From positions 16,608-80,607 of the forward strand of contig CAKZTD010000136.1 in the NCBI GenBank assembly GCA_937921595.1: a DNA stretch of 64,000 nucleotides, written 5' to 3'. The DNA is from an uncultured Saprospiraceae bacterium. Lineage in GTDB: Bacteria; Bacteroidota; Bacteroidia; Chitinophagales; Saprospiraceae. Of this stretch, positions 1 through 64,000 are shown piece by piece. Position numbers and translations under genes: made by a program. The notes below the pieces were generated by a model, which was not told the DNA's origin, did not search any database, and was given only the letters and a program-made list of their open reading frames with translations. Position 1 is the stretch's first letter. Every line of letters begins with the position of its first letter.

Positions 1-30
1 AGGGGCTGCTTTTTTTGTATCAAGAATAAA

Positions 31-711
31 CTACTTACGTCCATTATAGAAAATGAACATGATCCCAAAATTGAGATAGTTGTCTTCTAAATTTAAAGGA
101 TTTGAATTTCCATTTAATTCTGTATCAACACTAGAAATATTGTATCGCTGCCAAGGAATGTGGACGTAAGGTCGAATCGAGAAATCCAAAGTGTTTCCAG
201 CATCAAGATTGTAACAAACAAAGAAGTGACTGCCTAGGCCAGTCTTTTTAAAAATAGTGAAGTCTTTATCTATTCCGGTAACCTCCGTTCGGACTCCAAA
301 ATTTTCTACATCAATACTTCCACCATAGCTGAAATCTCCAATGAAATTTTCAATCCCAATGGAATAGCTTATGAAGCGGTGGGTTAAATTTCTTTTAAAA
401 GACAAATCTGTAGCTGGGTCAATGCCATTTGCTTTTTTTGATCGAAACTTATTTCTCCAGGTAAAATCAAAAGCTACAAAATCGAGTCGATATCGTAAAC
501 TCAGATGGAGTCCTTGAATGAATTGGATTGGTTCTATTTTATCTTCTAACCAAGGGCGATCATCGTTGAAAGTATTGATGATAGATTGATCTGTTTCAGG
601 ATTTAAATACCCAAGAGAATAACCAACGCCAAAATTAAATTGAGCATTAGATTGAATCGTCCCCAATATTAAAAATAAAGAAAAGAGAAAGTAGGTTCTA
701 TAATTGTGCAT
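31..711 (-). CDS. Exported beta-barrel-like hypothetical protein
   Basis: The 226-residue product starts with a signal peptide (hydrophobic residues 7-19, likely cleaved after SNA-Q near residue 23). The rest alternates short polar and aromatic stretches, such as GVGYSLGYLNP, HRFISYSIGIENF and YLNFGIMFIFYNGRK. This pattern is typical of small outer-membrane beta-barrels in Bacteroidota, and the protein ends on an aromatic-rich strand as barrels often do. I do not recognise a named family, and the function is unknown. It is transcribed divergently from the TMTC-like gene at 871, with 159 bp between them. The reading frame is secure; the barrel assignment is inference from composition. Confidence 0.6.
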   Translation of the reverse strand: MHNYRTYFLFSLFLILGTIQSNAQFNFGVGYSLGYLNPETDQSIINTFNDDRPWLEDKIEPIQFIQGLHLSLRYRLDFVAFDFTWRNKFRSKKANGIDPATDLSFKRNLTHRFISYSIGIENFIGDFSYGGSIDVENFGVRTEVTGIDKDFTIFKKTGLGSHFFVCYNLDAGNTLDFSIRPYVHIPWQRYNISSVDTELNGNSNPLNLEDNYLNFGIMFIFYNGRK

Positions 712-728
712 TGTTCTTATTTATTTCA

Positions 729-736
729 CAAAGGTA
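729..736 (-). promoter_or_regulatory. Candidate -7 element for the exported protein at 31-711
   Basis: On the minus strand the sequence reads TACCTTTG, an exact match to the Bacteroidota -7 consensus TAnnTTTG. It lies 18 bp upstream of the start codon. The -33 region is weak (TTTA-like), so the call is tentative. Confidence 0.35.
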
Positions 737-870
737 GGAAAAAGAATATTGCATGTCTGCCTAAAGGTCGAAAACTCTAATCATCATACATAGTCATATA
801 TACCTCATTTTTTTTGTAAATAAAGCCATATTTACTCATATTGTGAAAATTAAAATTTATAAATCCCAAA

Positions 871-2787
871 ATGGCAAAGAAACGCAAACCAAATAGTAAA
901 AAAGTAAAACCATCTAGAAGCGAATTTAAAGAGTTTGGCCCTTCTGAAATGCCCCCTGTTTCAGGTACTAGATTTTGGTCATCGAATGCCTTGCCGATTT
1001 TTATCCTCCTCTTTTTGTCTTTTGCGATGTATCTTTCTAGCCTTACTTTTGATTATGTCTTGGATGATAAGATTGTACTTTCTGAAAACAATTTTGTGAA
1101 AAAAGGATTTTCAGGAATCAAAGATATTTTTAAAACAGATAGCTTTGTTGGATATTTCGGGGAGCAAAAAAAGGTTTTAGAAGGAGGAAGATATCGCCCA
1201 CTATCTTTGGTTACGTTTGCAATCGAACATCAGTTTTATGGATTGAATAAGGGATATAGTCATTTTATCAATATTCTTTTGTATGCTTTAAGTGGATTGC
1301 TGTTGTTCCGGGTTTTGTTTATGTTGATACCTCCCTTGAAAACGAGTCGATGGTTTTTGAGTTTGCCTTTTATAGCTGCTTTATTATTTGTTATTCACCC
1401 GATCCATACAGAGGCCGTTGCTAATATTAAAGGCCGGGATGAAATTCTAGCCTTGTTGTTTTCTTTTTCGGCTTTGTATTTTTCATTAAAATATGTCAAG
1501 ACTAATAATCTTTTTTTATTAATTGGAGTTTGTATTTCATTATTATTAGGAATACTAGCGAAAGAAAATGCTTTGACTTGGGTCGTAATTATTCCGATGA
1601 GTTTATACTTTTTTAGGAAAGTAAAACTCAATCAGGTATTAATTCTTGGAGGTGCATTATTAGTAACTGTTATTATTTATTTTTCGATTCGAATTAATGC
1701 CTTAGGATATGTTCTTTCTTCTGGCGAAGAGAGTATCGATATTATGAATAATCCATTTTTTGGTTTAGAACCTGGGAATAGATATGCTACAATTTTTTAC
1801 ACACTTGGCTTGTATCTTAAATTATTAATCTTTCCGCATCCACTAACGCATGATTACTATCCTTATCAAATTCCGATTTTAGGCTTTGGCGATTGGAAAG
1901 CTTTACTAGCTATTTTAGTAAACCTGGGATTAGGAATCTACGCTCTGATTGGCCTTCGAAAAAAGAGTATCATTAGCTATGGAATCCTGTTTTATTTCAT
2001 TACCCTTTCTATCGTTTCTAATCTTTTTGTAAATGTAGGAACGACAATGAATGAACGCTTTGTCTATATGCCTTCCGTTGGAATTTGTATCGTCTTTGCG
2101 TATTTTTTAGCCAGATGGTTACCCGCTAAACTGAATGAAAAAGCAGATGAAATTAATATAATAAGTGTAGGCTTACTCTTGTTTTTTGTTATAGGGTATA
2201 TTGGTAAAACAGTAAGCAGAGTGCCAGACTGGGAAAATGCTTTGACTCTGAATGCTGCTGCAGTAAAATATTCTCCAAACAGCGCTCGGGCGAATTGCTT
2301 TATGGGCGTAGCTATCTATGAAGATTATAAATTAGAAAGTGATGTAGCAAAGAAAGCTGTAATGTTAGAGGACATCACTTATTATATTGACAGAGCTTTA
2401 GAAATTTATCCAGGATATGGTTCTGCACTAACGATGAAATCCGGAATCCTAGCAGAGCATTATAAAAAAGATTTTGATATCAATAAATTGCTAGCTGGTT
2501 TTACAACTATCCTTCGGCAGAGAGAGACGACTACTTTTACCAATGAATACATCGAGTATTTGATCAAACAAAAACGAAGCCCAAATGAGGTGAGTCAATT
2601 TTTATATAATGTTGGTTATACCATAAACTTTCAAGGACGACAAAATTATAATGCAGCGCTCTATTATCTGAATTATGCTTACCAGGTAGATCCTGCAAAT
2701 CGAAATATCATTCAGGCCATCGCTCAATGTTATCAAAAAGCTGGAAACCAAAACAAGGCAAATGAGTTTTTGCAAAAACTGAATTAG
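871..2787 (+). CDS. TMTC-like polytopic glycosyltransferase with C-terminal TPRs
   Basis: This 638-residue protein has a basic N-terminus (KKRKPNSKKVKPSR), then about 10-11 membrane segments over residues 38-445, then a soluble helical tail. Motifs in the loops match the TMTC/GT-C family: an acidic pair in the first loop (DYVLDDK, near residues 66-72), GGRYRPLSL, then HPIHTEAVANIKGRDE near 175-190. The tail (about 460-638) carries tetratricopeptide-like helices, the last reading NIIQAIAQCYQKAGNQ. Eukaryotic TMTC enzymes transfer mannose to cadherin folds. Bacterial members are presumed lipid-linked sugar transferases acting outside the inner membrane. The acceptor here is unknown. It is followed after 29 bp by the M81 lipoprotein gene. 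Confidence 0.75.
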   Translation: MAKKRKPNSKKVKPSRSEFKEFGPSEMPPVSGTRFWSSNALPIFILLFLSFAMYLSSLTFDYVLDDKIVLSENNFVKKGFSGIKDIFKTDSFVGYFGEQKKVLEGGRYRPLSLVTFAIEHQFYGLNKGYSHFINILLYALSGLLLFRVLFMLIPPLKTSRWFLSLPFIAALLFVIHPIHTEAVANIKGRDEILALLFSFSALYFSLKYVKTNNLFLLIGVCISLLLGILAKENALTWVVIIPMSLYFFRKVKLNQVLILGGALLVTVIIYFSIRINALGYVLSSGEESIDIMNNPFFGLEPGNRYATIFYTLGLYLKLLIFPHPLTHDYYPYQIPILGFGDWKALLAILVNLGLGIYALIGLRKKSIISYGILFYFITLSIVSNLFVNVGTTMNERFVYMPSVGICIVFAYFLARWLPAKLNEKADEINIISVGLLLFFVIGYIGKTVSRVPDWENALTLNAAAVKYSPNSARANCFMGVAIYEDYKLESDVAKKAVMLEDITYYIDRALEIYPGYGSALTMKSGILAEHYKKDFDINKLLAGFTTILRQRETTTFTNEYIEYLIKQKRSPNEVSQFLYNVGYTINFQGRQNYNAALYYLNYAYQVDPANRNIIQAIAQCYQKAGNQNKANEFLQKLN

Positions 2788-2816
2788 GAAAAGCATCGTT
2801 TTAAAAATTACCCCTA

Positions 2817-4370
2817 ATGATAAAAAATACTTTACCGAACCTTGTCTTTTTATTTTTGCTCATACTTATCCTGTCATGTGGTAAAAAAGAACCTCAAGCA
2901 CTTAGAATTGCTATTGCCGGAATCGCAATCGAATCTAGTACCTTCTCTCCTGCTAAAACGGAAGAAGAAGCTTTTCATGCAAGATATAAAGATGGCATTT
3001 ATTACGAGTATCCTTTTCTATCTGAAAATGCGGATCTGAGAAAAAGAGCAGATTGGTTTCCAACAGTCAGAGGACATGCTTTACCTGGAGGGGAAGTGAC
3101 TCGGGAAGCTTATGAATCGCTATTAGGCAAGACATTAAAACTTTTAAAAGATAGCCTACCTTACGATGGTCTTTTTCTTGATATTCATGGAGCGATGAGT
3201 GTTGAAGGGATTGAAGATCCAGAAGGTGATTTTATAATAAGAGTCAGAGAAGTAGTTGGAAATAAAACCATGATTTCAACGAGTATGGATTTGCATGGAA
3301 ATGTATCAGAGCGATTAGCCGAAAACTCAGATATGATTACCTGTTACCGTATGGCACCTCATGAAGATGCGATGGATTCAAAAAAACGAGCTGCTGAGAA
3401 TTTGGTAAAACGATTAGAGTCTGGAAAAGGCAAACCTAAATTCAAAGCAAGGATCAAAGTACCAATCTTATTACCAGGTGAGAAAACGAGTACAAGAGTA
3501 GAGCCAGGGAAAAGTTTATATGCAAAAATACAACCTTTGACAGAGGATGAAGGAATTATCGATGCTGCAATTTGGATGGGATATCCTTGGGCGGATGAGC
3601 CGAGAAATCATGGAGTAGTTATGGCGGTTGGAGATGATAAAGGGAAAGTCTCACAAGCTGCGGAGGAATTAGCCAATGCCTTTTGGGAGGTGAGAAATGC
3701 CTTTGAGTTTGTTGCTCCAACAACGACCTTGGAAGAAAGTATTCAGGCTGCGATAAAGAGTAAAGAGCGACCGTTTTTTATTAGTGACATGGGAGATAAT
3801 CCAACAGCAGGTGGTGCAGGTGATGTAACTTGGACTTTGAATGAAATTTTAAACCATAAAGGTTTTGCCGCTAATCAATCTTTGGATATTATTTATGCTT
3901 CGATTCCAGGACCTAAGCTAGTTGAAAAAGCTCTTGCGGCTGGAGTAGGTGCGGAAATTTCTGCATTGGTTGGAGCTGCTGTAGACAATCGATATGCACC
4001 ACCAATTGAATTGACAGGGATCGTTGAGTCCATCAAGGAAGGCGATAAAAATGCGGAAGTCGAAGTGCTTGTAAAAGTCAACAATTGCCGGGTGATCGTG
4101 ACCAAAAAAAGAAAACCATATCATTATGAAAAAGATTTTACGGATCTCGGCCTAGATATCCGGAATGCAGATGTGGTTTTTGTAAAAATTGGCTATCTGG
4201 TTCCTGAATTATATGATATCCAAAAAGGATGGTTGATGGCTTTGACCCCGGGAGGTGTTGATCAAGATTTGAAGCGATTGGATTATAAAAACATTCAACG
4301 GCCTATGTTTCCAATAGATAAATTTGAGAACAGCCCTGACTTAAAGGCTAAACTTATTCCAGTAAAATGA
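2817..4370 (+). CDS. M81-family metallopeptidase lipoprotein (MlrC-like)
   Basis: The 517-residue protein opens with a lipoprotein signal (LILILSC, acylated Cys near 22), so it is probably membrane-anchored. The body matches the microcystin-degradation MlrC family: GIAIESSTFSP at the start of the domain, then DIHGAMSVEGIEDPEGDF near 122-139 and SMDLHGN near 160. These D-x-H-G signatures are the presumed metal-binding sites. The C-terminal half has SDMGDNPTAGGAGD, the conserved signature of the second MlrC domain. MlrC hydrolyses the linearised microcystin peptide, but most family members have other, unknown substrates. The substrate here cannot be inferred. It may be co-transcribed with the upstream TMTC-like gene. 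Confidence 0.85.
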   Translation: MIKNTLPNLVFLFLLILILSCGKKEPQALRIAIAGIAIESSTFSPAKTEEEAFHARYKDGIYYEYPFLSENADLRKRADWFPTVRGHALPGGEVTREAYESLLGKTLKLLKDSLPYDGLFLDIHGAMSVEGIEDPEGDFIIRVREVVGNKTMISTSMDLHGNVSERLAENSDMITCYRMAPHEDAMDSKKRAAENLVKRLESGKGKPKFKARIKVPILLPGEKTSTRVEPGKSLYAKIQPLTEDEGIIDAAIWMGYPWADEPRNHGVVMAVGDDKGKVSQAAEELANAFWEVRNAFEFVAPTTTLEESIQAAIKSKERPFFISDMGDNPTAGGAGDVTWTLNEILNHKGFAANQSLDIIYASIPGPKLVEKALAAGVGAEISALVGAAVDNRYAPPIELTGIVESIKEGDKNAEVEVLVKVNNCRVIVTKKRKPYHYEKDFTDLGLDIRNADVVFVKIGYLVPELYDIQKGWLMALTPGGVDQDLKRLDYKNIQRPMFPIDKFENSPDLKAKLIPVK

Positions 4371-4462
4371 AAAGTATAGGTTGGAGAAGTTTTTAATTTG
4401 AATGTTAATAAGAGATAATCCTATTGTTTTTCAATGTTTAACGCATGATTTAAAATCGTAAT

Positions 4463-4524
4463 AAAACAAAATGTTTTAAATATTTGTTTTGAAATGTTGT
4501 TTTTAAAAACAAAATGTTTTAAAT
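4463..4524. repeat. Two exact copies of a 19-bp palindrome-containing motif upstream of the glucosaminidase
   Basis: AAAACAAAATGTTTTAAAT occurs at 4463-4481 and again at 4506-4524, 43 bp apart. Each copy contains the inverted repeat AAAAC-AAAAT-GTTTT. A related, less exact word (TTTGTTTTGAAATGTTG) lies between them. The pair ends 34 bp before the ATG at 4559, which would suit two operator sites or a curved promoter region. No regulator is known. Confidence 0.45.
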
Positions 4525-4558
4525 TTGAATTATCAATTTGACTTTAAAACAATCCATC

Positions 4559-5311
4559 ATGCAAAAGACTTTAGATATCAACATCCCAAACTACATCAAA
4601 AAATACTGGTTTCAGCTATCTCTTATCGCAATTGTACTTTATGTAATGGCCAGTAAAGACTTAAGTTTTCAGTTCAATGTCAATAATCCAGAAATTGAAA
4701 ATTCCAGAAGCTTGCCTGGAAAAGCTCAAAAAGGAGGCATTAAAAAAAATCAAGAACTAATAACTGCTAAAGATAAAAAAGTGAAGGTCGCAAAAAGTGA
4801 AGCTAGTTTTTTTAGCAAAATTCCATTCATCGGTAGCGGAAGTAGTGCTGCTCCCAAAAAATCAGAACTTCCTCAAATTGATGATCAAGTCATCGAATCT
4901 TACCTCAAGCGTTTCGCGCATGTAGCCATTAATGAAAGAAAAAAATATGGCGTACCTTCTTCTATTATTTTAGCAAATGCATTATTCCACAGCTACGCTG
5001 GAAAACGAGATATGGCATTATCCGGTCATAATCATTTTGCAATTTCTTGCGAAAGCGATTGGCCTGGAGCTAATGGATCTTATGCTGGAAACTGTTATCG
5101 ACATTATGAAAATGCATGGACGAGTTTTAGAGATCATAGTCTCTATATTACTTCTGGAAAGTATGCTAAGCTACGTCAATTGGAATCTACCGATTATAAA
5201 GCCTGGGCAAAAAATCTAGATGATTTAGGCTTTTCGGATTTCGGAGATTTAGAGGGAAATTTAATTAAGCTCATTGAAAAATATAGCTTGCATCAGTTGG
5301 ATCTGCAATAG
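4559..5311 (+). CDS. Glucosaminidase-domain cell-wall hydrolase, membrane-anchored
   Basis: I chose ATG 4559 (MQKTLDINIPNY) over an in-frame TTG at 4538. The product has about 250 residues: one membrane segment near 16-33 (FQLSLIAIVLYVMA), a Lys/Ser-rich linker, then a glucosaminidase domain from about residue 105. Visible landmarks are VPSSIILANALFHS, GHNHFAISCESDWPG, the Cys-x-RHYENAWTSFRDHS segment and YKAWAKNLDDLGF. These match the endo-beta-N-acetylglucosaminidase/FlgJ-type fold that cleaves peptidoglycan glycan strands. The N-terminal anchor places it on the periplasmic side of the inner membrane. It converges with the SH3 protein at 5414. Confidence 0.85.
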   Translation: MQKTLDINIPNYIKKYWFQLSLIAIVLYVMASKDLSFQFNVNNPEIENSRSLPGKAQKGGIKKNQELITAKDKKVKVAKSEASFFSKIPFIGSGSSAAPKKSELPQIDDQVIESYLKRFAHVAINERKKYGVPSSIILANALFHSYAGKRDMALSGHNHFAISCESDWPGANGSYAGNCYRHYENAWTSFRDHSLYITSGKYAKLRQLESTDYKAWAKNLDDLGFSDFGDLEGNLIKLIEKYSLHQLDLQ

Positions 5312-5326
5312 GACAAGTTAGCAAGC

Positions 5327-5398
5327 GAACAAGTTAGCAAAATAACAAAGTAACAGAAGAGCAAAACTGGCTTTTATTGTTAACTGGCTAACTTGTTC
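5327..5398. repeat. Intergenic inverted repeat between convergent genes
   Basis: GAACAAGTTAGC (5327-5338) pairs perfectly with GCTAACTTGTTC (5387-5398), enclosing 48 nt. A further partial copy of the arm (GACAAGTTAGC) sits just upstream at 5312. It lies between two convergent genes and could end transcription from either side. Similar words (AAGTTAGCAAA) recur at about 26969. Confidence 0.5.
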
Positions 5399-5413
5399 CT
5401 CTCCCAACTTGCC

Positions 5414-5944
5414 TTACTCTCTTTTCTTTTTTCTATAATCGACAAAGGCACCATAGACCCAGCCTACTTTTCCTTTCTTACTTTTCACTTGAACCCAAGG
5501 TTCATTTACAATTTCTTTATTAGGCAAACTAATTTGCTGAGTTGAGTCAGTGTATTCTCCAGTGAAATAAACCTCTTCGTCTAATTTTAATTTTTGAACA
5601 ATTGAACTATCGAGGTGAGGCCCCGTTCGCATATTGAGGTCATTCATATTTACATACAAACGAGAAAGAATTTCTGTTCGGACCGTTTCGTTCCCAACTC
5701 TCGTGGTTGTTGTTACTGGTTCAATTATTGGTTCTTCCTTAGGAGGCAATGGTTTAGGCATAGAGAAGTAAATAGAATCAGTATCATCTGCATCGGTACT
5801 TGCTTCACTATCTGAGTTTTCTGTATTGTATTGCATCTTTGTTGCACCACATTTTGAAACAGCCCAAATAATAAAACTTAGAAAGAATACCAGAATGATA
5901 ATAATCTCCAGACTAGGAAGGACGCCTTTCTTATTTTTACTCAT
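5414..5944 (-). CDS. Membrane-anchored SH3b-domain protein
   Basis: The 176-residue product has a short cytoplasmic start, one membrane segment near residues 11-28 (SLEIIIILVFFLSFIIW), a low-complexity acidic linker rich in Ser/Asp, then a bacterial SH3 domain at about 90-170. Landmarks are LYVNMNDLNMRTGPHLDSS, VYFTGEYTD and the closing GKVGWVYGAFVDYR. Bacterial SH3 domains usually bind cell-wall peptides. The neighbouring convergent gene encodes a glucosaminidase, so a cell-wall role is plausible but not shown. Confidence 0.75.
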   Translation of the reverse strand: MSKNKKGVLPSLEIIIILVFFLSFIIWAVSKCGATKMQYNTENSDSEASTDADDTDSIYFSMPKPLPPKEEPIIEPVTTTTRVGNETVRTEILSRLYVNMNDLNMRTGPHLDSSIVQKLKLDEEVYFTGEYTDSTQQISLPNKEIVNEPWVQVKSKKGKVGWVYGAFVDYRKKKRE

Positions 5945-6219
5945 AGTATTAAAATAGTGTTAGTGAATTAGACGAAATTATTGAAAAAAGATGTCAATAG
6001 ATTATCCGTCATATTATAAAATTTCATTAAAATTAATACACTCTTACGTCAGTTTAGAGAAATATCAATTAAATTTATCATTTCCGTGTATATAAGTTTT
6101 TTAAACTTTTAAACTTTAGAAAATCCTTATACACATATTAGTTTATTTTTACAATAAAAAACAACTGATAACCAAGTGGTTAAAGATTATTAAAAATCAA
6201 AAATCGAGCCGTTTCAACA
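5945..6219. other. Divergent intergenic region upstream of dprA
   Basis: This 275-bp gap separates the minus-strand SH3 gene from dprA. It contains a loose inverted repeat (GTGTAT-a-TAAG near 6092 with CTTATACAC near 6127) and a small hairpin (TAACC-aagt-GGTTA) about 35 bp before dprA. I see no exact TAnnTTTG promoter and no gene. Confidence 0.4.
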
Positions 6220-7317
6220 ATGACCGACGATATCTTTTATAAAATCGCGATTACAAAAATCCCTAAAGTAGGATCAATCCTTTCCAAAAATCTCATCGGT
6301 TATTGTGGAAGTGCTGAGGCTGTTTTTCAAGCTAAAAGGAGCGATTTAATAAAAATCCCTGGTATAGGTCCTGGCATTGCAGAAAGTATTTTAAGTGGAA
6401 AAGGGCGTGAAATAGCAGAGAAAGAATGTCTTTATATAGAAAAAAATAGCATCAAACCTCTTTTTTACCTGGATGACAGCTATCCAACCCGTCTTAAACA
6501 TTATCATGATTGCCCAGTTGTTTTATATTATAAAGGGAATGAAGACCTGAATCGGAATAAAATCATTGCGATGGTCGGTACTCGAAAGCCTACTCTGCAA
6601 GGGAAAATGAGTTGTGAAGAAATTGTAGAAGGCCTAAAAGAATATAATGCCTTAGTCATAAGTGGATTAGCTTACGGTATAGATATTACAGCGCATAGAA
6701 AATGCGTTGAATTAGGAGTTCCTACAATTGGAGTGATGGGGCATGGAATGTCCATGATTTATCCGTCAGAGCATCAACGAGTTGCAGACCGAATGGTAGA
6801 GAATGGTGGTTTACTAACAGAATTTACTCATGCTCAAACACCAGAACGAGAATTTTTTCCAATGCGTAATCGAATTATCGCAGGGATGTGTGATGCCTTG
6901 ATTGTTGTCGAAACTGCGAATAAAGGAGGGTCTATGATTAGTGCCCATATGGCAAATGATTATAGTAAAGACGTTTTTGCAGTTCCGGGACGTTTAAAAG
7001 ATAAAATGAGTTCAGGTTGCAATCATTTAATAAAAACACATAAAGCAGCGTTGTTAGAAAGCGTAAAAGACATTGCTTACGTGTTGAGATGGGATGATCC
7101 AGAGAAAAATGAAGGGATACAACAATCTCTTTTTATTGAATTGAATGAAAAAGAAAAACAGATTGTCGACTTACTCAAAGGTGTTGACAACCTTAGTATT
7201 GATAAACTTTGTTTTGAAACAAAAATAAATTCTGGAGAAATGGCATCTTTGCTATTGGATTTGGAGTTTAAAGGTTTAATTAAGCCAAAACCAGGAAAAC
7301 GATTTGTCTTAGTTTAG
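6220..7317 (+). CDS. dprA: DNA-processing protein DprA
   Basis: DprA loads RecA onto incoming single-stranded DNA during natural transformation and protects it. The 365-residue protein shows the family layout. An N-terminal helix-hairpin-helix region carries KIPGIGPGIAESIL near 45-58. The Rossmann-like DprA core runs from about 112 to 290, with VGTRKPT (119-125), SGLAYGIDITAH, PSEH, FFPMRNRIIAG and KGGSMISA. A C-terminal winged-helix-like domain (about 305-365) ends KPGKRFVLV. Length and motifs are normal. The phosphatase gene follows after 20 bp on the same strand. Confidence 0.95.
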   Translation: MTDDIFYKIAITKIPKVGSILSKNLIGYCGSAEAVFQAKRSDLIKIPGIGPGIAESILSGKGREIAEKECLYIEKNSIKPLFYLDDSYPTRLKHYHDCPVVLYYKGNEDLNRNKIIAMVGTRKPTLQGKMSCEEIVEGLKEYNALVISGLAYGIDITAHRKCVELGVPTIGVMGHGMSMIYPSEHQRVADRMVENGGLLTEFTHAQTPEREFFPMRNRIIAGMCDALIVVETANKGGSMISAHMANDYSKDVFAVPGRLKDKMSSGCNHLIKTHKAALLESVKDIAYVLRWDDPEKNEGIQQSLFIELNEKEKQIVDLLKGVDNLSIDKLCFETKINSGEMASLLLDLEFKGLIKPKPGKRFVLV

Positions 7318-7337
7318 TTACCTTTTTATAATTAATT

Positions 7338-8474
7338 ATGAAAAAAATAAGCTATTTATTTCTTCTTATATTTTTGACAGCTTGTCTTTCGGATGCTCCA
7401 GAATCGACAGATTTTGAAAATGACGAAAAAGCGGTTTTTGCGAATTTTAAGAAAGAAGGTTTTGCAGCTGCACCAAAGAATATTATTCTTTTGATTGGAG
7501 ATGGGATGGGAGTGACTCAAATTTCTGCGGGGATGTACATGAACGGAAATAAACTGCATCTCGAAAAATTTCCAATTGTTGGCCTTCATAAAAGTTATTC
7601 CGGGAGCCATTTGGTAACGGATTCTGCTGCCGGAGCTACTGCATTTTCATGTGGAGTTAAAACTTATAATGGAGCGATCGCGGTTGATATGGATACGATG
7701 CCTGTCAAAACGATTTTAGAAATCGCAGAAGACAAAGGAATGGCAACGGGAATGATTGCAACTTCAACGATTGTTCATGCTACACCTGCTTCGTTTATAG
7801 CTCATCAGAAAAGTAGACAAATGTATGAAGAGATCGCTGCAGATTTTTTAGATACAGAAATTGATTTCTTTGTTGGTGGAGGGAAAAAATATTTTGATCG
7901 AAGAGAGACGGATGACCGTGATTTATATAAAGAGTTGCAAGATAAAAATTATGTAGTCTCTGATTATTTCCAACATGATCTTATAAAATCTGAACTTTCG
8001 AGAAAGAAAAATTTTGCTTATTTCACTGCGGATAACGATCCTTTGCAAGTTTCTCAAGGGCGAGATTATCTTTATGCTGCTAGTAAAATGGGAATGGCAT
8101 TTTTAAGAAATAGAAGTGAACAAGGTTTCTTTTTGATGATTGAAGGATCGCAGATTGATTGGGGAGGACATGCAAACGAATCGGATTACATTATTAGTGA
8201 GATGATCGATTTTGATAGAACCATTGGAGCTGCTCTTGATTTTGCAGCAAAAGATAAAGAGACTTTGGTTATTGTCACGGCAGATCATGAGACTGGAGGA
8301 TATTCTATTTTAAAAGAATCTGAAATGGGCGATTTAAAAACCGCTTTTACAACAGATTATCATACGGCTGATTTGATTCCAGTTTTTGCTTACGGCCCTG
8401 GAGCCAGAACCTTTGGCGGAATTTATGAAAATACAGATATATTTAAGAAGATGAAGAAGGCGATGGGGAAGTGA
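7338..8474 (+). CDS. Alkaline phosphatase family lipoprotein
   Basis: The 378-residue protein has a lipoprotein signal (LIFLTAC, Cys16) and a full alkaline phosphatase core. IGDGMG (53-58) holds the first metal ligand. DSAAGATAFSCG (95-106) contains the nucleophilic serine Ser96. IEGSQIDWGGHANE and VTADHETGGYS hold the remaining zinc ligands, and a late His sits in YHTADLIPV. It hydrolyses phosphate monoesters outside the inner membrane. It is shorter than E. coli PhoA but normal for Bacteroidota. No phosphate-starvation box was identified. A strong hairpin follows at 8486. Confidence 0.92.
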   Translation: MKKISYLFLLIFLTACLSDAPESTDFENDEKAVFANFKKEGFAAAPKNIILLIGDGMGVTQISAGMYMNGNKLHLEKFPIVGLHKSYSGSHLVTDSAAGATAFSCGVKTYNGAIAVDMDTMPVKTILEIAEDKGMATGMIATSTIVHATPASFIAHQKSRQMYEEIAADFLDTEIDFFVGGGKKYFDRRETDDRDLYKELQDKNYVVSDYFQHDLIKSELSRKKNFAYFTADNDPLQVSQGRDYLYAASKMGMAFLRNRSEQGFFLMIEGSQIDWGGHANESDYIISEMIDFDRTIGAALDFAAKDKETLVIVTADHETGGYSILKESEMGDLKTAFTTDYHTADLIPVFAYGPGARTFGGIYENTDIFKKMKKAMGK

Positions 8475-8485
8475 TCAGAAGAAAA

Positions 8486-8529
8486 GAGTGAGAGGTGAGG
8501 AGCAAAGGGTTTTTACTCACCTCTCACTC
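8486..8529. terminator. Perfect 14-bp inverted repeat between convergent alkaline phosphatase and lipA genes
   Basis: GAGTGAGAGGTGAG (8486-8499) pairs exactly with CTCACCTCTCACTC (8516-8529) around a 16-nt loop. It sits between two convergent genes and probably stops transcription in both directions, although the T-run is inside the loop rather than after the stem. A 16-nt part of its right arm (8513-8528) recurs exactly at 55822-55837. Confidence 0.55.
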
Positions 8530-8546
8530 CTCAATTCTCATGGTTT

Positions 8547-9419
8547 TTATAAATGTCTTTCTGCATGATAAGAAGATCTCACCAAAGGTCCACTTTCTAC
8601 ATAATCAAAACCTTTTTTCATACCGACTTCTTTATACTCTGCAAATTTATCAGGATGCACGTAAGAATCTACTTCGAGGTGCATTTTTGTAGGTTGTAAA
8701 TACTGACCAATGGTCAATACATCACAGCCATGTTCTACCAAATGATCCATCGTTTCAAAAACCTGCTCATCGGTTTCGCCAAGGCCAACCATGATTCCTG
8801 TCTTTGTTCTTTTTCCGAAATTTTTAATCCTTTGAATCTGCTCTAAGCTTCGCGAGTATCTCGCTTGAGGGCGAACCTTGCGGTAAAGCTTTTCAACCGT
8901 TTCCATATTATGAGAAACAACTTCTTGTCCACCACTGATCATTCTTTCCAATGCTTCCCAATTTCCTCTAGTATCCGGAATCAATGTTTCTATTGTCGTG
9001 TTTGGAGACATCTCTTTTACTGATCTAACCGTTTGATACCAAATCTCTGCACCTCGATCTTTTAATTCATCTCGGTTAACAGAAGTAAGGACTGCATGCT
9101 TAACCTGCATCAATTTAATCGCTTCTGCTACTCTTCTTGGTTCATCCTCATCATACTCTGGCGGCCTTCCTGTCTTGACTGCGCAAAAAGAACAAGAACG
9201 AGTACAAGTATTTCCAAGGATCATGAAAGTCGCAGTTCCTGCACCCCAGCATTCTCCCATATTTGGGCAATTTCCACTTTGACAAATCGTATGCAATTTG
9301 TACTCATCAACGAGTTTACGAACTTTCTTAAATTCTTCTCCAATTGGGAGTTTTACTCGAAGCCAATCCGGCTTACGGCGCCTCGGTTCTTTCTTCTCAA
9401 CTATCGGTAGTTCAAACAT
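8547..9419 (-). CDS. lipA: Lipoyl synthase
   Basis: LipA is a radical-SAM enzyme that inserts two sulfurs into protein-bound octanoate to make the lipoyl cofactor of 2-oxoacid dehydrogenases. The 290-residue product carries both cluster motifs: C46-x4-C51-x5-C57 (auxiliary cluster, [12 protein letters not shown]) and C72-x3-C76-x2-C79 (radical-SAM cluster, CTRSCSFC). The conserved late serine is in the C-terminal [10 protein letters not shown] segment. Length is typical. The window also encodes SucA, whose complex needs lipoyl groups, but the genes are far apart. Confidence 0.96.
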
Positions 9420-9523
9420 GATATTTTATTTTATACTCAAAAACACAGTGATTTATAAAAACAAGTGTTTTCAATTAACAAAGTAACTCCAAATAGGTTT
9501 TATGGAAAAAATGGAAAAATTAA

Positions 9524-10330
9524 TTACCAACGCTTTCCTAACTGCAAAGTTAAGTAAAGATTGATAAAATAAGGCCGGTTTTCTGCAGATCCGTCACGAT
9601 CGACCATAATTGGCACTTCTTTGAAAAAAGCATCAACCATGATTCCTGCTTCGAAAGCTTTGACAAACTCATCAAATGCACCCCAATCGAAATGGACGCT
9701 GAATTTACCATGAATGCCAGGGATAGGTTTTATTTCTTTGAATCCTTTGCTGAAGCCTGAAGCTCCATAGATTCTATTGATGTCTGTAAAGCTGTCGTAA
9801 TTTGTGCCGTCATATCTTTCGCTCACAAGGTAGATGTCGTTGGTCGAACCATCTTGCTGTCTCCAAAAGTCTAGGTAATATGGTTTTTGCAATCCTAAAG
9901 TTGGACCTGCTTCGTAGCTAATTCCTACTGCTACACCTTTCCTTTTTGCTTTTTCAGAATAATATCTTTTGACACCAATTCCTGCACGAATAGCATAGAG
10001 GTTATTTTGTTTTCCAAATACGAAGGATTTAGAAGTTCTTCCGCTAAATTGACTCGGATAATCAAAACTATGTCGGAATTCTTTCGGGTGTTTAAGTTCA
10101 CCTACTTCAATGTGATAATATTTCGTTTTATAATAAGACTGAATTTTTCCAATATTAGCAGCAACGGCCCAGCCATTGGTGTGTAATCTAAGGTCAAAGG
10201 ATAATTCTTTGTCATAAACAATACCTTTGCTTTCCTCAGCAAATTGCTTAGGTTGAAATGTCCCATTCTGAGCAAATGTAACACCTGAAAATAGGCAGAT
10301 AAAAAGGAAAAATGTTAGAGTCCTGTACAT
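9524..10330 (-). CDS. Exported hypothetical protein, probable outer-membrane barrel
   Basis: The 268-residue product begins with a signal peptide (hydrophobic residues 4-18, cleavage near TFA-Q). The mature part has alternating aromatic strands such as WAVAANIGKIQSYYKTKYYHIEVG and ends in INLYLTLQLGKRW, resembling the last strand of an outer-membrane barrel. I do not recognise a family. It precedes lipA on the same strand with a 104-bp gap, so the two may be transcribed separately. Confidence 0.6.
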   Translation of the reverse strand: MYRTLTFFLFICLFSGVTFAQNGTFQPKQFAEESKGIVYDKELSFDLRLHTNGWAVAANIGKIQSYYKTKYYHIEVGELKHPKEFRHSFDYPSQFSGRTSKSFVFGKQNNLYAIRAGIGVKRYYSEKAKRKGVAVGISYEAGPTLGLQKPYYLDFWRQQDGSTNDIYLVSERYDGTNYDSFTDINRIYGASGFSKGFKEIKPIPGIHGKFSVHFDWGAFDEFVKAFEAGIMVDAFFKEVPIMVDRDGSAENRPYFINLYLTLQLGKRW

Positions 10331-10668
10331 ATGAAAAACTTATGACTAGAAATAGAATATAAACACATGAGTGTTTTTTGTAATTTATAATACAAGAATT
10401 ATGCTGTTTCCTTGTTTTATAGCTATTAAGTTAATAAATTTTTAGTTCTTATTGTTTTCAATATACGGATTTTTAACTAGAAAAGACAGGGAGAGGACAG
10501 AGTATGAGAGGAATTTTAGAATTAAGCATGTGATGGAATAGGCAATAAGAATTTTAGGTTCCAGACATAACTTGAAATTACGAAATAAGTCAAAAAATCG
10601 TTATTTCAAGCTCGTTCCGTTCAGGCAGGCTTGCCCTTGTTCGTAAATCAATTAAACACTTTGATTCT
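10331..10668. other. 338-bp intergenic region with a partly structured segment
   Basis: No gene is visible. Near 10572-10650 the sequence can fold: TTACGAA pairs with TTCGTAA about 60 nt later, and inside it GAAATAA pairs with TTATTTC. This segment lies just downstream of the minus-strand kinase-like gene and may be its transcript end or a remnant repeat. Confidence 0.3.
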
Positions 10669-11775
10669 TTAGACCATATATTCCAAATCAAAGCTTACCG
10701 TAATACTAAGTTCTTTTGGGTTTTTACTCACATCAACACTGCTTTTTTGGAGATCGAGTAATTGTTTTACGATCGATAAGCGGTAGATCATAGTAGAGTA
10801 GTCTTGTTCAGACAAGAAGGTTGTCTTTTTATTCAGAAGTTCAACAACTTGAAAGTTGATGATTAATGTATTTTCCTTTTTAGAGGATTGATTGATTTTG
10901 ATTTCAAAGGTTGATTCTGGATGCAAGCTAACCGCATTTCCTACAATGCCCCAAAGCGTCTGTTTTAAATAAAGATAATTTCCCTTTAATGATTTTGGAA
11001 TGTTTTCATCAATCGTGAAAGTTAACTTAGTTTGGGTATTTTTTTTACGAATTAAATCCTTTGTTTCATTACAAAGGTCGGTAAGGAAGAAATCTTGATT
11101 TGCAAAATTCGGCATATTAGAAATATTAGTCGTTTCTAATTCGTCGAGTATCAGATTAAGTTGCTTGAGTGTAACTCTTAATTGTTGGGTATATTTACTG
11201 TCTTTATTTTCTAAAGCTCCAGATAATAAATAAGTGATGCCGTCAAGCGCATTAATTGGAGCAAGTAAAGCAGATTTTATTTTATTGAAGTAAGTCAGTT
11301 GGAGATGATCCAGACTTTCGATAATTATATTTTGCTGAATATTGATGTCTTCAATATTTTTAAAAAGCTGATGCCTTCTTTCCAAAGTTTCGCGATGAAT
11401 TTCAAGTTCGTTTTTTCTTTGTTGGAACTGTTTGAAATCTTCATAAAGGTCGGTGTAGTCATAGACACACCAGAGTAATAACTCTTCTTTATCAATGATG
11501 ATTTTTGAAAAACTAAAATCGTAAGTACCTGGAAGTTGTGGAATAGGCGTTTCCATTTTATTAAAAGAGATGTTGGATTGGTTAGAAGCCGTTTCCCAGA
11601 TATTGGTAAAAATACTCTCTAGGAAAGGAAACCAATCAATTACAGGCTTATCTTTTAAAGGAATGGTATCGAATATGGAGTCACAACTTGAGACAATTAC
11701 TGCCTGTTTGTTTAACAGTATCAATTGGCTAAATTTGGAACGATGTCTAAGCTGAAATTCAAGAAGTTGTTGCAT
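10669..11775 (-). CDS. Degenerate histidine-kinase-like protein of the GTPase cluster
   Basis: The 368-residue soluble protein has a PAS-like N-terminus (about 1-135), which ends in a typical PAS/coil junction, LLLWCVYDYTDLYEDFKQF. A coiled coil follows, then a DHp-like helix pair near 170-210. The usual S-H-[ED]-L-[RK]-[TA]-P-L motif is replaced by KSALLAPINALDG, which has no histidine. An HATPase-like part (about 235-368) keeps an N-box-like helix (YLKQTLWGIVGNAVS) but I cannot see DxGxG or the later glycine boxes. It is therefore probably a pseudokinase or signal-binding protein. Its start codon overlaps the end of the GTPase gene by 1 nt, so the two are translationally coupled. Confidence 0.65.
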   Translation of the reverse strand: MQQLLEFQLRHRSKFSQLILLNKQAVIVSSCDSIFDTIPLKDKPVIDWFPFLESIFTNIWETASNQSNISFNKMETPIPQLPGTYDFSFSKIIIDKEELLLWCVYDYTDLYEDFKQFQQRKNELEIHRETLERRHQLFKNIEDINIQQNIIIESLDHLQLTYFNKIKSALLAPINALDGITYLLSGALENKDSKYTQQLRVTLKQLNLILDELETTNISNMPNFANQDFFLTDLCNETKDLIRKKNTQTKLTFTIDENIPKSLKGNYLYLKQTLWGIVGNAVSLHPESTFEIKINQSSKKENTLIINFQVVELLNKKTTFLSEQDYSTMIYRLSIVKQLLDLQKSSVDVSKNPKELSITVSFDLEYMV

Positions 11776-12260
11776 TATTCAAGGAATGCTTTGCCTAGGC
11801 TCAAAAATAAATCTTCAACGTTTTCTCCGGTTTTAGCACTGGTAATAATATCCCAGGGAGTCGTTAAAATCGCTTTTACTTCTTCTATTTTTTCAGGAGT
11901 AAGAAGATCGCATTTATTTCCTACCACTTTGACAATAGCATCATTGGCCATGCCATTGAGGTATTCGATATCACTTGAAATATTTTTGTAAGTAGAAGGT
12001 CTGGTGAGATCAAAAATATAGATAATGCCACTGGATCCAAGAAAATAAGAATTCGGAATTTTATCCTGAGAAACCTCTCCTGCAATATCCCAAAGTAAGA
12101 GTGAAACTTCTTCTCCTTCTATTTCAATGGATTTTTTGTTGACTTTTACACCAATAGTCGTCAAATACTTATCATCAAATTTATTGTAGATAAATTTATT
12201 GAAAAGAGATGTTTTTCCAACGCCGAAACTTCCAGTAAGGATAATCTTTTTACTAATCAT
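11775..12260 (-). CDS. Ras/Rab-like small GTPase
   Basis: The 161-residue product is a single G domain. The P-loop is G10-SFGVG-K16-T17, switch I includes LTTIGVKV with the conserved Thr, and G3 reads LLLWDIAGEVSQD. G4 is GNKCDL and G5 TSAKTG. The position equivalent to Ras Gln61 is Glu (DIAGE), so intrinsic hydrolysis may be slow or depend on a partner. No lipidation motif is visible. Bacterial relatives such as MglA control polarity and motility together with longin/roadblock partners. The adjacent gene at 12266, only 5 bp upstream, encodes such a candidate partner. Function here is inferred only from family and context. Confidence 0.88.
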   Translation of the reverse strand: MISKKIILTGSFGVGKTSLFNKFIYNKFDDKYLTTIGVKVNKKSIEIEGEEVSLLLWDIAGEVSQDKIPNSYFLGSSGIIYIFDLTRPSTYKNISSDIEYLNGMANDAIVKVVGNKCDLLTPEKIEEVKAILTTPWDIITSAKTGENVEDLFLSLGKAFLE

Positions 12261-12265
12261 ATTGC

Positions 12266-13270
12266 TTATGCGGATTTAAGTGCTTGTTCTGTCTGAAAGA
12301 AATAATCTTTAAGTCTATCAGAAATACGGGTATTTATAGAGTCGTCAATATCTTTAGGGATGTGTTTTAATTCTAATTCTGCAAAATCATGCAGTTTAGT
12401 AGAGATTTCATCCTTTTCAGTAGCAGAAATTGATCCACTCATTGCGACTGCAATATAGTAAGAATAAAAGTTTTGAATATAGATTTTATAATTTCCATAT
12501 TCGATCATTTCTAATTCTTGTTTTTCTCTTTGAAAAGCGTCCTCAACGAAAGCTTTAATTGCGGTAAACATTCCTGCAATCACATCCTGATCCATTGTCT
12601 TTTCCATTGCGGCACTTCCTAATAATAATCCGGAGTCTCTTTGGATGACATAGACTTCTTCGATGATTGTTTCGTCAGCATCGCTCAATATTTCTTCAGT
12701 ACCTTTGCTTTTATAGCCAAATATTTTCCCAAAGAGACCTTGCTTAGAAAAGGTGCTTTTGACTTGGCTGTCAATTCTCTCCTTTAACATTTGAAATTGG
12801 TGCGTGATTGATTTTCGAATCAATTTACCAAGTACTGGGGTGATGACATTTAGAATTTCTTCTTGAGAATCTTTAAGTTTTCGTTCAATTAGCTTATTGA
12901 CGGCAACTTTAAACTCTTTCGGATAATTCTGTTTAAGTAATTCAATATGATCTTCGACGATCGGAGATACTTTTTCAGCAAGCTGATCTTTGGTTTGAAT
13001 CAAAGCATTGAGACCAGCTAAATCAGCTTCCGTTTTTTGGAGCCGATCCTCCATCATACCTTTTACTATAGAACGAAATTCTTCTGGATAATTTTGACGA
13101 AATGTTTGAAGATGATCCTGAACAATAGGCGAAACTCTCTCAGATAGTAAATCATAGCTATCTAAAATATCACGAACCTCCTGGATTTTGGTGCGATCTC
13201 CAGTCAGTAATATCTCTTGAAGCTGTTCCATCAAGAGTTTGTCTTTCTGATTGTTACTAATAGAATTCAT
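12266..13270 (-). CDS. Tandem-repeat plus longin/roadblock-like partner of the small GTPase
   Basis: The 334-residue protein has two parts. Residues about 35-135 contain two copies of a 40-50-residue module with the shared core SPIV-x-DH followed by QNYP[EK]EF. The C-terminal half (about 205-310) reads VYVIQRDSGLLLGS, then DVIAGMFTAIKAFVEDAF, then NYKIYIQNFYSYYIAVAMSG. That order of a short strand hairpin, long helix and two strands resembles longin/roadblock domains, which bind small GTPases. A long amphipathic helix between them (about 140-190) may mediate oligomers. No signal peptide is present. The domain call is from pattern only. Confidence 0.6.
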   Translation of the reverse strand: MNSISNNQKDKLLMEQLQEILLTGDRTKIQEVRDILDSYDLLSERVSPIVQDHLQTFRQNYPEEFRSIVKGMMEDRLQKTEADLAGLNALIQTKDQLAEKVSPIVEDHIELLKQNYPKEFKVAVNKLIERKLKDSQEEILNVITPVLGKLIRKSITHQFQMLKERIDSQVKSTFSKQGLFGKIFGYKSKGTEEILSDADETIIEEVYVIQRDSGLLLGSAAMEKTMDQDVIAGMFTAIKAFVEDAFQREKQELEMIEYGNYKIYIQNFYSYYIAVAMSGSISATEKDEISTKLHDFAELELKHIPKDIDDSINTRISDRLKDYFFQTEQALKSA

Positions 13271-13293
13271 GATAAAAGAATTGAGGTGAACAA

Positions 13294-13662
13294 TTATTCT
13301 CCCATCAATTGTTTGCTTACTTTATCTAGCATTTTTCCAAGTCGCATTTTATCGTCTTTACTAACTTTATCAATCCGGTTGTTCAATTTCTCGACATTAG
13401 AAATAAGCTGCTTTTCAATATCTTCAAATTTCATGGTATGTTCTTTATCCATGCTTGAGAAAGATTTTTGAGTAGCAGAATCCAGTTCTGTGATTTTAGA
13501 AGAAAGCTCTTTTTTTAAATCAGCAATCTGTTCTTGAATTGTATTAAATCTAGCTTCGAAATCAGTAATTTGGTCACCCATCAAGATGTTACGGATCATG
13601 CCGATATCACCAAGATTTAAGCCATTGCCTTTATCGTTGTTATTGCCATTGCTATTTGCCAT
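13294..13662 (-). CDS. Small coiled-coil protein, first gene of the GTPase cluster
   Basis: The 122-residue product begins with an Asn/Gly-rich, probably disordered tail (NSNGNNNDKGNG). It continues with DIGMIRNILMGDQ and then a long heptad-patterned helix over about 35-120 (FNTIQEQIADLKKEL, NVEKLNNRIDKVS). No membrane segment or signal is seen. It lies 23 bp upstream of the longin-like gene on the same strand and is likely the first cistron of the four-gene unit. It resembles small scaffold or coiled-coil adaptors; the role is unknown. Confidence 0.6.
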   Translation of the reverse strand: MANSNGNNNDKGNGLNLGDIGMIRNILMGDQITDFEARFNTIQEQIADLKKELSSKITELDSATQKSFSSMDKEHTMKFEDIEKQLISNVEKLNNRIDKVSKDDKMRLGKMLDKVSKQLMGE

Positions 13663-14051
13663 AATAGTATATAAATAGGGTTTTTGAAAATAAAATTAAC
13701 CGTAATAACTATGAGAGGATAGTCTACTGTATGAGTTTGCATTAGAATTGCGTTGGGAATGCTAAAATATGGTTAAATTTCCAGAAATCCATTAGTTGTT
13801 AAAAAAAACTAATTTATATCTTATAGAAATTATCCTATTAACTTTTGACAACTAAAGACTAAATTCTTCTCAAGAGAGGGGTTATATAATTTGTTTAATC
13901 AATTTATATACCGAAAACAATGAGCATCAGTTGCGTTTTTTACTAATTTTCGATAACAAAATAAAGGCGAGGTTTCGAAGGATGGCTTGATAGTGATTTC
14001 TTTGAAAGTTAAATTTTTTCCCTATTTTGATCAAATAAAAACAATCAGACT
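13663..14051. other. 389-bp divergent promoter region between the GTPase cluster and upp
   Basis: No gene is seen. A promoter for upp is plausible at 14001-14029: TTTG (14001-14004), then 18 nt, then TATTTTG (14023-14029), one base short of the TAnnTTTG consensus. It lies 22 bp before the upp ATG. A promoter for the minus-strand GTPase cluster must also lie here but I could not single one out. Confidence 0.4.
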
Positions 14052-14702
14052 ATGGCATTCATCTTAAATGACGAAAATTCGATTGCAAATAAATTTATTT
14101 CAGAATTAAGAGATGTAAATATTCAGGGTGATCGTATGCGATTTCGTAGAAATTTGGAAAGAATAGGAGAGGTGCTAGCCTACGAAATTAGCAAAAAATT
14201 ATCTTTTAAAGAACAAGAAGTGGAGACACCACTTGGGATTGCAAAATCAAGTCTAATCGAGGATAAGATTGTATTAGGAACTATTCTTCGAGCTGGTTTG
14301 CCAATGCATCAAGGTATGTTGAATATTTTTGATGATGCAGATAATGCGTTTATTTCTGCCTATAGAATGCACCATAAGGATGGTACTTTTGAAATTAAAG
14401 TGGAATATGTGTCTTGCCCTTCTTTGGATGGATGCATATTGATTCTTTGCGATCCAATGCTTGCAACTGGAGCGTCAATTGATTTGACTATAAAAGCACT
14501 TGCTGAGTACGGAAATCCTAAAGAAATACATGTGGCTACGGCGATTGCTTCGACTTATGGCCTTAATTACATTCGTCGCTTGCATCCGGAGGTCAATCTA
14601 TGGTTAGGAGCGCAAGATGATGAGTTGACTGCACGTTCTTATATTGTTCCTGGATTAGGAGATGCAGGAGATTTATCCTTTGGAAGTAAAGTTCAGGAGT
14701 AA
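14052..14702 (+). CDS. upp: Uracil phosphoribosyltransferase
   Basis: Upp makes UMP from uracil and PRPP in pyrimidine salvage. The 216-residue protein has the family landmarks GTILRAGLPMHQGM near 77-90 and the PRPP-binding loop LCDPMLATGASID near 134-146. The uracil-binding C-terminal part includes WLGAQDDELT and the closing IVPGLGDAGDLSFG. Length matches the usual 208-217. It appears to be transcribed alone or with the symporter 119 bp downstream. Confidence 0.95.
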   Translation: MAFILNDENSIANKFISELRDVNIQGDRMRFRRNLERIGEVLAYEISKKLSFKEQEVETPLGIAKSSLIEDKIVLGTILRAGLPMHQGMLNIFDDADNAFISAYRMHHKDGTFEIKVEYVSCPSLDGCILILCDPMLATGASIDLTIKALAEYGNPKEIHVATAIASTYGLNYIRRLHPEVNLWLGAQDDELTARSYIVPGLGDAGDLSFGSKVQE

Positions 14703-14771
14703 TTTTTATACATTTGCAGCCATCGTTTAGAAATAAAGTAAGCTTACTGACCAATAATTTGTTTCGTGACT

Positions 14772-14779
14772 TAATTTTG
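14772..14779 (+). promoter_or_regulatory. Candidate -7 element for the symporter gene
   Basis: TAATTTTG is an exact TAnnTTTG match 42 bp before the ATG at 14822. A second exact match, TACATTTG, occurs at 14709-14716. Neither has a clear TTTG at the right upstream distance, so which one is used is uncertain. Confidence 0.35.
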
Positions 14780-14821
14780 CTTTTAAACAAACATATTATA
14801 AATAGACAAAATAAACCATAA

Positions 14822-16324
14822 ATGTTTGAGACCTTGAATCCCGGGATTATTCTCGCGGTGATTGTTGGATATTTCTTACTCTTAATGGGAATTTCTTTTT
14901 TGACAGGAAAGAGTTCCGATAATGAGAATTTCTTTTTGGCAGGTCGTAATTCTCCCTGGTATTTGGTGGCTTTTGGAATGATTGGCGCATCACTCTCTGG
15001 TGTTACTTTTATTTCTGTTCCAGGTTGGGTCGCTGGTAGCGAATTTTCTTATATGCAGACGGTACTGGGTTATTTGTTAGGATACCTAGTGATAGCTGTG
15101 GTACTGATGCCTATGTATTATAAGCTCAATCTCACCTCCATTTATACTTACCTTGAGCAAAGATTAGGATTTTACTCTTATAAAACGGGAGCTGCGTTTT
15201 TCTTGCTTTCTAGAATAATTGGAGCTTCTTTCAGGTTATTCCTAGTCGCATTAGTTATGCAGGAATTTGTGATGTACCATTATGGGATTCCTTTTTGGTT
15301 GACGGTATTGATGACGATTATTTTGATATGGGTGTATACTTTTCGAGGAGGAATTAAAACGATTGTATGGACAGATACACTTCAAACCTTGTGCATGCTT
15401 TTAGCTGTAATCTTTACAGTGATTGCAATTAGTCAGAAACTGGAATTAGATTTTACGAGTTTGGTTCAAACGGTACAGGATAGTAAGTATTCTCAGATTT
15501 TCTTTTTTGAAGATGGTTGGTTGGATGAGAAAAATTTCTTTAAACAATTTTTAGGAGGAGCAAGTATTGCTATTGTGATGACTGGGCTTGATCAAGATAT
15601 GATGCAAAAGAATTTGAGTTGCAAAAATATTGGAGATGCTCAGAAAAATATGTTTTGGTTTAGTGTAATCTTGGTATTTGCTAACCTTTTATTTTTGACA
15701 TTAGGAGCCTTGCTTTTCATCTATGCTGGAGAAGTTGGAATTGAAATACCTACTAGAATAGTAAATGGTGAAGTTAAAGAAGCAACAGATTTATTATATC
15801 CTCAGATTGCATTGAATCATTTAAGTCCTGGAGTTGGAATTATTTTTATTCTTGGATTGATTGCAGCAGCATACTCTAGTGCTGATTCTGCTTTAACCGC
15901 ATTGACGACTTCTTTTTGTGTTGACTTTTTAGGTTTTGAAAAAGGAGAAGAGAATACGAATCAGAAAAGAACTCGATTTTTAGTCCATGTTGTATTCTCT
16001 ACCATTTTGTTTTTTGTCATCATGCTTTTTTATTTTATAAATGATGGTGCAGTTATTAAGCAAATCTTTACCGTCGCAACTTATACTTATGGACCTTTAT
16101 TAGGTCTTTATGCTTTTGGCTTTTTTACTAAGCGAGCTGTACAAGATCGTTTTGTACCAATCATATGTATCTTGTCACCGATTATTACTTTTGTGATTAA
16201 TCGATATTCAGAAACGTTGTTCTTTGGCTATAAATTTAGCTTTGAATTATTAATAATAAATGGGTTATTGACTTTTCTTGGTCTATTGGCTTTGTCTTAT
16301 TCGAAAGAAGAAAAAATGTTATAA
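14822..16324 (+). CDS. Sodium/solute symporter (SSS family)
   Basis: The 500-residue protein has about 13 membrane segments and the SSS layout. The first segments include FFLAGRNSPWYLVAFGMIGASLSGVTF, written here in parts: FFLAGRNSPW at 38-47 and GASLSGVTFIS at 55-65. Later landmarks are GGIKTIVWTD near 178-187, TGLDQDMMQKNLSC in the middle, and AAAYSSADSALTAL near 346-359. SSS carriers import sugars, amino acids, nucleosides or anions with sodium. Bacteroidota members of this type are often annotated as sodium:solute symporters of unknown substrate, and I cannot narrow it. A strong bidirectional terminator follows. Confidence 0.93.
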   Translation: MFETLNPGIILAVIVGYFLLLMGISFLTGKSSDNENFFLAGRNSPWYLVAFGMIGASLSGVTFISVPGWVAGSEFSYMQTVLGYLLGYLVIAVVLMPMYYKLNLTSIYTYLEQRLGFYSYKTGAAFFLLSRIIGASFRLFLVALVMQEFVMYHYGIPFWLTVLMTIILIWVYTFRGGIKTIVWTDTLQTLCMLLAVIFTVIAISQKLELDFTSLVQTVQDSKYSQIFFFEDGWLDEKNFFKQFLGGASIAIVMTGLDQDMMQKNLSCKNIGDAQKNMFWFSVILVFANLLFLTLGALLFIYAGEVGIEIPTRIVNGEVKEATDLLYPQIALNHLSPGVGIIFILGLIAAAYSSADSALTALTTSFCVDFLGFEKGEENTNQKRTRFLVHVVFSTILFFVIMLFYFINDGAVIKQIFTVATYTYGPLLGLYAFGFFTKRAVQDRFVPIICILSPIITFVINRYSETLFFGYKFSFELLIINGLLTFLGLLALSYSKEEKML

Positions 16325-16347
16325 AAGATCTTTTAAATTCAGAGATC

Positions 16348-16396
16348 AAATAAAAATGGCGGCTACATTAAACTAATGTAGCCGCCATTTTTATTT
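16348..16396. terminator. 23-bp perfect hairpin, bidirectional terminator
   Basis: The arms at 16348-16370 and 16374-16396 are perfectly complementary around a 3-nt AAC loop, with core GGCGGCTACATTA. The stem is flanked by A-runs on the left and T-runs on the right, so it can act as an intrinsic terminator for the plus-strand symporter gene and the minus-strand lipoprotein gene. Confidence 0.9.
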
Positions 16397-16407
16397 AGGA
16401 TTCTTTA

Positions 16408-17919
16408 TCAATTATCAATTCCTAAAATAGCTCCCAGTCGAACTTTTAATTCTTGAGTACTTAAAATCCTTACTGGAGTCATTCCTTGATTGGCCGTAGA
16501 CAAAGAAGCTTTTACTTTGATCTGTTTTGCAGTTTGAATTAGGTTGACACGTTCTGCAGGAATTTCTATGATATTCGTCTGCTCTGTTGTATTTATTACA
16601 GCACCATTGGCACCCATTTCCGGAGCTGATAATAAAGCTGTTTGACCTTGAAGTAAGGAGTCGATTTCTAAACCATTTTCATCCATAAAGTATACTTGCA
16701 TTTCAAGATCTAAAGGAATTCCATTGTCTGTAATTAATTTAAATTCAGCATGTGAAATTTGCTCGATATCTTCTAATTCAAAATCAGAAATACTTTCAAT
16801 GGTGAAATCGGAAGCTGTTCCGTAGATTGGTATTTCTATTGAAAATTCTCCTTTGACTTTACTGTCCTCAGCAATGAATCCTGTTGTTTGTGCATCTTCA
16901 GGATTGATAATACCGACGACATCATAGACGATGTATTTTGGACGAGCATTTAGAATACTAATGATGTTTGAATTATTTTTATCCAATACAATTTGATCAC
17001 TTGTCTCTTGACCCATTTCATTGAGCCCAGGATATTTTAAATTATACCCATCGCTGAAAATTGATGTAAAAGGAATTGAATTTCCATCAACAGTATAGGC
17101 CATCATGTTTTCAATTTTCATTTGAACAGGAAAACCAATGGAATTTTGAATATCGAGAATAAGCTTAGGGTCGGCAAAACTAATTTCTCCATCAGTGATA
17201 TCATCAAAGAGATCAACTTCAATCGTATCGCTATTTACAGTAAAGGTTTCGTTGGCCCAAATCCCTTCGATACTACTGTACGTCCAGTCTTTTGCTTCGC
17301 CAGTAATCAAGTCAAGGAGTACTCTTTGTCCTGCATTATTATAGGCTTCGTATCTGATGTCTAGATTCCCTCCAGCTAAGTTCAATGCAAAATTTTGAAT
17401 TGATGTTGGAGATATTGAAGTCGTTGTAGGAGTAGTTCCTTGATATTCAATAATGGATTGCATTTCAAATGGAGACCCGTTTTGAGTCATTCCTGGAAAG
17501 GTGATTTTTAGATTGATATCTTCAGTATGACTAGATTGGATATCAAAAGCAATGGTGCCGTTCTTCAAGTTTAATTTTGAAACGGTAAAGTTTTCAAATA
17601 ATTGAACTGGAACACTCATGAAACTATCTACCAAAGCTAATGGAAAATCTTCCATTTCTTCAATCAATTCGGATGCTGCTTTTTCAACAGGATCTTGGGA
17701 ATAGTTATAAGACATTGATCCATCTGGAGCAATGGTTAAGAAAGAAAAATCTTCTTCGTTTTCTAAAATATCGTCTAATGATAATGAAGAATTAACAAGT
17801 GGAATCGCAAGCTCAGGATTGTGGTCAACTCGATCGACTTCTCTGAAATCTTCATAATTTTGACATGAATATACTAGTAAAGTACAGGTGCAGAAAAGCA
17901 CATAAGATAATTTTCTCAT
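16408..17919 (-). CDS. Large hypothetical lipoprotein
   Basis: The 503-residue product has a lipoprotein signal (LLVYSC, Cys19). The mature N-terminus reads YEDFREVDRVDHNPELAIPLVNSSLSLDDI in sequence, with ELAIPLVNSSLSL the most distinctive part. The rest is rich in beta-strand patterns with repeated I-x-I and D/N turns, suggesting an extracellular beta-sandwich or solenoid. I do not recognise a named domain, but proteins with this start are common hypothetical lipoproteins in Bacteroidota. The gene stands alone between a terminator and a 299-bp gap. Confidence 0.65.
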   Translation of the reverse strand: MRKLSYVLFCTCTLLVYSCQNYEDFREVDRVDHNPELAIPLVNSSLSLDDILENEEDFSFLTIAPDGSMSYNYSQDPVEKAASELIEEMEDFPLALVDSFMSVPVQLFENFTVSKLNLKNGTIAFDIQSSHTEDINLKITFPGMTQNGSPFEMQSIIEYQGTTPTTTSISPTSIQNFALNLAGGNLDIRYEAYNNAGQRVLLDLITGEAKDWTYSSIEGIWANETFTVNSDTIEVDLFDDITDGEISFADPKLILDIQNSIGFPVQMKIENMMAYTVDGNSIPFTSIFSDGYNLKYPGLNEMGQETSDQIVLDKNNSNIISILNARPKYIVYDVVGIINPEDAQTTGFIAEDSKVKGEFSIEIPIYGTASDFTIESISDFELEDIEQISHAEFKLITDNGIPLDLEMQVYFMDENGLEIDSLLQGQTALLSAPEMGANGAVINTTEQTNIIEIPAERVNLIQTAKQIKVKASLSTANQGMTPVRILSTQELKVRLGAILGIDN

Positions 17920-18098
17920 AGTGATAATTAATTTTTTGGAACATCGAAAGCTTTATGGAGGAATAAAGCAAATAGCGGGGGTGGGTTTAGAACAATGTTC
18001 TAAAAATCAAGAATCAAGCCAAGAGGTGAAAAAAGGAATTGCCTTGATAGTTTTCCGTGGAATTGAAAATATCGAATAACTACAGCTGGCCTTTTAAA

Positions 18099-18211
18099 AA
18101 TGAGTAAATGTGTCGATGCTTGAATATTTAGGAGCTAGATATTAAAATGTATATTTTAATAATAATCGTGACTCTCTATCTATTCATTTTTTCTTTACAC
18201 ATTTACTCATT
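18099..18211. repeat. Long-range inverted repeat in the gap 17920-18218
   Basis: AATGAGTAAATGTGT (18099-18113) pairs perfectly with ACACATTTACTCATT (18197-18211), followed on the plus strand by a run of seven T starting at 18214. Between the arms is a second perfect hairpin, TATTAAAAT-gtat-ATTTTAATA (18140-18161). The element could be a terminator, a small RNA or a decayed mobile repeat. The rest of the 299-bp gap shows nothing. Confidence 0.45.
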
Positions 18212-18218
18212 AGTTTTT

Positions 18219-18632
18219 TTAAGCCACTTCCATTTGATAGTATATAAGGGCTTTTTGTTTCAATAAATATTCTAATTTTTCTTCCGAAAAAGAAAGATAT
18301 TTATTGTTAGTTAGTAGATCTAAAATTTCCTGAACGGTTTCTTCTTTTAACCATGCTTTTAGTGTTTGTAAAAGTTTGAGATCGTTGTGAAGTTCTTCAG
18401 TATAATTCAATATTTCGTCAAGATTATTGACTAATAAATTTGAACCTGAAGGACCACAATAAGTTGTCTCTACTTTAGACTCATCACTAATCGTAGTGGT
18501 GCAAGATTTGAAATAACGTTGGACTTGGAAATCGATGAATTGAATTCTGGAATCAAGTATGCTGTATACTTGTTCCATCAATGGGTTGGTCTCAGAACCA
18601 TAGGTTCTGCTAGTGTTTTGATAGTGTCTCAT
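18219..18632 (-). CDS. Hypothetical helical protein
   Basis: The 137-residue product has no signal peptide or membrane segment. It contains predicted helices (MEQVYSILDSRIQFIDFQVQRY in the first third; ILNYTEELHNDLKLLQTLKAWL in the middle) and ends with a Leu/Lys/Glu-rich helix. Three Cys/Thr-rich residues near 47-63 (SCTTTISDES, YCGPSG) are unusual. I do not recognise the family. It is isolated, with AT-rich gaps on both sides, and confidence that it is a real gene is moderate. Confidence 0.45.
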   Translation of the reverse strand: MRHYQNTSRTYGSETNPLMEQVYSILDSRIQFIDFQVQRYFKSCTTTISDESKVETTYCGPSGSNLLVNNLDEILNYTEELHNDLKLLQTLKAWLKEETVQEILDLLTNNKYLSFSEEKLEYLLKQKALIYYQMEVA

Positions 18633-19125
18633 GTTCCGGCTGGGATTAATAGTGCTTATAAAAATATCCTGAACAATATAAAAATAGAGCAGGCTAAGTT
18701 TCTTCTAGAAGTCTGCATCTGTTGTCATATGTATCAAATATATAATATTTAAGATACTTAGCCAAATTAAAGTATATAAATAAATTAAATATTTATTGAC
18801 TGGTATGTTTTATAAATTAAGAGGTTATAAATAGCGTTTTTTTGTTAGGTGATTTTGATTCGTTTTTAATTAAAGCATAGGTCTGTTTTATTATTAATGC
18901 ATTTGAGAAATGTGTTGATTTTTATTGTCTTGATAAATACAATCGATCTCGATTCTTTCTAAAAAAATAATTATTATTGGTCTAAATATAAAACTATGTT
19001 ACTTATCGTTCGTTCAACAAATGGATTTCTAATTGGAAAATCATTAGATTTGCACAAATTATAACAACCTGAGAACGGGGGCTACCAATAGCAACTCGTA
19101 TCTCCAAAGCTAAAAAAATACTAAC
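18633..19125. other. 493-bp AT-rich gap with the promoter and leader of the tyrosine phosphatase gene
   Basis: No gene is supported. TAGATTTG at 19045-19052 exactly matches TAnnTTTG and would give a leader of about 65 nt before the ATG at 19126. That leader contains GAGAACGGGGGCTACC, which is more GC-rich than its surroundings. I could not match it to a known riboswitch. Confidence 0.35.
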
Positions 19126-19587
19126 ATGAAGATCCTAATGGTATGTTTAGGAAACATCTGCCGTTCCCCCTTGGCAGAAGGTATAATGAGGAGGAAGATC
19201 AAAGAGAACAATCTAGATTGGGAAGTTGACTCTGCTGGAACTGGCTATTGGCATATCGGTGAAAGCCCTGATGAGCGATCAATAGCTGTTGCTAAAAAGT
19301 ATGGTATTGATATTTCTGATCAAAAAGCCAGACAACTTCGGCCACATGACTTACAAGATTTCGATATGGTTTTTGTAATGGATTCTTCAAATTATAGAAA
19401 CGTTCAAACTTTTGCTCAATCAGAAGATGAGAAAAATAAGATCGAATTTATTATGAATTTGGTAAAGCCGGGTTATAATCAAAATGTTCCCGACCCTTAT
19501 TATGACAGCGATGGATTTGAAGAAGTCTATGAAATGTTGAATCGTGCTTGTGAGAAAGTGGTAGAAGTTTATCGGAAGCCTAAGTAA
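19126..19587 (+). CDS. Low-molecular-weight protein-tyrosine phosphatase
   Basis: The 153-residue cytoplasmic enzyme has the signature P-loop C7-LGNIC-R13-S at the N-terminus and the general-acid loop VPDPYYDSDGFEEV near 126-139. Both are diagnostic of the family. It dephosphorylates protein tyrosines, in bacteria often on exopolysaccharide-linked kinases. No tyrosine kinase gene is adjacent, so the substrate is unknown. Length is normal for the family. Confidence 0.94.
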   Translation: MKILMVCLGNICRSPLAEGIMRRKIKENNLDWEVDSAGTGYWHIGESPDERSIAVAKKYGIDISDQKARQLRPHDLQDFDMVFVMDSSNYRNVQTFAQSEDEKNKIEFIMNLVKPGYNQNVPDPYYDSDGFEEVYEMLNRACEKVVEVYRKPK

Positions 19588-19657
19588 GTAGGCGGATAGA
19601 AATATTCTTTATTGACTGATCCTTAATCGTTTGTTTTTGCACTAGAAGGAAAGGGGG

Positions 19658-19702
19658 ATTAGGTGTTCGGTATTCGGACTCTCCTAATGCGGAACACCTA
19701 AT
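19658..19702. repeat. Dispersed intergenic hairpin, copy 1
   Basis: ATTAGGTGTTC (19658-19668) pairs perfectly with GAACACCTAAT (19692-19702). The loop contains TTCGGACTCTCCTAATG, which matches the loop of the hairpin at 34782-34820 at 15 of 17 positions. It lies between the convergent phosphatase and meaB genes, where it could also end transcription. Confidence 0.55.
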
Positions 19703-19750
19703 GCCGCTTTAATAAGCTTAGAACTAATTCAATTTTATAATTATTTTTGG

Positions 19751-20824
19751 TCAAGTATTTAAGGAAGAATCGCTCTGATCCTTTTTAATAAATTGATCAA
19801 TTAATTTTTGAGCAGCTCTAAATGGAGAAACTTTCTCAGCTGTCACTTCTGATTCGACTTGGTCGATCTGGTCTTTTATTTTTTTATCATTATAAAATAA
19901 TGACTTTAGTTGATAATTGATGCTTTCAAATAACCAGTATTTTGATTGTTGAATACGATGATGTTCAAAATAGTTGTTTTCAGTTGTATGTTTTTTATAT
20001 GCTTCGACGGTATTCCAAACTTCTTTAATCCCTGTATTTTTCAAGGCCGAACAAGTCATCACTTTGGGGATCCAGTTGTTTTCCTTTGGAGGGAAAAGGT
20101 GTAAAGCATTTTTGTAAGCCTGTTTAGATTCTTTAGCTAGATTCATTCTTTCTTCATCTGCTTTGTTGACCACTACAATATCTGCCATTTCCACAATTCC
20201 CCTTTTTATACCTTGCAAATCATCTCCAGCACCTGGAAGTAATAACAACATAAAGCAATCCACCATAGAGTGAACTGCAATTTCGGATTGCCCAACGCCT
20301 ACGGTTTCAATTAAAATGGTGTCATAGCCAGCGGCTTCACATAAGATGATCGTTTCTCGAGTCTTTTGAGCAACACCACCTAAGGCAACTCCAGCAGGGG
20401 AGGGGCGAATAAATGCCCGGTTATCTGCGGCTAATTCTTGCATTCTGGTCTTATCTCCAAGAATACTGCCTTTGCTTATTTGGCTAGAGGGATCGACAGC
20501 TAATACCGCGAGTTTATGATCTAAGGAAAGTAGGTGATTTCCTAGGGATTCTATAAAAGTACTTTTGCCGACTCCCGGGCTTCCCGTGATTCCAATTCGG
20601 AGTGAATTATTAGCATAAGGCAAACAGTTTTCGATCAAGTCTGAAGCGATTTTTTGATGCTCTGGAAGCTCACTTTCAATATAGGTGATTGCCTTACTTA
20701 GCAATACCCGATCCCCAGATAGGACGCCTTTTGTCAGAGTCTCCAGATCTAAGATCCTTTTTTTACCTTTTCCAAACCTTTTGGAAGCTTCCGGATTGAT
20801 TGATCGATTTTCCTTTTTACTCAT
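19751..20824 (-). CDS. meaB: Methylmalonyl-CoA mutase-associated GTPase MeaB
   Basis: MeaB is a G3E-type GTPase that guards methylmalonyl-CoA mutase, gating cobalamin loading and release of damaged cofactor. The 357-residue product has a P-loop GITGSPGVGKST near 78-89, VDPSSQISKGSILGDK near 113-128, and ETVGVGQSE near 174-182. The base-recognition motif is VVNKADEERM. The C-terminal dimerisation arm is present. mutA, encoding the mutase small subunit, lies 2.8 kb away on the same strand with an opposite-strand block between them. Confidence 0.95.
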   Translation of the reverse strand: MSKKENRSINPEASKRFGKGKKRILDLETLTKGVLSGDRVLLSKAITYIESELPEHQKIASDLIENCLPYANNSLRIGITGSPGVGKSTFIESLGNHLLSLDHKLAVLAVDPSSQISKGSILGDKTRMQELAADNRAFIRPSPAGVALGGVAQKTRETIILCEAAGYDTILIETVGVGQSEIAVHSMVDCFMLLLLPGAGDDLQGIKRGIVEMADIVVVNKADEERMNLAKESKQAYKNALHLFPPKENNWIPKVMTCSALKNTGIKEVWNTVEAYKKHTTENNYFEHHRIQQSKYWLFESINYQLKSLFYNDKKIKDQIDQVESEVTAEKVSPFRAAQKLIDQFIKKDQSDSSLNT

Positions 20825-20860
20825 TTTACCTCATTCTGGTGATTTTCGCCTGAAAAGCGA

Positions 20861-20966
20861 GTGTTAAAATTTCTTAACACTTTTCAATATTGAATTTTAA
20901 CACTATGTCATAGTCTTGATTATCAGTTGTTTAGGTGCTTGTTTTCTTAACATTTGGTCTTAACAC
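20861..20966. promoter_or_regulatory. Cluster of five TTAACA(C) words upstream of meaB
   Basis: GTGTTAA (20861-20867) and TTAACAC (20874-20880) form an inverted repeat 37 bp upstream of the meaB start. Further TTAACA(C) copies lie at 20897, 20947 and 20960. A perfect 12-bp palindrome, TTCAATATTGAA, is at 20883-20894. The spacing is irregular, but the density in an otherwise AT-rich gap suggests protein-binding sites for a regulator of meaB. Confidence 0.4.
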
Positions 20967-21150
20967 TTGGCCTTTTAGGTTAAACAATTTTATCGGGCAA
21001 TTTACCCCTTTTTTACAAGGTTTATTTGCCATACCTTGCTTAAAATTACAACAATAACCTGTAAATATTTTACACCCACAATTGAGAACCCCATTTATTT
21101 TTTAATCTCTTAATTTATAGAGAAGCCCTGTACATATATTATTTAAAGCT

Positions 21151-21374
21151 ATGAAAAAAGTTCTACTTACATTCGATCACAGTATAATATTAGATCCCCG
21201 AGATTTAGATTATCTGTGATCGATGTGAACTCAACCAATTTTAAACAAGTGGCCCAAAAGGGCAGATATAAAGATATAATATAAAGCTCATTGAAAACTG
21301 AAACTCATAAGTTCACAACTTATGCGAACACCATTAAATCTGCTGCTAAAAGTAGCAATACAGATTGTTTTTTT
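21151..21374 (+). ncRNA. Candidate structured transcript 1, possibly with a 22-codon leader peptide, ending in a terminator
   Basis: Three foldable elements occur in order. CGATCACAG (21174-21182) pairs perfectly with CTGTGATCG (21214-21222), extended inside by ATAAT/ATTAT. CATAAGTT-cac-AACTTATG forms a perfect hairpin at 21306-21324. AATCTG (21337-21342) pairs with CAGATT (21361-21366), with an inner TGCT/AGCA helix, and is followed by seven T: an intrinsic terminator. A short open frame, ATG 21151 to TGA 21219 (22 codons, MKKVLLTFDHSII...), overlaps the first stem. No known RNA family was recognised. Confidence 0.35.
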
Positions 21375-21390
21375 AAACCCTTATTACCGA

Positions 21391-21603
21391 AAACCAACTG
21401 AGGGAAACTTTATTATGCTTAAGTGGTTGGTAGTTTCTTCTAATAAATTATTTGTTCAACCAGGTAGTTATTAGACTCTCTTACGCTACTGACCACTAAC
21501 GCATAATTTCTTCATGGTTTTGAGATCGAAGGTTCCGGCAGGAAATTTATGAGAGCACTAAGAATTTTGTATTCTAACGCCCATTCCAGCCGGGACCTTT
21601 TTT
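21391..21603 (+). ncRNA. Candidate structured transcript 2, ending in a long closing stem plus T-run
   Basis: GGTTCCGGC (21531-21539) pairs with GCCGGGACC (21589-21597), with one G-T wobble. After one A-A mismatch the stem continues as GGAA (21541-21544) with TTCC (21584-21587), with an AGAAT/ATTCT hairpin inside. Six T follow, as in an intrinsic terminator. Upstream, GGTTG at 21425-21429 can pair either with CCAAC (21394-21398) or with CAACC (21457-21461). These mutually exclusive helices recall an attenuator. The end lies 62 bp before the ATG at 21665. It could be a free-standing small RNA or a leader of that gene. Confidence 0.4.
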
Positions 21604-21664
21604 ATGCTTTTACCCCTAGGAGTCAGCATCTGATTATTTTCTGAGTCCTTAATATAAATACAAA

Positions 21665-22600
21665 ATGAAAATCACTCTTACATTCCTTGTTTTCTCCATT
21701 TTATTTCTTTTTTCCTGTAAAGATACTTCACTAGAATCCTCTGAAGAATACCAAATTGAAGTTGAGGTTTCTGAATTTCCAATAGTGTTGAATAATGATT
21801 GTTTGGCTAAATCTATTTATACAAAACTAAAATGGAAAAAGTTTGATTTGGATTTAGAAGTTGAGGTTCGATTAGATACCACTTATTTGATTTCAGAGGT
21901 TTTTAAAGGAAATAAAAATGGAATGCGGATTGATTTACCAGAAAATGGAAATTACAAAATGTTAATAATCCTAGTGAAAAAAGGAAAGGATGTTTTAACA
22001 GAAAGAGTAATTCCTATTAAATATGTTCAAACAAACGATATTGTTGAATTTGTCAAATACAATATTTATGATGGTAAACCAATCCATCTTATGGAAAGAA
22101 AGTGCTGGCCTAATTATAAAGGAGGACATATACCGAAAGGGAAGGATTGGGAATTTATAGCTAATAAAGTCGTAAGTACAAAAGTGATTGGAGAAAACTT
22201 TACTCGAACTTTTACAATAAAAGATACCAGACTAAATGATCATGTTGCCAAAGAAAATATTTTCATTACACCAGAAATTAATTATACTTTTAGTGGCAAG
22301 AATTACTTAAACTTTAAAGACGGTACTGAGTCAAGTAGTACAGAAAATGAAAATGCTAGAATCCTTCAATCAAAGAATGACTTAGCATCCCAAAATAATA
22401 TCAAAAATCAATACTCAGGCTCATTTAGTATAAGAATGGAAACAGATGGAAAGACGAGGCCAAGCTATATGGTTATTGGTTGTGAACAAGGCACTTATTT
22501 GAAAGCAAAGGTTTTAGATTGCAATCGCTTTGATACTTTAGCTTTTGAACAAATCATCATACCGGAGTATATACAATTGGAGGTTACCTGTAAAGATTAA
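21665..22600 (+). CDS. Hypothetical lipoprotein
   Basis: The 311-residue product begins with a lipoprotein signal (ILFLFSC, Cys18). The mature part has beta-strand patterns, including LESSEEYQIEVEVSEF, YTKLKWKKFDLDLEVEVRLD and a YRMLI-like strand. Two later cysteines lie in segments MERKCWPNYKGGH and VIGCEQGTY. No family is recognised. It follows the two structured RNA candidates directly and may be controlled by them. It is one of two plus-strand lipoprotein genes sitting between meaB and mutA. Confidence 0.6.
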   Translation: MKITLTFLVFSILFLFSCKDTSLESSEEYQIEVEVSEFPIVLNNDCLAKSIYTKLKWKKFDLDLEVEVRLDTTYLISEVFKGNKNGMRIDLPENGNYKMLIILVKKGKDVLTERVIPIKYVQTNDIVEFVKYNIYDGKPIHLMERKCWPNYKGGHIPKGKDWEFIANKVVSTKVIGENFTRTFTIKDTRLNDHVAKENIFITPEINYTFSGKNYLNFKDGTESSSTENENARILQSKNDLASQNNIKNQYSGSFSIRMETDGKTRPSYMVIGCEQGTYLKAKVLDCNRFDTLAFEQIIIPEYIQLEVTCKD

Positions 22601-22734
22601 CTTCAAAACATAAACACTTCTTTTCCGGACTTTTTGTTTCTCATTCCATATTCCAATCCTCTTGGTATTCTTTTTGCATTTCGAAAGTATCTTACCCCTC
22701 TTTTAATAATTTTCAAAGATCAAAAAATCGTTTT

Positions 22735-23577
22735 ATGAAAAATCTTTTAAGGGGAACCACCCTATTGCTTCTATTCGTTTCTATTCTTTCTTTCAATGCT
22801 TGTACAAAAGATAATGATCCTGTTTTAACACCAGCGACGTGTACGGATGGTATCCAAAACGGTGATGAAACGGGTGTAGACTGTGGTGGTGATTGTGCGC
22901 CATGTACAGTGGCAGCGACTTGTACGGACGGTATCCAAAATGGAGATGAGACCGGAGTAGATTGTGGTGGTAGTTGTGATCCTTGTGCCACAGCAGCGAC
23001 TTGTACGGACGGTATTCAAAATGGAGATGAGACTGGAATAGATTGTGGAGGTAGTTGTGATCCTTGTACGACAGCAGCGACTTGCACAGATGGTATTCAA
23101 AATGGAGATGAAACTGGAATCGACTGCGGAGGGAGCTGTGATCCTTGTACAAGTTCATTGTCGATGAGAGAATACATAGAAACGAATGCTCAATTTAGTA
23201 TTTTAAATGACGTGATTGTTAAAGCAGGATTTGATATTGATGGAATGGGGCCATATACTTTCTTTGCTCCAAATAATGCAGCATGGGAAGTGATGTTAGA
23301 AAATAACAGTTGGACATCAATCGATCAAATTTCCGCACCAGTTCTAAATACAATACTTCAGTATCATGTTTCTGATTCGGGGATGATTACCTCTGATCAG
23401 TTTTCACATGGTCAGGAGATTACAATAAGATATCAATCGAAAGTAGTACGTATTGATTTGGATGACCCTGCTAATCCAAAAGTAGTAGCAGGATTAACTA
23501 ATGCTGGAATTGTTGGCATAGATCAGGTAACGACCAATGGAGTAATTCATGAGATGGATGGTGTGTTATTATTCTAG
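22735..23577 (+). CDS. Fasciclin-domain lipoprotein with four Cys-rich repeats
   Basis: The 280-residue product has a lipoprotein-like signal ending near SFNAC (Cys23). Residues 35-139 contain four tandem 27-residue repeats of the form TCTDGIQNGDETGxDCGG-x-C-xPC, each with four cysteines, likely disulfide-stabilised or metal-binding surface units. A fasciclin (FAS1) domain follows at about 145-280: YTFFAPNNAAWEVM, then the H2-like strand ILQYHVSD, closing with VIHEMDGVLLF. FAS1 domains mediate adhesion. The stop codon lies 1 nt from the stop of the convergent mutA gene. Confidence 0.88.
   Translation: MKNLLRGTTLLLLFVSILSFNACTKDNDPVLTPATCTDGIQNGDETGVDCGGDCAPCTVAATCTDGIQNGDETGVDCGGSCDPCATAATCTDGIQNGDETGIDCGGSCDPCTTAATCTDGIQNGDETGIDCGGSCDPCTSSLSMREYIETNAQFSILNDVIVKAGFDIDGMGPYTFFAPNNAAWEVMLENNSWTSIDQISAPVLNTILQYHVSDSGMITSDQFSHGQEITIRYQSKVVRIDLDDPANPKVVAGLTNAGIVGIDQVTTNGVIHEMDGVLLF
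22837..23160 (+). repeat. Four tandem 81-bp repeats inside the fasciclin gene
   Basis: Four units of 81 bp encode the Cys-rich 27-residue repeats. Units 2 and 3 are nearly identical in DNA, unit 1 differs more in its third quarter, and unit 4 has more silent changes. This looks like ongoing expansion and contraction by slippage or recombination. Confidence 0.85.
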
Positions 23578-23578
23578 C

Positions 23579-24667
23579 CTAAGTATTTTTAAATTTATCC
23601 CAGGCTTGTTCTGAAAATAGTCTGGTTAATTTTTCAATATAAAAGCTACCTGCAGCGGGATCAATAACCCGGTCCAGGTAGCTTTCCATTTTAAGGAGGT
23701 GCTGGACGTTTCGAGAAATCCTGTTTGTAAAAGAAGAACCGTTTTGATCTGCAGGTAATATAGTTAATCGATTCGTTCCACCAATGACTGCTGACATAGC
23801 AATCGTCATAGATCGTATCATATTTGTATTAGTATTTTCATCAAAAGCTTTAGGATCAATATAAGCATCTATCGAGAGCAAGGTATCTTCTGCTCCGTAA
23901 GCTTTGAGCAAATTTGCCCAAAGAATTTTCAAAGACCTGATTTTTGCAATTTCTACAAAGTAGCTTGTCCCAATAGAGATCGACAATTCAATCTCTCCGA
24001 CTTGATCAACCTCTACTTGCTGAAGCGCATGGTCCATTGATCGAAGTATTTCATAAATCGAATCTATTATTTTCTCTCCCGACGTATCCTGATTTGAAAA
24101 ATCCAGAAAAGTATTTTTAAAATTAGGGAAAAGCTTTCTAGCTAATTGGAGCGTATCTTTTTGATTAGGATCAGCCAGTTGAATAGATCCTGACAAAGTT
24201 TTGCTTTCAATAGAATGAGACCGTACGTATTCGAAATAATTTTCTAAAAAAGTAGAATAATCAGGATTTGCACCTTCGATTTTGAAATGCGTCTGGACAT
24301 ATGCAAGCAGGATGTCTTGGAAAAGTGCAGAAATTGTTTCCACAGAAGGCACCTCTTTGAAAATAAACCTAGGCGCATTAACTCCATTTTCGAGAGCAGA
24401 AAGTACCAACTTATTGGTTTCTTTAGGATTTTCTACGATAAAATCCTCTCCAATAAGCCAATCATTGCTCGTTGCAGAATTATTATTGAGTGTTGTCTCT
24501 TGAATATTGTCGTCGCTATGATAAAAAGGGTCGATTGTCAAGTTTTCGCCTAATTGCCATTTCAAATCCTCTAAAGGCTTTCCTTTTAGGTCTTTAAGCA
24601 CTTTTTCGAGCCATTCTTCTTTAGAAAGGGCTGGAAATTCTTTGAATAGATTTTTGTTATCTGACAT
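23579..24667 (-). CDS. mutA: Methylmalonyl-CoA mutase small subunit, shortened at the C-terminus
   Basis: The 362-residue product begins LFKEFPALSKEEWLEKV and includes IDPFYH, then FVEIAKIRSLKILWANLL, then MTIAMSAVIGGTNRLTILP. These match the noncatalytic mutase subunit, a TIM-barrel relative of the catalytic chain. The conserved DPAAGSFYIEKLT motif occurs only about 25 residues from the stop. In relatives another 80 or more residues follow, so the tail appears lost. The neighbouring fasciclin gene ends 1 nt away on the other strand. The catalytic subunit MutB is not in the window. Whether the protein works is uncertain. Confidence 0.85.
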   Translation of the reverse strand: MSDNKNLFKEFPALSKEEWLEKVLKDLKGKPLEDLKWQLGENLTIDPFYHSDDNIQETTLNNNSATSNDWLIGEDFIVENPKETNKLVLSALENGVNAPRFIFKEVPSVETISALFQDILLAYVQTHFKIEGANPDYSTFLENYFEYVRSHSIESKTLSGSIQLADPNQKDTLQLARKLFPNFKNTFLDFSNQDTSGEKIIDSIYEILRSMDHALQQVEVDQVGEIELSISIGTSYFVEIAKIRSLKILWANLLKAYGAEDTLLSIDAYIDPKAFDENTNTNMIRSMTIAMSAVIGGTNRLTILPADQNGSSFTNRISRNVQHLLKMESYLDRVIDPAAGSFYIEKLTRLFSEQAWDKFKNT

Positions 24668-24759
24668 AGGTTTATTTATTAGTGCGAAGATAATGGAAAA
24701 GACGCTTGAATTTAATCCTTAATCTTATTTATTGGAGAACTTTTTTAAAAGAAAACTGT

Positions 24760-24767
24760 TATATTTG
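24760..24767 (+). promoter_or_regulatory. -7 element of the isc operon promoter
   Basis: TATATTTG exactly matches TAnnTTTG, 43 bp before the iscS ATG at 24811. A TTG at 24732-24734 may be the upstream element, although its distance (25 nt) is longer than usual. Confidence 0.45.
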
Positions 24768-24810
24768 CAATATATATACTCTTTCTTTAGATTAAATCTA
24801 AATAATAACA

Positions 24811-26037
24811 ATGACCAATAAAAGATTAATATACTTAGATAATAATGCGACTACACCTTGTGATCCAAGAGTAGTGGATGCAATGGTGCCTTATTTTTAT
24901 GAGGTTCCTGGAAATGCGGCAAGTAGAAATCACCCATTTGGATGGGCTGCTGAAGAAGCTGTAGATTATGCAAGAGACCAGATTGCTGATTTGATCAATG
25001 TAGATCCTAAGGAAATTATTTTCACTTCTGGAGCTACTGAGGCAGATAACCTTGCATTGAAAGGAGTTTACGAAATGTATTCTCGAAAAGGAAATCACAT
25101 CATTACTGTAAAGACGGAACACAAAGCAGTACTTGACGCTTGTCAGAAAATCGAAAAGATGGGTGGTCAGGTGACTTACCTTGATGTAGATGATAAAGGA
25201 CTGATCAATCTTGAAGAATTAGAAGCGGCAATTACAGATAAGACCATTTTGATTTCTGTAATGTGGGCGAATAATGAAACTGGAGTTATCCAGCCGATGA
25301 AAGCAATCGGAGAGATTTGTGAAAAACACGGTGTATTGTTTTTTAGTGATGCGGTACAGGCAGTTGGAAAGATTCCAGTTGATCCAAAAGAAACCGGTGT
25401 TCACTTGATGGCTTTTACTGCTCACAAAATGTACGGACCTAAGGGTGTTGGTGCATTGTTTGTAAATCGTAAAAAACCTCGGGTAAAAGTAACAGCTCAG
25501 GTTGATGGTGGTGGACATGAAAGAGGAATGCGGTCTGGTACTTTAAATGTTCCTGGTATCGTAGGTTTTGGAAAAGCAGCAGAACTTGCTAAAAAAGAAA
25601 TGGCTCAGGATGCAGCACGTTTATCTAAACTTAGAGATAAGTTAGAAAAAGAACTTTCTGCAAACTTAGAAGAAGTATACATTAATGGTAGTGTTGAAAA
25701 TAGAATGCCACACGTAGCCAATGTATCTTTCAAACATGTGGAAGGAGAAGGTTTGATGATGACATTTAATCAAGAGATTGCAGTTTCTTCAGGATCTGCT
25801 TGTACCTCTGCTTCTTTAGAACCATCTTATGTTTTAGTAGCACTTGGATTAGGAGATGATTTAGCTCACTCTTCTATTCGATTCAGTCTTGGACGATTCA
25901 CCAAAGAAGAAGATGTTGATTACACAATCGCAGAATTGACTAAGGGGGTTACTCATATGAGAAACTTAAGTCCAATATGGGAAATGTATAAAGAAGGAGT
26001 AGATATTGATGCTATTGAGTGGGGCAGCGAGCATTAA
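24811..26037 (+). CDS. iscS: Cysteine desulfurase IscS
   Basis: IscS is a PLP enzyme that takes sulfur from cysteine to supply Fe-S clusters. The 408-residue product shows [14 protein letters not shown] at the start, [12 protein letters not shown], and the PLP lysine in [10 protein letters not shown] near 206-215. The active-site Cys loop is [17 protein letters not shown] near 328-344. Length matches E. coli IscS (404). iscU follows after 73 bp, and together with iscA they form a minimal ISC operon without hscAB, fdx or an IscR gene. Confidence 0.96.
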
Positions 26038-26110
26038 AAATAATAATAAATAACAATGACTGCTTCTGATGAGCGGCATTAAAATTGATAATTAGTTAAA
26101 ACATTATAAT

Positions 26111-26530
26111 ATGGCTTATTCAGAAAAATTGTTAGATCACTTTAAGAATCCAAGAAATGTTGGAACGCTTGACAAAGGTGACAAAAATGTAGGAACTGGT
26201 TTAGTTGGTGCTCCTGAGTGTGGTGATGTAATGAGACTTCAAATTGAAGTTAATGATGAAGATGGTACCATTAAAGATGCTAAATTTAAAACTTTTGGTT
26301 GTGGTTCCGCTATTGCTTCTTCTTCTTTAGCTACAGAATGGCTAAAAGGAAAATCAATCAACGAAGCATTGTCTATTGACAATATGGAAATCGTGGAAGA
26401 GCTGGCTTTACCTCCAGTAAAAATTCACTGTTCTGTATTAGCAGAAGATGCGATCAAAGCAGCGATTAAAGATTATCAAGAAAAGAATGGATTGGAAGTT
26501 TCTCCAGAAACTGAAAATTCTCATCACTAG
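26111..26530 (+). CDS. iscU: Fe-S cluster scaffold IscU
   Basis: IscU is the scaffold on which Fe-S clusters are built from IscS sulfur. The 139-residue product has all three conserved cysteines: C37 in APECGDVM, C64 in FGCGSAIASSS, and C107 in KIHCSVLAEDAI. The LPPVK chaperone-recognition motif precedes C107. The C-terminal tail (about 125-139) is slightly longer than in E. coli IscU. It is followed after 18 bp by the A-type carrier gene. Confidence 0.96.
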   Translation: MAYSEKLLDHFKNPRNVGTLDKGDKNVGTGLVGAPECGDVMRLQIEVNDEDGTIKDAKFKTFGCGSAIASSSLATEWLKGKSINEALSIDNMEIVEELALPPVKIHCSVLAEDAIKAAIKDYQEKNGLEVSPETENSHH

Positions 26531-26548
26531 AATTTTAAAAGAAAGCTT

Positions 26549-26875
26549 ATGTTATTTGTAGCAGATAGTGCAAAAACTCAAATTGGAGAAATCATGTCTT
26601 CTGAGAAATTAGAAGAAGATTTTTTTGTAAGAGTGAGCGTCACAAGTGGAGGATGCTCTGGTTTGTCTTACAAAATGGATTTTGATAATGAGTCCCAACC
26701 TAACGATCAAGTCTTTGAAGACAATGGTGTAAAGGTGGTGACTGACCTAAAGAGCTTTTTGTATCTTTGTAATACCACATTAGAATTTTCAGGAGGATTG
26801 GACGGCAAAGGATTTTATTTTAATAACCCGAATGCTTCGAGAGAATGTGGATGCGGTGAAAGTTTCGCCGTTTAG
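26549..26875 (+). CDS. iscA: A-type Fe-S carrier (IscA/ErpA family)
   Basis: The 108-residue product has the three cysteines of the A-type family: C36 in TSGGCSGLSY, then C100 and C102 in RECGCGESFAV. These carriers hand clusters or iron to apoproteins. Position after iscU supports IscA, although ErpA or SufA share the same sequence pattern. The operon ends at a hairpin terminator at 26906. Confidence 0.93.
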   Translation: MLFVADSAKTQIGEIMSSEKLEEDFFVRVSVTSGGCSGLSYKMDFDNESQPNDQVFEDNGVKVVTDLKSFLYLCNTTLEFSGGLDGKGFYFNNPNASRECGCGESFAV

Positions 26876-26905
26876 AATTTGTAAAAAAGTAATTATAGTA
26901 TATTC

Positions 26906-26937
26906 AAAAGCCTTAGAGTTCTTACTCTGAGGCTTTT
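26906..26937 (+). terminator. Intrinsic terminator of the isc operon, with a further inverted repeat after it
   Basis: AAAAGCCTTAGAG pairs with CTCTGAGGCTTTT (one G-T pair), followed by T-rich sequence. Just beyond, at about 26950-26997, AACAGAGtAATAA and TTATTa/CTCTGTT words form a looser inverted repeat. It may serve the minus-strand SDR gene that ends at 27034. Confidence 0.75.
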
Positions 26938-27033
26938 CTATTTTAAGGGAACAAAGTTAACAGAGTAATAAGTTAGCAAAGGCTCTGCTCCTCTGTTATT
27001 ATGTTCCATTGTTCCTCTATTCTATTAACTTAC

Positions 27034-27831
27034 TTAAGTCACCGCCACCTTCCTCGCAATTGTATGCAATAGTCTAGGGAAAAATCTTTTTATCAAAACC
27101 GCATAAGTCTCAGTTCCTCCAATCGTCACTTCCATCTTGTTGCGACGAATTGCGGAAATAATTTTTTGAGCACATCGTTCAGCAGACATACCGGCACCGG
27201 TTTTGGGATCCATCGTTTCTTGCTTAGTACCGTCTTTAGTCAAAGCATTTAAAGATATGTTGGTGCGGATGTAACCTGGGCAAACTAAAGTAACTTTGAT
27301 ATTATCATCATGGTGTTCCATTCTCAGTGAATCAAAAAATCCATGAATTGCATGTTTGGCACCACAGTATCCTGACCGAAGTGGCGAAGCAAATTTTCCC
27401 ATTAAGCTAGTCACTGCTGCAAAGTGTCCAGATTTGCGTTCCATAAAATGAGGTAGTACTGCTTTAGTCAAAGCAACTGTTCCTAAATAATCTATATCGA
27501 CTAATTTTTTATAAACAGAAAAGTCTGTTTTAGCAACAAGAGAACGTTGACTAATTCCACCATTATTGATAAGAATATCTATTTGGCCAAAATGATTAAG
27601 GGCTTGCTTAACTTTCGAAGGCATTTCATCATGAGCTCCAAGATCAAGAGGAAGTACTAGTGCTCGATCATCATTCAAACCACATTCGTTTTTTACTCTT
27701 TGCAATTCTTTTTCACGACGAGCAGAAAGGATTATTTTTGCTCCTAGTTTAGAATATTCCTTGGCCAAAGCTTCTCCAATTCCAGAAGAAGCACCAGTAA
27801 TCCAAACGACTTTATCTTTTAGGCTGCTCAT
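27034..27831 (-). CDS. Short-chain dehydrogenase/reductase
   Basis: The 265-residue product is a classical SDR. The NAD(P)-binding motif is TGASSGIGEAL near 13-23, NNGG lies near 90, and the catalytic Ser is in VTSLMGKFAS. The Y-x3-K pair is in YCGAKHAIHGF near 155. A C-terminal extension ends in KRFFPRLLHTIARK, a basic amphipathic helix that may sit on the membrane, as in DHRS7-like SDRs. The substrate is unknown. It lies 36 bp downstream of the sulfatase gene and is probably in the same transcript. Confidence 0.9.
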   Translation of the reverse strand: MSSLKDKVVWITGASSGIGEALAKEYSKLGAKIILSARREKELQRVKNECGLNDDRALVLPLDLGAHDEMPSKVKQALNHFGQIDILINNGGISQRSLVAKTDFSVYKKLVDIDYLGTVALTKAVLPHFMERKSGHFAAVTSLMGKFASPLRSGYCGAKHAIHGFFDSLRMEHHDDNIKVTLVCPGYIRTNISLNALTKDGTKQETMDPKTGAGMSAERCAQKIISAIRRNKMEVTIGGTETYAVLIKRFFPRLLHTIARKVAVT

Positions 27832-27867
27832 AGTTTTTTTTGTAAAGGTAAAAACATTTCTTAGCTC

Positions 27868-29409
27868 TTAGTCTCCATCACTGTCAATAATTGGGATTAA
27901 AAATCTTTCCACCACCGAAGTCCGATGCTCCGTTTTCATGATTGTTTCCATTTTTGAAATAACCTTTGGATGATTGGCTGCTACATTATCTTGGCAGGCA
28001 ATATCTTTTTCAAGATCAAATAATTCGATTGCTAAATTGTCTTTAAACATGTTTTGCCGAATACCTTTCCACTTGCCCATACGAACAGCTTGCTGACCAC
28101 CGTAAGAAGGAAATTCCCAGTAAAGAAATTCATGTGTTTGTTTTTGAGGCTTTTGAATCAGCGTAGGTAGGAGACTGATTCCATCAGAATGATAAGTTTG
28201 ATCGACCTTTGCTATTTCACAAAATGTAGGCAACCAATCCCAGAATGCTGAGATGTGATTTGAAGAACTATTCGAAGGAATTTTATTAGGCCAACTTGCA
28301 ATCATTGGTACTCTGATTCCGCCTTCATGGGTATACCCTTTGCCCCAACCTCGATCAGATCTAAAGGGATTTGCACTGTCAAAAAATGGAGAATCTGCTC
28401 CACCGACATCATAGGTCGGACCATTGTCACTGGTGAAAACGATCAAAGTATTTTCATAGATTCCTTCTGCTTTTAACTTTGCTACTAATTCTCCAACTTG
28501 CTCGTCAAGGTAAGAAATCATTCCTGCATAAGTCGCTCTCGGATTATAAGTCGGAAAATATCCTTTGCCTCCTGGATAAGGATTTTCAGGGCCAAATTTC
28601 TTTTCATAATATTCTACCCATCGTTTTGGTGCTTGTAGTGGAAGGTGTGGGATAGGAGAGGCGTAGTACAAGAAAAACGGATTTGATTTATTTTGATCAA
28701 TGAATTTTAAAGCCTCCTGATGCATGACTGTTGGAGCATATTCTTTTTGATTATAAGGATCATAGGCTGATCTTTTTAAAGAGTCGGCGATATTATCTAA
28801 AGGTGTTCCAGGTGGAACTAGTTCGTTGTCCATCCAAATTTTTTCTTCATTACTCCAAAGGTGTCTAGGGTAATAAGTGTGCGCCTGACGCTGGCAATTA
28901 TAACCATAGAAAAAATCAAAACCTTGCTTAGTTGGAATACCATCAGAAAGCGGAGCGCCGAGTCCCCACTTGCCGACCATTCCTGTAGTATAACCTCTAG
29001 TTTTTAAAAGCTCAGCGACAGTGATGGAATCGTTTGGCATTGGTCGTTGTCCTTCGAGATTTGGATCTTTTACAGCTTTTGTAAAATCCCAAACTTCTCC
29101 TCTTTCCTTCCATTCGTCATTGCCGCGAACATAGGCATGACCGGTATGTTGACCAGTGAGAAAGACACAACGAGAAGGAGCACAGACTGGAGATCCTGCA
29201 TAATGATCGGTGAATTTCATTCCTGATTTGGCCAGTGCATCGATGTTTGGAGTCTCGATTTTTGATTGACCGTAGCAACCAAGTTCATTATAACCAAGGT
29301 CATCGGCAAGAATGAATATGATGTTTGGTGGAAGCGATTTTTTAGGTGTTTCTTCTTTACAAGAATTTAAAAATAAAAAAATAAGGGATAGAAGGAAAAG
29401 GTTTTTCAT
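27868..29409 (-). CDS. Arylsulfatase-family lipoprotein
   Basis: The 513-residue product has a lipoprotein signal (FLFLNSC, Cys17). The sulfatase core starts with metal ligands in FILADDLGYNELGCYG (D36, D37). The modification site is C76-A-P-S-R80, so the active-site formylglycine would come from Cys. Later landmarks are GKWGLG, HLPLQAP and FTSDNGP. Such enzymes release sulfate from sulfated polysaccharides or other esters. No glycoside hydrolase or SusCD pair is adjacent, so the substrate is not clear. An anaerobic or FGE-type maturase is not in the window. Confidence 0.93.
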   Translation of the reverse strand: MKNLFLLSLIFLFLNSCKEETPKKSLPPNIIFILADDLGYNELGCYGQSKIETPNIDALAKSGMKFTDHYAGSPVCAPSRCVFLTGQHTGHAYVRGNDEWKERGEVWDFTKAVKDPNLEGQRPMPNDSITVAELLKTRGYTTGMVGKWGLGAPLSDGIPTKQGFDFFYGYNCQRQAHTYYPRHLWSNEEKIWMDNELVPPGTPLDNIADSLKRSAYDPYNQKEYAPTVMHQEALKFIDQNKSNPFFLYYASPIPHLPLQAPKRWVEYYEKKFGPENPYPGGKGYFPTYNPRATYAGMISYLDEQVGELVAKLKAEGIYENTLIVFTSDNGPTYDVGGADSPFFDSANPFRSDRGWGKGYTHEGGIRVPMIASWPNKIPSNSSSNHISAFWDWLPTFCEIAKVDQTYHSDGISLLPTLIQKPQKQTHEFLYWEFPSYGGQQAVRMGKWKGIRQNMFKDNLAIELFDLEKDIACQDNVAANHPKVISKMETIMKTEHRTSVVERFLIPIIDSDGD

Positions 29410-29527
29410 TACTGTTGCTTTTTATAAAGAAACAGCTTTTTTGAATCTTTACAAAACAAATTCAAGAGTAAGCGTTCTGGTTTGAATTCCAGATCATGCA
29501 GTTATGTTTGTTCTCATACTTAGTAAA

Positions 29528-32044
29528 TCAATTCATCATGCTTGTAATTTTGACTGCTCGCGGATTATTTTGCTCTTCAGAAAGAGATTTACTAATCGTA
29601 AAAAAGAAGGTTGTGCCTTTTTCGAATTGTGACTCTAGCCAGATCTTTCCTTCATGTTGCTCTACAATTTTTTTGCATAGAGCAAGGCCAATTCCTGTAC
29701 CTTCATATTCGCCACTAGAATGTAATTTGGTGAAAAGAGAAAATATTTTATCAAAAAATTCTTCTTTAATTCCTATCCCATTGTCCTCTAAGGAAAAGTG
29801 GTAATCTGTTTCTGTTTCTTTACAGTTAATTTTAATCAATGGAGGTTGATCAATGGATTTGAATTTTATGCTATTAGAAATTAGGTTTTGAAACAACTGT
29901 CTAAGACGGGTTGGGTCAGCAAAAATAATATTAGGCATTTTTCCAATCTCGATGTTAATATTATTTTCCTCAATATCTGTTTGTAATTCTTGGGTGATGC
30001 TATAAATCAATGTTTCGATACCGAAAAATTTAAATGAATTTTCTTGAGAACCCACTTTTGAGTAAGCTAATAAAGCTTCAATTAGTTTTCCCATATTCTT
30101 AGAAGCTCCGATGATGAAATCTAGGAACTCTAATTCAGTTTTATCAAATTTATGACGAGCTCTTCTGGATATTAATTGGATATAACTCGTGATTGTTCTT
30201 AGCGGTGCTTTTAGATCATGAGAAGCCATGTATGCGAAATTTTCTAATTGCATATTACTTTCAATATACTTTTGAAGATCTTCGTTTTTTTGATTGAGTT
30301 CTTTGAGGGTGTCTTGAATGATTGCTTCTTGTTTGGTTTTTTCAGTGACATCTTTAAGAATAGAAACGATGACATTTTCATCCGGAGAAGGAAGTCTAAA
30401 AGATGCTATTTCTATATGTAAAAGTTGTCCATTGGCATCTTGAAGTTGGCATTGGTAAAGGATGCTATTGTTGGATATAATCTCTGATATTTTATTTTTA
30501 AAAAAATTAAAAGTAGACTCACCATTTGCTTGGAATTCAGGGAAGAAGTTTGCTGTATTGTTTAAAATAGTTTCTTCATTAGTTGAAAATAGATCGAGGA
30601 TTTTAGAATTGCAACCAAGCCATTTTTTTTGATCAATATCGTAGACGAGTAAACCATCAAAAGCATTTTCGAAAATAGTTCGGTAACGTGATTCACTTTG
30701 TTTTAATGCATTCTCTGTCATCTTTCGATCAGTAATATCTCGTGTGATGTCTCTAGAGCCATTGAAGTTTCCATGTTCATCTTTGATTGCAATGGAGTCT
30801 ACTTCGATGTATTTTACTTTTCCGCCAGGGATGATGATTCTTCCTTGGAAGTTAGTATAATAACCTTCCGCTCTAAGCTTTTGAAAATATTTAGCAGATC
30901 TTTTAATATCTCCAGGATGAACAATATCTCCGATTCTTAGAGATTTTAAATCCTCTAGTTCAAATAGTTTTTTTGCTGCAGCATTGTATTCTGTAATGTT
31001 TCCTTCCTTATCAAGGATGATGATAGAGTCATGCATATTTTCAAAAATATCTCTATATTTTGATTTGCTATTTTCTAGAACTCTCTCTGTTTGAACTTTT
31101 GTTGTAATATCGAGGAAAGAGCAATTGGAACAAATGAAATTTTTATTTTCGTCATAAATACCAGAAATGAAAGCATCTGTGATCAATGGTGTTCCGTCCT
31201 TTTTTGTAAATATTTTTTGAGTTTTAAAACGAGTAACCTGTGCTGTTTTTAATTCCTGAAATTTTGTGATCATTTCAGGTGAATTTTCCATGCAATTTTT
31301 AATAATATCAAGTTCTATCATTTCTTCTTTTGTATAGCCGATCATTTTACAGAAGGAAGGATTGAAATTCTGAACGCTTAGGTTTTCATCAAAAACGATT
31401 ATTCCTAATTGAGTGTTTTCAAACTGTATCCTAAATTTGTTTTCACTAGCTTCAAGTGCCTTTTCTTTGATATTATGAATGGTGATAATTTTTTGATAAA
31501 TAAAAATTAAGGCTGAGATTTTATAAAGAAAAAGCCCAAAGAAAAGAATTACAGGGAAAACATTTTTTGGAATAATATTAAGTGATGTGTGATCAGGAAT
31601 TAAGGTGTGTGATAAAGCAAATAGGAGGATTCCAGAGACGATGAAAAATATAAAAAGTATAAACGACTTTCTTTGTGCATGAGCAAAGTAAATGAAAATA
31701 GAAACACCTAATTGGATTAAATAAAATGGAGTCAAATAAGAGGGGAATAGAAAAGCGCTTATGCAAATAATTACATAACTGAAAAAAGTCGATAAGTATA
31801 TTGCTTCTTTATAAAATCCTTGAGCATTAAAATAAATAGCAATGCAGAAAACGATAATAACGGAGAGTGGAATAAAGCTTATCTCTAGCCCTTGATGTTG
31901 TAAAATACAATAGCAAAAAAAAGCAATAGTACTTAAAATTGCCAGAAGGCAATCTATATTGAAGAAAGTCTTAGCAAGACGTTCAATTGTTGATGTAGAT
32001 GAGTCAATACCAATATTTAGTATTGTCTTTGTTGAATTATTCAT
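29528..32044 (-). CDS. Membrane PAS-domain sensor histidine kinase
   Basis: The 838-residue protein has 6-7 membrane segments in residues about 25-195. Three PAS domains follow at about 200-320, 325-445 and 450-570, each opening with a FE/FENxxD-type start such as FENMHDSIIILDKEGNI. A coiled coil leads to a HisKA domain with the phosphoacceptor in ASHDLKAPLRTI near 612. The HATPase has DNGIGI near 753 and GTGIGLALCKKI. The ASHDLKAPL form is typical of bacteriophytochrome-like kinases. No response regulator is adjacent, so it is an orphan. The signal is unknown. Confidence 0.93.
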   Translation of the reverse strand: MNNSTKTILNIGIDSSTSTIERLAKTFFNIDCLLAILSTIAFFCYCILQHQGLEISFIPLSVIIVFCIAIYFNAQGFYKEAIYLSTFFSYVIICISAFLFPSYLTPFYLIQLGVSIFIYFAHAQRKSFILFIFFIVSGILLFALSHTLIPDHTSLNIIPKNVFPVILFFGLFLYKISALIFIYQKIITIHNIKEKALEASENKFRIQFENTQLGIIVFDENLSVQNFNPSFCKMIGYTKEEMIELDIIKNCMENSPEMITKFQELKTAQVTRFKTQKIFTKKDGTPLITDAFISGIYDENKNFICSNCSFLDITTKVQTERVLENSKSKYRDIFENMHDSIIILDKEGNITEYNAAAKKLFELEDLKSLRIGDIVHPGDIKRSAKYFQKLRAEGYYTNFQGRIIIPGGKVKYIEVDSIAIKDEHGNFNGSRDITRDITDRKMTENALKQSESRYRTIFENAFDGLLVYDIDQKKWLGCNSKILDLFSTNEETILNNTANFFPEFQANGESTFNFFKNKISEIISNNSILYQCQLQDANGQLLHIEIASFRLPSPDENVIVSILKDVTEKTKQEAIIQDTLKELNQKNEDLQKYIESNMQLENFAYMASHDLKAPLRTITSYIQLISRRARHKFDKTELEFLDFIIGASKNMGKLIEALLAYSKVGSQENSFKFFGIETLIYSITQELQTDIEENNINIEIGKMPNIIFADPTRLRQLFQNLISNSIKFKSIDQPPLIKINCKETETDYHFSLEDNGIGIKEEFFDKIFSLFTKLHSSGEYEGTGIGLALCKKIVEQHEGKIWLESQFEKGTTFFFTISKSLSEEQNNPRAVKITSMMN

Positions 32045-32426
32045 TTGAGTTGGATCGTTTTGAAATTGTCTATTAACAATCTCAATGGCTAATATTATGA
32101 GTCATCTAGAATTTTAAAAATCAGCATCTGTAGCTATACGGGCTAATTATGAATCTAAAATTCAATTTCATATAATTCGTCAATAGATTTGGGTAGAACC
32201 TATTAATAAATATAAAGACAAGCTTGTTTTGCAAAAGCATTATCAATTATTTAGAGTACCATGATGACTTTAATTTTTAATAAAGTTGGAATTTTTCGTT
32301 GGAAGGGTTTAGAACTAAGAAATTGCCTGAAAGCAGGAGTAAATTCAAGGAATCTATTCTTAGGGACTATTTATTGTGAAAAGCGGATTAAAATAACTAC
32401 TTCAAAAAGTACTCCAAAATCGAAAA
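32045..32426. other. 382-bp gap upstream of the histidine kinase gene
   Basis: I see no RNA structure and no supported gene here. It separates two minus-strand genes and probably contains the kinase promoter, although no exact TAnnTTTG site was found. Confidence 0.3.
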
Positions 32427-33164
32427 TTAGTTTCCTTTTTTAGAACCTTTTGTATTTAACCATATTTGCTTAATAGAGAAAAGATGCATTGCGAGAGCGA
32501 AAGGAACAATAAATCCCGGAATCCAAATAAAAGGGAAATGAGCCATAAATGTATTCGCTGGTTCATTGAAAAATACTCGAAAAGGGGATGGAGTAGATAG
32601 GGTAGAGATGGCGACAATGTTAATCAAAAGGATGATCCCGAATAGATTCCAGATAAAAGCTTCAAATCTTCGGAAACGTCCTTTTCCGAAAAAAACAAAG
32701 CCACCTAATAATGCGGTAAACCCAACAATGATATCTTGATTGAATCCTTCGAAGGTCATCTGGAAAGGAATAAATTCTGCAATGAATCCCATCCAAAGAA
32801 TGATTTCCATGATGATCCGAAAAGATTGAATATAGATCAACCAAGCTGGAGGAATCTGAGAAATGACTTTAGAAAATGCTTTTGAAAAAAGAAGAATGAT
32901 GATTAAAACCATTGCTGGCATAACTGCAATTCCTATTCTAGGCGGAATACTTTGAAAGTCTTCAAATACTCCAAGAAAAGAAAGTGTCGCTAGTATTCCA
33001 AGCCAGCAAGTCAATCCGAAGGAGGTAAAATACAAAAGGTTTCTTTGTTTACTTGGGGAAAATTCTAGCCTTGAAAAGGCAAATTTTAAACCTCGGATAA
33101 GAAAATACAGTAGAGAGAAGGTTAGGAGGACAAGAAAAATTTGAATGATCAGGTATAAGGTCAT
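32427..33164 (-). CDS. Polytopic membrane protein of unknown function
   Basis: The 245-residue product has about seven membrane segments. Examples are LIIQIFLVLLTFSLLYFLI near the start, MPAMVLIIILLF near the middle, and IPGFIVPFALAMHLFSI at the end. Between helices lies FFGKGRFRRFEAFIWN. I do not recognise a family. It is 9 bp downstream of the gene at 33174-33863, so the two are co-transcribed and may work together. Confidence 0.6.
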   Translation of the reverse strand: MTLYLIIQIFLVLLTFSLLYFLIRGLKFAFSRLEFSPSKQRNLLYFTSFGLTCWLGILATLSFLGVFEDFQSIPPRIGIAVMPAMVLIIILLFSKAFSKVISQIPPAWLIYIQSFRIIMEIILWMGFIAEFIPFQMTFEGFNQDIIVGFTALLGGFVFFGKGRFRRFEAFIWNLFGIILLINIVAISTLSTPSPFRVFFNEPANTFMAHFPFIWIPGFIVPFALAMHLFSIKQIWLNTKGSKKGN

Positions 33165-33173
33165 TGGGTTTTC

Positions 33174-33863
33174 TTAGATGATGCTGTTGGTCGAATTTAC
33201 GAGCCGAACATTGTAAAGGTTTGCATAAGTTTGGACTATTTCAATTAAGGATTTGGAAGCTTCTTCGCTAGCAAAATCTCCATCCAAAATATTGTGTTCT
33301 ACTTCTTCATTTAATTTTATATAATCAATCTCATCAACGAGGTCAAAGTCTAATTCAAAATCCTTTTGACTATTGATCAAGCGTAAGGTTTGGTTTTCTA
33401 CCTCAATTCTATCGATCTTTTTCCAAGACCATTGTTCCACAAAATAATCATCGTAGGAAAAATTATTTTCATCAATATAAATAGAAGGGCTACTATTCAA
33501 AACCAATTGTACAACATAATACAAAAGCAAAATAGCAATCATGATGGTGTTGAAATGTAAAAGATTGCCAAAGTAAAGGAGATTATAAACTAGATAGATT
33601 AAAGTCAGAATTAATCCTTGCCAAATCAAACTAATTTGAAAATTACTTTTTTTCACCAATCGAATAACATCGACATTACCTTTCAGTCTATAAAAGAAAA
33701 CTCTTTTTAAAACGATAAAAGAAGTGAAGCCAAAAATGTAAAGCTCAATGATTGTTTTGTATGCGGTAAAAAAAGTTTTATTGGTATAGTAATCACCGAC
33801 TAGTAAGCCGGCAACACCAGGAATCAAGATAGCCCAGACAATAATTGTTGAGAATTTCGGCAT
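33174..33863 (-). CDS. Membrane protein with a C-terminal PH-like soluble domain
   Basis: The 229-residue product has four membrane segments in residues about 5-125, including WAILIPGVAGLLVGD. A soluble part follows with IYIDENNFSYDDYF, VEQWSWKKIDRIEVENQTLRLI and DFELDFDLV. This strand-rich pattern around a Trp resembles bacterial PH-like domains (YdjO/YdbT type). The function is unknown. It is 38 bp downstream of the enoyl-CoA hydratase gene and 9 bp upstream of another membrane protein gene. Confidence 0.55.
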   Translation of the reverse strand: MPKFSTIIVWAILIPGVAGLLVGDYYTNKTFFTAYKTIIELYIFGFTSFIVLKRVFFYRLKGNVDVIRLVKKSNFQISLIWQGLILTLIYLVYNLLYFGNLLHFNTIMIAILLLYYVVQLVLNSSPSIYIDENNFSYDDYFVEQWSWKKIDRIEVENQTLRLINSQKDFELDFDLVDEIDYIKLNEEVEHNILDGDFASEEASKSLIEIVQTYANLYNVRLVNSTNSII

Positions 33864-33901
33864 TTTTTTAATACTGTTTATCGGTCTTGAATTCTTAAGA
33901 G

Positions 33902-34681
33902 TTATTTGCTTTTAAATTTTTGAATGGCATTTCTGGTAAAATCCGAAAGTACAAGTTGCCCGCTCATTGCTGCTCTTTCAGCAAGCAATTCATCCCAATG
34001 TTCTGTACCACTCCAAAACGCCTTTTTCATCATGCGCATTGCTTCCGGATTTGAATTAGCTAGCTTTTGTGCCAACTCCTCAATCGCTGAATCCATCTCT
34101 TCTACACTATCATAGATGCTCGCAAATAAGCCATTGGTGCACGCCCAATCTGCACTTCGCCATTCCGTAGCATTGTAAGCTAATTGTGTCATTGCTGAAG
34201 TCCCCAACTTCCTTTCTACAGCAGGTCCTACGACGAAAGGTCCAATTCCTACAGCCAATTCACTCAGCTTGACGGCTGCAAATTTCGTAGCAAAACAATA
34301 ATCCGTAGCTGAAGCAACACCAACTCCTCCTCCAACAGCTTTACCCTGAACTCGACCAATTATTATCTTAGGACATTTTCTACAAGCATTGATGACATTA
34401 GCGAAACCCATGAAAAATGTTTTACCAACTTCAAGATTATCAATAGCAATCAATTCGTCAAAACTGGCACCTGCACAAAATGTTCGGTCTCCAGCACTTT
34501 TAAGAATAATGACATTGACTTGATCATTGTTACCTGCTTCATCAATCGCCTCACGAAGCTTCGCTAGTAATTTGCCAGGTAAAGAATTGTGAGCGGGATG
34601 GTAAAAAGTAATCGTCGCTACTTTACTTTCAATAGTAGTAGTTACGGCACCTAATTGAGTTTTATCTTTGGTTTCAGACAT
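33902..34681 (-). CDS. Enoyl-CoA hydratase/isomerase family protein, phenylacetate-type
   Basis: The 259-residue crotonase-fold protein shows FCAGASFDEL near 72-81 (oxyanion hole and acyl-CoA pocket) and KAVGGGVGVASATDYC near 113-128. The region LSELAVGIGPFVVGPA carries a Glu of the catalytic region. A close pattern is seen in hydratases encoded in Bacteroidota phenylacetate clusters, where it may act like PaaF on 2,3-dehydroadipyl-CoA. The assignment to that step is inference. It is 16-23 kb from the main paa genes. Confidence 0.85.
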   Translation of the reverse strand: MSETKDKTQLGAVTTTIESKVATITFYHPAHNSLPGKLLAKLREAIDEAGNNDQVNVIILKSAGDRTFCAGASFDELIAIDNLEVGKTFFMGFANVINACRKCPKIIIGRVQGKAVGGGVGVASATDYCFATKFAAVKLSELAVGIGPFVVGPAVERKLGTSAMTQLAYNATEWRSADWACTNGLFASIYDSVEEMDSAIEELAQKLANSNPEAMRMMKKAFWSGTEHWDELLAERAAMSGQLVLSDFTRNAIQKFKSK

Positions 34682-35111
34682 AGTGTATGGAAGAATGAGT
34701 TAGTTTTTGATTTTAAATAATGCGAATCAGTTTTTAAAATACAGTTAAGATTTAATTGCTTTAAGTTAAAAAAACGGCATTCGGTATTAGGTTTTCGGGC
34801 TCTTCTAATGCCTAATACCGTTTATGCTCATTTAAAACAAACATCTTAATACCTATTAAACCTGATTCGCATAATTAATACAAATATACAATCTATGCTT
34901 CAAAGTAGTAGACAGACTTTGTTAATGATTTGTCAATAATTTACTACTCACTCCTAAAAAAAGCTCCAGCAGAATAATCCGCCAGAGCTTCGATGATGTT
35001 GAAACAATAATCAGGTAAATAAAGTGGTCAGCAGATTATTTTATTAAACTACTGACCTACTTCTTCAACTAATCAATATTTTTGATTTTGGGTTTCGTTC
35101 TTTAGAGTCCT
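34682..35111. other. 430-bp gap holding a dispersed hairpin (copy 2) and a terminator
   Basis: CGGTATTAGG (34782-34791) pairs with CCTAATACCG (34811-34820). The loop TTCGGGCTCTTCTAATG matches the hairpin at 19658-19702. The terminator of the 35-40 kb minus-strand operon lies at 34956-34990. The remainder shows no gene. Confidence 0.5.
34956..34990 (-). terminator. Intrinsic terminator downstream of the DoxX-like gene
   Basis: On the minus strand AAGCTC pairs with GAGCTT (34985-34990 with 34961-34966), with an inner GC pair, and a run of seven T follows at 34962-34956. It would end the minus-strand genes that close at 35112. Confidence 0.55.
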
Positions 35112-35660
35112 TCAATGGCCAATAATATTTACCATCAATTGTTCAAAGCTAAAGACCAATAGGAATATCGCTAGGGCCATTCCAATGGTTTTTATTTTGA
35201 TAGTAAATGATTCACTAATGTTTTTTGTTTTTTGAGTCATCAGTTTTATTACCTCCGCTACTTGATCTTTATTGAAATAAAGTACTAGCATCAATAGAAG
35301 GAAATAAATAATTGCACTTGCTAAGGCACCATAAGTATCAAGGAAGATAACATCGAATACGATAATGTTGACCAAGATTGGAATCAGAATCGCAACGCCT
35401 AATAATTTGGTTCGATTCCAAAGTAGACACCAAGCTCCGATGATTTGGGAAATTCCAACGAAAAGGATATAAATGTAGGAGTGTCCCATAAAGGTCCAGG
35501 CCAGGTCAAAAGATCCTACGTTTTCTAAAGTTTGCGATGCTACCTCTGGAGGTAGATTTCCTTTTCTATGAAATTGTCCGTTCATGATCTTTCCTAAACC
35601 GTAAAGGTTGAGTAAAAGGAAGACATGAATACGTGCAGCTAGTTCGATGTATTTTTTCAT
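35112..35660 (-). CDS. DoxX-like membrane protein
   Basis: The 182-residue product has five predicted membrane segments, with the first ARIHVFLLLNLYGLGKI and a last IKTIGMALAIFLLVFSF. The first helix with a Gly-Leu-Gly-Lys turn and the following periplasmic loop fit the DoxX/DoxD superfamily of small quinone- or redox-linked membrane proteins. The family call rests on pattern only. It is 16 bp downstream of the serine hydrolase gene and probably the last gene of that operon. Confidence 0.55.
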   Translation of the reverse strand: MKKYIELAARIHVFLLLNLYGLGKIMNGQFHRKGNLPPEVASQTLENVGSFDLAWTFMGHSYIYILFVGISQIIGAWCLLWNRTKLLGVAILIPILVNIIVFDVIFLDTYGALASAIIYFLLLMLVLYFNKDQVAEVIKLMTQKTKNISESFTIKIKTIGMALAIFLLVFSFEQLMVNIIGH

Positions 35661-35676
35661 TTTTCAAATTCTTGTT

Positions 35677-36930
35677 TTAAAACAACCCGCCAATTCTGCT
35701 TAAGACATTATGCGATTTATAAGCAATTCGATCTAATAAGTTTTTCTCCGGATGATTCATTAAGTAATGATCGCCAAGGCTTGCCAAGGCTCGAAAGATG
35801 CGGATATGGTTTCCTTTATTGGATGCTGATCCTCCAGTATTGCCGATAAAAATATATCCTAATTTGGTTTTAGGATCAAACCACATCATGGTGTTGATGC
35901 AATTGTCTCCGCCATTCATACCTGTCAAAGAATAGGTCACGCCATATTGATTCCTATCTATCATCCAGAAGATTCCGTTGTTATCAACAGATGTATTTGA
36001 AATAGAAGAAGTCAATTGAGCGCTTAGCATTTTATTAAAAGAAGCGGCTGATAATAGTTTTGGGTCTCTTGAAATAATTGCCTGACAATAGATTGTCAAA
36101 TCTTCCAAATTGCTAATCATATCTCTAGCCGGATAAAGACTGACACCGCTTGTATTTACTTCTTTAATCGACGATTCTGATTCGTAATATTTTGTGTAAT
36201 TGCTCGGGTCAGCTACTGATTCGAACCAATGGGTGTTGTATATTTCTAAAGGTTCGAAAATGTATTTTAAAGTAAAGTCTGCAAAATTCATTGCTGATTT
36301 ATATTCAATAATATAGGCAGCCAAACTTGCTCCAATGTTAGAATAATTCCAATCGCTACCTGGCTGATGTTTTGTAAAAGTTACTTCGCCGTAGGTTCCA
36401 TTTTGAAAATAATCTGCCATGAAAGTTTTTAATGATTTTTGCTTTTTATTTTCTTCAATATAAAGCGACTCAACTACTGGTTCGTTATAATCCAATGAAG
36501 AAGTATGCGTAGCTAATTGCTTAATCGTAATTTCTTCTTCAGGGAAATTTGGGTTGAAGACTTTAAAAGGTAGATGCTGGTTGATTGGATCATCAATATT
36601 TAAAAGGCCTAATTCTTCTGCTTTTAAAAGAGCAATTCCAATGGTCGTTTTAGAAACCGAGGCAAGGTATTGTTCTGTTTTTGTAGTATAAGGCGTTTTG
36701 TTTTTTAAATCATTATATCCAAAGCCCTGACTATAAATAATCTCTTGATCATTGAATACTGAAACTGCAAAACCTCCCATCTTTTTTTCATTATAAAAAG
36801 ATTTCATTTTTTCGTCAATGTTATTTAAATCTGCATTGATTTCATCTTTGGTTTCATATAAAACAAAGGATACAAAAGCGACAGATAATAAAGTGACAAT
36901 AGTCACGGAGATTTTTAATAGCTTTTTCAT
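35677..36930 (-). CDS. Serine hydrolase of the beta-lactamase (class C) family
   Basis: The 417-residue protein has an uncleaved or signal-type N-terminal helix (about 4-24). The nucleophile motif is S91-V-S-K94 and the second motif Y-S-N is in WNYSNIGASLAAY. A third box is less clear, near NGGDNCINTMMWF. Such proteins include D-aminopeptidases, esterases and PBP4-like enzymes in the periplasm. It is 31 bp downstream of the DUF4440-like gene. The class is sure; the substrate is unknown. Confidence 0.88.
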   Translation of the reverse strand: MKKLLKISVTIVTLLSVAFVSFVLYETKDEINADLNNIDEKMKSFYNEKKMGGFAVSVFNDQEIIYSQGFGYNDLKNKTPYTTKTEQYLASVSKTTIGIALLKAEELGLLNIDDPINQHLPFKVFNPNFPEEEITIKQLATHTSSLDYNEPVVESLYIEENKKQKSLKTFMADYFQNGTYGEVTFTKHQPGSDWNYSNIGASLAAYIIEYKSAMNFADFTLKYIFEPLEIYNTHWFESVADPSNYTKYYESESSIKEVNTSGVSLYPARDMISNLEDLTIYCQAIISRDPKLLSAASFNKMLSAQLTSSISNTSVDNNGIFWMIDRNQYGVTYSLTGMNGGDNCINTMMWFDPKTKLGYIFIGNTGGSASNKGNHIRIFRALASLGDHYLMNHPEKNLLDRIAYKSHNVLSRIGGLF

Positions 36931-36961
36931 TTCAATTAATTTTAAATAGATACAGTCAATT

Positions 36962-37486
36962 TTAAGGATTTTGATGATCGTAACTTAAAACTCTTTTTAA
37001 AGTCCAACCGCCTTTTTCTTTTACCCAGAGATGCGTGAATTTTGCTGTACTCGTTTTGTACATTTCCTTGCCAGGTTCTACGATATAGAATTCATGAACT
37101 CCGGATTGAATGGCTGCGTATAGCAGGTCTCCCTGATGAAGTGGATGTACTTCTAGAGAGCCTTTTAATAACTTTCTAATTGGTTTTCTATCAGGTGTAG
37201 AACACATGTTTTCTTGAAGTGAGGTGATGAAAAGTTTCTTGTCATCCATCAGTCCACCTTGGTCATGATAAAATTCGAAGTCTTCATTTATGATTGCTTC
37301 AAAATTTGAAAAGTCGCAATTGTTAAACCCTCTGTCGAAGATTAAACTGTCTAGTTTTTTTATCTCGATGAAAAGTTTATCACCTTGATCTACTTGAGCA
37401 GATGTAATTGGAGCATTTAAAAATGCGATAAATAATAAGAGTAGTATTGGTTTCATTTTTTTCTTTTGAATGGTTTGTAAAGGCAT
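36962..37486 (-). CDS. Exported NTF2-like (DUF4440) protein
   Basis: The 174-residue product carries a signal peptide (LLLFIAFLNAPITSA, cleavage near A-Q), after a short basic start. The mature domain has FEAIINEDFEFYHDQGGLMDD, IQSGVHEFYIV, FTHLWVKEKGGWTLKRVLSYDHQ. This pattern of a helix followed by a curved sheet closing on a WxLxRVLSYDH strand fits the DUF4440/SnoaL NTF2-like fold. Enzymatic or binding function is unknown. It lies between the GIN-domain and serine hydrolase genes on the same strand. Confidence 0.75.
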   Translation of the reverse strand: MPLQTIQKKKMKPILLLLFIAFLNAPITSAQVDQGDKLFIEIKKLDSLIFDRGFNNCDFSNFEAIINEDFEFYHDQGGLMDDKKLFITSLQENMCSTPDRKPIRKLLKGSLEVHPLHQGDLLYAAIQSGVHEFYIVEPGKEMYKTSTAKFTHLWVKEKGGWTLKRVLSYDHQNP

Positions 37487-37575
37487 GTTTAATTACAGTC
37501 CACGCTTGTCTGATTGACAGTGGAAAACTAAAAGAAACGTAAAAAAATATGCTTTTGAGTATATCAGATTTGCTG

Positions 37576-38490
37576 TTAATCCTCCATAGGATTCAACGTT
37601 GCGTTGTCAGAAACTTTTTGAGTAATGGTCGGAGAACCCTGATAACGAACTTCTGCAAAACCAATGGCTTCGACGTTGAGTTTATCTTGAGCAGAGAGAT
37701 TGATTTTGGAATTCCCTTTAGCATCAATTTTAACTTCTTTTGAAGTAAAGTCTTTGCCGTTGAATTCTCCAAATTCATATACTTTAATGTCGATTTTATC
37801 TGATTGGCCACTGATGTTTAATGTTGTGTTTCCACCAGCGGTAACGTAAGTTTCTTTTGCGTTAATTCCGTTTAAGGAAACTTCAGCAAAATCTCCTAGC
37901 TTTAAGTTGCAGTTGCCTATTTTGCCATCAATGTCAACTTTCGAAGTACCATCGGCATCGACTTTTAGATTGGTTGCGTCAATGTTAAGTTTGGCTTCTG
38001 CAAAATCATAAATATCAAGGCTAAAATTTTCAGCACTAAATTTATCATCAAAAATTAATTTGGTTGTTCCACCAAGATTTATTCGCTGCAATGAAGGGGT
38101 TGTTAAGTATACTTTAATCCCATTGCTTGGCTCAAAACTGATGTCATTAAATTCTCCAATTCGGAGTTCTTTAAAGGTTTGTTTTTCTTCTCCTTTATTT
38201 TCAATAACTGTGTAATTATCATCATGAGGATTCAAAAAAGAATGAATGTTTTCATCTGTTTCGATAACTAATGAAGGCTCTCCTTTCTTTATATGAACTT
38301 CATATGCTCCATTTAGTCTAAAGAAAGAAATCTCTGCAATTTGATGATTCATTCTTACGATCTTACCGTTGCCGATAATGCTATTACCATCGTAGTGAAT
38401 CAAACTACTTTTAGCAAAGATCAAAACACTAAGCAAAGAAAGTCCGATGACAGATATAATTCCTATAAGTATTTTGTTACTTGTTTTCAT
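37576..38490 (-). CDS. GIN-domain (DUF2807) putative autotransporter-like adhesin
   Basis: The 304-residue product has an N-terminal hydrophobic segment (about 6-26). Residues 45-300 form a repetitive strand pattern with alternating short hydrophobic words, for example VKVDADGTSKVDIDG, CNLKLGDFAEVSLNG and VKIDAKGNSKINLSA. It is the right-handed parallel beta-helix of the head GIN domain, common in Bacteroidota. It is usually encoded close to YtrA-type GntR/ABC operons, as here. The function is unresolved; stress sensing or adhesion is suggested in the family. Confidence 0.85.
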   Translation of the reverse strand: MKTSNKILIGIISVIGLSLLSVLIFAKSSLIHYDGNSIIGNGKIVRMNHQIAEISFFRLNGAYEVHIKKGEPSLVIETDENIHSFLNPHDDNYTVIENKGEEKQTFKELRIGEFNDISFEPSNGIKVYLTTPSLQRINLGGTTKLIFDDKFSAENFSLDIYDFAEAKLNIDATNLKVDADGTSKVDIDGKIGNCNLKLGDFAEVSLNGINAKETYVTAGGNTTLNISGQSDKIDIKVYEFGEFNGKDFTSKEVKIDAKGNSKINLSAQDKLNVEAIGFAEVRYQGSPTITQKVSDNATLNPMED

Positions 38491-38663
38491 TATTAAAATA
38501 TTTAGAAGGTGATACTTTTAAGCCCTTAGCTTTTTCTTATCCATTTAGGAAGGGATTCACTCATTCGCTCATTTCTGAATTCACTCATTCCCAAATTAGT
38601 ATTCAAAAGATACAGTAGTTTTAAAATTTTATCCAAATAAATAGATGGCTCCACAATTGAAAT

Positions 38664-39032
38664 TTAATGACTTCCGTTGCTTTGTTTTCGATAGATCTTT
38701 TCTAAGTCCCCAAAATCAATTCCCAGTAAATCCATGTTCTTGAAAAGCTCAGGAAGGTAGCTTTGAATGAATTCTTCCTTTTTTATATTCTTCATCTTTT
38801 GAGCGGCATCATCGCTTACGAAATAACCAATACCTCGTTTGTTGAAAATGATTTCTTGCTCTTGTAAATAACTATAAGTTCTCATAACTGTATTTGGATT
38901 TACTTGAATAGATGCGGCCATTTCTCGGACCGATTGTATTTTATCGCCTGCTTTGATTTTTTCTGAAAGAATATTCTCACAAATAAAATCCGCGATCTGC
39001 ATATAGATGGTTTGACTCTTTTTAAAATCCAT
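38664..39032 (-). CDS. GntR-family regulator, YtrA subfamily
   Basis: The 122-residue product is a short GntR regulator. The winged helix (about 10-75) includes VREMAASIQVNPNTVMRTYSYLQEQ, in which VNPNTVMRTY is the recognition helix. No large effector domain follows, only a helical tail, which is the YtrA pattern. Such regulators repress their own ABC operon. Its start codon shares a base with the permease stop (TAATG, at 39034-39030). A matching 20-bp palindrome lies upstream of the ATPase gene at 40667-40686. Confidence 0.9.
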   Translation of the reverse strand: MDFKKSQTIYMQIADFICENILSEKIKAGDKIQSVREMAASIQVNPNTVMRTYSYLQEQEIIFNKRGIGYFVSDDAAQKMKNIKKEEFIQSYLPELFKNMDLLGIDFGDLEKIYRKQSNGSH

Positions 39033-39805
39033 TATACTTCTCTTTCTTTAAGTTTGAAATAAGCGACTATCCACATCACTGGAGCTAACACATACCAAAA
39101 GATATTTTGAAGTAAAGGCCAAGCTGTATATTGCATAAAGTCTCTAAATGCTATACTTGGGATTATTCCTACGTTTTCTTTTGGTTCAAAAAAGCTTTGG
39201 AAGTACTCTGCAAAGATGCCTCTAAAACAAAGTCCTGTAAAAATACCAATGCCAATTCCTAATATTCCAATTGCAAAAAGTGTTTTGAAAAATGCGAATC
39301 GATTGAAGGTTGCTGCTCCCAGAATGAATAGAGATTGGAGGACCAGATAAAGTTTAATTAATAATGGAAAACTCCCCGTTCGTATATCAAAAGGTCGGAA
39401 AGACCATTCAAAATAACTTTGAGTAACGGAATCAATTACTTGTGCAAAAATCCAATAAATTAACGTTAGTCCTATTAAGTATCCCAATGATGTAACTAAA
39501 AGTTTCAGTGAGAATTTTTCAAAGATCGAAGCTGGTAAAGCCAGATAATTCATTCGTTCTTCTTTTTTATTAAGCTCATTGAAACTAGAACTGGTAAAAT
39601 AAAATCCTCCTGCTAAAAGTATGATGCCATACCATATTTCATGGAAACCTCCATTGTCATGATCGGAAGCATTTATTATAAAAATTATAGAGAGAATTAC
39701 GAAAACTACACTTGCTACAATGATGGGCATTTTATAGCCTGAAGCTGTTTCTTCTCTAAGGAGATTTAAAAATCTCGACGGACTGAAAATTTGATTAAGC
39801 GTCAT
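39032..39805 (-). CDS. ABC transporter permease subunit
   Basis: I place the start at ATG 39805 (MTLNQIFSPSRFLNLL), which is preceded by a good ribosome-binding site (AAGGAGG) and overlaps the end of the ATPase gene by 11 nt. A longer frame reaches further upstream but overlaps the ATPase more deeply. The product has about 257 residues and six membrane segments, e.g. PIIVASVVFVILSIIFIINA and a final YVLAPVMWIVAYFKLK. It matches YtrC/D- or ABC-2-like permeases that pair with the ATPase at 39795. The transported substrate is unknown. Confidence 0.82.
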   Translation of the reverse strand: MTLNQIFSPSRFLNLLREETASGYKMPIIVASVVFVILSIIFIINASDHDNGGFHEIWYGIILLAGGFYFTSSSFNELNKKEERMNYLALPASIFEKFSLKLLVTSLGYLIGLTLIYWIFAQVIDSVTQSYFEWSFRPFDIRTGSFPLLIKLYLVLQSLFILGAATFNRFAFFKTLFAIGILGIGIGIFTGLCFRGIFAEYFQSFFEPKENVGIIPSIAFRDFMQYTAWPLLQNIFWYVLAPVMWIVAYFKLKEREV

Positions 39806-40652
39806 GATGAACCTCCTTTTTAAATAGTTGCTGCATCTTTTCTTTGTTGCTGACAACTGCGTTAAATAATACTTCCATATCTACTTCGGTTTCTTCCCCA
39901 GTTACATTTGGAGTAACCGCTAGATAACCACCCGGCGTACGTTCTGCATATAAAGCATCACTAGCGGCAGATTCTTGAAAGTGCATCCCAAAATGTAACT
40001 TGTTCGTAATCTCTTCGATGCTCGCATTGAAGATGATTTTTCCATTTTCCAAAATGATAACCGGATCAATAAGGTTGATCATGTCACGTACCTGATGTGT
40101 CGAAATGATAAAACATTTGTCATCAGTAATTGAACTGGCTAAGAGTTTTCGGAAAATACTTTTCGAAGGTATATCGAGTCCATTGGTTGGCTCATCCAGA
40201 ATCATTAAACTACTATTGGTAGCCATTCCGAAACTGAGTAAAACCTTTTTCTTTTGTCCGTAAGAAAGACGATTGATCTTATTGTTTTTTTCTAATTCAA
40301 ATTCCTGAAGGTATTGGTCAAATTGCGATCCACTGAATTTTGGATAGAAGGCGCCGTATATTTTTTGGAAGCTGGCAATCTTCATATTCGGTGCAAAAAA
40401 TTCTTCGGGTACAATGTATAAATCCGATAAGAAGGATGGATATCTATCTTCTGGATTATGTCCGTTTACGGTAAGGGTTCCGGATTTAGGATATAACAAA
40501 CCAGACATTAATTTTAATAAAGTGGTTTTTCCTGCTCCGTTTTTGCCAAGTAATCCACAGATGTTACCTGGAGCAATGCTTAGCTCTAGATCGCTAAACA
40601 GTGGCTTGTTCTTTTTGTAATGAAAATTTAAATCGTTAATTGTTATCATCAT
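39795..40652 (-). CDS. ABC transporter ATP-binding protein
   Basis: The 285-residue ATPase has Walker A GKNGAGKTT near 36-44. The signature motif is LSYGQKKKV near 135 (LSxGQ, weakly diverged from LSGGQ). Walker B is LMILDEPTNGLD, and the H-loop is IISTHQVRD. The C-terminal 70 residues form a short regulatory tail. It is the first gene of the ABC-permease-GntR unit, and its start (ATG 40652, or the second ATG at 40649) lies 15-18 bp from the operator palindrome. Confidence 0.95.
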   Translation of the reverse strand: MMITINDLNFHYKKNKPLFSDLELSIAPGNICGLLGKNGAGKTTLLKLMSGLLYPKSGTLTVNGHNPEDRYPSFLSDLYIVPEEFFAPNMKIASFQKIYGAFYPKFSGSQFDQYLQEFELEKNNKINRLSYGQKKKVLLSFGMATNSSLMILDEPTNGLDIPSKSIFRKLLASSITDDKCFIISTHQVRDMINLIDPVIILENGKIIFNASIEEITNKLHFGMHFQESAASDALYAERTPGGYLAVTPNVTGEETEVDMEVLFNAVVSNKEKMQQLFKKEVHHDA

Positions 40653-40666
40653 CGTTTGTGTTTTAC

Positions 40667-40686
40667 TGTACTACTTAACTAGTACA
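40667..40686. promoter_or_regulatory. 20-bp palindromic operator of the GntR/ABC operon
   Basis: TGTACTACTTAACTAGTACA is a palindrome with 7-bp arms, TGTACTA and TAGTACA, 14 bp from the ATPase start. GTACTA half-sites recur at 40845-40850 and 40858-40863, the second followed by CTAGCTAG. YtrA-type regulators bind such sites to repress their own operon. Assignment to the GntR protein at 38664 is inference. Confidence 0.55.
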
Positions 40687-40751
40687 CTACAAATGTATGT
40701 CAATTCTTTCGATAGATGCAAGCTTTTTTTAAACTTTCTTTAATTTTTTTG

Positions 40752-40787
40752 AAAAAAGGCCTTTAAAAAACATTTTAAGGCCTTTTT
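40752..40787 (-). terminator. Hairpin terminator within the 40653-41334 gap
   Basis: AAAAAGGCCTTTAAAA and TTTTAAGGCCTTTTT can pair almost fully. Both strands have T-runs after the stem. It lies upstream of the ABC operon promoter and may stop read-through from the genes further right. No other gene was found in the 682-bp gap. Confidence 0.55.
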
Positions 40788-41066
40788 ATGGGAACGAATC
40801 GCAAAGTGAAATTGATAGTAAAGAGATGAAAATGGGTTTGAGGTGTACTACTTGGGTGTACTAGCTAGTGTGAAGTGAACAAGTATTTATATTAACAAGT
40901 GAGCAAATAGTCATTGTCTCACTCTTTCAAACTTATGAAGGTTATAAATCAATTAACTGGAATTACGCAACGTTAGAACTGAAAAATGCTTGAATTTCGA
41001 CAATTGCTTCAATCTGAAAAGTAGGCATGTTCTCGTATATTACTTGCGCGTCTTTGTATATTTTTA

Positions 41067-41203
41067 TTTCACGCAATGGCGCAAAGATCGCCACGAGATA
41101 CTGCTAATCATAAAACTCCTTCACATTTTTATTCTTCTAAATATTTTACTTGACCTTTAATTCCTTTCTGCTCTCGTGGCGTTCGTCGCGCCGTTGCGTG
41201 AAA
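41067..41203. repeat. Long GC-rich inverted repeat, 32-bp arms
   Basis: Arm 1 (41067-41098) begins TTTCACGCAATGGCGCAAAG and arm 2 (41172-41203) ends CGCGCCGTTGCGTGAAA. The arms pair at 28 of 32 positions. The 73-nt centre is AT-rich. GC content is far above the surroundings, and no gene lies within. The core word GGCGCAAAGA recurs in the hairpin at 59526-59562. This suggests a small dispersed palindromic repeat. Confidence 0.6.
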
Positions 41204-41334
41204 AGAATCTTTAAACAAGTATTTTGATTTATCTCACTCTGTTAAAACATAATATAGCTCTTCCGATTTTTCTATTTTTTTCAAAAACAAAAATACCAAT
41301 TTCAATACTATAATAAGTCTTTGCGTAACATCAG

Positions 41335-42285
41335 TCAATCAAAGCTAAAACTTTTTCCTTCCTCCGCAATTTGGAATCCCTTTTCAATAACCGCTTGATA
41401 AGCATCGCTCTGATTGTTTAAAACAGGATTGGTATGGTTGAAATGAATGAACTGTACTTTTGATTTATCACTAATAGAAAGCGGATCAAAAACCTTAATA
41501 CTTTCTTCGATAAAAGGGTGGGGGATGAGACTCATGTCTCGGCCAGGAATTTCTCCATTTTTATAAAAACTGCCATCTAGGAAAGCATAATCAACTTGTT
41601 CGATTTCTTTTAAAATATCTCGATCCCATTTTTGCCATTTGTCAATATCTGGAATGAAGAGGCTACTCTTTTTATCGCTTTCAATTTTATATCCTACCGT
41701 TTCAGAATACTCATCCCGATGCGGAACTTGCATAGGGGTAATCTTAAAATTATTTCCAATAAGAATTGTAGAATCTGATTTCAATGGATGGATTACAATA
41801 TTTTTTAAATTGACCAATTGGCTCCATGGCCCATTATTTTCTAAAAAGTTTTTCATCGTCGGCATCGCATAGACTGGAACTTGATCAGCGCCCATAGCTT
41901 CACGACCCAAGTTCATCAAACCAGTGTAATGTCCAATATGAGCATGCGTCAAAAAGATACCTGCCAATTCAATTCCCGGATAAGATTCTTGCAATAGATA
42001 AAGTTGATCTTTAAAATCAGGTGTCGCATCAAATATCCAGGCTTTATTATTTTTAGGATCGATGAGTGAAATACAGGAAACCATCTTTCGAGCAACTTCT
42101 TTTTTCCAAACGGCTTTACAGCAATCTTTTTTGCAATTGGCTTGTGGATAGCCAGCATCTTGGGCGATACCTAGGATGGTGATGTTTGCATTTGTAACAA
42201 TTGTTTTTTTATGTTGAGGTTGATCAACTTCAGAGGTAGGTTGGGCACAACTAAAAAAAAGTAAGAGATAGAATATATTTTTCAT
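41335..42285 (-). CDS. PqqB-like metallo-beta-lactamase-fold lipoprotein
   Basis: The 316-residue product has a short lipoprotein signal (LLLFFSC, Cys13). The domain opens with LGIAQDAGYPQANCKKDCCKA, in which QDAGxPQ and the Cys-rich loop are characteristic of PqqB-like proteins. The metal site is THAHIGHYTG, with H-x-H-x-GH in place of the usual HxHxDH. A later His lies in FIHFNHTNP. PqqB hydroxylates a Tyr in PQQ biosynthesis, but no other pqq gene is present, so the role is likely different. Its first 4 nt overlap the end of paaY (ATGA). Confidence 0.85.
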   Translation of the reverse strand: MKNIFYLLLFFSCAQPTSEVDQPQHKKTIVTNANITILGIAQDAGYPQANCKKDCCKAVWKKEVARKMVSCISLIDPKNNKAWIFDATPDFKDQLYLLQESYPGIELAGIFLTHAHIGHYTGLMNLGREAMGADQVPVYAMPTMKNFLENNGPWSQLVNLKNIVIHPLKSDSTILIGNNFKITPMQVPHRDEYSETVGYKIESDKKSSLFIPDIDKWQKWDRDILKEIEQVDYAFLDGSFYKNGEIPGRDMSLIPHPFIEESIKVFDPLSISDKSKVQFIHFNHTNPVLNNQSDAYQAVIEKGFQIAEEGKSFSFD

Positions 42286-42878
42286 TTTCCTTTGATTTCG
42301 TTCCAGGTTTTAAACAAAGATTCTTGAGTCGGACGATCTGCGGGAATTTCCCTTAGTGGTTCGCAAGGTTTTAGTGATTGATATAAATCCTTTGGAAGTG
42401 ATTGATACAAAGCCGTTCCTTTCGTTTTCCAAGCGATCATGTCATCACTTACTTCTTTGATGATCTTACCGGGGTTACCAACGACAAGACTTCTTCTCGG
42501 AATTTTTGAATTTGCTTTTATAAAACACAAAGCACCGATAATACATTCCTCTCCGATTTCAACATTGTCCATAACAACGGCATTCATTCCGACCAAGGTG
42601 TTTCGACCAACTGACGCACCATGGATAATCGCTCCATGTCCAATATGTGCTCCAGCATATAAGGTGACAGTTACTCCAGGAAACATATGCACCGTACAAT
42701 TCTCCTGAACATTACAACCATCTTCAATGACAATACCGCCCCAGTCTCCTCGTAAAGCGGCGCCCGGTCCGATGTAGACGTCTTTCCCAATAATCACATT
42801 GCCTGTAACGGCTGCTTGTGGATGTACATAAGAACTTTCATGGACCACTGGCTTGAAGCCTTTGAATTCGTAAATCAT
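42282..42878 (-). CDS. paaY: PaaY, gamma-carbonic-anhydrase-like hexapeptide protein
   Basis: The 198-residue left-handed beta-helix protein has hexapeptide repeats throughout, e.g. VIIGKDVYIGPGAALRGD and HIGHGAIIHG. Metal-binding His residues sit in HMFPG and AHIGHGAIIHG. It resembles E. coli PaaY in the region EPLREIPADRPTQ near the C-terminus, which is characteristic of PaaY rather than general gamma-CA. PaaY is a thioesterase that hydrolyses inhibitory CoA esters formed during phenylacetate breakdown. It is separated by 5-19 kb from the other paa genes and overlaps the PqqB-like gene by 4 nt. Confidence 0.85.
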   Translation of the reverse strand: MIYEFKGFKPVVHESSYVHPQAAVTGNVIIGKDVYIGPGAALRGDWGGIVIEDGCNVQENCTVHMFPGVTVTLYAGAHIGHGAIIHGASVGRNTLVGMNAVVMDNVEIGEECIIGALCFIKANSKIPRRSLVVGNPGKIIKEVSDDMIAWKTKGTALYQSLPKDLYQSLKPCEPLREIPADRPTQESLFKTWNEIKGK

Positions 42879-42905
42879 GGTTTCTTCTTTTTTGTAAAAA
42901 TAAAC

Positions 42906-42940
42906 AAAAAAAGCGCCCCTGAAACAGGAGCGCTTTTTTT
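42906..42940. terminator. Hairpin terminator between BI-1 and paaY genes
   Basis: A-run plus AGCGCCCCTG pairs with CAGGAGCGCT plus T-run around an AAA loop, with one C-A mismatch. It stops the minus-strand BI-1 transcript ending at 42960. Confidence 0.85.
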
Positions 42941-42959
42941 TACTTAAGACAAGCTTAAA

Positions 42960-43709
42960 TTAATCACGGAGATAAGACAATAGTCTTAAAATCTCTAAAT
43001 ACAACCAAACTAATGTAAATAGTAATCCCATTCCTGAATACCATTCCATATATTTTGGTGCTTTCATGGCTGCCCCTTTTTCGAAATTATCAAAATCGAG
43101 TAAAAGGTTCATCGTTGCAATACCAATAATAACTAATGTTATTCCAATACTAAGTAAACCTCCGTCGTGAAGCATCGGAAGGTCAATACCTATAAAGTGA
43201 CAAACAATATTGACTAGATAGAAGATCATGACTGCTCCAACAGCCATTGTCACCCCTGCTCTTAATTTCTGAGTTACTTTAATTAAACCAGATTTATAGA
43301 CCATTAGCATCATAAATAAAATCGCTGTTGTAATTCCTACGGCTTTTATTATGAGACCTGCATCTCCAGTAGCGGTAATATAATAAGTGGAAATCGTTCC
43401 TACCAGCAATCCTTCAAGGACAGCATAAAGAGGAGCGAGATAAGGTGCTCGGCTAGGGTTTGAGGAAGTGATGAAATAAACAATAGCTCCTCCAATAATT
43501 CCAACCCACATAAAGATAGGGTTTGCAATTTGAGCAGCAAAGACAGCCGTAGCCAACATAACGACCATCAAAACGAGGGTTTTATTAATTGCGCCTTGGA
43601 CAGTCATCACCTCTCCTCGTTCTACCAAATTGGCGTCTAATACGTTTTTGTACGTTTCTTCACCCAACATTGGGTTAGAAGATTCAGTAAATGCTTTTTT
43701 AAAACTCAT
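42960..43709 (-). CDS. BAX-inhibitor-1 / YccA-family membrane protein
   Basis: The 249-residue product starts with a soluble tail (about 1-45) and then has seven membrane segments. The BI-1 family core is visible in LYAVLEGLLVGTISTYY, and the C-terminal YMEWYSGMGLLFTLVWLYLEILRLL ends with LLSYLRD. Bacterial members such as BsYetJ act as pH-sensitive calcium leak channels. The family is well conserved in Bacteroidota, where it is often annotated as YbhL-like. It has no operon partners here. Confidence 0.93.
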   Translation of the reverse strand: MSFKKAFTESSNPMLGEETYKNVLDANLVERGEVMTVQGAINKTLVLMVVMLATAVFAAQIANPIFMWVGIIGGAIVYFITSSNPSRAPYLAPLYAVLEGLLVGTISTYYITATGDAGLIIKAVGITTAILFMMLMVYKSGLIKVTQKLRAGVTMAVGAVMIFYLVNIVCHFIGIDLPMLHDGGLLSIGITLVIIGIATMNLLLDFDNFEKGAAMKAPKYMEWYSGMGLLFTLVWLYLEILRLLSYLRD

Positions 43710-44342
43710 ATTTTATACTTTTGATTTAATGCAATATACTAATATTTTGAGAAATGAATACTGCAAGTATTTAGCCGTAATAAGGCCTGTTCTATAAAAC
43801 AATCAATTTGCATCAAAGTTTAATAATCTTTTATAATTTTCTAAGCGTAGCGTACAAATTTTCAATAAATCATAGGGGATAGGCATTTTTTTGCAGTCTA
43901 GTTATAAATTGAGGCTTGATGCTATTATGTTGAGTGAAATGAATGAGTCGGTAAAACTAAATGATTAAGGGATTTTTTAATACTTTTTTTTGCCTAAGGA
44001 ACCAACCTAGCTTCGATGAGAATCCTCTTTTAACTTTGATTAAAAAGATGAATTCAATTGGATTAGTCATTTTTAAATGGAATAGTTATATTTGCCAACC
44101 TTTTCGATCAATAAAAATCAATGAAACGATAATTTTTGGCTCGAATTTTAGGTTGTATAAAAGAGCATTAGCAAAAACAGAAACATTTGGTGCAACGCCT
44201 CAAAACTTGGCAAACCACTTGCGTACCAATTTTTAACAGATTACAGTTATCATTTACCTAAACTCAGCCTGCCTACATTTGTGGTGTAGGAATTTTTATA
44301 TGTTTAGTACAGATGTGCTAGCAGCATTTTACAAGTAAGTCT
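43710..44342. other. 633-bp divergent gap with candidate promoter of the DUF4956 operon
   Basis: TTTG at 44278-44281, 17 nt, then TATGTTTA at 44299-44306 gives a near-consensus promoter 37 bp before the ATG at 44343. The inverted repeat CCTACA-tttgtgg-TGTAGG (44272-44290) overlaps its -33 region and could be an operator. I see no other structure and no supported gene in the rest. Confidence 0.4.
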
Positions 44343-45149
44343 ATGTTTGAATTTTTATTAAATAACAGCAATACCGCCAGCGCTTCAGAATTTTCGACCA
44401 TCATTACGGTATTATGTGCGTTTTTTCTCGCATCAATGATCGTACTGACTTATGAGTTGACAACGAAGGAAGCCGTTCGACCAGTTAATTTTTTACAAGG
44501 AATGGCATTAATCTCCATTGTATCTGCTATGGTTATGCAGGCCATAGGTGATTCATTGGCGAGAGGTCTTGGAATGTTAGGAGCATTAGCGATTATTCGA
44601 TTTAGAACGAAATTAGATAATCCGCGAAATATTACTTTCATGTTTGCAGCGATTGCGGCAGGTATCTCTTGTGGTGTTCTTGGGTTTATCACAGCCTTTG
44701 TCGGAACGATAGCTTTTTGTTCGGCAGCAATTATACTACGCTTCTCACCACTTGCAAATAATAGCGAACTGGTTGGGAATCTAAGGGTCAGAATACCTGT
44801 TGATGGAAACCAAGAAAATGAATTGAATAAAATCTTAAAAAAGTTTTGCCGATTTATTGAATTGCAAGAAGTACGTTTAATGGAAGTTAAAATTAAGCTA
44901 AACACACCGATAGAATTGCCTGTAGAATTAGAAACAACAGAAATCTCTGATCCGAATGAACAAGAAGGGGAGCTTAAATCGGCTGTTGTAGCTGAAGAAG
45001 ATGTTGAACGAATCAAATATAAAGAGATGGTTTATCTGTTGAGTTTAAAAAAGCAAGAGAACCTGAGTACTCTTGCAGATGAAATAGAAACGATTCCAGA
45101 AATCAGAGGAGTAAGGCTTCGACTGGATAAGCAAAGATTAAGTTTATGA
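44343..45149 (+). CDS. DUF4956 membrane protein
   Basis: The 268-residue product has four membrane segments in residues about 15-140. The conserved DUF4956 stretch is ARGLGMLGALAIIRFRTKLDNPRNITFMFAA, given in parts: GALAIIRFRTKLDNPR near 79-94, followed by GISCGVLGFITA. The cytoplasmic C-terminal domain (about 150-268) is acidic. The family elsewhere is found near VTC-like polyphosphate polymerase and CotH genes; neither is present here. Its stop overlaps the start of the HlyD-like gene (ATGA at 45146-45149), so the two are translationally coupled. Confidence 0.88.
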   Translation: MFEFLLNNSNTASASEFSTIITVLCAFFLASMIVLTYELTTKEAVRPVNFLQGMALISIVSAMVMQAIGDSLARGLGMLGALAIIRFRTKLDNPRNITFMFAAIAAGISCGVLGFITAFVGTIAFCSAAIILRFSPLANNSELVGNLRVRIPVDGNQENELNKILKKFCRFIELQEVRLMEVKIKLNTPIELPVELETTEISDPNEQEGELKSAVVAEEDVERIKYKEMVYLLSLKKQENLSTLADEIETIPEIRGVRLRLDKQRLSL

Positions 45150-46213
45150 GATATTTAAATGTATTTTACATAGCGATGATTTTGGTAGGTCTTCTACTTT
45201 GGAAGATGAATGCTTCTTTCAAAAGTGAAGTGGTGACCTTTTATGGCTTTGCAGAAAATAAAGAAACAGAAATTAATTTCAACTATCCAACGGCGGTAGG
45301 GAAAATATATGTGACACCTGGACAACGAGTTAAGAAAGGAGAACCTTTACTGGATTTGTTTCGAATCAAATCTAAAGAGGTAATGGAAGATGAGCAATTC
45401 AAACTCGATGAAATGGATTCTCGAAACCGAAGTTGGGTGAATGAAAAACAGGCAGATATTCGAATTATTCAGAATCAAAAGAAAATGAGCTTGGAAGCGA
45501 TAGATGCGGATGTTTTTAAATTGAAAAAGGAAATAGATTTTCAGAAATCTTTATACAGCGATTTAAAAACGGTGGATGCTGTTGATGCAACTTATAAACC
45601 ACTATCTGATAAAGTGAGAGAATTGGAAAATGAGCGAACAGCTTTGTCTGCTTCTTATGATGAAAAAATTGATAAGATTCAAACTGAAATTAGCTTGGAA
45701 GCGAATACTTTTACGATTAGAAAAAATAGAATCTATGCAGAGAAAGAATTTGAAGATTCTAATCGAGTGATTCAAAATCAATTGGTTGCTCCATTCGATG
45801 GAGTGGTAGGAAATGTACATTGCAAAGAAGAAGAGCACATTCCTTCTTACAGAACCTTGATTACTTTTTATGAACCAAACCCTAGTCTTGTTTCTGGATA
45901 TGTCCATGAAGATTTGGTTGTCCATGTAGCACTCGAAGATTCCTTTATTATTCGTTCTACCAAAGATTTAGAAACTGCCTGTTATGGAAAAGTAGTTGGT
46001 CTGGGTTCTCGTATTTCTGAGATACCAGAAAGGCTTCGGAAGATTCCTGATTTTAAAACTTATGGTCGAGAAATCTTGATAAGTATTCCGCCAACTAATA
46101 ATTTTCTTCAAAAAGAAAAAGTAGTATTGAAATTTGTAAACCCACCAAAAGGTATTTCTGAACCTGTTCGAAAAAAGAATTTAGTTGAAGATCTAAAAAG
46201 TCAAATCAAGTGA
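45146..46213 (+). CDS. HlyD-family periplasmic adaptor (membrane fusion protein)
   Basis: The 355-residue product has one N-terminal membrane segment (about 5-21). A first half-lipoyl motif is VGKIYVTPGQRVKKGEPLLDLF near 52-74. A long coiled coil follows (about 85-195), then the second lipoyl half QNQLVAPFDGVVGNV. A beta-barrel part follows, with CYGKVVGLGSRISEIPERL and VVLKFVNPP at the end. This is the usual adaptor of tripartite exporters, bridging inner membrane to outer-membrane channel. The inner-membrane partner would be the DUF4956 protein, since no ABC or RND gene is adjacent. It overlaps the next gene by 4 nt (GTGA). Confidence 0.88.
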   Translation: MRYLNVFYIAMILVGLLLWKMNASFKSEVVTFYGFAENKETEINFNYPTAVGKIYVTPGQRVKKGEPLLDLFRIKSKEVMEDEQFKLDEMDSRNRSWVNEKQADIRIIQNQKKMSLEAIDADVFKLKKEIDFQKSLYSDLKTVDAVDATYKPLSDKVRELENERTALSASYDEKIDKIQTEISLEANTFTIRKNRIYAEKEFEDSNRVIQNQLVAPFDGVVGNVHCKEEEHIPSYRTLITFYEPNPSLVSGYVHEDLVVHVALEDSFIIRSTKDLETACYGKVVGLGSRISEIPERLRKIPDFKTYGREILISIPPTNNFLQKEKVVLKFVNPPKGISEPVRKKNLVEDLKSQIK

Positions 46214-47418
46214 TTCGAAATACTTTTATAAAAATATTTGTGGCTTTTAGTTTGCTGTTTGGACCGTCTCAATTGTTCGCTCAGGAAGTACTTCGATTCG
46301 ATGACTTTTTACAAAAAAGTATAGAAGAAGTAGATAAGGTGTTGGGTGAGCGAGCAGAGCGGAGAACGTTTAAGGCTTTTCCAATTGAAGATATTCAGAT
46401 AAGAACGGAGACGGATCGTTTAGATTTTAATCGTCAAGAATATCTACTTAGAGTTCGGCCAACTTCTTTTAAATTAGAAAATGCTCAATCTAGTTTTTAT
46501 AATATTCTTCAAGACCAAATGAATTATGAGCGTCAGGCTTTGAAAGCTGATTTTATTGAAAACGCTTATCAGGATTGGCTAGCAATTTATTTTGCTTCAA
46601 AAAAATTAGAGATTCATGAACAACAATTGATTTTGTTGGAAGATGAAGAAAAGGTTTTGCAAAAATTAAGTCAATTACCTGGAAGTTCTGTGAAAGACTT
46701 AATTGATATTCAAAAAGATATTTTCGACTTGAAAATTGATATTCATAAAAAAGAGCAATTTTTAAAAAAGACACTAACTTCTGATAAAGAAATAGATGCT
46801 AATGGAATGGTCACAGTGGAGCGGATCAAAGAACGTCTGAATGCCAAGGAAATTTCCGGTGTTTCGGCAAATTTGTTACAAGAAACTGTTTTTGATTTGC
46901 AATTAGTAGATGCAGAAATTAATATGGAGGAAGCTGATCGAAAACGTTACCTTGATTATGTTCAAGTGAAATACAGCGGACCACATGATGATTTTTTTAG
47001 AGAGAAAGTTGCAATCGGCGTTGGTTTTCAAATCCCTTTTTCGAATAGTGGAAAACTTAAATTAGAAGAGTTGGATATTAAAAAGAAAATAACGCAGAAT
47101 GAGTTTCAAGTGAAAATGAAATTAGAGGAAGATCAGATTGAGAAACAACAACAAGAAATTGAATTGCTACTCGAAGAGTGGGAGTTTTCTAAAAAACTTT
47201 ATGAAGATATTAAAATCCAATCTGAAGGATTGATTCAAAAAGCGATTCGAAAAGAAGGCGCTACACCACTCCTTATGTTGAAAAATAAAAAGGACCTTGT
47301 TAAATATGATTTAGACCTTTTAGAAGTTGAAGAGGCGATCTATGAAGAGTATGTCAACCTTTTGATTTTGACCGGTAAATTATTTGAAGAACCTTTTGAA
47401 AATTATCTGGCGAAGTAA
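46210..47418 (+). CDS. TolC-like outer-membrane factor, GTG start
   Basis: The frame begins at GTG 46210, overlapping the HlyD stop (GTGA). The 402-residue product has a signal peptide (IFVAFSLLFGPSQLFA, cleaved before Q). It is dominated by long helices, e.g. ENAYQDWLAIYFASKKLEIHEQQLILLEDEEKVL and ELLLEEWEFSKKLYEDI, and has shorter strand segments such as KVAIGVGFQIPFSN. This matches TolC/OEP folds. Length is near the usual 420-470. It forms the outer channel of the proposed tripartite system. Confidence 0.8.
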   Translation: MIRNTFIKIFVAFSLLFGPSQLFAQEVLRFDDFLQKSIEEVDKVLGERAERRTFKAFPIEDIQIRTETDRLDFNRQEYLLRVRPTSFKLENAQSSFYNILQDQMNYERQALKADFIENAYQDWLAIYFASKKLEIHEQQLILLEDEEKVLQKLSQLPGSSVKDLIDIQKDIFDLKIDIHKKEQFLKKTLTSDKEIDANGMVTVERIKERLNAKEISGVSANLLQETVFDLQLVDAEINMEEADRKRYLDYVQVKYSGPHDDFFREKVAIGVGFQIPFSNSGKLKLEELDIKKKITQNEFQVKMKLEEDQIEKQQQEIELLLEEWEFSKKLYEDIKIQSEGLIQKAIRKEGATPLLMLKNKKDLVKYDLDLLEVEEAIYEEYVNLLILTGKLFEEPFENYLAK

Positions 47419-47440
47419 GGGTGGCTATAGAAAAATCGAA

Positions 47441-48529
47441 TTATCCTTCTACAAAATGCACAGAATGGACCATCGGTAAAAAGTGATTGATGCAATTCCA
47501 ATGATCACCTAAGTCTTCTGAAATAAAAAGATTTCCTGTTGTCGTTCCAAAAGCAAGTGTGTTCCCAGTAATATCCAGTCCATGTCGATAGACAATATCA
47601 AAAGAGGTCTCTTGAGGTAAACCATTCCGTTGTTCGATCCATGATTTTCCACCGTCATCGGTTCTACAAACGACTAGGGATTGATCAATTGGTGTTCGAA
47701 TCACATCACTGATTCCTGGGATAACCCAAGCTTGTTCAGGATTTTGTTCATGCACTGCAATTGTAAAACCGAAATTGGCTGGCCCCTTTTTTTGACTTAC
47801 ATTTTTCCAGTTTTTTCCACCGTTAATAGATCTAAAAATGCCACAATGGTTTTGCTGCCACATCACGTCAGGATGAGTAGGACAAGCTAAAAGTAAATGA
47901 GGATCATGTCCCACTTCCGCAAAAGGATCGGGTAGAAAATCAGCTCTTAATCCATCGTTTCTTACCGTCCAAGATTTTCCATTATCTGTCGTTTCGAAAA
48001 CTCCGGCACAGCTGATGCCAATATAAAAGTGATCATTATCTCTCGGGTCTATTACAATCGAATGAATACCAGGATGATCAAAACCACCTCCAAACCAATG
48101 TTCTTTTCTAGAAGGGTGATTCCAAAGCGCTTCATTTAATTCAAAACTTTTCCCATAATCTGAACTGCTGAAAAGTCCACCTGGTATAGTGCCGATGAAT
48201 AGTTTATCAGGATTGCTTTTTCCACCGTTGGTGATGGCCCAAATGTATTTGTTGGTTGCTGGAACACCTTCTTTGATTTCTAAACCTTCTTGATATTTTG
48301 GAGCTTGGAGTTCTTCCCAGTTGTTTCCTTGGTCAGTTGATTTGTGCAATTTGATACCCCAATGACCATGATCTAGACAGGCCCACCAGGTCTTGGTGTT
48401 TTCATCGGCGTAAGCCAGTGTTACAGGAATTCCAGGAAAATGAGAACTGTGATAATCCCAAGAGCTTGTCGATTTTTTATAAATGACTAAACCTTTTCGA
48501 GTACCGAGGAAGAGGAGGTTTTTTGACAT
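47441..48529 (-). CDS. BNR-repeat (sialidase-like) beta-propeller protein
   Basis: The 362-residue product has no signal peptide. It contains repeated Asp-box (S-x-D-x-G-x-x-W) motifs: STDQGNNWEEL near 64-74, TTDNGKSWTV near 180, SINGGKNWKN near 230, TDDGGKSWIEQ near 290 and ISEDLGDHWNC near 340. The N-terminus reads NLLFLGTRKGLVIYKK. These proteins are often labelled exo-sialidase but this soluble type lacks the arginine triad in plain view. It is near a MoaD/ThiS-like gene. That neighbour pair recurs in many bacteria, but the function is unknown. Confidence 0.85.
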   Translation of the reverse strand: MSKNLLFLGTRKGLVIYKKSTSSWDYHSSHFPGIPVTLAYADENTKTWWACLDHGHWGIKLHKSTDQGNNWEELQAPKYQEGLEIKEGVPATNKYIWAITNGGKSNPDKLFIGTIPGGLFSSSDYGKSFELNEALWNHPSRKEHWFGGGFDHPGIHSIVIDPRDNDHFYIGISCAGVFETTDNGKSWTVRNDGLRADFLPDPFAEVGHDPHLLLACPTHPDVMWQQNHCGIFRSINGGKNWKNVSQKKGPANFGFTIAVHEQNPEQAWVIPGISDVIRTPIDQSLVVCRTDDGGKSWIEQRNGLPQETSFDIVYRHGLDITGNTLAFGTTTGNLFISEDLGDHWNCINHFLPMVHSVHFVEG

Positions 48530-48565
48530 GATGGTTAGTGGATTTGTTAATTGGTGGATTAGTTT

Positions 48566-48776
48566 AAACTACTATACCGTTTTGTAATCAAAAAAAAATG
48601 AGTGAATGAGCGAATTTATGAATGAGTGAAGACCCTCCCAAATGTAAAAGAAATTAGCTTTTTGCTAAGGTTTTTTCCGAATATTCACTCATACTTTCAT
48701 TCACTCATTTTGAAAACGAATATTGAATAAATCACTAAAATTTAGAGCCTTACCCGAAAAGTGTATAGCAATTTAA
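48566..48776. repeat. Long direct repeat, copy A
   Basis: This 211-bp segment, from AAACTACTATAC to GTGTATAGCAATTTAA, matches copy B at 50339-50556 over its full length with scattered mismatches and small gaps. It contains a nested inverted repeat: AAAATGAGTGAATG-like left arm with CATTCACTCATTTT at the right, and an inner TGAGTGAA/TTCACTCA pair. No open frame lies inside. The element resembles a small nonautonomous repeat. Confidence 0.85.
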
Positions 48777-48814
48777 GATTAGTTACTAATTAACCAATCC
48801 ACTAGTTTACGAAA

Positions 48815-49087
48815 TTATCCTCCAGAAAGAGCTTGCATAATGTAAACTTCACTTTCTGGTTTCAGTTGGTCGAGTAGCGTTTTTCTGTCTGTAATCAGTG
48901 TGCCGTCAACGAAGATGTTGACATGTTTTCGGAGACTGCCTTGATCGTCGAGTAGATAATCTTTGATGCCAGGGTAGGTTTGGTCGATAGCTTGTACAAC
49001 GGTATTTACATCAGTCGCTTCGATCTCGATGGTGTTGAGATCTGGGTAGAATCTTTTTAGCGCATATGTAAAATTTACTGTTGCCAT
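48815..49087 (-). CDS. MoaD/ThiS-like ubiquitin-fold small protein
   Basis: The 90-residue product ends in ALSGG; a terminal Gly-Gly is needed for adenylation and thiocarboxylation of sulfur carriers. The start VNFTYALKRFYPDLNTIEIEA and PESEVYIMQALSGG fit the beta-grasp fold. No MoaE, MoeB or ThiF gene is adjacent. It is located between paaH and the BNR protein gene, inside a 1.56-kb segment flanked by the long direct repeats. A 17-bp perfect hairpin lies between it and paaH. Confidence 0.85.
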   Translation of the reverse strand: MATVNFTYALKRFYPDLNTIEIEATDVNTVVQAIDQTYPGIKDYLLDDQGSLRKHVNIFVDGTLITDRKTLLDQLKPESEVYIMQALSGG

Positions 49088-49095
49088 ATTTGTTT

Positions 49096-49138
49096 GATCT
49101 AGGTTTACTAAACTTTCAAAATTTAGTAAACCTAGATC
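49096..49138. repeat. 17-bp perfect hairpin between paaH and moaD-like gene
   Basis: GATCTAGGTTTACTAAA (49096-49112) pairs exactly with TTTAGTAAACCTAGATC (49122-49138) around a 9-nt loop. It fills the 59-bp gap, 8 bp upstream of the MoaD-like start. It may terminate or attenuate transcripts from paaH, or protect the end of the paaH message. Confidence 0.6.
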
Positions 49139-49146
49139 TATTTTAT

Positions 49147-50304
49147 TTAAAAAAATGTCTGTTTCGCTTTTTTCATTTTTCTTAAAAGTGGACTACAACG
49201 GTAACGATCTTCATGATATTCATCGTATAATTTATCCAATGCTTTGACACATTTGTTGATTCCTTTTTCATCAGCCCATTGGAGTAATCCTTTTGGATAG
49301 TTGACTCCTTTGGTCATTGCTAGATCGATGTCTTCTTTACTTGCGATATTTAAATGCACTGCATCAGCTGCTTCATTGATCAACATGACTAAAATACGCC
49401 AAAGGATTTGGTTCCCCAAATCTTTGTCTTTATTTGGTGCTGGTTTTTCTGCTCCTTCTGCATAACTGTAGTAGCCACGACCTGATTTTCTTCCTAGATA
49501 ACCTGCTTCAGATAAACGTTTTTGAGTAAAGGCGGGTTTGTATCGAGGGTCGAAATAGAAGGCTTTAAATACAGTCTCCGTAACGGTGTAGTTGACGTCG
49601 TTTCCGATATAATCCATGAGAGTGAAAGGGCCCATTCGGAATCCTCCGAGTTCAGTGATTACCCAGTCGATGGTTGCCGGATCAGCGATCCCTTCTTCAT
49701 AAATGCGAAGTGCTTCACCATAAAAAGGTCGAGCAACTCGATTGACGATAAAACCAGGCGTGTCTTTAGCGAGTACGGTTAGTTTGCCCCAGCTGTCGAT
49801 CATATCCTGAGCTCGCTTTAAAGTTGCATCGCTAGTTTGAATGGCTGGAATGATTTCTACCAATTTCATCAAAGGCGCTGGATTGAAAAAGTGAATTCCA
49901 ATAACCTGATCTGAACGCTCACAGGCAGCTGCGATTGAAGCGATTGATAGAGAAGAGGTGTTACTCGCGAGGATACAATCCTTCGGAACGATGGCTTCTA
50001 CTTTTTGGAAAACACTTTTTTTAATGTCCAGATTTTCGATAATCGCTTCGATGACTAATCCACATTCTTTATAAGCAGAAAGATTATCGACAAAATATAT
50101 TCTTCCAAAAATCGCTTTTGCTTCTGCATCCGTAATTCGTTCTTTTTCAACTAATCGATTTAGAATCTTTTGCAATTTCGCAGATGCTTTAGTTAATGCT
50201 TCTGGATTGGTATCAAAAAGAATAACTTCATGTCCTGCGGTTGCGGCAACTTGTGCAATTCCACTTCCCATTGATCCACTTCCGATTACGCCTATCTTTT
50301 TCAT
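49147..50304 (-). CDS. paaH: 3-hydroxyacyl-CoA dehydrogenase PaaH
   Basis: PaaH oxidises 3-hydroxyadipyl-CoA to 3-oxoadipyl-CoA with NAD+ in the lower part of phenylacetate catabolism. The 385-residue protein has GSGSMGSGIAQ near 8-18, ASNTSSLSI near 115, and the catalytic His region GIHFFNPAPLMKLVEII near 137-153. A second C-terminal 3HCDH domain (about 290-385) has GRKSGRGYYSY near its start. The paaG gene lies 271 bp upstream on the same strand, separated by long repeat copy B. Confidence 0.93.
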   Translation of the reverse strand: MKKIGVIGSGSMGSGIAQVAATAGHEVILFDTNPEALTKASAKLQKILNRLVEKERITDAEAKAIFGRIYFVDNLSAYKECGLVIEAIIENLDIKKSVFQKVEAIVPKDCILASNTSSLSIASIAAACERSDQVIGIHFFNPAPLMKLVEIIPAIQTSDATLKRAQDMIDSWGKLTVLAKDTPGFIVNRVARPFYGEALRIYEEGIADPATIDWVITELGGFRMGPFTLMDYIGNDVNYTVTETVFKAFYFDPRYKPAFTQKRLSEAGYLGRKSGRGYYSYAEGAEKPAPNKDKDLGNQILWRILVMLINEAADAVHLNIASKEDIDLAMTKGVNYPKGLLQWADEKGINKCVKALDKLYDEYHEDRYRCSPLLRKMKKAKQTFF

Positions 50305-50338
50305 GTAGTTATATGATTATGTTATTACTTGGTGATAT

Positions 50339-50556
50339 AAACTATTATACATTTTTGAAATCAAATTTTAAAATGAGTGAATGAGCGAATTTATGAATGA
50401 GAGAATATCCTCTCCTCCCAAATGTAAAAGAAACAAGCTTTATGCTCAGATGTATTCCAAATATTCACTCATTCTTTCATTGACTCATTTTGAAAATGAA
50501 AACTGAGTAAATCACTAAAAATTGAAGACTTACCCGAAATGTGTATAGCAATTTAA
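50339..50556. repeat. Long direct repeat, copy B
   Basis: This 218-bp segment matches copy A (48566-48776) in the same orientation. It fills most of the gap between paaG and paaH. It contains the same nested inverted repeat, with AAAATGAGTGAATG and a right arm CATTGACTCATTTT that has one change. Related words (ATTCACTCATTC) occur at 38556-38590 beside the GIN-domain gene. Confidence 0.85.
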
Positions 50557-50575
50557 TGGTGATATAGATTTATGA

Positions 50576-51352
50576 TTATTTTCCTTTGAAAATCGGTTTT
50601 CTCTTTTCTAAAAAAGCATTCACTCCTTCTTTGTAATCATAAGTCTGTCCAGCAGTAGTTTGTTCAATTCCTTCTTGCTCTAATTGCTGACTTAGGTTAT
50701 TGCTGAACGTTTGATTTAAAAGTCGTTTGGTTAATCCCAAACCTTTGGTTGGCATCTTTGCTAATTTTGCTGCGATCCTCATAGACGCTTCCGCAAATTC
50801 TTCATCAGGAAATACTTTGTAAATCATACCCATCGCTTCTGCATCTGTAGCTGAAACTTTATCGCCGAGCATCATCAAAGCACTTGCTTTTTGCATTCCA
50901 ATTAATCTTGGTAAAAAGAAAGTTCCTGCACTATCTGGGATCAATCCAATTTTGCTAAAAGCCTGAATAAAGGAAGCGCTTTCAGTTGCTACAACGACAT
51001 CACAAGCCAAAGCAATATTTGCACCTGCACCAGCGGCGACACCATTGATTGCGGCAACGACAGGTTTTTCTAAATTCCTGATTCTTTCTATTATTGGGTT
51101 ATAATGTTTGGAAACTATATCTGTTAATTCAGGGCCTTCAGGATCAACAATTTCTTGTAAATCTTGACCTGCGCAAAATGCTTTACCATTTCCAATTAAG
51201 TATACCGCTCGGATATTTTCATCGCTGGCACATTCATCTAATCTTTGATGAAAAGCGAAAGCCATTCCCTGGTTGAAGCTATTGTATTTGTCTGGACGGT
51301 TGAAGGTGATGATGGCAACTCCATCTTTGATTTCGAAAAGGATTGATGACAT
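50576..51352 (-). CDS. paaG: 2-(1,2-epoxy-1,2-dihydrophenyl)acetyl-CoA isomerase PaaG
   Basis: PaaG converts the ring epoxide to oxepin-CoA. The 258-residue crotonase-fold protein has FCAGQDLQEI near 58-67, AAINGVAAGAGANIALACD near 96-114, and LIPDSAGTFFLPRLIG near 134-149. The Asp of GLIPDSAGTFFLPR fits the isomerase pattern of PaaG. A good promoter precedes it (TTG, 19 nt, TACCTTTG at 51379-51386 on the minus strand). It is separated from paaH by long repeat copy B. Confidence 0.9.
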   Translation of the reverse strand: MSSILFEIKDGVAIITFNRPDKYNSFNQGMAFAFHQRLDECASDENIRAVYLIGNGKAFCAGQDLQEIVDPEGPELTDIVSKHYNPIIERIRNLEKPVVAAINGVAAGAGANIALACDVVVATESASFIQAFSKIGLIPDSAGTFFLPRLIGMQKASALMMLGDKVSATDAEAMGMIYKVFPDEEFAEASMRIAAKLAKMPTKGLGLTKRLLNQTFSNNLSQQLEQEGIEQTTAGQTYDYKEGVNAFLEKRKPIFKGK

Positions 51353-51378
51353 TGGCGAATATGGTTAGTTTAAAAAAG

Positions 51379-51408
51379 CAAAGGTAAGAAATGCCATTGG
51401 AAGAACAA
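51379..51408 (-). promoter_or_regulatory. Promoter of paaG
   Basis: On the minus strand TTG (51408-51406) is followed after 19 nt by TACCTTTG (51386-51379), an exact TAnnTTTG. The start codon is 27 bp downstream. No ACGAA...TTCGT operator is visible beside this promoter. Confidence 0.55.
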
Positions 51409-51505
51409 TTTTTAAAGCAAATCAAAAGGAATTTAAAATAAAAATGTTTTGAAATAGAAATTATAATTATCTTTAAAAGGTCAATAATTTTTAATTATAA
51501 AAGCT

Positions 51506-54235
51506 ATGAATAAAATTTCACTTCTATTTGCATTCTTGATTATTGTTTGCTCAGGATTTGCTCAATCGACAATTTTAACAGAAAAAAATGAAACTTCGCA
51601 AGATAATAGTCGTCCTATTTCATTTGTGAAAAATTCCGGACAATGGAATGAAGAGGTCGTTTTTAAAGCCTCCTTGGGAGGTATGAATACTTTGTTTTTA
51701 GAGGAGAAAGGATTTACTTATGTGTTTACTGAGTCTCAAAATGAAGAGCATTTGCATGAGGCTCTACATGAAGGAAGCGAGGAGCATCTCATAAATCATC
51801 ATGCTTATAAAGTACATTTTAAAAATTCAAAAGCAGCCTCGTTTATTGAGCAAAAACAAGAGGAGCGATTTAATAATTATTTTATTGGAAATGATGAAGA
51901 AAAATGGGCTTCTAATGTCCCTGTTTATAATTCTATCGTTTATGATGATTTATATGAAGGGATTGATTTGAATGTATATAGTTTAAACGGAAACTTTAAG
52001 TACGATTTTATAATTCATCAGGAGGCTGATCCGCAAAAAATTGAATTAGAATATGAAGGTGCGAATAACTTAAGACTTAAAAATGGAAAGCTCATTATAG
52101 AAACTTCAGTAGGTGAAGTCATAGAGTCAAGTCCTTTTGCGTATCAAATAGTAAATGGTGAAAAAGTCAAGATCGAATGTGAGTATTATTTAGAAGGAAC
52201 AACAGTTTCTTACGAATTTCCAAATGGCTATGATACTTCGGAAAAACTAATTATTGACCCGGAGGTTATTGCAGCGACACTTTCCGGTATGACGGATACT
52301 TATGGTTTCGGTATGGTAGCAACTTATGATAGTGAAGGAAATATTTTTTCAGGTGGCAGAGCACATGGAGTTGGTTATCCGGCAACGACTGGAGCTTATC
52401 AAATTGAATATGGTGGAGGAGCATCAGACATCGTGATTACTAAATTTAATTCAACCGGTACCGAGCAAATTTATGCTACCTATTTAGGAGGAGAAGATGA
52501 AGATACTCCCCATAGTATTATCGCTGATCCGTTTGATAATCTTTATATTATGGGAAGCACAAAAAGTCAAGACTATCCTATTTCAATGGGAGCTTTTCAA
52601 GATAATAAAAATGATTTGAATGATATTATAATATCTAAGCTAAGTGTGGACGGTTCTACTTTATTGGCCTCAACGTTTGTGGGTGGATCAGGAATTGATG
52701 GGATAAACAATTCTGTTTTAAATTCCAATTATGATGATCATTTTAGAAGCGAAATAATAGTAGATGAATTTGGGAATCCGTTTGTAATATCTAATACGAA
52801 GTCAGCAGATTTTCCCGTGACTACTGAAGCATATGATACCTCATATAATGCGGAAGGATCAGAGGATCAAGATGCTGTTGTTTTTAAAATGAATTTAGAT
52901 TTATCGGAGATGATCTGGGCGACTTTCTTAGGAGGAGATGATGCAGATACAGGATTTGGAATTCGAGTTGATGAGATTGGAAATGTCTATGTTACTGGAA
53001 TAGCTGGAGCAGATAATTTTCCAACGACAGTAGGAGTTGTTCAAGAGGAATGGCCAGGAGGAGAGGAGAGTGCTTATGTGGCAATATTTAATCCAACTGG
53101 TAGTGATTTATTGGGCAGTACTTTTTGGGGCACAAGTGCAGATGATCATGCTTATCTTTTAGATCTTGACGAAGACAATCAGATTCATATTATAGGGCAG
53201 ACAACTGGAACGATACCTATTACAGATAATACTTATTTTTTCAATGAAGGTAGTACTCAGTTTCTCAGTGCATTTTCAGAAGATTTAACGGAGCTAGTTT
53301 ATAGTACGGTTATAGGAACAGGTGTTACGGCATTTGGATACGATTTTGTTCCGGTTGCTTTCGGTGTAGATATATGCAATTACATTTACTTTTCAGGATA
53401 TTATGCAGCAGAAGGATTGCCATTGACTAGTGATGCTTTTTATACAGAGGGAGGTGCGGTTTACATTGGAGTTTTGGAACCTTTAGCAAGCGCACTTCAT
53501 TTTGGAACTTATTATGGAGATGCAGACCATGCGGATGGAGGAATGAGTCGGTTTGATAAACATGGAATTCTATATCAAGGCATTTGCTCCTGCACAAATG
53601 GTTCAAATACACTTAACACACTTCCGGGAGCTTTTGCAGAAGAACAAACCTCTTTTTGTGATATTGGGGTTTTTAAAATAGATTTTGAAGCTAATGCGGT
53701 AATTGCTATTGCACAAGCAATGCCTGGTCTAAATGGAGATGCTCCATTCGAAGTGAATTTTGAATCATTGTCTCGAAATGCTACAGGATTTCTCTGGGAT
53801 TTTGATGATAATGGTGCAAACGCTACTGAGGAGAATGCAAGTCATATTTTTGATGCTCCTGGGGTTTACGAAGTGCAGCTGATTGCTAGTAATTCAGCAA
53901 CATGTAATCTTTTAGATACGACCTATTTAATTGTAAAAGTAAACGACCCAACTTCGACAATTCAAATAGCTAATGATTTTGAATTGTGGTTGGAACCAAA
54001 TCTCTTGCTTGGTAATCAATCTCCTAATCTTTTTGTAAAAGGAGAATATACTGGTCGAATAAACTATTCAATTTTTGATAGTCAAGGTCGACTGCTTTCT
54101 GAAAATTATTTTTTAAAAAATGGAGAACAAGAAAGTCACTCCTTGAAAACGCCATCTGTAACTGGAGTTTATTCTGTAGTTATAAAAGATGGGGAAGGTA
54201 CTTTTGTGAGAACGCTGCGGTTTGTTGTTTTGTAG
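51506..54235 (+). CDS. SBBP-repeat, PKD-domain T9SS cargo protein
   Basis: The 909-residue product has a signal peptide (LLFAFLIIVCSGFAQ). The N-terminal region about 35-250 matches the DUF7948 type, starting FVKNSGQWNEEVVFKASLGGM. Then come repeated SBBP-like units with D-x-x-GN-x-Y-[VI]-x-G (DSEGNIFSGG, DPFDNLYIMG, DEIGNVYVTG, DEDNQIHIIG). A PKD domain follows at about 735-815 (FLWDFDDNG, and HIFDAPGVYEVQL). The last 80 residues form a type A sorting domain (INYSIFDSQGRLLSE, SLKTPSVTGVYSVVI). It is exported to the surface by the type IX system. Confidence 0.93.
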   Translation: MNKISLLFAFLIIVCSGFAQSTILTEKNETSQDNSRPISFVKNSGQWNEEVVFKASLGGMNTLFLEEKGFTYVFTESQNEEHLHEALHEGSEEHLINHHAYKVHFKNSKAASFIEQKQEERFNNYFIGNDEEKWASNVPVYNSIVYDDLYEGIDLNVYSLNGNFKYDFIIHQEADPQKIELEYEGANNLRLKNGKLIIETSVGEVIESSPFAYQIVNGEKVKIECEYYLEGTTVSYEFPNGYDTSEKLIIDPEVIAATLSGMTDTYGFGMVATYDSEGNIFSGGRAHGVGYPATTGAYQIEYGGGASDIVITKFNSTGTEQIYATYLGGEDEDTPHSIIADPFDNLYIMGSTKSQDYPISMGAFQDNKNDLNDIIISKLSVDGSTLLASTFVGGSGIDGINNSVLNSNYDDHFRSEIIVDEFGNPFVISNTKSADFPVTTEAYDTSYNAEGSEDQDAVVFKMNLDLSEMIWATFLGGDDADTGFGIRVDEIGNVYVTGIAGADNFPTTVGVVQEEWPGGEESAYVAIFNPTGSDLLGSTFWGTSADDHAYLLDLDEDNQIHIIGQTTGTIPITDNTYFFNEGSTQFLSAFSEDLTELVYSTVIGTGVTAFGYDFVPVAFGVDICNYIYFSGYYAAEGLPLTSDAFYTEGGAVYIGVLEPLASALHFGTYYGDADHADGGMSRFDKHGILYQGICSCTNGSNTLNTLPGAFAEEQTSFCDIGVFKIDFEANAVIAIAQAMPGLNGDAPFEVNFESLSRNATGFLWDFDDNGANATEENASHIFDAPGVYEVQLIASNSATCNLLDTTYLIVKVNDPTSTIQIANDFELWLEPNLLLGNQSPNLFVKGEYTGRINYSIFDSQGRLLSENYFLKNGEQESHSLKTPSVTGVYSVVIKDGEGTFVRTLRFVVL

Positions 54236-54374
54236 AACAGAAAAATATTTTACTTGAAAAACTAAAAACTTCAAGGATTGCGGAGATGTATTTTTTACAA
54301 TTTACAAATGGAAAGAAAATAAAAAATTCAAGGTTGATAGTTCAGTGATCCCAGCTCAGTTCTCACTCTTGAAT

Positions 54375-54863
54375 CTAATGGCATTTAAAATAATCAAATG
54401 GCTCCAAGCAAGAATTACATTTGTACAATGACTTACAAGCCGTCGAGCCAAAAAGGCTAATCATACTCGTATTACTAGAATTGCAGTGAGGGCAAGGAAC
54501 GACGCGCTCCGCAGAGAACAAAGCACTCTTATCATAAGCACCTTGGACCGGAGGAGCGATTCCGTATTTAGTTAGTTTTTCTCGACCCGCTTCGCTAAGC
54601 CAGTCTGTTGTCCAGGCAGGACTAAGAATAGTAGTTACTTTTATTGGGTGAAAACCTTTTTCTTGAAGTACCGCTTTGATGTTGACTTCGATCATGTTCA
54701 TCGCAGGACATCCAGAATAAGTAGGGGTAATAATTACCTCGATTTCTTCGCCATCAATCTTCACATCTCTAACGATTCCTAGATCAATAATCGTCAATAC
54801 CGGAATCTCAGGGTCAGTGACTTCCTCTAAAATTTTCCAGATTTGTTCAGTCGTAGCAACCAT
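54375..54863 (-). CDS. paaD: Phenylacetyl-CoA epoxidase factor PaaD
   Basis: I chose ATG 54863 (MVATTEQIWKILEEV), giving about 162 residues; a longer frame starts at 54908 but its extra residues look like leader. The first 90 residues form a DUF59/MIP18-like domain: EEVTDPEIPVLTIIDLGIVRDV and the loop YSGCPAMNMIE. The C-terminal part has two CxxC-type pairs, PCPHCNSSNT and YKCNSCLEPF, for a zinc or Fe-S site. PaaD is needed for the epoxidase, likely in metal-centre maturation. A 178-bp gap with a hairpin array separates it from paaC. Confidence 0.92.
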   Translation of the reverse strand: MVATTEQIWKILEEVTDPEIPVLTIIDLGIVRDVKIDGEEIEVIITPTYSGCPAMNMIEVNIKAVLQEKGFHPIKVTTILSPAWTTDWLSEAGREKLTKYGIAPPVQGAYDKSALFSAERVVPCPHCNSSNTSMISLFGSTACKSLYKCNSCLEPFDYFKCH

Positions 54864-54952
54864 AGTTTTATAAATTATAATCATTCTTCGACAAGCTCTG
54901 AATGACAATCAGAATGACATGTTTAAACTTTTTACTCCACACTCCTCACTTT

Positions 54953-55037
54953 CTATCACTATCGACGCAGTTGATCTATCCCTTCCCGATTTTAAATCGG
55001 GACTATCCCTATCACGCCTTTGGCGTGATCTATCCCT
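54953..55037. repeat. Array of an 8-bp repeat alternating with three short palindromes
   Basis: CTATCACT (54953) and CTATCCCT at 54976, 55003 and 55030 punctuate three palindromic spacers. These are ATCGACGCAGTTGAT (54961-54975), TCCCGATTTTAAATCGGGA (54984-55002) and ATCACGCCTTTGGCGTGAT (55011-55029). The last two spacers are exactly 19 nt, giving a 27-bp period. Spacers differ in sequence but each folds into a hairpin. The array occupies the gap between paaC and paaD, ending 4 bp before the paaC stop. Confidence 0.75.
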
Positions 55038-55041
55038 CACT

Positions 55042-55794
55042 CTACCACTCCTGCCCCGGATAAGTTCGCTGCATATATTGCATCTCCGTAAGGATATAAC
55101 CCAAGTGTTCCGTATGTCTACCTTGCTTACCTCCGGATTGCATCCAAGCTTCCTCAGGTTTTTCTAAAGTAGCCATTTTTAAAATCTCAGATATCTTCTC
55201 ATCCCAAAAACTTTTTACTGAAGAAAGATCAACACCATAGCCTGCTTCAAGAGCTGAAGTATCAGCGTCACTCATTTCAAATAATTCTCCAGTAAAAGCC
55301 CAAAGGCTATTTAATGCATCCTGCATTTTTTGATGACTCTCTTCTGTTCCATCACCTAATCTGATCATCCATTCAGAACTAAAACGCAGATGATAAGTTA
55401 CTTCTTTCAAAGATTTTTCAGCAATTGCAGATAAAGTTTCGTCAGCGCTATTAACCAGTGCTTTATAAAATGCATAATGATAAGCATCAAATAAAAACTG
55501 TCGAACGATGGTCGATCCAAAATGGCCATTTGGTTGTTCTACCAAAAGAACGTTTTTATATTTCGTCTCTATTCGTAGATAAGCCAGATCATCTTCCGTT
55601 TTTCCCTGACCGTCTACAGTAGCTGCATATTGATAAAGACTACGAGCCTGACCAATCAAGTCGAGTGCAATATTCGTCAATGCAATATCTTGTTCTAGAA
55701 TCGGTCCATGACCACACCATTCGCTAAGTCGATGTCCTAGGATCATCGCATTATCTGAAATCTGTAAGACGTAATTTAAAAGATTATTATTCAT
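55042..55794 (-). CDS. paaC: Phenylacetyl-CoA epoxidase subunit PaaC
   Basis: PaaC is the structural, non-catalytic ferritin-like partner of PaaA. The 250-residue helical protein has ILGHRLSEWCGHGPILEQDIALTNIALDL in the first helices, of which LSEWCGHGP and ALTNIALDLIGQAR are typical. It continues with YLRIETKYKNVLLVEQPNGHFGSTIVRQFLFDAYHY and HLRFSSEWMIRLGDGTEES. The C-terminal region is GRHTEHLGYILTEMQYMQRTYPG. It sits between paaB (91-bp gap) and paaD. Confidence 0.95.
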   Translation of the reverse strand: MNNNLLNYVLQISDNAMILGHRLSEWCGHGPILEQDIALTNIALDLIGQARSLYQYAATVDGQGKTEDDLAYLRIETKYKNVLLVEQPNGHFGSTIVRQFLFDAYHYAFYKALVNSADETLSAIAEKSLKEVTYHLRFSSEWMIRLGDGTEESHQKMQDALNSLWAFTGELFEMSDADTSALEAGYGVDLSSVKSFWDEKISEILKMATLEKPEEAWMQSGGKQGRHTEHLGYILTEMQYMQRTYPGQEW

Positions 55795-55821
55795 TAATGT
55801 TTTGTATTAAAAACTAAAAAA

Positions 55822-55882
55822 TTACTCACCTCTCACTGGCCCTCACTCCTCACAAGGCCGCAGGCCCTTCACCCCTCACTCT
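55822..55882. repeat. Pyrimidine-rich repeat with a palindrome between paaB and paaC
   Basis: The 16-mer TTACTCACCTCTCACT (55822-55837) also occurs at 8513-8528. Then CCTCACTCCTCAC leads to AAGGCC-gca-GGCC(c)TT (55854-55869), a short hairpin, and CACCCCTCACTC follows. The layout, a short palindrome framed by CTCACT words, resembles the array between paaC and paaD. It may be another copy of the same kind of element. Confidence 0.5.
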
Positions 55883-55885
55883 TAA

Positions 55886-56167
55886 CTATATGTGTTCCAA
55901 TTCATCAGGCAAATCATAGAACGTAGGATGACGATAAATTTTATCATTCGCAGGATCATACAACTCTGCGCTTTCGCTAGGACTAGAAGCATGGATGTGT
56001 TTTGACTCAACAACCCAAAGGCTTACTCCTTCACTTCTTCTAGTATAAACATCACGAGCATTTTCGATTGCCATTTTTTCATCCGTAGCATGAAGACTTC
56101 CAACATGTTTGTGATGGAGTCCTTGTTTACTTCTTACGAATACTTCCCAAAGCGGCCAATTTTTCAT
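55886..56167 (-). CDS. paaB: Phenylacetyl-CoA epoxidase subunit PaaB
   Basis: The 93-residue protein matches PaaB: WPLWEVFVRSKQGLHHKHVGSLHATDEKMAIENARDVYTRR, given in parts: LWEVFVRSKQGLHHKHVGS near 5-23 and YTRRSEGVSLWVV near 41-53. The end reads YDPANDKIYRHPTFYDLPDELEHI. PaaB is a small subunit that holds the PaaAC assembly together. It is 53 bp downstream of paaA. Length is close to E. coli PaaB (95). Confidence 0.95.
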   Translation of the reverse strand: MKNWPLWEVFVRSKQGLHHKHVGSLHATDEKMAIENARDVYTRRSEGVSLWVVESKHIHASSPSESAELYDPANDKIYRHPTFYDLPDELEHI

Positions 56168-56220
56168 ATTACGAGATTTAGATTTTTTAATTTTAAATTA
56201 AGGCAATTATAAAAAGCACC

Positions 56221-57177
56221 CTAAGCAACTTTTGATGCTTCAGATTTTCGCTTGGCTTGCTTTTCAGCGTAAGCCATGGCAGCATCACGAACCCATTGTC
56301 CTTCTTCAGAAGCTTTTACTCTGGCAGCTAATCTTTCTTTATTACAAGGGCCATTACCTTTTACCACATTCCAAAATTCCTCCCAATCGATCTCACCGAA
56401 ATCATAATGACCCGTTTCTTCATTATATTTCAAATCCGGATCAGGTAAAGTGACACCTAAGATTTCCGCTTGACCAATACTAATATCTACAAACTGTTGA
56501 CGAAGTTCATCATTCGTTTTACGTTTGATCTTCCACTTCATAGACTGCGCAGAATGCGTAGATTCTTTTCCCGTAGGACCAAACATCATTAAAGAAGGCC
56601 ACCACCATCGGTTGACTGCATCTTGCAACATTGCTCTTTGCTCTTCTGACCCTTTACTTAGGGTCAGTAGGATTTCATAACCTTGTCTTTGGTGAAAACT
56701 TTCTTCTTTACAGATTCTAACCATTGCTCTGGCATAAGGACCGTAAGATGTTCGACAAAGCATAACTTGATTCATGATAGCCGCTCCATCAACTAACCAG
56801 CCAATGGCTCCGATATCCGCCCATGAAGTTGTCGGATAATTGAAAATACTAGAATATTTGGCTTTTCCTGAATGCAACTGATCAAATAGTTCGTCACGTT
56901 CTATTCCCAATGTTTCGCAAGCGCTATATAGATATAATCCATGACCTGCTTCGTCCTGAACTTTGGCCAATAAACCTACCTTTCTTCTCAAAGTAGGAGC
57001 TCGGTTTATCCAGTTCCCTTCTGGAAGCATCCCAACGATTTCAGAATGTGCATGTTGAGAGATTTGTCGGATCAAGGTTTTTCGGTAAGCCTCCGGCATC
57101 CAATCTTTAGGCTCAATTTTAGTTTCAGCATCAACTATAGATTGAAATTTCTCTTCGAGACTTTTTATATCGGCCAT
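56221..57177 (-). CDS. paaA: Phenylacetyl-CoA epoxidase catalytic subunit PaaA
   Basis: I use ATG 57177 ([13 protein letters not shown]), giving about 318 residues; the frame extends upstream to 57219 but that segment covers the promoter leader. PaaA is the di-iron monooxygenase subunit that epoxidises the ring of phenylacetyl-CoA. E-x-x-H ligand motifs are visible in [13 protein letters not shown] and [14 protein letters not shown]. The active-site region continues with [10 protein letters not shown]. The C-terminal tail (WDVAxx-like) is Lys/Ala-rich. It is first in the paaABCD unit, with a well-formed promoter at 57217-57248. Confidence 0.95.
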
Positions 57178-57216
57178 AATTAGAAGTTTTTTAGTGAAAA
57201 GGATACATTTTCTAAA

Positions 57217-57248
57217 CAAAAATAAGAGATATCAACTTCGATTACAAA
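57217..57248 (-). promoter_or_regulatory. Promoter of the paaABCD operon
   Basis: On the minus strand TTTG (57248-57245), 20 nt, then TATTTTTG (57224-57217) gives an exact match to the Bacteroidota promoter TTTG-N20-TAnnTTTG. The expected transcript start is near 57210, about 33 nt before the paaA ATG. Confidence 0.75.
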
Positions 57249-57253
57249 TAAAA

Positions 57254-57269
57254 ACGAACATTTGTTCGT
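57254..57269. promoter_or_regulatory. Putative TetR operator upstream of paaA
   Basis: ACGAACATTTGTTCGT is a perfect 6-bp inverted repeat (ACGAAC/GTTCGT) with a 4-bp centre. It lies 5 bp upstream of the paaA -33 box. A similar site at 61333-61348 precedes paaE. The TetR gene at 59611 is the likely binder; this is inference. Confidence 0.6.
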
Positions 57270-57448
57270 ATTGTTTTTGATATTCCCCTATTTTTTATTG
57301 TAAGACGGTATGCTTTTTGAAAAAGTAGGCTTAGAAAGTGTTTCGAGCTAAAGAAAGCTAGAGAGATTTCTGTCCCCCCTCGTTCCTTCTGGAACACTCA
57401 AATTTTAAATTCAAAACAAGATTATTTTCTAACTTATTTAATATAACA

Positions 57449-57856
57449 ATGAGATATTTAAAAAGCGTTACTACTCTATGTTTTTTATGCAGCATAATGA
57501 TGATTTCCTGTGTAAAAGATGGTGCTATGGGATCGACAATTGCTTCCCAAGTTACTGGAACTTTTAAAAGTACTTCAGCTACTATTGTTGTCAATAATGA
57601 ACCTATTGTAGAAGATTCAGAAGATTATACAATGACAATTACTGAAGTTGATGCCAATACCGTTTCTGTTTTGACAGAACATACTCGTGTCTTTGAAGTA
57701 GATTTGGTCAAAAGTGAAAACGGTGAGTTAACTACAGGAACAACTAATTCTGCAGGAGCAGGATTTACCTTTACTTATTATGTTTCTGATGGAGCAATCA
57801 CTATCAATTATTCTGATAATGATGCAACAATGAGTTTCGCAGGAATGAAAGAATAG
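57449..57856 (+). CDS. Small hypothetical lipoprotein
   Basis: The 135-residue product has a lipoprotein signal (SIMMISC, Cys21). The mature part is rich in beta-strands and threonine: VTGTFKSTSATIVVNNEPI, DYTMTITEVDANTVSVL, AGFTFTYYVSDGAITINYS. This suggests a small lipocalin-like or beta-sandwich fold. No family is recognised. It is followed by a clear terminator at 57891. Confidence 0.65.
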   Translation: MRYLKSVTTLCFLCSIMMISCVKDGAMGSTIASQVTGTFKSTSATIVVNNEPIVEDSEDYTMTITEVDANTVSVLTEHTRVFEVDLVKSENGELTTGTTNSAGAGFTFTYYVSDGAITINYSDNDATMSFAGMKE

Positions 57857-57890
57857 AAAGAGCATTTAGCTCTGAATTACTGGTTTTTAC

Positions 57891-57933
57891 AAAAGGTTCT
57901 GAGTTGGGGTATCCCTAGCTCAGAACCTTTTTT
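57891..57933 (+). terminator. Intrinsic terminator after the lipoprotein gene
   Basis: AAAAGGTTCTGAG (57891-57903) pairs with CTCAGAACCTTTT (57919-57931), followed by T-rich sequence. The loop is 15 nt. Confidence 0.9.
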
Positions 57934-58082
57934 TATATTTGAAAAACTACTTAGAAAACTATTTAAAAGGCAAAGCAACTTGATACATCATATACATAAT
58001 TCTTCAAATTATTTCAAAAAGCGTACTTTGTGACATAATTTTAGTAGTCAATTAATTTTTCAAACTATAAAACTTAAAAACT

Positions 58083-58940
58083 ATGCGTTGGCAAGGACGA
58101 GAAGGAAGCCAAAATGTTGATGATAGAAGAGGTAAAGCGGTTAAACGTGGAGCAGCAGGTATCGGTATCGGTACGATTGTAATTGCTTTACTTTATATGC
58201 TGATGGGAGAAGATCCTCAAAAAGTGCTTCAACAAGCTCAACAACAGCAACCACAAACAACCCAAACTCAACAATCTGCTGGTCAAAATGATGAACTCAG
58301 CCAATTTGTTTCAGTTGTACTAAAAACAACAGAAGATGTATGGGTGAAATTATTTAGAGAACAAATGGGAGAAAATTATCAAAAGCCTGTTTTGGTTATT
58401 TTTGATGGACAAGTTTCTTCTGCTTGTGGAATGGCCAGTGCAGCGACGGGACCGTTCTATTGTCCCGGAGATTATAAGGTCTATATTGATCTTTCTTTTT
58501 ATCGAGAACTGAAAACCAGGTTCCAGGCACCGGGTGATTTTGCAATGGCATATGTTGTTGCTCATGAGGTGGCTCACCATGTTCAAAACCTTTTAGGAAT
58601 TACAGGATACGTAGACAAACAAAGAAGAGTGTTGAGTAAAACGGAATTCAATAAAATGTCTGTTCGTTTAGAATTGCAAGCCGACTTCCTCGCTGGAGTT
58701 TGGGTGCAACATGCTCAGCAAATGATGAATATTTTGGAAGAAGGTGATATCGAAGAAGCACTTAATGCAGCTCATGCGATTGGTGATGATCGGATTCAAA
58801 AACAATCGCGAGGTTATGTCATTCCTGATTCTTTTACTCATGGTACTTCGGAACAAAGAATGCGATGGTTTACAAAGGGAGTGAAGAGTGGAAAGATTGA
58901 TGATGGTGATACCTTTAGTATTCCTTATTCGAATTTATAA
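58083..58940 (+). CDS. YpfJ-type neutral zinc metallopeptidase
   Basis: The 285-residue product has one membrane segment (GIGIGTIVIALLYMLM near 26-41) after a basic, Gly-rich start, then a Gln-rich linker. The catalytic region is VVAHEVAHHVQNLLG, with H161-E162-x-x-H165. C115 (SSACGMAS) and C127 (FYCPGD) may form a disulfide. A third ligand Glu is likely in RLELQADFLAGVW. These proteases (KPN_02809/YpfJ family) are found in most Gram-negatives; the natural substrate is unknown. Length and motifs are normal. A GreA-like gene follows after 85 bp. Confidence 0.93.
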   Translation: MRWQGREGSQNVDDRRGKAVKRGAAGIGIGTIVIALLYMLMGEDPQKVLQQAQQQQPQTTQTQQSAGQNDELSQFVSVVLKTTEDVWVKLFREQMGENYQKPVLVIFDGQVSSACGMASAATGPFYCPGDYKVYIDLSFYRELKTRFQAPGDFAMAYVVAHEVAHHVQNLLGITGYVDKQRRVLSKTEFNKMSVRLELQADFLAGVWVQHAQQMMNILEEGDIEEALNAAHAIGDDRIQKQSRGYVIPDSFTHGTSEQRMRWFTKGVKSGKIDDGDTFSIPYSNL

Positions 58941-58969
58941 TTTTTAAAAATAATAAGATTTATAATTAG

Positions 58970-58998
58970 AAGGTACATCTGAATAAGGTGTACCTTTT
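58970..58998 (+). terminator. Hairpin after the protease gene
   Basis: AAGGTACA (58970-58977) pairs with TGTACCTT (58989-58996), followed by TT. It may partly terminate between the protease and the GreA-like gene 28 bp later. Confidence 0.6.
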
Positions 58999-59025
58999 AG
59001 TCTTTCTAAGAAAAAAAGATGTGTT

Positions 59026-59487
59026 ATGTCTGATGCAATTGCAATAAAAAAATCTCTCGTTTTTCAGTGCACCGAATTGATGGACGAGAAAGTAAATGTT
59101 CTGGAAAAGATGATCGCTGATGTTCAGGACAGTGCAAACAATGAAACGAAAAGTAGTGCTGGTGATAAGTTTGAAACTGGGCGAGCGATGATGCAACAAG
59201 AGAAAGATAAATATCTAGAGCAATTATCTCAGGCAGCTTATATTCGGGCTCATCTCAATCGAATTAATCCTGAGCAATCTTTTGATCAAGCTGCTTTTGG
59301 TGCCGTAGTAAAAACTCGATTAGCAAATTATTTTATAGCGATCAGTGCTGGCCGAATGGAAGTAGAAGGTGAAAAATATTATGTGATTTCTCCGCAGGCT
59401 CCACTTGCGCAAATGCTGCTTCAAAAGAAGACCGGAGATACTTTTGTTTTTAATGAAAAAGAGGAGAAGATTTTGGAGGTGTTTTAG
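59026..59487 (+). CDS. GreA/GreB C-terminal-like protein with N-terminal coiled coil
   Basis: The 153-residue product has a helical coiled-coil N-terminus (about 1-75: LVFQCTELMDEKVNVLEKMI; QEKDKYLEQLSQAAYIRAHL) and a C-terminal strand domain ending YYVISPQAPLAQMLLQKKTGDTFVFN. This end resembles the GreA FKBP-like domain, which closes with SPxSPLGxALLGKKxGD. Homologues are often misannotated as 3-oxoacyl-ACP synthase. It lacks the acidic tip pair seen in true cleavage factors at a recognisable place. A role at RNA polymerase is inference. Confidence 0.65.
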   Translation: MSDAIAIKKSLVFQCTELMDEKVNVLEKMIADVQDSANNETKSSAGDKFETGRAMMQQEKDKYLEQLSQAAYIRAHLNRINPEQSFDQAAFGAVVKTRLANYFIAISAGRMEVEGEKYYVISPQAPLAQMLLQKKTGDTFVFNEKEEKILEVF

Positions 59488-59525
59488 AAATATAGAAAGA
59501 AATTAAATTTTAAAAAGTACTTATA

Positions 59526-59562
59526 ACAAAGGCGCAAAGAAATTATTTCTTTGCGCCTTTGT
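59526..59562. terminator. 18-bp perfect hairpin between convergent GreA-like and tetR genes
   Basis: ACAAAGGCGCAAAGAAAT (59526-59543) and ATTTCTTTGCGCCTTTGT (59545-59562) pair perfectly around a single T, so the effective loop is a few bases larger. Rich in GCGCAAAG, it shares GGCGCAAAGA with the long repeat at 41067. It probably terminates transcription from both sides. Confidence 0.8.
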
Positions 59563-59610
59563 GTTTCTTTTTAGCAAAATAAAATAACCATTACTTAAAA
59601 TTTAAGCAGA

Positions 59611-60183
59611 TCAATTTTTCAGTCCTTCAACAAGCAATACAAAAACATCCCGTTCCAAATCCACCACACTCTGACTGCGCCCCGGCTTATACCAATAATG
59701 AATCCAGCGAATGGAAGTAAGGATTGTATAAAGCGCAATAGTCGGATCCACTGCTTTGAAATCACCAGAAGCGATTCCTGATTCGATTATTTTTTTAAAA
59801 CGATTTTCATAGTCTTTTCTCTTGGTGAGGAAGTCGTTCAGATGTGGTTCGCTAAGGTGTCGCCATTCATCATTAAAAACCGTAACAGAAGTTCGGTCCT
59901 CTGTAGCAATAGAAATATGAAGATGAATTAAGGCTTTAAGTTTTTCAATAGGAGTGGAGCTCGTTTGTTCGACAGCTGCGATACCGTTTATAAAACGTTC
60001 CGCATTTTCGAGACAAATCTTTATTAAAACTTCTTCCTTAGATTTTAAATGATTGTATAAACTAGAGGCTTGCTCAAGGCCAACTTTTTTAGCGATCTCT
60101 CGCATGGACGCGGCTAGGTAACCTTTCTCCATAAAGAGTTCGGCTGCGGCTTCGAAGACAAGTTGTTTTTTCGTTTTGGACAT
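59611..60183 (-). CDS. TetR-family regulator, probable paa repressor
   Basis: The 190-residue product has a TetR helix-turn-helix at about 10-55: AAELFMEKGYLAASMREIAKKVGLEQASSLYNHLKSKEEVL in sequence, with REIAKKVGLEQASSLYNHL the key part. The C-terminal ligand-binding part is helical (about 60-190), ending DLERDVFVLLVEGLKN. It is 24 bp downstream of paaE on the same strand and so co-transcribed with it. PaaR proteins of this type release DNA when phenylacetyl-CoA binds. Candidate operators lie upstream of paaE and paaA. The ligand is inferred. Confidence 0.88.
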   Translation of the reverse strand: MSKTKKQLVFEAAAELFMEKGYLAASMREIAKKVGLEQASSLYNHLKSKEEVLIKICLENAERFINGIAAVEQTSSTPIEKLKALIHLHISIATEDRTSVTVFNDEWRHLSEPHLNDFLTKRKDYENRFKKIIESGIASGDFKAVDPTIALYTILTSIRWIHYWYKPGRSQSVVDLERDVFVLLVEGLKN

Positions 60184-60207
60184 AAAAGGTATTGGCTATG
60201 TGCTTAC

Positions 60208-61293
60208 TTATTTCTCATCAAAATCTACCACAATCTTTTCCGTCCTTGGATGCGACTGGCAAGTCAAAATAAAACCTGCTTCCACCTCTTCTGGTTCCAA
60301 TGCATAATTCACCGTCATCTCTACTTCACCCTCAATTAATTTAGCTCGGCAAGTACAACAAACCCCACCTTTACAGGCATAAGGTAAATCTGCTCCTTCT
60401 TTAAGTGCTGCATCCAAAACAGATTCGCCATCGTAAGCCAATGGGAAATCAATAAAGTCACCATCCAATCTGATCGTCACTTTACTTGCTTTTGTTGAAT
60501 CAAAAGTTGGCGCTTTGCTAGGTGCATTTGTTTTAATAAGAGGCTTTTTATCTGGAGAACTAAAAAGTTCTACATGGATTTTTGATTTTTCAATATCAAG
60601 AGATTCCAAAGCATCGCGTATAGCCAACATCATAGGTTCCGGTCCGCAAATAAAATACTCATCAATTTGATTCGGATCAAAAAGCAACTTCGCATATTGC
60701 AATGTTTTTTCAGTAGAAATATATCCATTAAAAAGCGGTGATTCCAAACGTTCTTCACTGAATACATGATGAACCGTTAAGCGATCCATGAATTCATTTT
60801 TCAAAGCTTCAATGTCTTCTCTAAAAATGATAGAATCAAATCCACGGTTTCCATAGAAAAGCGTAAAAGTACTTTCCTTTTCCGTTTGCAATACTGTTTT
60901 TAAAATAGAAATAACCGGTGTGATTCCACTACCCCCAGCAAAGCCAACGTACTGCTTGGTTTGGGTTGGTTTAACCTCCGAGTGAAAACGTCCCATCGGT
61001 GTCATAACATCTAGGGTATCTCCAACTTGCAAAACTTGATTGGCGTAGGTTGAAAATTTTCCAAAAGGAACTTGCTTAATCGCTACTCTTAATTCGCCAT
61101 CAAGTGGACTCACACATACCGAGTAATTTCGTCTGACTTCTTCACCATTTAGCTCAGTTTTCAAGGTCAGGTATTGTCCTTGAATAAACTCGTATTCTGT
61201 AACTAGTGCTTCTGGTACTTCGAAAGCTACGGAAACAGCGTCTTCTGTTTCTCTTCGGATATCTTTGACTATTAATTGATGGAACTTCGGCAT
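60208..61293 (-). CDS. paaE: Phenylacetyl-CoA epoxidase reductase PaaE
   Basis: PaaE transfers electrons from NADPH via FAD and a [2Fe-2S] cluster to the PaaA di-iron centre. The 361-residue protein has the FAD motif RRNYSVC near 54-60, NAD(P)-binding GFAGGSGITPVISIL near 112-126, and a C-terminal plant-type ferredoxin. Its cluster cysteines are in CKGGVCCTC (C-x4-C-x2-C) with the last Cys in ILTCQSHP. Length matches PaaE (356). It is separate from paaABCD by 3 kb on the same strand and forms a unit with the TetR gene. Confidence 0.95.
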   Translation of the reverse strand: MPKFHQLIVKDIRRETEDAVSVAFEVPEALVTEYEFIQGQYLTLKTELNGEEVRRNYSVCVSPLDGELRVAIKQVPFGKFSTYANQVLQVGDTLDVMTPMGRFHSEVKPTQTKQYVGFAGGSGITPVISILKTVLQTEKESTFTLFYGNRGFDSIIFREDIEALKNEFMDRLTVHHVFSEERLESPLFNGYISTEKTLQYAKLLFDPNQIDEYFICGPEPMMLAIRDALESLDIEKSKIHVELFSSPDKKPLIKTNAPSKAPTFDSTKASKVTIRLDGDFIDFPLAYDGESVLDAALKEGADLPYACKGGVCCTCRAKLIEGEVEMTVNYALEPEEVEAGFILTCQSHPRTEKIVVDFDEK

Positions 61294-61332
61294 TTCTTTA
61301 TCTTATTTGGTAAAGAACAAATGATTTAAAAA

Positions 61333-61348
61333 ACGAATGTGCGTTCGT
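61333..61348. promoter_or_regulatory. Putative TetR operator upstream of paaE
   Basis: ACGAATGTGCGTTCGT has ACGAA/TTCGT arms and is identical at 12 of 16 positions to the palindrome at 57254-57269. It lies 40 bp before the paaE start. On the minus strand TATATTTG (61359-61352), an exact -7 consensus, adjoins it. Confidence 0.6.
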
Positions 61349-61513
61349 ATGCAAATATATGGAAATATTCCTTAAGAATAAAGAGGGGAGCTTAAACTTT
61401 AGTGGGAATTGCAGAAAATATTAAACCATTGATTAAGCAATCACTAGGGGGAAGGGCGATCACAAGCGAAGCGATATCTATGGTCGATCTCCTCAGCCAT
61501 TACCCCACGCAAA

Positions 61514-61547
61514 AAAAGTGTATCCCACAACCGCAGAATACACTTTT
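61514..61547 (-). terminator. Intrinsic terminator of rpsT
   Basis: AAAAGTGTAT (61514-61523) pairs with ATACACTTTT (61538-61547). On the minus strand a T-run follows at 61517-61511. It closes the S20 transcript 22 bp after its stop. Confidence 0.85.
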
Positions 61548-61568
61548 AAAAAACATCTTAGATTAATA

Positions 61569-61820
61569 CTAAAGTCCGCTAACGAATTTCGTCAACTTAC
61601 CTTTAAGATTAGATGCTTTATTCTTGTGCCAGGTATTTCTCTTCGCTAAGCGATCGATCATACTTACAACTTTAGGTAGAAACTTTGCAGCTTCCCCAGA
61701 GTCTTCCATCTCACGTAGCTTCTTGATAGCTGTACGAGTAGATTTTTTGTAATAACGATTGTGAACACGTTTCACCTCGTCCTGACGAATTCTTTTCTTT
61801 GCTGATTTATGATGTGCCAT
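61569..61820 (-). CDS. rpsT: 30S ribosomal protein S20
   Basis: The 83-residue basic protein has the S20 pattern: HHKSAKKRIRQDEVKRVHNRYYKKSTRTAIKKL, here split as HKSAKKRIRQDEVKRVHNR near 3-21 and STRTAIKKLREME near 27-39. The end reads RLAKRNTWHKNKASNLKGKLTKFV, of which NTWHKNKASNLKGKL is diagnostic. It binds the 5' domain of 16S rRNA. Promoter TAAATTTG lies 36 bp upstream (minus strand). Confidence 0.96.
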   Translation of the reverse strand: MAHHKSAKKRIRQDEVKRVHNRYYKKSTRTAIKKLREMEDSGEAAKFLPKVVSMIDRLAKRNTWHKNKASNLKGKLTKFVSGL

Positions 61821-62123
61821 AATATTGAAAAATATCTATTTTTAATTTCGGAGTGCAAATTTAGGCATTTTGTATTGAATATGAAACATTTACCTAGAAT
61901 TATTTTCAAAAATAGTATTTAAAGCCGTTAAATTATAGGGTATCTTTATAAAAAATCTACGATATTTGCGGAGATAAGCGAGAAAAGACTGAAATCTCTT
62001 TCCATTATTACAAATTTCATCGGAACAATTGGTTTTTAAAAACGTTTCATTATAAGCCTAATTTCAGGCATTTCTAGCGAAAATTATGATGATAATTCCG
62101 TTTAAACTGAAAATGACTATTCA
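61821..62123. other. 303-bp divergent region between rpsT and sucA
   Basis: On the minus strand TAAATTTG (61863-61856) is an exact -7 element for rpsT, with TTTC near its -33 position. For sucA a near match, GATATTTG at 61961-61968, would leave a leader of about 150 nt. No gene or clear structured RNA is visible. Confidence 0.5.
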
Positions 62124-64000
62124 ATGAGTGACTATTCCTACGTATTTAACGCACATCCTACTTTTATCGAATCGATGTATGAAAAATATCGCCAAAACCC
62201 TACATCAGTTGAAGATGGATGGCGAACATTTTTCCAAGGTTTTGAATTTGCAGCCAATAAGAATGGAAAAGCTGAATCCAACGGCAGTTCCAATGGCCAT
62301 GTAACAAATGCCGTAAGCCCAAAAGAATTTGGTGTGCTTTCAATTATTCATGGTTTCAGAAGCCGCGGACATTTATTATCGACAACCAATCCAATTCGGG
62401 AAAGACGAGATAGAGCACCTCACCTAGATCTTGCTGATTACAATTTAACAGATACAAATCTTAGCGAAGTATTTGTAGCTGGAGAGGAGATCGGTTTGAA
62501 GAATGCAACGCTTCAGCAAATTATAGATCGACTTAATGAGGTCTATTGTGGGAACCTAGGAGTAGAAGGTGCTCATATTGAAAATCGAGAGAAAAGAATG
62601 TGGCTTCGTGAAAAACTGGAAAGCCGGGCTTCTGGTGATTATGGTTTGAGTATCGAAAAGAAAAAACGTATCCTCGAAAAATTAAATGGAGCGGTAGGTT
62701 TTGAAAATTTCTTGCACACTAAATATATTGGCCAAAAACGTTTTTCTCTTGAAGGAGGAGAAACAACGATTGCTGCACTAGATGCTATAATCAATACTGC
62801 AGCTGATGATAAAGTAGAAGAAGTAATTATAGGGATGGCGCACCGTGGCCGATTAAATGTTCTGGCAAATATCATGGGGAAAACCTATGAGCAGGTATTT
62901 AATGAATTTGAAGGGACAGCAGTACCTAATTTGAGTTTTGGAGATGGTGATGTAAAATACCATCTTGGATTTTCTTCTCAAGTAAAAACATTATCTGGAA
63001 AGAATATTCATTTAAAACTTGCTCCAAATCCTTCTCACTTGGAATCTGTGAACACAGTAGTGGAAGGTTTTGCAAGAGCAAAAGCGGATATTCTTTATGG
63101 AAGTGATTATGATAAAATATTGCCGATCTTAATTCATGGAGATGCTGCGATTGCTGGTCAAGGTGTTTCTTATGAGACGGTTCAGATGAGTCAACTCGAA
63201 GGTTATTATACTGGAGGAACGATTCACTTTGTGATCAATAACCAAATTGGATTTACTACAGATTTCGATGATGCGAGATCGTCGACTTATTGTACAGCGG
63301 CAGCGAGTTTAGTTCAAGCTCCTGTTTTTCATGTTAATGGAGATGATCCAGAAGCTGTAGTTTATGCAGTAGAATTGGCAACCGAATATCGACAACTTTT
63401 TAATAACGATGTATTCATCGATATGGTTTGTTACCGTAAACACGGACACAACGAGGGAGACGATCCTAAGTTTACACAACCACAGATGTATGACTATATT
63501 AAAAAACATAGCGATCCACGAGAAATTTATTCTAAAAAATTAATAGAAAGTGGAGCTTTTGCGGAAGGAGAGGTTGAAAAGATTGAAACGCAATTCTGGG
63601 CAGATCTTCAAGCTCGTTTGGATTACGTAAAACAAAAACCGCTTCCGTATGATTACCAAAAACCGGAGTTGGCTTGGAGGAAATTAAAGAAATCTACAGA
63701 TCCCAAAGATTTTGAAACCTCACCAGATACAGGTATCTCAAAACGGACTGTCAATAAGGTAATCAAACACTTAATGACGATACCAGAAGAATTAAATCCA
63801 TTAGCAAAAGTGCTTCGTCTTTTAAAAGGAAAGCAAAAATTGCTAGATGAAAATAATTTGGATTGGGCAATGGCAGAGCTCTTAGCTTATGGTTCTATTT
63901 TATTAGAAAAGAGAAACATCAGAATGAGCGGGCAGGATGTCAAACGTGGAACTTTCTCTCACCGACATGCCATTTTTAATGATACAAAAACTTTCGAAGA
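62124..64000 (+). CDS. sucA: 2-oxoglutarate dehydrogenase E1 component, partial at the window end
   Basis: The frame from ATG 62124 (MSDYSYVFNAHPTFIESMY) stays open for 625 codons to the window edge. SucA decarboxylates 2-oxoglutarate with thiamine diphosphate in the TCA cycle. Landmarks are DGWRTFFQGFEF near 31-42, ETTIAALDAI then IGMAHRGRLNVLANIMGK, SSQVKTLSGKNIHLKLAPNPSHLE split around HLKLAPNPSHLE, and GDAAIAGQGVSYETVQMS. These are followed by the TPP-binding region INNQIGFTT and KHGHNEGDDP. Only the N-terminal two-thirds is present; the stop and the E2 gene lie beyond 64000. Confidence 0.96.
   Translation, partial: MSDYSYVFNAHPTFIESMYEKYRQNPTSVEDGWRTFFQGFEFAANKNGKAESNGSSNGHVTNAVSPKEFGVLSIIHGFRSRGHLLSTTNPIRERRDRAPHLDLADYNLTDTNLSEVFVAGEEIGLKNATLQQIIDRLNEVYCGNLGVEGAHIENREKRMWLREKLESRASGDYGLSIEKKKRILEKLNGAVGFENFLHTKYIGQKRFSLEGGETTIAALDAIINTAADDKVEEVIIGMAHRGRLNVLANIMGKTYEQVFNEFEGTAVPNLSFGDGDVKYHLGFSSQVKTLSGKNIHLKLAPNPSHLESVNTVVEGFARAKADILYGSDYDKILPILIHGDAAIAGQGVSYETVQMSQLEGYYTGGTIHFVINNQIGFTTDFDDARSSTYCTAAASLVQAPVFHVNGDDPEAVVYAVELATEYRQLFNNDVFIDMVCYRKHGHNEGDDPKFTQPQMYDYIKKHSDPREIYSKKLIESGAFAEGEVEKIETQFWADLQARLDYVKQKPLPYDYQKPELAWRKLKKSTDPKDFETSPDTGISKRTVNKVIKHLMTIPEELNPLAKVLRLLKGKQKLLDENNLDWAMAELLAYGSILLEKRNIRMSGQDVKRGTFSHRHAIFNDTKTFE

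What the first reader, a model, noticed from the sequence alone, without database searches (positions are those of the whole stretch)
10669..13662. Four-gene Ras-like GTPase cluster with a longin-like partner and a pseudokinase
Four tightly packed minus-strand genes encode a coiled-coil protein, a protein with twin SPIV-x-DH modules plus a longin/roadblock-like domain, a single-domain Ras/Rab-like GTPase, and a PAS/DHp/HATPase-like protein without the phospho-histidine. The GTPase has Glu in place of Ras Gln61, hinting at partner-controlled hydrolysis. Gene gaps are 23 bp, 5 bp and a 1-nt overlap, so the four are probably one complex. In MglA/MglB, a GTPase and roadblock GAP set cell polarity. 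Here the GAP-like partner carries a novel N-terminal duplication and the switch is linked to a kinase-like sensor. I know of no characterised system with this set, though the claim of novelty is unproven.
Basis: partly seen in the sequence, partly recalled or inferred. Interest (0 to 1): 0.75.

Follow-up and report, generated by a model that had tools for sequence, protein, structure and literature searches.

The report
Bacterial Rab-like GTPase switch operon
Four neighbouring genes in a Bacteroidota bacterium encode a Ras/Rab-like molecular switch with its partner proteins; the gene set was described by computer analysis in 2014, but this lineage has a stripped-down form with a kinase-like partner that has lost its catalytic residues and a partner domain that resembles the longin domains that handle Rab switches in our own cells.

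Summary
The four minus-strand genes are real, with the stated gaps. They fit the Group 1 Rup system, described computationally in 2014 (PMC4316618): a Ras/Rab-like GTPase without the catalytic Gln, a coiled-coil protein, an unknown-domain protein often ending in OmpA, and an output protein whose N-terminal region holds an invariant Gln. Mesorhizobium and Nostoc plasmids carry the same order. So the set is not unknown; I found no experimental study. Different here: no OmpA or membrane helix; a kinase-like output without phospho-His or ATP boxes, only its N-terminal domain remaining in 25 of 63 related loci; Glu at Ras position 61 in 64 of 64; a twin SPIV module in 3 of 34 relatives. The unknown domain resembles eukaryotic longin domains by weak, recurrent matches; its structure prediction failed, so the fold is unproven. 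Likely mechanism: a cytoplasmic GTPase switch on a longin-like platform, with a PAS-like, Gln-bearing adaptor that may complete the GTPase site. Verdict: new variant of a known kind.

The parts
13294..13662 (-). coiled-coil protein, 122 aa, first gene
   Evidence: ORF; homologue upstream of the longin-like gene in 61 of 63 loci; in both misses (L072, L074) the contig ends within 21 and 181 bases of the longin-like gene (coordinates)
12266..13270 (-). longin-like partner protein, 334 aa
   Evidence: ORF; homologue of the OmpA-type proteins of the Nostoc and Mesorhizobium clusters
13040..13165 (-). first SPIV-x-DH module (about residues 36-77)
   Evidence: extra copy, present in 3 of 34 relatives
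12875..13000 (-). second SPIV-x-DH module (about residues 91-132), aligned with the single copy of most relatives
12269..12670 (-). longin-like core (residues 201-334)
   Evidence: Fuz_longin_1 E 0.0009, 19.9 bits, for this segment alone, below the curated cut-off of 26.1; longin families recur over 80 homologous segments; PDB profile best hit BET5, E 0.38
11775..12260 (-). Group 1 Rup-type (Ras/Rab-like) GTPase, 161 aa; Glu62 in place of Ras Gln61
   Evidence: Pfam Ras 110.5 bits; nearest solved chains Sec4/Rab; motif counts
10669..11775 (-). degenerate histidine-kinase-like output protein, 368 aa
11371..11775 (-). its PAS-like N-terminal domain plus helix with the conserved Gln (Q119, codon 11419-11421)
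   Evidence: Q119 column: Q in 57 of 62; model PAS-like 16-106, helix 108-140
11131..11346 (-). DHp-like helices without phospho-His (about residues 144-215)
   Evidence: residues 134-170 of the model have pLDDT under 50
10678..11103 (-). HATPase-like domain without G1/G2 boxes (about residues 225-366)

Best explanation
This is a Group 1 Rup GTPase signalling operon in a soluble, reduced form. SHOWN (sequence): the four conserved components in the conserved order, the missing G3 Gln replaced by Glu, the output protein's N-terminal domain with its conserved Gln, no OmpA or membrane helix, and a kinase-like half without catalytic motifs. INFERRED: the coiled-coil and longin-like proteins form a cytoplasmic platform that binds the GTPase; the GTP-bound switch engages the PAS-like N-terminal domain of the fourth protein; Q119 on the helix after that domain may enter the GTPase site and stand in for the missing Gln, so the adaptor would be both effector and hydrolysis partner, as speculated in PMC4316618; and the kinase-like half dimerises or passes on the signal by contact with another protein rather than by phosphorylation. 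My estimate: Group 1 Rup membership about 0.9; longin fold of the partner about 0.7; Gln in trans about 0.35.
For: Component list and missing G3 Gln as described for Group 1 Rup (sections 17 and 18 read). Same order, coiled-coil / OmpA-type protein / GTPase / output, in Mesorhizobium plasmid NZ_CP021071 (annotated hypothetical, OmpA family, Rab family GTPase, cyclase) and Nostoc plasmid NZ_CP117772 (ORFs), with profile matches for the first three genes and a core alignment. GTPase adjacent 63 of 63, coiled-coil gene 61 of 63, output N-terminal domain 49 of 63. Glu at Ras-61 in 64 of 64. Gln119 column Q in 57 of 62. Of 10 fourth proteins from other loci scanned, 7 (L094, L097, L128, L129, L137, L139, Nostoc) match Pfam HisKA and HATPase_c (HisKA of L094 just under its cut-off), 2 (L130, L132) sigma-54 activator domains, 1 (Mesorhizobium) a cyclase; but of 23 full-length forms of the window's family, HATPase_c matches 3 and HisKA 1 at E 0.01. 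Window against L035, fourth protein: first 135 residues 73% identical, last 153 residues 41%.
Against: No binding or enzyme data. The structure model of the longin-like protein failed (pLDDT 37.6). The Q119 column is not strictly invariant: S 3, T 1, gap 1 of 62; S in L096 and L097, T in L094, of which L094 and L097 were scanned and match kinase domains. Nine of the 62 rows were added by hand and placed by the aligner; my output-domain profile does not match the Nostoc fourth protein and matches the Mesorhizobium one only at E 0.07. In 8 of 63 loci no fourth gene was recognised although the contig continues. 4 of 23 kinase-like rows have a His within three columns of the phospho-His place. The membership rests on the paper's text; I had neither its sequence set, its figures nor its supplement.
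Confidence: 0.6

Rival explanations
1. The Glu is the built-in catalyst: the GTPase hydrolyses GTP quickly by itself (a timer), the longin-like protein acts as an exchange factor or scaffold, and Q119 is only structural.
For: PMC2987813 mentions increased intrinsic GTPase activity of Ras p21(Q61E) (one passage). Glu is invariant in the window's family, 64 of 64. The nearest longin matches include families whose named members form Rab exchange-factor complexes: Fuz/Mon1 and Intu/Ccz1 (roles from listing abstracts) and TRAPP BET5 (passage).
Against: Glu is not kept across the wider system: Ser in Nostoc, L130 and L131, Gly in L132, Thr in L128, so a Glu catalyst would be lineage-specific. P-loop position 12 is Phe in 56 of 64; a bulky residue there blocks catalysis in eukaryotic Ras (recalled).
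Confidence: 0.25
2. An MglA/MglB-like polarity system in which the partner is a roadblock GAP.
For: Longin and roadblock domains are related (PMC3521125, passages); 3 of 80 core segments match Robl_LC7 weakly.
Against: Fuz_longin_1 (14 of 80) and Intu_longin_1 (10 of 80) match more often; no Robl_LC7 match in this genome; [quoted passage not shown] in its Table 1, 0 of 121 Rup-subclade sequences are coupled to MglB.
Confidence: 0.06
3. A decaying operon: the GTPase and longin-like core do the work and the fourth gene is a remnant on its way out.
For: Kinase half nearly unrecognisable, less conserved than the N-terminal domain, missing from the matching gene in 25 of the 49 loci with the domain, and no recognised fourth gene in 8 of 63.
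Against: The N-terminal domain stays 73% identical to L035 and keeps Q118 and Q119 in 23 of 23 full-length forms, all open frames.
Confidence: 0.2

Closest known systems
Group 1 Rup GTPase systems (Wuichet and Sogaard-Andersen 2014, PMC4316618)
   Same: GTPase without G3 Gln, coiled-coil gene, unknown-domain gene, output gene with N-terminal Gln region
   Different: Here no OmpA or membrane helix, an output protein without kinase motifs or reduced to its N-terminal domain, an extra SPIV module; the longin-like assignment of the unknown domain is proposed here (the word longin occurs 0 times in that paper's main text)
Actinobacterial conservons (CvnA-D; Mfp)
   Same: Four-gene operon with histidine kinase, small GTPase, roadblock partner (a relative of longin domains) and a fourth protein (PMC4316618 passages)
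   Different: MglA-family GTPase with MglB-type roadblock partner and a membrane-spanning kinase; works like, not a member
MglA/MglB polarity module
   Same: Small GTPase beside a partner of the longin/roadblock superfamily
   Different: Other GTPase family; no Robl_LC7 match in this genome
Eukaryotic longin-domain Rab regulators (Mon1-Ccz1, Fuzzy-Inturned, TRAPP BET5)
   Same: Longin-type domain paired with a Rab-like GTPase; weak profile matches
   Different: Homology at sub-threshold level only; no evidence of exchange activity

Membership tests
Group 1 Rup system | Small (<240 aa) Ras-superfamily GTPase with Ras-like G1-G5 motifs | tested here: met
   161 aa; Pfam Ras 110.5 bits; motifs
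Group 1 Rup system | No Gln in the G3 motif | tested here: met
   WDIAGE; Glu in 64 of 64
Group 1 Rup system | Adjacent gene for a coiled-coil cytoplasmic protein | tested here: met
   gene in 61 of 63 loci; highest 19-residue hydropathy mean 0.51. Coiled-coil nature judged from the sequence and weak matches to coiled-coil-type families; no coiled-coil predictor was run
Group 1 Rup system | Adjacent gene with the conserved unknown domain | tested here: met
   profile of the window's family matches the Nostoc and Mesorhizobium OmpA-type proteins at E 3e-42 and 1e-31; identity with the paper's unknown domain is inferred from the OmpA architecture
Group 1 Rup system | Often a membrane helix and OmpA domain on that protein ('often', not required) | tested here: not met
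   lengths 248-336 aa in 63 loci, highest 19-residue hydropathy mean 0.84 in the window protein and 1.71 among the 63; OmpA found in 5 of 5 scanned homologues from elsewhere
Group 1 Rup system | Output gene with an N-terminal region that holds an invariant Gln | tested here: met
   Q119; Q in 57 of 62 aligned. That this is the paper's Gln is inferred; its figure was not available
Group 1 Rup system | Place in the published Rup tree | not tested
   the 71 published sequences were not held; a 50-row tree with Nostoc and Mesorhizobium rows was made
Histidine kinase | Phospho-accepting His and ATP-binding G boxes | tested here: not met
   Ser168 at the His position; no DxGxG or GxGxG/L in the window protein; each is absent in 22 of 23 relatives aligned, window included
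Longin domain | Match to a longin family above its curated cut-off | tested here: not met
   best for the window 19.9 bits, cut-off 26.1
Longin domain | Longin fold | tested here: inconclusive
   AlphaFold2 with 3 rows failed, pLDDT 37.6; profile hits AP-4 sigma, BET5 and AP-1 sigma at E 0.16, 0.38 and 1.2
MglA/MglB | Roadblock (Robl_LC7) partner gene | tested here: not met
   no match in own genome; 3 of 80 core segments give weak matches
Anti-phage defence system | Match to PADLOC models | tested here: not met
   0 families at E 0.001 for 4 of 4 proteins

The most novel reading that the evidence does not exclude
Bacterial Group 1 Rup operons pair a Rab-like GTPase with a true longin-domain partner, so the Rab-longin pairing that runs eukaryotic membrane traffic already existed in bacteria as a signalling module; in Saprospiraceae it became a cytoplasmic switch whose former kinase output turned into an adaptor that supplies the catalytic Gln to the GTPase in trans.
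Probability: 0.2. Interest if true: 0.8.

Novelty: new variant of a known kind. Interest (0 to 1): 0.45.

Why it matters
The 2014 paper states that no Rup member had been characterised experimentally, and my searches listed no later experimental study by title or abstract. It also found Rab/Ran/Ras/Rho proteins very similar to Group 1 Rup. If the partner is a longin domain, these small soluble proteins give a testable bacterial counterpart of Rab-longin regulation, and a case in which an output kinase is replaced by its adaptor domain.

Tried and rejected
A shared N-terminal motif of the coiled-coil and longin-like proteins looked striking by eye but failed a profile test (2 of 77 real against 1 of 385 shuffled sequences at 5 bits or more) and a profile-profile test (Probab 2.97, lower than two of seven other segments; only 5 rows were left in that segment, so the test was weak): dropped. 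Promoter and terminator scans are at shuffle level (17 found, mean 15.9; 2 found, mean 1.6). No relative in viral contigs; no defence-model match. A first attempt to count downstream neighbours by regular expression was poor and was replaced by phmmer.

Results against the longin reading: 5 of 5 OmpA-type full-length proteins scanned gave no longin family at E 0.1; of the 6 PDB hits three are not longin (a putative membrane transport protein, hypothetical protein PH0099, an interferon-induced tetratricopeptide protein), and the other hit, which ranks first, is a tRNA synthetase; no longin match reached a curated cut-off for the window protein.

Foldseek against 'pdb' was not run; only the VIA-align second look on the fourth protein was. 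It mainly covers residues 142-367, so the PAS-like part is barely tested. Whether loci with the N-terminal domain alone encode a separate kinase nearby was not tested.
Full report
WHAT IS THERE. The four genes exist as described: 13294-13662, 12266-13270, 11775-12260 and 10669-11775, all minus strand, gaps 23 bp, 5 bp and a 1-nt overlap. By position they are read in the order coiled-coil, longin-like, GTPase, kinase-like; a uracil phosphoribosyltransferase gene (Pfam UPRTase) lies divergently upstream at 14052-14702. The genome (8.0 Mb, 465 contigs) is close to Saprospiraceae MAGs: the better of two named relatives found is 68% identical in the 334-aa protein.

THE GTPASE. Pfam Ras 110.5 bits; nearest solved chains Sec4, Rab14 and Rab1. 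P-loop GSFGVGKT, switch WDIAGE, NKCD, SAK. In 64 sequences (window plus 63 loci) the G3 Asp is kept in 64 of 64, Glu stands at the Ras-61 place in 64 of 64, and Phe at the Ras-12 place in 56 of 64. In the wider set this residue varies: Ser in Nostoc, L130 and L131, Gly in L132, Thr in L128, Glu in Mesorhizobium and L129; 9 of the 25 GTPases outside the 63 loci (L098-L111, L128-L132, L136-L141) were not read by my pattern, and in L133-L135 no GTPase was found in the stretch fetched. In L137-L139 and L141 the best GTPase lies on the opposite strand from the longin-like gene, so the tight order is not universal.

THE SET IS KNOWN. PMC4316618 (passages; sections 17 and 18 read) defines Rup GTPases and says that Group 1 Rup genes sit with three conserved genes: a coiled-coil cytoplasmic protein, a protein with an unknown domain often followed by a membrane helix and OmpA, and a signalling output protein with an N-terminal region holding an invariant Gln. 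The authors suggest that the missing G3 Gln is given in trans and compare the system with the conservon. Two named plasmids show the full order: Mesorhizobium sp. WSM1497 (hypothetical, OmpA family, Rab family GTPase, cyclase) and Nostoc sp. UHCC 0926 (coiled-coil-like, 763-aa OmpA-type, GTPase, 822-aa hybrid kinase). Profiles of the window's family match the first three genes in both records.

CONSERVATION. Of 199 family genomes, 64 encode the longin-like protein (E 0.001) and 71 a GTPase at E 1e-10 or better, own genome included; by the two lists all 64 are among the 71. In the 63 loci fetched outside the window the GTPase is adjacent in 63 of 63, the coiled-coil gene in 61 of 63 and the output N-terminal domain in 49 of 63. 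Of the 14 others, one (L059) ends 90 bases after the GTPase, five (L092, L093, L094, L096, L097) have a 325-502-aa gene there that my profile does not reach at E 0.01, and eight show no recognised fourth gene. Seven genomes have a GTPase match but no longin-like match. Twelve GTPase places without a longin-like gene (six from those genomes, six extra copies) were fetched, and the profile found no longin-like gene in 12 of 12; in L107 the GTPase starts 58 bases from the contig end, so nothing can be said there. G093, whose GTPase match lies in a 1175-aa frame, was not fetched. Of 395 phylum genomes 14 match, own included; outside the family two loci hold short forms (L128, L129) and twelve hold 589-636-aa forms, with OmpA in 3 of 3 of these scanned.

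THE LONGIN-LIKE PARTNER. The twin SPIV-x-DH modules are in 3 of 34 aligned relatives, window, L035 and L036, all of one genus; L037 of that genus has one (kinship). The C-terminal core is the conserved part. Longin families recur: on 34 full-length rows Intu_longin_1 4, Fuz_longin_1 3, Clat_adaptor_s 2; on 80 core segments Fuz_longin_1 14, Intu_longin_1 10, Robl_LC7 3, Clat_adaptor_s 2, the most frequent unrelated family 3 (E 0.1). A profile of the 80 cores has TRAPP BET5 as its best solved-structure hit (E 0.38) and AP-1 sigma at E 1.2, 3 of 6 hits being longin folds; the 34-row profile has AP-4 sigma at E 0.16, 1 of 2, behind a tRNA synthetase at E 0.11. That sigma subunits are longin folds is recalled; BET5 as longin is stated in PMC10933270 (passage). 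Each single match is below threshold; the recurrence is the evidence. Structure prediction failed.

HOW IT MAY WORK. In the window's family the GTPase, longin-like core and coiled-coil protein are kept most strictly; the N-terminal domain of the output protein comes next; the membrane anchor and the catalytic output are the parts lost here. I read this as a GTPase switch on a cytoplasmic platform that talks to a PAS-like adaptor. Whether the adaptor gives its Gln to the GTPase, or Glu62 itself works as in Ras Q61E (PMC2987813, one passage), is open. Longin and roadblock domains both bind small GTPases (PMC3521125, passages), so binding is likely; GAP or exchange activity cannot be told from sequence.

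NOVELTY. New variant of a known kind. In the library, searches for Rup with OmpA (1 paper, PMC4316618), Saprospiraceae with small GTPase, Rup names (16 listed), OmpA with GTPase, longin and cyanobacteria, Wuichet with longin and bacterial longin phrases listed no paper that, by title and abstract, assigns a longin domain to Rup systems or tests one; I opened only passages of PMC4316618, PMC3521125, PMC2987813, PMC10933270 and PMC4917890. The last one's Table 1 (passage) already lists 'Longin/Roadblock' as present in bacteria, so the domain superfamily in bacteria is not new.

Noticed in passing
L103, L107, L109, L110, L111; L102: Extra Rup-like GTPases without a recognised longin-like gene form a group in the tree (six rows with L102, 99/95) and in five loci stand before a 222-223-aa gene whose start looks like a response-regulator receiver (in L102 a 227-aa one lies further off); in four (L103, L109, L110, L111) a 1225-1249-aa gene that looks CheB/CheR-like lies divergently upstream. 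Judged by eye, no family search.
   Followed up: partly
L130:1402-3156, L132:1395-3179: In two Rup loci the output gene is a PAS plus sigma-54 activator, an output type that the sections I read of PMC4316618 do not name, so the switch may reach transcription directly.
   Followed up: partly
window 8547-10330 and 14052-14702: The operon sits between a upp-like gene and a gene for a secreted, barrel-like protein plus a lipA-like gene; homologues lie within the stretch fetched in 31, 22 and 17 of 63 loci. The barrel-like and lipA-like genes are also found by two GTPases without a partner (L100, L101), which suggests vertical inheritance and loss of the partner genes. The names barrel-like and lipA-like are judged by eye.
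   Followed up: partly
L086:5007-5999: A relative with an unrelated-looking N-terminal extension of the longin-like protein at the place where the window has its extra module.
   Followed up: no
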